Shown one piece after another: positions 1-12,071 of a DNA stretch of 12,071 bases. The stretch's first letter is position 1, and every line of letters begins with the position of its first letter. The position numbers were made by a program, and so were the translations under genes. Source of the DNA: Actinomycetes bacterium (lineage in GTDB: Bacteria > Actinomycetota > Acidimicrobiia > Acidimicrobiales > RAAP-2); assembly GCA_021850345.1 (NCBI GenBank), contig JAJZMN010000193.1:1-12071 (forward strand). Reading direction: 5' to 3'. A model generated the notes under the pieces. That model saw only the letters and a list, made by a program, of their open reading frames with translations. It ran no database searches and was not told where the DNA came from.

Positions 1-2
1 CC

Positions 3-86
3 TGGATGGCCGCCGACGAGCGGTTCGGGCGAGTCGACTCGCCCCTCCCCCGCATCGAGGTGGGGCCGCCGCCGTGGAGCCTCTGA
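3..86 (+). CDS. 3' end of an unidentified gene (partial)
   Basis: An open frame enters from the left edge and ends at TGA (84-86). It encodes 27 residues, including the stretch DERFGRVDSPLPRIEVGPP and a final WSL. Nearly every codon ends in G or C, which matches genuine coding sequence in this window and is the main reason to call it a gene end. The tail is too short for me to assign a family. It lies on the same strand as the FUSC gene, with 144 nt between them containing a perfect 16-bp inverted repeat, so the two are not obviously co-transcribed. Confidence 0.5.
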   Translation, partial: WMAADERFGRVDSPLPRIEVGPPPWSL

Positions 87-105
87 CACCGCCGAGTGCG
101 GGTCT

Positions 106-121
106 GCCGCCTCGAGGCGGC
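106..121. repeat. Perfect 16-bp palindrome upstream of the FUSC gene
   Basis: GCCGCCTCGAGGCGGC is its own reverse complement. As RNA it could form a 6-bp GC stem with a TCGA loop, 19 nt after the stop of the upstream partial gene. It has no following T-run, so a classical intrinsic terminator is not supported. The other reading is an operator for the downstream FUSC gene. A second short GC palindrome, CCGGCGCCGG, lies at 215-224 just before the FUSC start and may only reflect base composition. I see no convincing -35/-10 pair in 87-230. Confidence 0.45.
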
Positions 122-230
122 CACCGTTCGCGCGACGTCGTCGCCAGCTCGCTGCCGGCGAGGCCATGACGCCGAGGCGGTCCGACGCACCGGCTCCCCG
201 GTGGCGAGGCTGGACCGGCGCCGGCACCGC

Positions 231-2492
231 ATGGGACTGGCGGACCCGGTGAGCGAGTGGTCTGCCAGCTGGACGCGCCCGATCCACGACGCGATCCACG
301 TGGACCGCTCCAAGCTGGCCTTGGTGCCCGCGGCGCGCTGTGCGCTGGGCATCGCCGTCCCGCTGGTCGTCGGCGACCTCTCCGGCCACCTTCTGGTCGG
401 GGTGGGAGGTGCGATCGGCGCGCTGACCACGGGGATGGCGTCGCTACAGGGCACCTATCGCAGCCGGGTGAAGATCATGGCGTTCGCGGCGGCAGCCTTC
501 GCCGTGTCGGCCTTCGTCGGAGCGACCGTCGGCCACCTGGAGGGCCCCGACATCGCGGTCACCGCCGTGTGGGGGATCGCCGCCGGGCTGCTGGTGATGT
601 TCGGAGAGGCACCGGGCGTGGTCGGCCTCCAGGCCGTCGTCGGCCTGGTCGTCTTCTCCCAATTCTCCTTCACCCCCGAGCAGGCCGCGCTCAATGCGCT
701 GTGGGCGCTGTGCGGCGGCGCGCTCCAGATCGTCCTCGTGGCCGTGACCTGGCCCCTCCAGCGCTTCCCGGTAGAGCGTGCTGCGTCGAGCGACGCCTAC
801 CGGCAGCTGGCCGCCCACCTCCGCTCGCTTGCCAGTGACCCGTCGGCCCTCCTCGATCCCGGCGTCCTCGACACGCTGCGGTCCGCACTCGTCGAGACCC
901 AGCCCTGGGGCGACCGGGCCGCCGCCGCCGCCTACCGGGCGCTGGCCGACGAGGCGGAGCGGATCCGCCTCGAGGTGGCCGGCATCGCCCGGGCTCGGGC
1001 CCGGCTCTCCCACGCCTCAACGATCGCGACGCCCACGGGCCGGGCCGGCGCGCTCGACGCTGCCAGCTACCTGGAGCGCGCCATCATCGCCTCAGCCGAC
1101 GTGCTGGCCGGCGTCGCCGCCGCCCTTCACGACGGGCGCAGCGTCGTCGCCGACCCTGAGGACCGCGAGCAATTTCGAGCCGCCATCGAGCACCTCCGCT
1201 CGCTGGCCGAGTCGGGCGACCCTTCGGTGCGCGCCAACCTCACCCATGCCGTCGGAGCCCTGACGGCACTGGCGGGCCAGCTTCGGTCAGTGACCCAGCT
1301 GACGGCGGTGGCCGCCGGCAACCAGCCGGTCGCACAGGGAACCACCGCCTCGGCTACGGGCCACCCTGTGCGACGCCGGTCGCGGCCGTCTCCGCTCGCC
1401 GGCACGAAACTGAGCCGGCTCGAGTCGGTGCGCGCCAACCTCACCCTCACCTCCGAGGTCTTCCGTCACGCCCTCCGGGTCGGTGTCACCCTGGCGGTGG
1501 CCGTCGCCATCTCCCACCTGTTCCCCCTGGGTCATGGCTACTGGCTCCCGATGACCGTCATGATCGTCCTCAAGCCCGACTTCGCCGCCACCTTGAGCCG
1601 AGGGCTGGCTCGCAGCGTCGGCACCCTGCTCGGTGCCGGGCTCGTCACGCTGTTGCTGGCCGCACTGGCGCCGTCGCCGGCCGGCCTGATCGTGCTCACC
1701 GTGGCGCTGTATGCCATCAGCATCGCCGTGCTTCGCGCCAATTACGTCATCTACAGCGTCGGCATCGCGTCGCTCGTCGTCGTCCTGCTCGCCTTCACCG
1801 GTTCCCCGGCACCCTCCCTCGCCGCCGACCGGGCCTTCTACACCCTTCTCGGTGCCGCCCTGGCCTTGGCGGCCTACGCCGCCTGGCCGACCTGGGAGCG
1901 CACCCGCGTCGTCGATCGCCTGGCCGACCTCGTCGAGATCGATGGTCGCTACGGCGCCGCGCTTCTCCAGGCGTGGGCCGACCCGGCCAGTGCCGATCGG
2001 ACGGCACTCCAGCGGCTGCGGCTGACGGCGCGCCTCGCTCGCTCCAACGCCGAAGCATCCGTCGACCGCTGGATGAGCGAGCCGGCCGGTCGCCCAACGA
2101 CGTCGCCGAACGCGCTCGACCCCCAGACGGCGCAAGGCATCCTCGCCGCAGTGCGCCGCTACATCTGGGGCGCGCTCGTCCTGCACGGACAGCTTCCGAG
2201 CACCGGTCCGACCCGACCCGACCTCCACCGTCTCGGCGTCGAGGCCGAAGAAGCCATGGCCGCAGTGGTCGGTATGCTGCGGACCGGGTCTGCCCCGACG
2301 GACTACCCCCCGTTGCGAGCCACCCAGGTCGCGCTCGCCGCCAATCTGATGCGCGCCTCCAACCACGCCGCCGATCCGACGCCGACGGCCGTGGACATGG
2401 TGGTCCTGAGCGAGACCGACCTCATGGTCAACGCGGTCGACACCCTCGCCCACCTCGTCGGTGTCGGTCCCCGATCGCCCGCAGACTCCTGA
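231..2492 (+). CDS. FUSC-family membrane protein (aromatic acid/fusaric acid efflux type)
   Basis: Inner-membrane protein of 753 residues in the FUSC (fusaric acid resistance-like) family, whose members are linked to export of toxic aromatic or other weak acids. What is seen: a first hydrophobic block at about residues 28-180; a cytoplasmic stretch rich in Ala, Arg and Glu at about 185-400; a second block at about 407-552 containing HGYWLPMTVMIVLKPDF, then the family-typical Arg-rich turn and VGTLLGA; and a soluble C-terminal tail of about 200 residues. The two-block arrangement and length are normal for the family. The frame is open from a GTG at 96, but the Arg/Ala-rich residues encoded before 231 do not look like a family N-terminus, so I chose the ATG at 231; no strong ribosome binding site decides it. 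It converges on the decarboxylase operon. A role in exporting that pathway's aromatic acids is possible but unproven. The substrate is unknown. Confidence 0.88.
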   Translation: MGLADPVSEWSASWTRPIHDAIHVDRSKLALVPAARCALGIAVPLVVGDLSGHLLVGVGGAIGALTTGMASLQGTYRSRVKIMAFAAAAFAVSAFVGATVGHLEGPDIAVTAVWGIAAGLLVMFGEAPGVVGLQAVVGLVVFSQFSFTPEQAALNALWALCGGALQIVLVAVTWPLQRFPVERAASSDAYRQLAAHLRSLASDPSALLDPGVLDTLRSALVETQPWGDRAAAAAYRALADEAERIRLEVAGIARARARLSHASTIATPTGRAGALDAASYLERAIIASADVLAGVAAALHDGRSVVADPEDREQFRAAIEHLRSLAESGDPSVRANLTHAVGALTALAGQLRSVTQLTAVAAGNQPVAQGTTASATGHPVRRRSRPSPLAGTKLSRLESVRANLTLTSEVFRHALRVGVTLAVAVAISHLFPLGHGYWLPMTVMIVLKPDFAATLSRGLARSVGTLLGAGLVTLLLAALAPSPAGLIVLTVALYAISIAVLRANYVIYSVGIASLVVVLLAFTGSPAPSLAADRAFYTLLGAALALAAYAAWPTWERTRVVDRLADLVEIDGRYGAALLQAWADPASADRTALQRLRLTARLARSNAEASVDRWMSEPAGRPTTSPNALDPQTAQGILAAVRRYIWGALVLHGQLPSTGPTRPDLHRLGVEAEEAMAAVVGMLRTGSAPTDYPPLRATQVALAANLMRASNHAADPTPTAVDMVVLSETDLMVNAVDTLAHLVGVGPRSPADS
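1224..1446 (+). repeat. 22-nt exact direct repeat inside the FUSC gene
   Basis: The same 22 nt occur at 1224-1245 and 1425-1446, 201 nt apart, which is exactly 67 codons. Both copies encode SVRANLT in frame (about residues 332-338 and 399-405). The second copy sits at the entry to the second membrane block, where FUSC proteins often carry a similar motif. The first copy lies in the cytoplasmic linker. Confidence 0.75.
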
Positions 2493-2500
2493 CGCCGGGA

Positions 2501-2518
2501 GTCCGAGGCGAGTCGGAC
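2501..2518 (+). terminator. Possible terminator hairpin after the FUSC gene
   Basis: Arms GTCCGA (2501-2506) and TCGGAC (2513-2518) are perfectly complementary around a 6-nt loop, starting 8 nt after the FUSC stop codon. There is no T-tract. Such hairpins occur in high-GC actinobacteria, but a 6-bp stem can arise by chance, so the call is weak. Confidence 0.35.
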
Positions 2519-2624
2519 CGGGACCTTCTCGCACGCGACAGTGATGGCCACCGTCGGGGATCGGGAGTCGGCGATCAGGAAACGAGATGGGACGCGAGAT
2601 GCACCATCACCGCGTGCTCGTAGA

Positions 2625-2640
2625 GAGGGTGCACGCCCTC
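2625..2640. terminator. Possible bidirectional hairpin between convergent genes
   Basis: GAGGG (2625-2629) pairs with CCCTC (2636-2640) around TGCACG, midway in the 264-nt space between the convergent FUSC and UbiD genes, where a bidirectional terminator would be expected. A second 5-bp stem, CTGCG/CGCAG, lies at 2740-2755 directly after the UbiD stop. Neither has a T-run. I see no convincing gene in 2493-2756. Confidence 0.3.
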
Positions 2641-2756
2641 GAGATCGAACGGACCGACAGTCGCGAGCTCCGAGATCTACGCCAGCCCGTCGTCAGCGGG
2701 ACAGCCGGGTGCGCCGAAGAGCTCCTCCGATCGATTGCTCTGCGGGGTGGCGCAGC

Positions 2757-4214
2757 TCACTGCAGCAGGTACGACCAGCGATCGAGGGCAGCGCGGCGCT
2801 GGTTCATCGGCGGCACGTTCACCGGTGGGAACTGGTCCCGCCATTCCCAAGGACGGGTGGCGTCGATGAGCGCGCGCGAGTTGGTGAAGTCCCCGGCGGC
2901 CCGCTGCTCGGGCGTAAGGCGCGGGTCGAGAGGCGTGCTCCACGCCCGGCGGACGAAGTCGATGGAGGTCGCCGGGTCCGAGCGCGTGCACACTGCCCAG
3001 ATGACCTCTTCGAGGTTCGACGGATCGATGTCCTCGTCGACCACCACCACGTACTTGCCGGCGTACGCACCAGTGTGGCACTGGGAGGCGACGTGGAGCA
3101 CCTGGTGGGCGTGGCCGGGGTAGCGCTGGCGGATGGAGACCACCGTGAACATGCGGCTGCCGCCGGCCTCGTGCTGCCAACAGGCCACGACGTCGGGAAC
3201 TCCTGCCTTGGCGATCTCCTCGTACAAGAGGGCGGAACGCAGCGGAGCACGATAACGCCCGAGCTCGTCGGGTGGACGCCCCGGAGGGCATCCCAAGATG
3301 ATGGGGTCGCTGCGGTGGTACACGGCTTCGACGTGGAGTACCGGCTCTTCGCGCTCGCCCGAGGCGTAGTACCCGGTCCACTCGCCGAAGGGTCCCTCCG
3401 GCAGGACTTCTTCGGTGCTGGCATACCCCTCCACCACGATCTCGGCGTTGGCGGGGAAGGGAAGTCCGGTGATCGGCCCCTCGATGGTCGGCACTGGCTC
3501 ACCAAGGATGCCGCCCACCCAGTCGTACTCGGTGAGGCCGTAGGGGATCTCGTTGCTCGCCGCCAGGAAGAGCAGGGGGTGCGAGCCGAACACCATCACC
3601 ACCGGGCATCTCTCAGCGCGCTCGAAGTACTTCTGGCGGTGGATCCGCCCGTGCTTGCCGGGCGAGATGTAGTAGCCCAGCCGTCGTGCGTCGTGGACCA
3701 TGACGCGGTAGGTGCCGACATTGACCCAGCCGTCGTCGGGATCCCGCGTGACGTCGTAGGAACCGGTGCCAAGGTATCGGCCTCCGTCACCGGGGTGCCA
3801 CAGCGGTGCAGGGAAGACCGTGACGTCGACGTCGTCGCCGCGTCGCACGTTCTCCATCACCGGACCGTCCGTGACCCGGGTGGCGGCCAAAGGATCGCTG
3901 CCGAGGATGCGTTCTCGCCACACGTCGGACAGCTGGAGCTTGGTGAGACCCAGCGGCGCGTTGATGGCGAGCGCCATGCGGTCCACCGTGCCCAGGCCAT
4001 TGACGAGCACCCGGTAACCCTTTTGGTAGCCGGGGATGTCGTCGAACAGGACGGCCGGCGCCCCTTCGGTGTGCTGGAGAAGGTCGGCGGCATCGCCGAT
4101 CTCCTGCTCGGCCGAAGCTCCCGTGACGTGGCGCAGCTGGCCCGTCCCGTCGACCCGTTCCAGCCACGACCGCAGGTCGTAGGTCGCAGAGCGCTTCTCT
4201 TCCTTGTCGCCCAT
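2757..4214 (-). CDS. UbiD-family prenylated-FMN decarboxylase (copy 1)
   Basis: A 485-residue cytosolic enzyme of the UbiD family, which reversibly decarboxylates aromatic or alpha,beta-unsaturated acids using prenylated FMN and a metal ion. The residues needed are all present by comparison with fungal Fdc1 (N168, R173, H191, E233, E277, E282): N165 and R170 in VNVGTYR, H188 in SPGKHGR, E229, and E273/E278 in EGPFGEWTGYY. The catalytic Arg-Glu-Glu set and the metal ligands are therefore intact. The length is normal. The frame opens 14 codons earlier, but the ATG at 4214 has an AGGAG site 9 nt upstream. It is the last gene of the minus-strand operon, 94 nt after its paralogue, and may have its own translation control. 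The substrate is unknown; context suggests a carboxylated aromatic. The prenyl-FMN synthase (UbiX) is not in the window and must be supplied from elsewhere. Confidence 0.94.
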   Translation of the reverse strand: MGDKEEKRSATYDLRSWLERVDGTGQLRHVTGASAEQEIGDAADLLQHTEGAPAVLFDDIPGYQKGYRVLVNGLGTVDRMALAINAPLGLTKLQLSDVWRERILGSDPLAATRVTDGPVMENVRRGDDVDVTVFPAPLWHPGDGGRYLGTGSYDVTRDPDDGWVNVGTYRVMVHDARRLGYYISPGKHGRIHRQKYFERAERCPVVMVFGSHPLLFLAASNEIPYGLTEYDWVGGILGEPVPTIEGPITGLPFPANAEIVVEGYASTEEVLPEGPFGEWTGYYASGEREEPVLHVEAVYHRSDPIILGCPPGRPPDELGRYRAPLRSALLYEEIAKAGVPDVVACWQHEAGGSRMFTVVSIRQRYPGHAHQVLHVASQCHTGAYAGKYVVVVDEDIDPSNLEEVIWAVCTRSDPATSIDFVRRAWSTPLDPRLTPEQRAAGDFTNSRALIDATRPWEWRDQFPPVNVPPMNQRRAALDRWSYLLQ

Positions 4215-4223
4215 GTGCGGCGG

Positions 4224-4234
4224 CTCCTCTCCTT
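4224..4234 (-). promoter_or_regulatory. Ribosome binding site fixing the UbiD copy 1 start
   Basis: On the minus strand the sequence AAGGAGAGGAG ends 9 nt before the ATG at 4214. It supports that start over the in-frame upstream codon at 4256. Confidence 0.6.
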
Positions 4235-4281
4235 CGTGTGTCCGTCGTGCCCTCATGGGCGCGACGGTCGGCGGTTCTCCT

Positions 4282-4293
4282 GCGCCGCGGCGC
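4282..4293. repeat. 12-bp perfect palindrome between the two UbiD genes
   Basis: GCGCCGCGGCGC is self-complementary and lies in the 94-nt gap between the UbiD genes, 15 nt after the upstream stop. It could be an mRNA processing or attenuation hairpin that tunes the last gene. In DNA this GC-rich it could also be compositional. Confidence 0.35.
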
Positions 4294-4308
4294 GACGCGT
4301 CCCCCAGC

Positions 4309-5856
4309 TCAGAGGAGCCAGGACCAACGCTCCCTGGTGATGGCCTTCTCCTCGGGATCGGGACCGATGGGGTCGGGGAAGCGTTCTCGCCACTCCCACG
4401 GGCGGGTGGCGTCGATCACCACCCGGGAGTTGAAGCCCTTCTTGCCCGGCTCGATCGCGGGGTCGAGCGGGCCGCTCCACGCCCGGTGGATCATCTCGAA
4501 GTCGCGCTCCGGATCGGCCCGGGTGCAGATGGCCCAGATCACCTCGTTGAGGTCGGCCACGTCCACGTCCTCGTCGACTACTACGACGATCCGTCCGAGG
4601 TACGCCCCGGCGCGGCAGGAGGCGGCGACGTGCCCGGCTTGGACCGCGTGCCCGGGATAGCGCTGGCGGATGGCCACCACGTTGAAGAGACGACAACCGC
4701 CGACGCCGTGGCACCAGGCGGCCGTGACGTCGGGCACGCCGGCCCGGCGCAACTCTCGGCGGAGGTTGGCGCTGCGTAGGTACTGGCGAAAGCGGTGCGC
4801 CTCGAAGGGCGGTTTCTCAGGTGGCACCCCGAGGATGATGGGGTCCCGGCGCCGGTAGACGTGCTGAACCTCGAAGACCGGTACGTCCTGCGCACCGGTG
4901 GCGTAGTAGCCGGTCCACTCGCCGAAAGGACCCTCGAGCCGCAGCTGATCAGGGTGGAGCACACCCTCGAGGGCGATCTCGGCCCGAGCCGGGATCGGGA
5001 GCCCGGTGGCGCGCCCAGGGATGCAGTCGATCGGCCGCCCGCGCATGCCGCCCGCCCACTCGAGCTCGTTCACCCCCGGGGCCATCTCGAGACAGCTGCC
5101 CACGAAGAGGAGCGGGTCCATACCGCACACGACGACCGCCGGAAGCGGCTCGCCGCGCTCGAACGCCTTGTCGCGGTGTATGCGACCGTGCTTGCCCGGC
5201 GAGATGTAGAGCCCGGTGTGGTTGCGGTCGTGCACCATCACCCGGTACGTGCCGACGTTGACCCAGTCCGAGTCGGGATCCCGAGTGATCACGCAGTCGC
5301 CGGTGCCGAGATAGCGGCCACCGTCTTGGGGATGCCACAACGGCACGGGGAACCGAAGGAGGTCCACCTCGTCGCCCGACGCAACCACCTCGGTCACGGG
5401 GGCGGTGTCCGGGCTGTCCTCGACCATCACCACCGGGAGCGGCTCGACGGTGTCCATCTTGTGCTCCCACACGTCCATGAGGTCTCGGACGGAGATGTCC
5501 GCGGGCAGCCCGAGCGTCACCGCCAGGCGGCGCCGTTCGCCCTGGGCGTTGACCAGGATGCGCCAGCCACGACCGAAGCCCTCGAAGTCGTCGAACAGGA
5601 CGGCCGGTGCCCCGTCAGTGTGCTGGAGCATCTCGGTGATCCGCCCCACGTCCCCGTCGAGATCCACGCCCTCGAGCACCCGCAGCTCACCAAGGGCGTC
5701 GACCATCGCCAGCCAGTCCCGCAGGTCCTCGTGCGACGTGCCCTCACGCACCGCCTCGATGTCGACCGGCACCGCCAGCCCGAGGTCGCCGAGCGAGCCG
5801 ACCCGGACGCCGGACAGCCCCAGGTGCTCGGGCACTGCGGCGGGATCGGTGATCAC
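4309..5856 (-). CDS. UbiD-family prenylated-FMN decarboxylase (copy 2)
   Basis: A 515-residue UbiD-family decarboxylase, paralogous to the next gene in the operon; long blocks such as WVNVGTYRVMVHD, ISPGKHGRIHR and EGPFGEWTGYY are identical. The expected prenyl-FMN and metal residues are present: N200, R205, H223, E264, E308 and E313. Start choice: the frame is open to 6060, but the GTG at 5856 overlaps the stop of the preceding aldolase-family gene as GTGA and has GGGAG 6 nt upstream, so translational coupling is likely. That start gives about 35 residues ahead of the DLRDWL motif with which copy 1 begins almost at once; this extra N-terminal segment is unexplained. An alternative GTG sits near residue 36. 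The two copies may act on different acids or form a mixed oligomer; both are inference. Confidence 0.94.
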   Translation of the reverse strand: MITDPAAVPEHLGLSGVRVGSLGDLGLAVPVDIEAVREGTSHEDLRDWLAMVDALGELRVLEGVDLDGDVGRITEMLQHTDGAPAVLFDDFEGFGRGWRILVNAQGERRRLAVTLGLPADISVRDLMDVWEHKMDTVEPLPVVMVEDSPDTAPVTEVVASGDEVDLLRFPVPLWHPQDGGRYLGTGDCVITRDPDSDWVNVGTYRVMVHDRNHTGLYISPGKHGRIHRDKAFERGEPLPAVVVCGMDPLLFVGSCLEMAPGVNELEWAGGMRGRPIDCIPGRATGLPIPARAEIALEGVLHPDQLRLEGPFGEWTGYYATGAQDVPVFEVQHVYRRRDPIILGVPPEKPPFEAHRFRQYLRSANLRRELRRAGVPDVTAAWCHGVGGCRLFNVVAIRQRYPGHAVQAGHVAASCRAGAYLGRIVVVVDEDVDVADLNEVIWAICTRADPERDFEMIHRAWSGPLDPAIEPGKKGFNSRVVIDATRPWEWRERFPDPIGPDPEEKAITRERWSWLL

Positions 5857-6689
5857 GCCCGGCTCCCGTTGTTCCCGTCGGCACCGGGACTTCCGACCGC
5901 CCCGACCCCGCCGGCGGCAGTGGCGGTAGCCGCCGCGGGGCGCGGTGCCTCGAGCCACGCGGTGGAGACCGAACCGGTTGCCACGGCGACCGAGGTTGCA
6001 TACCGCCACACCTTGCGTGCATGGCGTCGGCGGTCGAAGGTGGCGAGGAACCGCTCGCACTCGTAGCGGCGAAGCGGGACGACCGTCCCGAGGGTCATTG
6101 CGCGAGCGAGCGTGTCGGCGTTCTCGACGAAGTGGACCACGTCGGTGAAGAGGGCGGGCACGTCCTCTGCCACCACCACCTCACCGTGGGAGCGCAGGAG
6201 TGCCGCATGCGCCGAGCCCAAGGTGACGGCCAGCTCAGCCCCCTGCTCGTACGTAGAGATGTGCGAAGGGTCGGGATGCACGGGCACTCCCGCCGCCCAC
6301 CTGCTGGCGTGGTTCTTGACCGGCACGATGGCGGCACCCTCGACCATGCTGAAGACCGTCGTGGGGTCGTGGTGGAAGTGCGCAACCGCAGCGACATCGG
6401 GCCGGGCCAAGTACACGCCGGTATGGATCGCGAGCTCGGACGGTGGTCGGCCCTCGCCCTCGATCACGGTGCCGTCGAAACGCACACGCAAGACGGTCTC
6501 TGGGCGGAGCCCAGCTCGGGGCTCGTCGACCGGCTGGACGAGCAACTCGTCCGAGACGCCCGGGACACGGGTGCTCAGATGGCCGCTGTAGTTCAGGATC
6601 GACGCATCGACCAACATGCGCGTGGCGACTGCCAGCTCTCGTCGCAGCTCCTCCAGCACATGACCTCCTCGGAACGGCCGGCGGGTCAT
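5853..6689 (-). CDS. Class II aldolase/adducin-family protein, possible dihydroxyphthalate-type decarboxylase
   Basis: A 278-residue cytosolic metalloenzyme of the class II aldolase family. Its members cleave sugar phosphates (FucA, AraD epimerase) or decarboxylate aromatic dicarboxylates such as 3,4-dihydroxyphthalate. Metal ligands are visible as H104 and H106 (AHFHHD) and H168 (RSHG). E85 (SELAIH) precedes the first His by 19 residues, the same spacing as E73 and H92 in fuculose-phosphate aldolase. Beside a Pht5-like gene and UbiD genes, a decarboxylase role is more likely than sugar aldol cleavage, but this is inference. The C-terminus carries about 30 residues of Ala/Gly-rich low-complexity sequence beyond the core fold. 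Start: ATG at 6689, 20 nt after the upstream gene. An in-frame GTG at 6659 has AGGAGG 4 nt ahead and is a real alternative, 10 codons shorter. The stop overlaps the UbiD start. Confidence 0.85.
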   Translation of the reverse strand: MTRRPFRGGHVLEELRRELAVATRMLVDASILNYSGHLSTRVPGVSDELLVQPVDEPRAGLRPETVLRVRFDGTVIEGEGRPPSELAIHTGVYLARPDVAAVAHFHHDPTTVFSMVEGAAIVPVKNHASRWAAGVPVHPDPSHISTYEQGAELAVTLGSAHAALLRSHGEVVVAEDVPALFTDVVHFVENADTLARAMTLGTVVPLRRYECERFLATFDRRRHARKVWRYATSVAVATGSVSTAWLEAPRPAAATATAAGGVGAVGSPGADGNNGSRA

Positions 6690-6709
6690 CCCCGCCGGGG
6701 TCGGCTCGA

Positions 6710-7702
6710 TCAGACCTTGTAATGGTCCAGGACCTGGGGGGCGAAGAGCTCCTCGGGCTCGAGGCGCCGGGCCGCGACCCCTTGCTCGTGCGCCCATCGG
6801 GTGAACGCCTCGAGCGTGGTCCGGTTGGGCTCGACACCGTAGGGCCAGGGGTCGGGGCTGATGAGCCGGCGCATGTCCGCCACCATCTCGGGGATCCACG
6901 GCAGGGGTACCCGGCTGGCCGTCATCTCCGACAGGCGCGCAACGCTCCGGCGTTTGGCCTCTTCGAACGCCGTGAGGAGGTTGGCCGCCACCCAGGGCGC
7001 CGATTCGAGCACGTCAGCTCGAATGACCGTGATGTGCATGATCGGGAAGACGCCGGTGCGCTCGACGTACTCGCGCTCGATCGGTCGGTAGTCGGGAAAC
7101 AGCCGGACGATGCCTGCCTCGCCCCGCTCGAAGCTCTCGGGTGGATGGGCGGACAGCACGGCGTCGAGATCTCCCGCATGCAGCATGTCGTCGAGGCACC
7201 GGTCCGGCACCGGGGTGAGCGAGATGCCCTCGGGCAGGCTGAGGGTCACCTTCTCGGCCCGCCCAGGAGTGTTGACGCCCGCTTGGAACCACTGCACGTC
7301 CCGCAGATCGATCCCCCACTCGTACTGGAGAAGCGCCCGGGAGTAGACCGACGCCGTCTGCGCCCACTCGGGCACGCCGATGCGCGCACCAGCGAGCTCC
7401 TTCGGGGTCGTCGGTCCGTCGGTCCGCACGTAGATCGACGAGTGTCGGCACACCCGCGACGGGAAAACCGGGATGGCGACGAGGCTGGTGTCACCACCCG
7501 CCCGCAGCGCCACGTACTTGGCAAAGGAAAGCTCGGACACGTGCCACTCGCGGTAACGGAGGAAACGGAAGAAGATCTCCTCCACCGGGAGCCGGAGGAC
7601 GGTGAGGTCGACGCCTTCGACCGGCACCTCCCCCGTCTCGATGTCGAGCACGTGGTCGTAGCCGCTCATGGCCAGCGTCAGCGGGATCTTCGATGCCGTC
7701 AT
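6710..7702 (-). CDS. 4,5-dihydroxyphthalate decarboxylase-like protein (Pht5 family)
   Basis: A 330-residue protein resembling Pseudomonas Pht5, which converts 4,5-dihydroxyphthalate to protocatechuate and has a fold related to periplasmic binding proteins. Family-like segments: VEGVDL (28-33), EEIFFRFLRYREWHVSE (41-57), AIPVFPSRVCRHSSIYV (76-92), PGRAEK (146-151) and GVFPIMHITVIR (217-228). There is no signal peptide or lipobox, which favours a cytosolic enzyme over an ABC-transporter substrate-binding protein. The catalytic residues of this family are not well enough known to me to score. The start ATG at 7702 overlaps the DapA-like stop as ATGA, so the two are translationally coupled. Automated pipelines may call it an ABC substrate-binding protein. 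Its true substrate may be a different aromatic dicarboxylate. Confidence 0.87.
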   Translation of the reverse strand: MTASKIPLTLAMSGYDHVLDIETGEVPVEGVDLTVLRLPVEEIFFRFLRYREWHVSELSFAKYVALRAGGDTSLVAIPVFPSRVCRHSSIYVRTDGPTTPKELAGARIGVPEWAQTASVYSRALLQYEWGIDLRDVQWFQAGVNTPGRAEKVTLSLPEGISLTPVPDRCLDDMLHAGDLDAVLSAHPPESFERGEAGIVRLFPDYRPIEREYVERTGVFPIMHITVIRADVLESAPWVAANLLTAFEEAKRRSVARLSEMTASRVPLPWIPEMVADMRRLISPDPWPYGVEPNRTTLEAFTRWAHEQGVAARRLEPEELFAPQVLDHYKV

Positions 7703-8601
7703 GTCAGCAGTCCAGCGCGAACGAGCACGCCGTCGAGGCGAGACTCGAGCTCCGGCGTGGCGGGGGCCATCGGCAATCGGTGCTCGTTGCTCTTCAGCAC
7801 GCCCATCCGCCGCAGCATGTACTTGACCGGGATGGGGTTGGTGTCGAAGAAGACGGCCTTGTTGAGCTCCCACAGCTCGACGTGGATCTTTCTTGCCTCG
7901 GCCAGGTCGCCAACGTCGACAGCACGCCACAGGGCGGCCACTCGGTCCGGGACGAGGTTGCCGACGGCATTCATGAGTCCGCACGCTCCCACCGCCAGCA
8001 TCGGCAAGCTCAGCTCCTCCAGGCCGACGAAGACCCGGAAGTCCGGCCCGACGCGTTGGAGCACTTCGGTGACCAAGCCGAGGTCGGTCGCGGCGTGCTT
8101 CATCCCCACCAGGTTGTCCGCCCGCCGGGCAATCGCCTCGATGGTCCCTACCTCGAGCGTCACGGCTGCCCGTCCAGGGATGTGGTAGATGAGAACCGGC
8201 ACGTCGACAGCGCCGGCCACCTGGGAGAAGTACTCTTCGAGCCCCCGTTGCGGCGGCCGGGCGTAGTACGGGGTCACCACCAGGACCGCGTCGGCGCCGG
8301 CGTCGACGGCCCGTCGCGACAGCTCGAGGGTGGCGCCCAGCGACTCGGTGCCCGTGGCGGCCACGACCGGGACTCGACCTGCAGCAGCCGTCACCGCGGC
8401 GCGCACCAGCTCCGCCCGCTCGTCGACCGTGAGCATGCTCGGCTCGCCGCTCGTGCCCGTGACCACCACGCCCTGCGAGCCGTTTGCTGCCTGACGGTCA
8501 ACGATCGCCTCGTAGGTGGCCAGGTCGACCGCACCGTCTGTGAAGGGCGTGACCACCGGCGTGTAGGAGCCGACCAGCGCGCCCGGCGCGAGGTGCTGCA
8601 C
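7699..8601 (-). CDS. DapA-family pyruvate lyase / hydratase-aldolase
   Basis: A 300-residue TIM-barrel protein of the dihydrodipicolinate synthase/N-acetylneuraminate lyase family. These enzymes form a Schiff base between a lysine and pyruvate or another 2-oxoacid. Seen: GTSGEPSML (49-57), the usual GTTGE loop with Ser for the second Thr; the catalytic Tyr139 and Arg144 in YHIPGR, where His replaces the usual Asn; and the Schiff-base Lys168 in VGMKHA. Arg144 matches Arg138 of E. coli DapA by spacing. The aromatic context makes lysine biosynthesis unlikely; NahE- and PhdJ-type hydratase-aldolases of aromatic catabolism belong to this family and are a better model. The GTG at 8601 shares one base with the TAG stop of the cupin gene (TAGTG), which fixes the start even though the frame is open further upstream. 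Confidence 0.9.
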   Translation of the reverse strand: MQHLAPGALVGSYTPVVTPFTDGAVDLATYEAIVDRQAANGSQGVVVTGTSGEPSMLTVDERAELVRAAVTAAAGRVPVVAATGTESLGATLELSRRAVDAGADAVLVVTPYYARPPQRGLEEYFSQVAGAVDVPVLIYHIPGRAAVTLEVGTIEAIARRADNLVGMKHAATDLGLVTEVLQRVGPDFRVFVGLEELSLPMLAVGACGLMNAVGNLVPDRVAALWRAVDVGDLAEARKIHVELWELNKAVFFDTNPIPVKYMLRRMGVLKSNEHRLPMAPATPELESRLDGVLVRAGLLT

Positions 8602-9764
8602 TACTCGCCATCCCTGTTCGTCTCGAAACCGCGCTGGGACCCAAGGAGACGCGGCGGGTTCTTCAGGTCCTCCTGCCACATGAGCGAGTCGTTGGAGATG
8701 TGGAACGGGCTGTCCTGGATGGTCAGCTCGTACACCGGCTCGTCGTTGGAGGCGTGATTGTGGATCGACCAGCCGGGTGCCGTGAGCATGAGGTCGCCCG
8801 CACCCCACTCGTAGCGCCGGCCCGCCACCCGGCTCCAGCCGCTACCGGCAAAGAAGTAGTTGATCGCCGCCGACGCGTGCCGGTGCGGGCGGTCGACGAT
8901 GCCCGGCGGCCGGATGGTGATGGTGGCGAAGAAGCTGTTGGTCGTCCCATTGGCCCGCCCGGTCGCCGGGTTGTAGAGGAGGTACAGACGCCGGCCGCGG
9001 TACTTGGGGCCGAGGGCGGTCAGCTTGTCCAGCTCGCGCTTCACCTCGGCCCACGGCCAGTGGATCGGGTGCTGTTCGATCACCTCGGGGTTTATGAGCC
9101 GCTCGTAGGACATGAGCAGCGGTCCACCCTCGCGCATGGCAAAGACGTGGGCGATGGGGTGCTCGCCAATGTCATCGGAGCCCTGGTTCCATCCAGCCGG
9201 CTCCTCGGGCGGGTGCTCATCGACGAAATGCACCCGGATCTTTTCGAGCACTGGGGCGTTCGAGTACACGAGCCGCACGTGGCGTTCGGAGGTGTCGTTC
9301 TCGTGGAAGTACGTGGTGAGCGAGGGCATGCACCAGACGTCGTACTGCTGGAAAGAGATCTTCTCGCCCCCGACGGCAGTGAAGCCAGCTCCCTCGATGC
9401 AAAAACCAACCTGTGACGAGTTGTGCCGAACCGGTGACGTCCGCTCCCCCGGAAGGAGCACCTCGAGGCTCACCCGGATCCCGGGTGCCAGCCCGAGCCC
9501 GGGCTCGTCAGAGAGCGGGTGAACGATCCATGATGCCCGCCGTCCGTCAGCCGGACGCGGGAGCGACGACAGCCGCTCGACCTCCTGGGCGATCTCCGCC
9601 TTTCGGATGATGACCGGTGGCCACGCCCCCTCCTCGACCGCCGGGTAGCTGACGTTCGAGCGGTCGACGAACCGGGCGCGCAGTGGCACCGGGTTGCCGT
9701 CGCCCTCCTGCCCACCGGCGGCGGCCGCATCGTCGGCTACCTGATGCCGCAGCTGATCCGTCAT
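8601..9764 (-). CDS. Bicupin gentisate 1,2-dioxygenase-like protein
   Basis: A 387-residue two-domain cupin resembling gentisate, salicylate and 1-hydroxy-2-naphthoate dioxygenases, which use Fe(II) to open aromatic rings. The N-terminal cupin (about 95-170) has VRHNSSQVGFCIEGAGF and YFHEND: the first His of the HxH pair is Val112, leaving His114 and His154. The C-terminal cupin (about 280-350) has a complete set: His294 and His296 in PHRH and His335 in IHNH. In characterised gentisate dioxygenases the iron site is in the N-terminal cupin, so the layout here is reversed. The ATG at 9764 is chosen as start. The frame is also open to a GTG at 9857 through in-frame tandem repeats that would add a basic tail; that option cannot be excluded. 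It is the second structural gene, 123 nt after the cyclodeaminase-family gene. Ring cleavage is the likely role; the substrate is unknown. Confidence 0.87.
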   Translation of the reverse strand: MTDQLRHQVADDAAAAGGQEGDGNPVPLRARFVDRSNVSYPAVEEGAWPPVIIRKAEIAQEVERLSSLPRPADGRRASWIVHPLSDEPGLGLAPGIRVSLEVLLPGERTSPVRHNSSQVGFCIEGAGFTAVGGEKISFQQYDVWCMPSLTTYFHENDTSERHVRLVYSNAPVLEKIRVHFVDEHPPEEPAGWNQGSDDIGEHPIAHVFAMREGGPLLMSYERLINPEVIEQHPIHWPWAEVKRELDKLTALGPKYRGRRLYLLYNPATGRANGTTNSFFATITIRPPGIVDRPHRHASAAINYFFAGSGWSRVAGRRYEWGAGDLMLTAPGWSIHNHASNDEPVYELTIQDSPFHISNDSLMWQEDLKNPPRLLGSQRGFETNRDGE

Positions 9765-9786
9765 GCTCTCATCGGCCCTTCTCCTT

Positions 9787-9810
9787 GTTCGTTCCTGGGT
9801 TCGTTCCTGG
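9787..9810. repeat. Two perfect 12-nt tandem repeats before the cupin gene
   Basis: GTTCGTTCCTGG occurs twice head to tail at 9787-9798 and 9799-9810, upstream of the cupin start. On the minus strand it reads CCAGGAACGAAC twice. The period is a multiple of three and stays in the cupin frame. Confidence 0.9.
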
Positions 9811-9812
9811 TT

Positions 9813-9857
9813 CTTGCGCACCGTGGCGGTCTTGCGCACCGTGGCGGTCTTGCGCAC
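9813..9857. repeat. 2.5 copies of an 18-nt tandem repeat before the cupin gene
   Basis: The unit CTTGCGCACCGTGGCGGT occurs at 9813-9830 and 9831-9848, followed by a 9-nt partial copy at 9849-9857. Read on the minus strand in the cupin frame, each unit gives six residues, KTATVR. Each unit also contains a potential GTG start. Confidence 0.92.
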
Positions 9858-9887
9858 GCCAACGCCGGGGGTCCCGCTGCTTCACGT

Positions 9888-10892
9888 TCACGGCGTCGGC
9901 TGCACCGGTCGCAACGCGACCGGTGCGCGGCCTCGGCGGGGCACGCTGGCCGACGGCGATCTGCCTTCCAAGCGCTCGAGGACGGCGAGCGCGAGCGCGA
10001 CGTCCTCGATCCCCGAACCCATCCCTTTGAACAGGGTCACGTCGCCGGGTCGTCGACCTCCGAGACCCTCGCTCACCACCTGACCCAGGGTGCGCACGGA
10101 AGCCCACGATGCGTCGTCGTCGCCGTAGTGCTCGCGCAGCTCGCTCGACAAGGCGCGGACCTGGGGAAGGCTGTCGGTGACCACGGCGGCACATCGGCCG
10201 AGGATCGCCGACTCGAGCTCTCGGCGCCGAAGGTCGATGGCGCCGACGGCGTTGACGTGCATTCCAGGCTCGACCATCGCCTCCGTCAGGACCGGCTCGG
10301 TCGCCCGGGTGACGAGGGTGACCACGTCGGCACCGCCGACGGCTTCCTCAGCGGACCCCGTCGGATGGCAGGCGACGCCGAGCTCGTTCTCCACCCGCCG
10401 TGCGAGATCTTCGCGGTGCGCGGGCGTGGGGCTGTAGGCGCGCACCTCTCGCAGCGCCCGCACCTGCGCGACGGCCGCCACCTGGGGCAGCGCCTGCCTT
10501 CCGGTGCCGACCACGGCCATCACGGAGGCGTCAGCGCGAGCCAGCAGGTCGGTGGCGAGGGCGGCAGTTCCCGAGGTGCGCAGCTGTCCGAGCGCGAACG
10601 CCTCGATGACCGCGGTCACCGCTCCATTGCGCACGTCGAAGAGGACGAGGACCGGGTCGGCACCGCCCGGGGTATGGGTCCACACTTTGGTCCCGGCGTA
10701 GCCGGCAGCCGGAAATGCAGCCCCAAGAGCGTGCAGGGTGGCGTGGTTGCCATAGCCGAGGAGGGTCTTGTCCAGTGCGGTGGCGGTGCCGGCGCCTTCC
10801 TGGGCGAAGCCGGCGCGCAGGGCCTCGAGGGCGACGCCGGGATCGAGGACCGAGACGACGTCATGCTCCGAGATCCACTGCGTCACGTCCAT
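9888..10892 (-). CDS. Ornithine cyclodeaminase/mu-crystallin-family NAD(P)-dependent enzyme
   Basis: A 334-residue cytosolic enzyme. The family includes ornithine and lysine cyclodeaminases, ketimine and piperideine-carboxylate reductases, alanine dehydrogenase and opine-type enzymes. Seen: Lys69 in GTKVW and Arg105 in QLRTSGTAAL, typical substrate-binding positions; the Rossmann motif VVGTGRQALPQ (127-137); Asp220 in GAIDLRRREL, matching the catalytic Asp region; and the family C-terminal signature FKGMGSGIEDVALA (288-301). The length is normal, with about 20 extra Pro/Arg-rich residues at the end. The ATG at 10892 has GGGAGGA 6 nt upstream. It is the first gene behind the operon promoter. 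In an aromatic operon it may reduce an imine or oxidise an amino or hydroxy acid intermediate; the substrate is not predictable from sequence. Confidence 0.92.
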   Translation of the reverse strand: MDVTQWISEHDVVSVLDPGVALEALRAGFAQEGAGTATALDKTLLGYGNHATLHALGAAFPAAGYAGTKVWTHTPGGADPVLVLFDVRNGAVTAVIEAFALGQLRTSGTAALATDLLARADASVMAVVGTGRQALPQVAAVAQVRALREVRAYSPTPAHREDLARRVENELGVACHPTGSAEEAVGGADVVTLVTRATEPVLTEAMVEPGMHVNAVGAIDLRRRELESAILGRCAAVVTDSLPQVRALSSELREHYGDDDASWASVRTLGQVVSEGLGGRRPGDVTLFKGMGSGIEDVALALAVLERLEGRSPSASVPRRGRAPVALRPVQPTP

Positions 10893-10898
10893 GGGCGG

Positions 10899-10905
10899 TC
10901 CTCCC
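10899..10905 (-). promoter_or_regulatory. Strong ribosome binding site of the first structural gene
   Basis: GGGAGGA on the minus strand lies 6 nt before the ATG at 10892. It is the best Shine-Dalgarno match in the operon and fits its position as the leading gene. Confidence 0.75.
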
Positions 10906-10947
10906 TGTCCGTCGGTCCATGCTGCTCAGCACGGGAGGGCGACGAAC

Positions 10948-10960
10948 AGAAACAGTTTCT
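10948..10960. promoter_or_regulatory. Putative IclR-type operator palindrome
   Basis: AGAAACAGTTTCT has two perfect 6-bp arms around one base. It begins 8 nt downstream of the -10 element and so should cover the transcription start, where a bound regulator would block RNA polymerase. The GAAA/TTTC core resembles known IclR-family sites such as the E. coli IclR box, TGGAAAT followed by ATTTCCA. The adjacent iclR-type gene is the natural partner. Confidence 0.6.
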
Positions 10961-10968
10961 TCGCAATC

Positions 10969-10997
10969 AGGCTACGAGTTGTCCCTTCGCGTGTCAA
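10969..10997 (-). promoter_or_regulatory. Sigma70-type promoter of the catabolic operon
   Basis: On the minus strand: a perfect -35 TTGACA (10997-10992), a 17-nt spacer (10991-10975) and -10 TAGCCT (10974-10969). The spacing is ideal and the site lies in the 164-nt gap upstream of the cyclodeaminase-family gene, in a locally AT-richer patch. Predicted start of transcription is near 10961, over the operator palindrome. Confidence 0.65.
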
Positions 10998-11056
10998 GCT
11001 TGCATTCGGAGCAACGGGCGGTGATCAGCGACGCAAAGGGGAACGCGACCAGACCA

Positions 11057-11851
11057 TCAGGGAACCAGCGCCTCGACCGAAGCCCGGACGTCGAGAAGGT
11101 GGGCCACCAGGTCGTCCCATGGCTCCTTTGGTGCGCGCACCAGCGGCATGGAGACGCTGATGGACACCACTGGCCGCCCGTCCCGCTGACGCACCGCGGC
11201 GCTGACCGACCCCACTCCCGGCTCGCTCTCCCCCAAGTTGCGGGCGTAACCGGTGCGCCGCACTTCTTGGAGCTCGCTCATGAGCGCAGCGCGCGAGGTG
11301 ATGGACTGGTCGGTCAGGGCCGGGAGCTTCGGCGACGGGTAGAGGCCGCGCAGGAAGTCGTCGCTCTCGCAAGCCAGCCAGGCCTTCCCGATCGACGTGC
11401 AGTGCGCCCACATCCGAGTGCCCACGCGCGAGGCGACACGTAGAGCGTTCGGGCTCTCGGCGCAGGCGATGAAGAGCATCTCATTGCCCTGGAGAATGGC
11501 TGCGTGGGCCGTCTCCCCCGTCTCGTCCCGCAACCGCTCGAGGAACAGGAGAACGAGATTGCGCACCTCCATTCCCCGGACGGCCAACAGCCCGACCCGC
11601 AGCAGCGCCGGACCGGCCCGGTACACCTTGCTCTCGGGGTCCTGCACCACGAAGTCGTGGTGGACGAGCATGGCGAGCAGTCGGTGGGCCGTGGAGACCG
11701 CCGTCCCCAGGCTCGACGCCGCCTCCGAGACGCGGATCTGCTTTCGCTCGGTGACCATGAGCAGGAGGCGAAGTACGTTGTCGACGGACTCGATGGGGTA
11801 GCCCGGCGATCGTGGCGCCACCGCACCGTCCGCCCGTCCACTGCTCGCCAT
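11057..11851 (-). CDS. IclR-family transcriptional regulator
   Basis: A 264-residue DNA-binding regulator. The N-terminal winged helix-turn-helix covers about residues 18-82 (ESVDNVLRLL; IRVSEAASSLGTAVSTAHRLL; KVYRAGPALLRVG). The C-terminal IclR effector domain covers about 95-260 and contains CTSIGKAWLA (151-160) and the late NLGESEPGVGSVSAAV segment typical of the family. IclR proteins often control aromatic-acid catabolic operons and bind a small pathway acid in the C-terminal domain. It is on the same strand as, and directly upstream of, the operon; the promoter and palindrome between them suggest local control. The frame is open to a GTG at 11950. I chose the ATG at 11851 because the residues before it look non-conserved, but no strong ribosome binding site decides between them. 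Whether it represses or activates is unknown; the operator position favours repression. Confidence 0.92.
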   Translation of the reverse strand: MASSGRADGAVAPRSPGYPIESVDNVLRLLLMVTERKQIRVSEAASSLGTAVSTAHRLLAMLVHHDFVVQDPESKVYRAGPALLRVGLLAVRGMEVRNLVLLFLERLRDETGETAHAAILQGNEMLFIACAESPNALRVASRVGTRMWAHCTSIGKAWLACESDDFLRGLYPSPKLPALTDQSITSRAALMSELQEVRRTGYARNLGESEPGVGSVSAAVRQRDGRPVVSISVSMPLVRAPKEPWDDLVAHLLDVRASVEALVP

Positions 11852-11955
11852 CGGCTCATCGTAGCCAATACCTGGTGAGACACCGTTCGACGGGTGACTC
11901 GCTCGGGCGGCTGACAGGCGGCCATACCCCGCGAGCAGCCGAGCAGGCACTCCGT

Positions 11956-11992
11956 GAGCAGCTCCTCATCATGGAAACTTCTTCCGCTGCTC
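11956..11992. promoter_or_regulatory. Possible regulator-upstream inverted repeat (weak)
   Basis: GAGCAGC (11956-11962) and GCTGCTC (11986-11992) are complementary arms around a 23-nt spacer. The spacer contains GGAAACTTCTTCC (11973-11985), which shares GAAAC with the operon palindrome but is itself imperfect. The element lies upstream of the regulator start and could be an autoregulatory site. No clear -35/-10 pair was found here. Confidence 0.25.
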
Positions 11993-12006
11993 CTGCGGGA
12001 GGCCTC

Positions 12007-12071
12007 TCAGTCGTTCCAGTCGTTGTCCCAGTCGTTGTCGTTGGCCCCGGTCGTTGTCGTTGGCCCTGTCC
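12007..12071 (-). CDS. Possible 3' end of a low-complexity gene (partial)
   Basis: A minus-strand frame enters from the right edge and stops at TGA (12009-12007). It ends in ANDNDWDNDWND after a Thr/Gly stretch. Codons near the stop end almost only in C or G, as expected for genes here, and acidic Trp-containing tails occur in secreted or surface proteins. A 19-nt repeat unit breaks the pattern further upstream. The plus-strand reading from an ATG at 11971 has poor third-position bias and is less likely. Too little is visible to assign a function. Confidence 0.3.
   Translation of the reverse strand, partial: TGPTTTTGANDNDWDNDWND
12010..12068. repeat. GTCGTT hexamer array at the window edge
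   Basis: GTCGTT occurs at 12010, 12019, 12031, 12037, 12050 and 12056. The last four form two 19-nt units (12031-12049 and 12050-12068) differing at one base. The array may continue beyond the window. It may be a coding repeat (Asn-Asp on the minus strand) or a simple intergenic repeat. Confidence 0.85.

What the first reader, a model, noticed from the sequence alone, without database searches (positions are those of the whole stretch)
2757..10892. Seven-gene operon combining three unrelated decarboxylase-associated families with a cupin dioxygenase and a DapA-like lyase
Seen: two UbiD homologues, a Pht5-like protein and a class II aldolase-family protein lie together with a bicupin and a DapA-family enzyme, with overlapping starts and stops. 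Known: Pht5 and some class II aldolase-family enzymes decarboxylate dihydroxyphthalates, and UbiD enzymes decarboxylate many aromatic acids. Inference: the operon degrades an aromatic or heteroaromatic polycarboxylate, removing several carboxylates before or after ring opening. I do not recognise this gene set as a described pathway.
Basis: partly seen in the sequence, partly recalled or inferred. Interest (0 to 1): 0.75.

Follow-up and report, generated by a model that had tools for sequence, protein, structure and literature searches.

The report
Aromatic-acid degradation operon with four decarboxylases
An actinobacterium carries a compact, patchily distributed set of genes that most likely strips carboxyl groups off an aromatic acid and then opens its ring, a gene combination for which no described pathway was found.

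Summary
Seven genes on the minus strand (10892 to 2757), with a probable IclR regulator upstream, encode an OCD/mu-crystallin-type enzyme, a gentisate/salicylate-dioxygenase-type bicupin, a DapA-type lyase, a Pht5-like protein, a class II aldolase-family protein (AldII) and two UbiD homologues. Three junctions overlap. It is not a chance neighbourhood: in the genus the same 5 of 13 genomes carry it, and one ANGP1 locus holds all six families. Across 19 cupin-bearing loci the common core is OCD + bicupin + DapA (OCD 17, DapA 16 of 19); Pht5 (11), AldII (7) and UbiD (7) look like add-on modules. Relatives add Rieske, P450 or molybdenum hydroxylases, aromatic-acid transport and UbiX. This supports catabolism of a hydroxylated aromatic or heteroaromatic acid: decarboxylases feeding cupin ring cleavage and a pyruvate-releasing lyase, as in PhdI/PhdJ. 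The polycarboxylate substrate is inferred; it is helped by UbiDa being 57% identical to a UbiD in a phthalate-type cluster of Aromatoleum aromaticum EbN1, and by the ANGP1 locus carrying homologues of that cluster's other UbiDs and CoA transferase. The OCD step is unexplained. No published pathway with this gene set turned up in my searches.

The parts
11057..11821 (-). IclR-family regulator, probable regulator of the operon
   Evidence: PF01614/PF09339; an IclR homologue is next to the OCD gene also in L008, L009 and L011 and lies near it, divergent, in L020. Regulation itself not shown.
9888..10892 (-). OCD/mu-crystallin-family enzyme; most likely reduces an imino or keto intermediate (inferred)
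   Evidence: PF02423 4e-45; best solved chains thiomorpholine-carboxylate dehydrogenase and pyrroline-2-carboxylate reductase; in 17 of 19 cupin loci.
8601..9764 (-). bicupin of the gentisate/salicylate 1,2-dioxygenase fold, proposed ring-cleaving dioxygenase; HxH...H motif in the C-terminal cupin
7699..8601 (-). DapA-family lyase; proposed hydratase-aldolase releasing pyruvate
   Evidence: PF00701; best NCBIfam TIGR02313 HpaI-NOT-DapA, 295.8 bits, cut-off 396.7; K168, Y139, R144 invariant or with at most one exception in 10 sequences; two other DapA-like genes in the genome.
6710..7702 (-). Pht5-like protein (4,5-dihydroxyphthalate decarboxylase family)
   Evidence: PDB 9jp7, 7.7e-73; no obvious signal peptide by eye; in 11 of 19 cupin loci.
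5853..6659 (-). class II aldolase-family protein; possible metal-dependent decarboxylase
   Evidence: PF00596; best PDB 2z7b Mlr6791, 8e-10; E, HxH and H of the metal-ligand pattern (pattern recalled) kept in 5 of 5 sequences.
4309..5856 (-). UbiDb, prenyl-FMN-dependent decarboxylase homologue
   Evidence: PF01977/PF20695/PF20696; best PDB 7pda, 1e-94; VGTYR and EGPFGE motifs kept (catalytic role recalled).
2757..4214 (-). UbiDa, prenyl-FMN-dependent decarboxylase homologue, 54% identical to UbiDb
   Evidence: PF01977; best PDB 7pda, 1e-112; 57% identical to a UbiD on A. aromaticum EbN1 plasmid 2.

Best explanation
A catabolic operon for a hydroxylated (or first to be hydroxylated) aromatic or heteroaromatic acid carrying more than one carboxylate. 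UbiDa/UbiDb (prenyl-FMN), the class II aldolase-type protein (metal) and the Pht5-like protein each remove a particular ring carboxylate, leaving a salicylate- or gentisate-type acid. The Fe(II) bicupin cleaves the ring between the carbons bearing OH and COOH. The DapA-type lyase forms a Schiff base with the 2-oxo acid product and releases pyruvate plus an aldehyde acid. The OCD-type enzyme reduces an imino or keto intermediate (least certain). Shown: gene order, families, fold, motif conservation, joint presence. Inferred: every reaction, their order and the substrate.
For: Bicupin stands with salicylate/gentisate dioxygenases far above other cupins, with a conserved HxH...H. Both UbiDs keep the VGTYR and EGPFGE motifs. 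Pht5 matches a solved 4,5-dihydroxyphthalate decarboxylase. The core lies beside Rieske hydroxylases (G061 L012; Cupriavidus L035 by homology; Paraburkholderia L033 by annotation, with aromatic acid/H+ symporter and VanB-type reductase), P450s and FAA hydrolases, and near a Mo hydroxylase and UbiX in G007. UbiDa is 57% identical to a UbiD in an EbN1 stretch with UbiX/UbiD pairs and CoA transferases, and ANGP1 locus L020 holds a 66-67% homologue of that stretch's other UbiDs plus a 29% CoA-transferase homologue. Ring cleavage then hydratase-aldolase is the known order for PhdI/PhdJ (table passage of PMC8347714).
Against: No hydroxylase or UbiX in the window; UbiX not found in the 71.65%-complete genome. 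AldII misses the PhtC cut-off and the bicupin misses the GDO cut-off (79.7 vs 442.1 bits). UbiD and AldII are each absent from 12 of 19 cupin loci and Pht5 from 8 (some loci are short), so core and decarboxylases may serve different steps or substrates. OCD has no clear role on a nitrogen-free substrate, and its position varies. In L019 Pht5 lies beside an ABC-transporter gene, so a binding-protein role is not excluded there.
Confidence: 0.6

Rival explanations
1. Nitrogen-heteroaromatic acid catabolism (pyridine, pyrrole, quinoline or phenazine carboxylates): UbiDs act like phenazine-1-carboxylate decarboxylase, a Mo hydroxylase hydroxylates the ring, and the OCD enzyme reduces a cyclic imine after ring opening.
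For: Best PDB match of both UbiDs is 7pda (its identity as PhdA is recalled; PhdA described in PMC13040415 passages); OCD's best solved relatives are imine reductases by name; xanthine-dehydrogenase-type Mo hydroxylase near the cluster in G007 and by homology in G009 and G375; best AldII structure is Mlr6791, recalled as a hydroxymethylpyridine-dicarboxylate decarboxylase.
Against: No Mo hydroxylase in the window and only homologues of at most 36% identity in the recovered part of G000; other loci have Rieske or P450 genes with the same core.
Confidence: 0.22
2. Two separate functions share one operon: the core (OCD-cupin-DapA) degrades one aromatic acid, while the decarboxylase block handles another compound.
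For: The cupin occurs without UbiD in 12 of 19 and without AldII in 12 of 19 loci.
Against: Overlapping genes join DapA-Pht5 and AldII-UbiDb in the window; all six families recur in ANGP1 NP_7; joint presence in the genus.
Confidence: 0.12
3. Sugar-acid or other non-aromatic catabolism, with AldII as a sugar aldolase, DapA as a keto-acid aldolase and Pht5 as a binding protein.
For: Sources name AldII relatives ribulose-5-phosphate epimerase or fuculose aldolase and some Pht5 relatives 'ABC transporter substrate-binding protein'.
Against: UbiDs, GDO-type bicupin and neighbouring hydroxylases; all 24 NCBIfam matches of AldII, most of them sugar-aldolase models, are below their cut-offs (best 71.6 vs 251 bits); most named close Pht5 relatives are called 4,5-dihydroxyphthalate decarboxylase.
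Confidence: 0.06

Closest known systems
PhdI/PhdJ steps of phenanthrene/pyrene degradation (1-hydroxy-2-naphthoate dioxygenase, trans-2'-carboxybenzalpyruvate hydratase-aldolase)
   Same: Ring-cleaving dioxygenase followed by a hydratase-aldolase (names from PMC8347714 table passage; cupin and DapA membership of PhdI/PhdJ recalled).
   Different: No UbiD, Pht5 or OCD in that pair as recalled; sequences not compared here.
Aerobic o-phthalate pathways (Pht5 4,5- and PhtC 3,4-dihydroxyphthalate decarboxylases)
   Same: Same broad families as the Pht5-like and AldII proteins; a PhtC equivalog above cut-off lies near the island in G007 (L032).
   Different: No phthalate dioxygenase or dihydrodiol dehydrogenase in the window; Pht5 copies overlapping Gfo/Idh/MocA annotations in Sphingobium plasmids are 41.6% identical to ours.
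UbiX/UbiD/CoA-transferase cluster on A. aromaticum EbN1 plasmid 2
   Same: Holds a UbiD 57% identical to UbiDa and an IclR-family regulator.
   Different: No cupin, DapA, OCD or Pht5 annotated in the 25 kb seen.
phdABC phenazine-1-carboxylate decarboxylase operon of Mycolicibacterium fortuitum
   Same: PhdA (recalled as 7pda) is the best PDB match of both UbiDs.
   Different: phdABC is decarboxylase + flavin prenyltransferase + PhdC (PMC13040415 passages); no prenyltransferase family among the window's proteins; PhdC not searched for.
Gentisate / salicylate 1,2-dioxygenases
   Different: 15-21% identity; below the NCBIfam gentisate cut-off; motif in the C-terminal cupin, which phmmer pairs with the N-terminal cupin of GDO.

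Membership tests
Gentisate/salicylate 1,2-dioxygenase structural family | bicupin fold of GDO/SDO | tested here: met
Gentisate/salicylate 1,2-dioxygenase structural family | three-His metal site | tested here: met
   H294, H296, H335 invariant in 30 sequences; aligned columns of 15 sequences; metal binding itself not shown
Gentisate 1,2-dioxygenase (TIGR02272) | score above curated cut-off | tested here: not met
   79.7 vs 442.1 bits
UbiD decarboxylases | UbiD N, core and C domains and the R / E..E motifs | tested here: met
   (role of the motif recalled)
UbiD decarboxylases | flavin prenyltransferase UbiX in the same genome | tested here: inconclusive
   none in G000, 71.65% complete; present near the island in G007 (224.1 bits, cut-off 108.9) and by homology in G009
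4,5-dihydroxyphthalate decarboxylase (Pht5) | full-length homology to an enzyme named so | tested here: met
   9jp7, 7.7e-73 over 326 residues
4,5-dihydroxyphthalate decarboxylase (Pht5) | phthalate dioxygenase and dihydrodiol dehydrogenase alongside | tested here: not met
   no such family among the nine window proteins scanned
3,4-dihydroxyphthalate decarboxylase PhtC (NF053537) | score above curated cut-off | tested here: not met
   59.4 vs 200 bits
DapA-type Schiff-base lyases | DHDPS domain with the lysine and tyrosine positions | tested here: met
   PF00701; K168, Y139 (roles recalled)
HpaI-NOT-DapA (TIGR02313) | score above curated cut-off | tested here: not met
   295.8 vs 396.7 bits
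PhdI/PhdJ pathway | activity on 1-hydroxy-2-naphthoate and its ring-cleavage product | not testable with these tools
   needs enzyme assays
Ornithine cyclodeaminase | deaminating cyclisation activity | not testable with these tools
   only family membership PF02423 shown; all 13 NCBIfam matches below their cut-offs

The most novel reading that the evidence does not exclude
A dedicated aerobic pathway for benzene (or heteroaromatic) tri- and tetracarboxylates, such as those formed when black carbon, coal or lignin is oxidised: UbiDa, UbiDb, the class II aldolase-type protein and the Pht5-like protein remove up to four carboxylates position by position, and a domain-swapped GDO-like bicupin with a DapA-type lyase then opens and splits the ring, with an OCD-type enzyme in a new role.
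Probability: 0.13. Interest if true: 0.8.

Novelty: new variant of a known kind. Interest (0 to 1): 0.52.

Why it matters
Aromatic-acid catabolic operons are a known kind, but a patchily distributed core (OCD-bicupin-DapA) combined with three unrelated decarboxylase families is not one that my searches found described. If confirmed it would define a new ring-cleavage route, give functions to widespread proteins annotated as sugar aldolase, ABC binding protein or ornithine cyclodeaminase, and show how polycarboxylated aromatics may be consumed by bacteria known mostly from metagenomes.

Tried and rejected
Chance neighbourhood: rejected. Lysine biosynthesis for DapA: unlikely; two other DapA-like genes above the family cut-off in the genome. 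AldII as PhtC: below cut-off. Literature for the gene set: searches (all six terms: 0 papers; at least 3 of 4 terms: 4 papers; at least 4 of 6 terms: 6 papers), seen as listings with abstract starts; none is about this set by title and abstract start (of them I read only passages of PMC13040137). PMC7591250 (passages) told only that phdA starts phenazine-1-carboxylate degradation. The Rhodococcus JS3073 lead ended at a reference entry on 4-nitroanisole. A search for Mlr6791 gave one unrelated paper, so its function is recalled. A search on benzene polycarboxylate biodegradation gave 6 papers, none on such a pathway by title. In the VIA list no 1-hydroxy-2-naphthoate dioxygenase chain appears, which tells nothing about kinship. 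L036/L037 (96-99% alike over the shared genes) and L033/L034 (same genus) are counted apart there though hardly independent.
Full report
WHAT IS THERE. The window is G000:C139:45106-57176 of a 3.0 Mb, 177-contig, 71.65%-complete genome with GC 67-74%; its right end lies 47 bases from the contig end (contig length). On the minus strand, in order of transcription: IclR regulator (11821-11057), OCD/mu-crystallin enzyme (10892-9888), bicupin (9764-8601), DapA-type lyase (8601-7699), Pht5-like protein (7702-6710), class II aldolase-family protein AldII (6659-5853), UbiDb (5856-4309), UbiDa (4214-2757). Starts were chosen by a codon-usage score; for all but OCD of the seven, upstream starts exist. 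Junction overlaps are 1, 4 and 4 bp; gaps are 123, 50 and 94 bp. A FUSC-family gene on the plus strand converges on the operon. That the genes form one transcript is inferred from spacing.

DOES IT TRAVEL TOGETHER. Congeners G006-G009 keep the order cupin-DapA-Pht5-AldII-UbiDb-UbiDa, at 71-88% protein identity, as far as their contigs reach (G006 on two contigs, with the break inside DapA). OCD (65%) and IclR (70-73%) sit upstream of the cupin in G006, but in G007 and G008 at the other end of the cluster, beyond UbiDa, a transporter and a luciferase-like gene; in G009 no OCD was seen on the stretches read. Of 13 genomes of the genus, 5 have the cupin (E <= 1e-60), Pht5 (1e-60) and a UbiD (1e-100), and they are the same 5; for G009 the UbiD is UbiDb, UbiDa being cut by the contig end. 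The cupin is rare outside: 6 of 100 relatives including the own genome, 3 of 395 of the class including own (E <= 1e-50), 1 of 396 of the phylum, the own one (E <= 1e-40). A scan of genome contigs gave 11 loci from 72 pattern matches; plasmid records gave 9 at E <= 1e-15.

THE CORE AND THE MODULES. I read 19 loci chosen because they hold the cupin: the 8 whole-genome loci, 6 of the 11 scan loci (the other 5 are the same contigs) and 5 of the 9 plasmid records. Within the DNA held, OCD is in 17, DapA in 16, Pht5 in 11, AldII in 7 and UbiD in 7 (tblastn E <= 1e-15 over at least 100 residues). Some loci are short, so absences are upper bounds, and pairs of close strains are counted apart. ANGP1 isolate NP_7 (L020) has all six families plus an IclR gene. 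Indirect support: of the 27 clusters with a contig of 8 kb or more among the 38 best cupin matches, 12 share the exact longest-contig length with a listed AldII relative and 13 with a listed Pht5 relative; equal length is taken as the same contig, and only the top 120 of each list were compared.

NEIGHBOURS IN RELATIVES. G061: Rieske alpha, a gene that I read as its small subunit, a CMD-like protein, OCD, cupin, DapA. Paraburkholderia largidicola: ring-hydroxylating dioxygenase alpha, aromatic acid/H+ symporter, VanB-type reductase, cupin, DapA (named hpaI), CMD-like protein, OCD, porin, MFS, Pht5 (named ABC binding protein) (annotation; homologies). Cupriavidus necator N-1 pBB1: FAA-hydrolase homologue, OCD, cupin, then homologues of the two G061 oxygenase genes. 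Amycolatopsis and Actinomycetospora: luciferase-like monooxygenase, FAA hydrolase, P450 beside OCD, DapA and cupin, with an MFS transporter and a reductase in Amycolatopsis; two Rhodococcus plasmids carry homologues of most of these. G007: ABC-type transporter genes, EutA-like protein, a smaller cupin, UbiX, xanthine-dehydrogenase-type Mo hydroxylase, CMD protein and a PhtC equivalog above its cut-off (286.1 vs 200 bits) (some families were scanned on the G009 copy instead). G009 has homologues of these and G375 of the Mo hydroxylase.

LINKS TO PHTHALATE CHEMISTRY. UbiDa is 57% identical to WP_011255029 on EbN1 plasmid 2, in a stretch with two UbiX/UbiD pairs, two CoA transferases, ABC and TRAP transporter genes and an IclR regulator. 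[quoted passage not shown] That this EbN1 stretch is such a cluster is my inference. L020 holds a UbiD 66-67% identical to the two other EbN1 UbiDs and a protein 29% identical to a CoA transferase there. Pht5 copies overlapping Gfo/Idh/MocA annotations in Sphingobium plasmids are 41.6% identical to ours.

MECHANISM. Inferred: (1) uptake, and hydroxylation by an oxygenase not in the window; (2) removal of ring carboxylates by UbiDa/b, AldII and Pht5; (3) ring cleavage between C-OH and C-COOH by the bicupin; (4) Schiff-base retro-aldol release of pyruvate by the DapA-type lyase, as PhdJ follows PhdI (table passage of PMC8347714); (5) reduction of an imino or keto intermediate by OCD; (6) control by IclR. 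None of these reactions is shown.

VERDICT. The work here adds that the common part is OCD-bicupin-DapA and that the decarboxylases are modules, so 'several carboxylates' is plausible but unproven. Classed as a new variant of a known kind.

Noticed in passing
window 231-2492 (+): FUSC-family membrane protein (fusaric-acid-resistance-like), convergent with the operon; no homologue among the called genes of the relatives' stretches.
   Followed up: partly
L050:9791-10819 (G000:C23), L051:10161-11156, L052:132-1127: A second Pht5-like paralogue (53-59% to the window's) in G000, G008 and G009 at a different place, with a further hit in G007:C78; near the contig end in G000.
   Followed up: partly
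L010, L031, L011, L032: Adjacent island in G007/G009: ABC transporter, EutA-like protein, small cupin, UbiX, Mo hydroxylase, CMD protein and a PhtC equivalog. The role of an EutA-like reactivase there is unexplained.
   Followed up: partly
L054:11941-13455: A. aromaticum EbN1 plasmid 2 UbiD (WP_011255029) that differs from the two UbiDs paired with UbiX there and is 57% identical to UbiDa; annotated only as UbiD family decarboxylase.
   Followed up: partly
window 8601-9764: HxH...H motif in the C-terminal cupin, with cross-matching of domains to GDO: a possible swapped domain order in this bicupin family.
   Followed up: partly
G000, several contigs: Xanthine-dehydrogenase-type Mo hydroxylase large-subunit matches at about a dozen places (23 matches) in a 3 Mb genome.
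   Followed up: no
L036, L037: Rhodococcus plasmid clusters with cupin, DapA, OCD, FAA-hydrolase, P450 and reductase homologues, nearly alike in two strains.
   Followed up: partly
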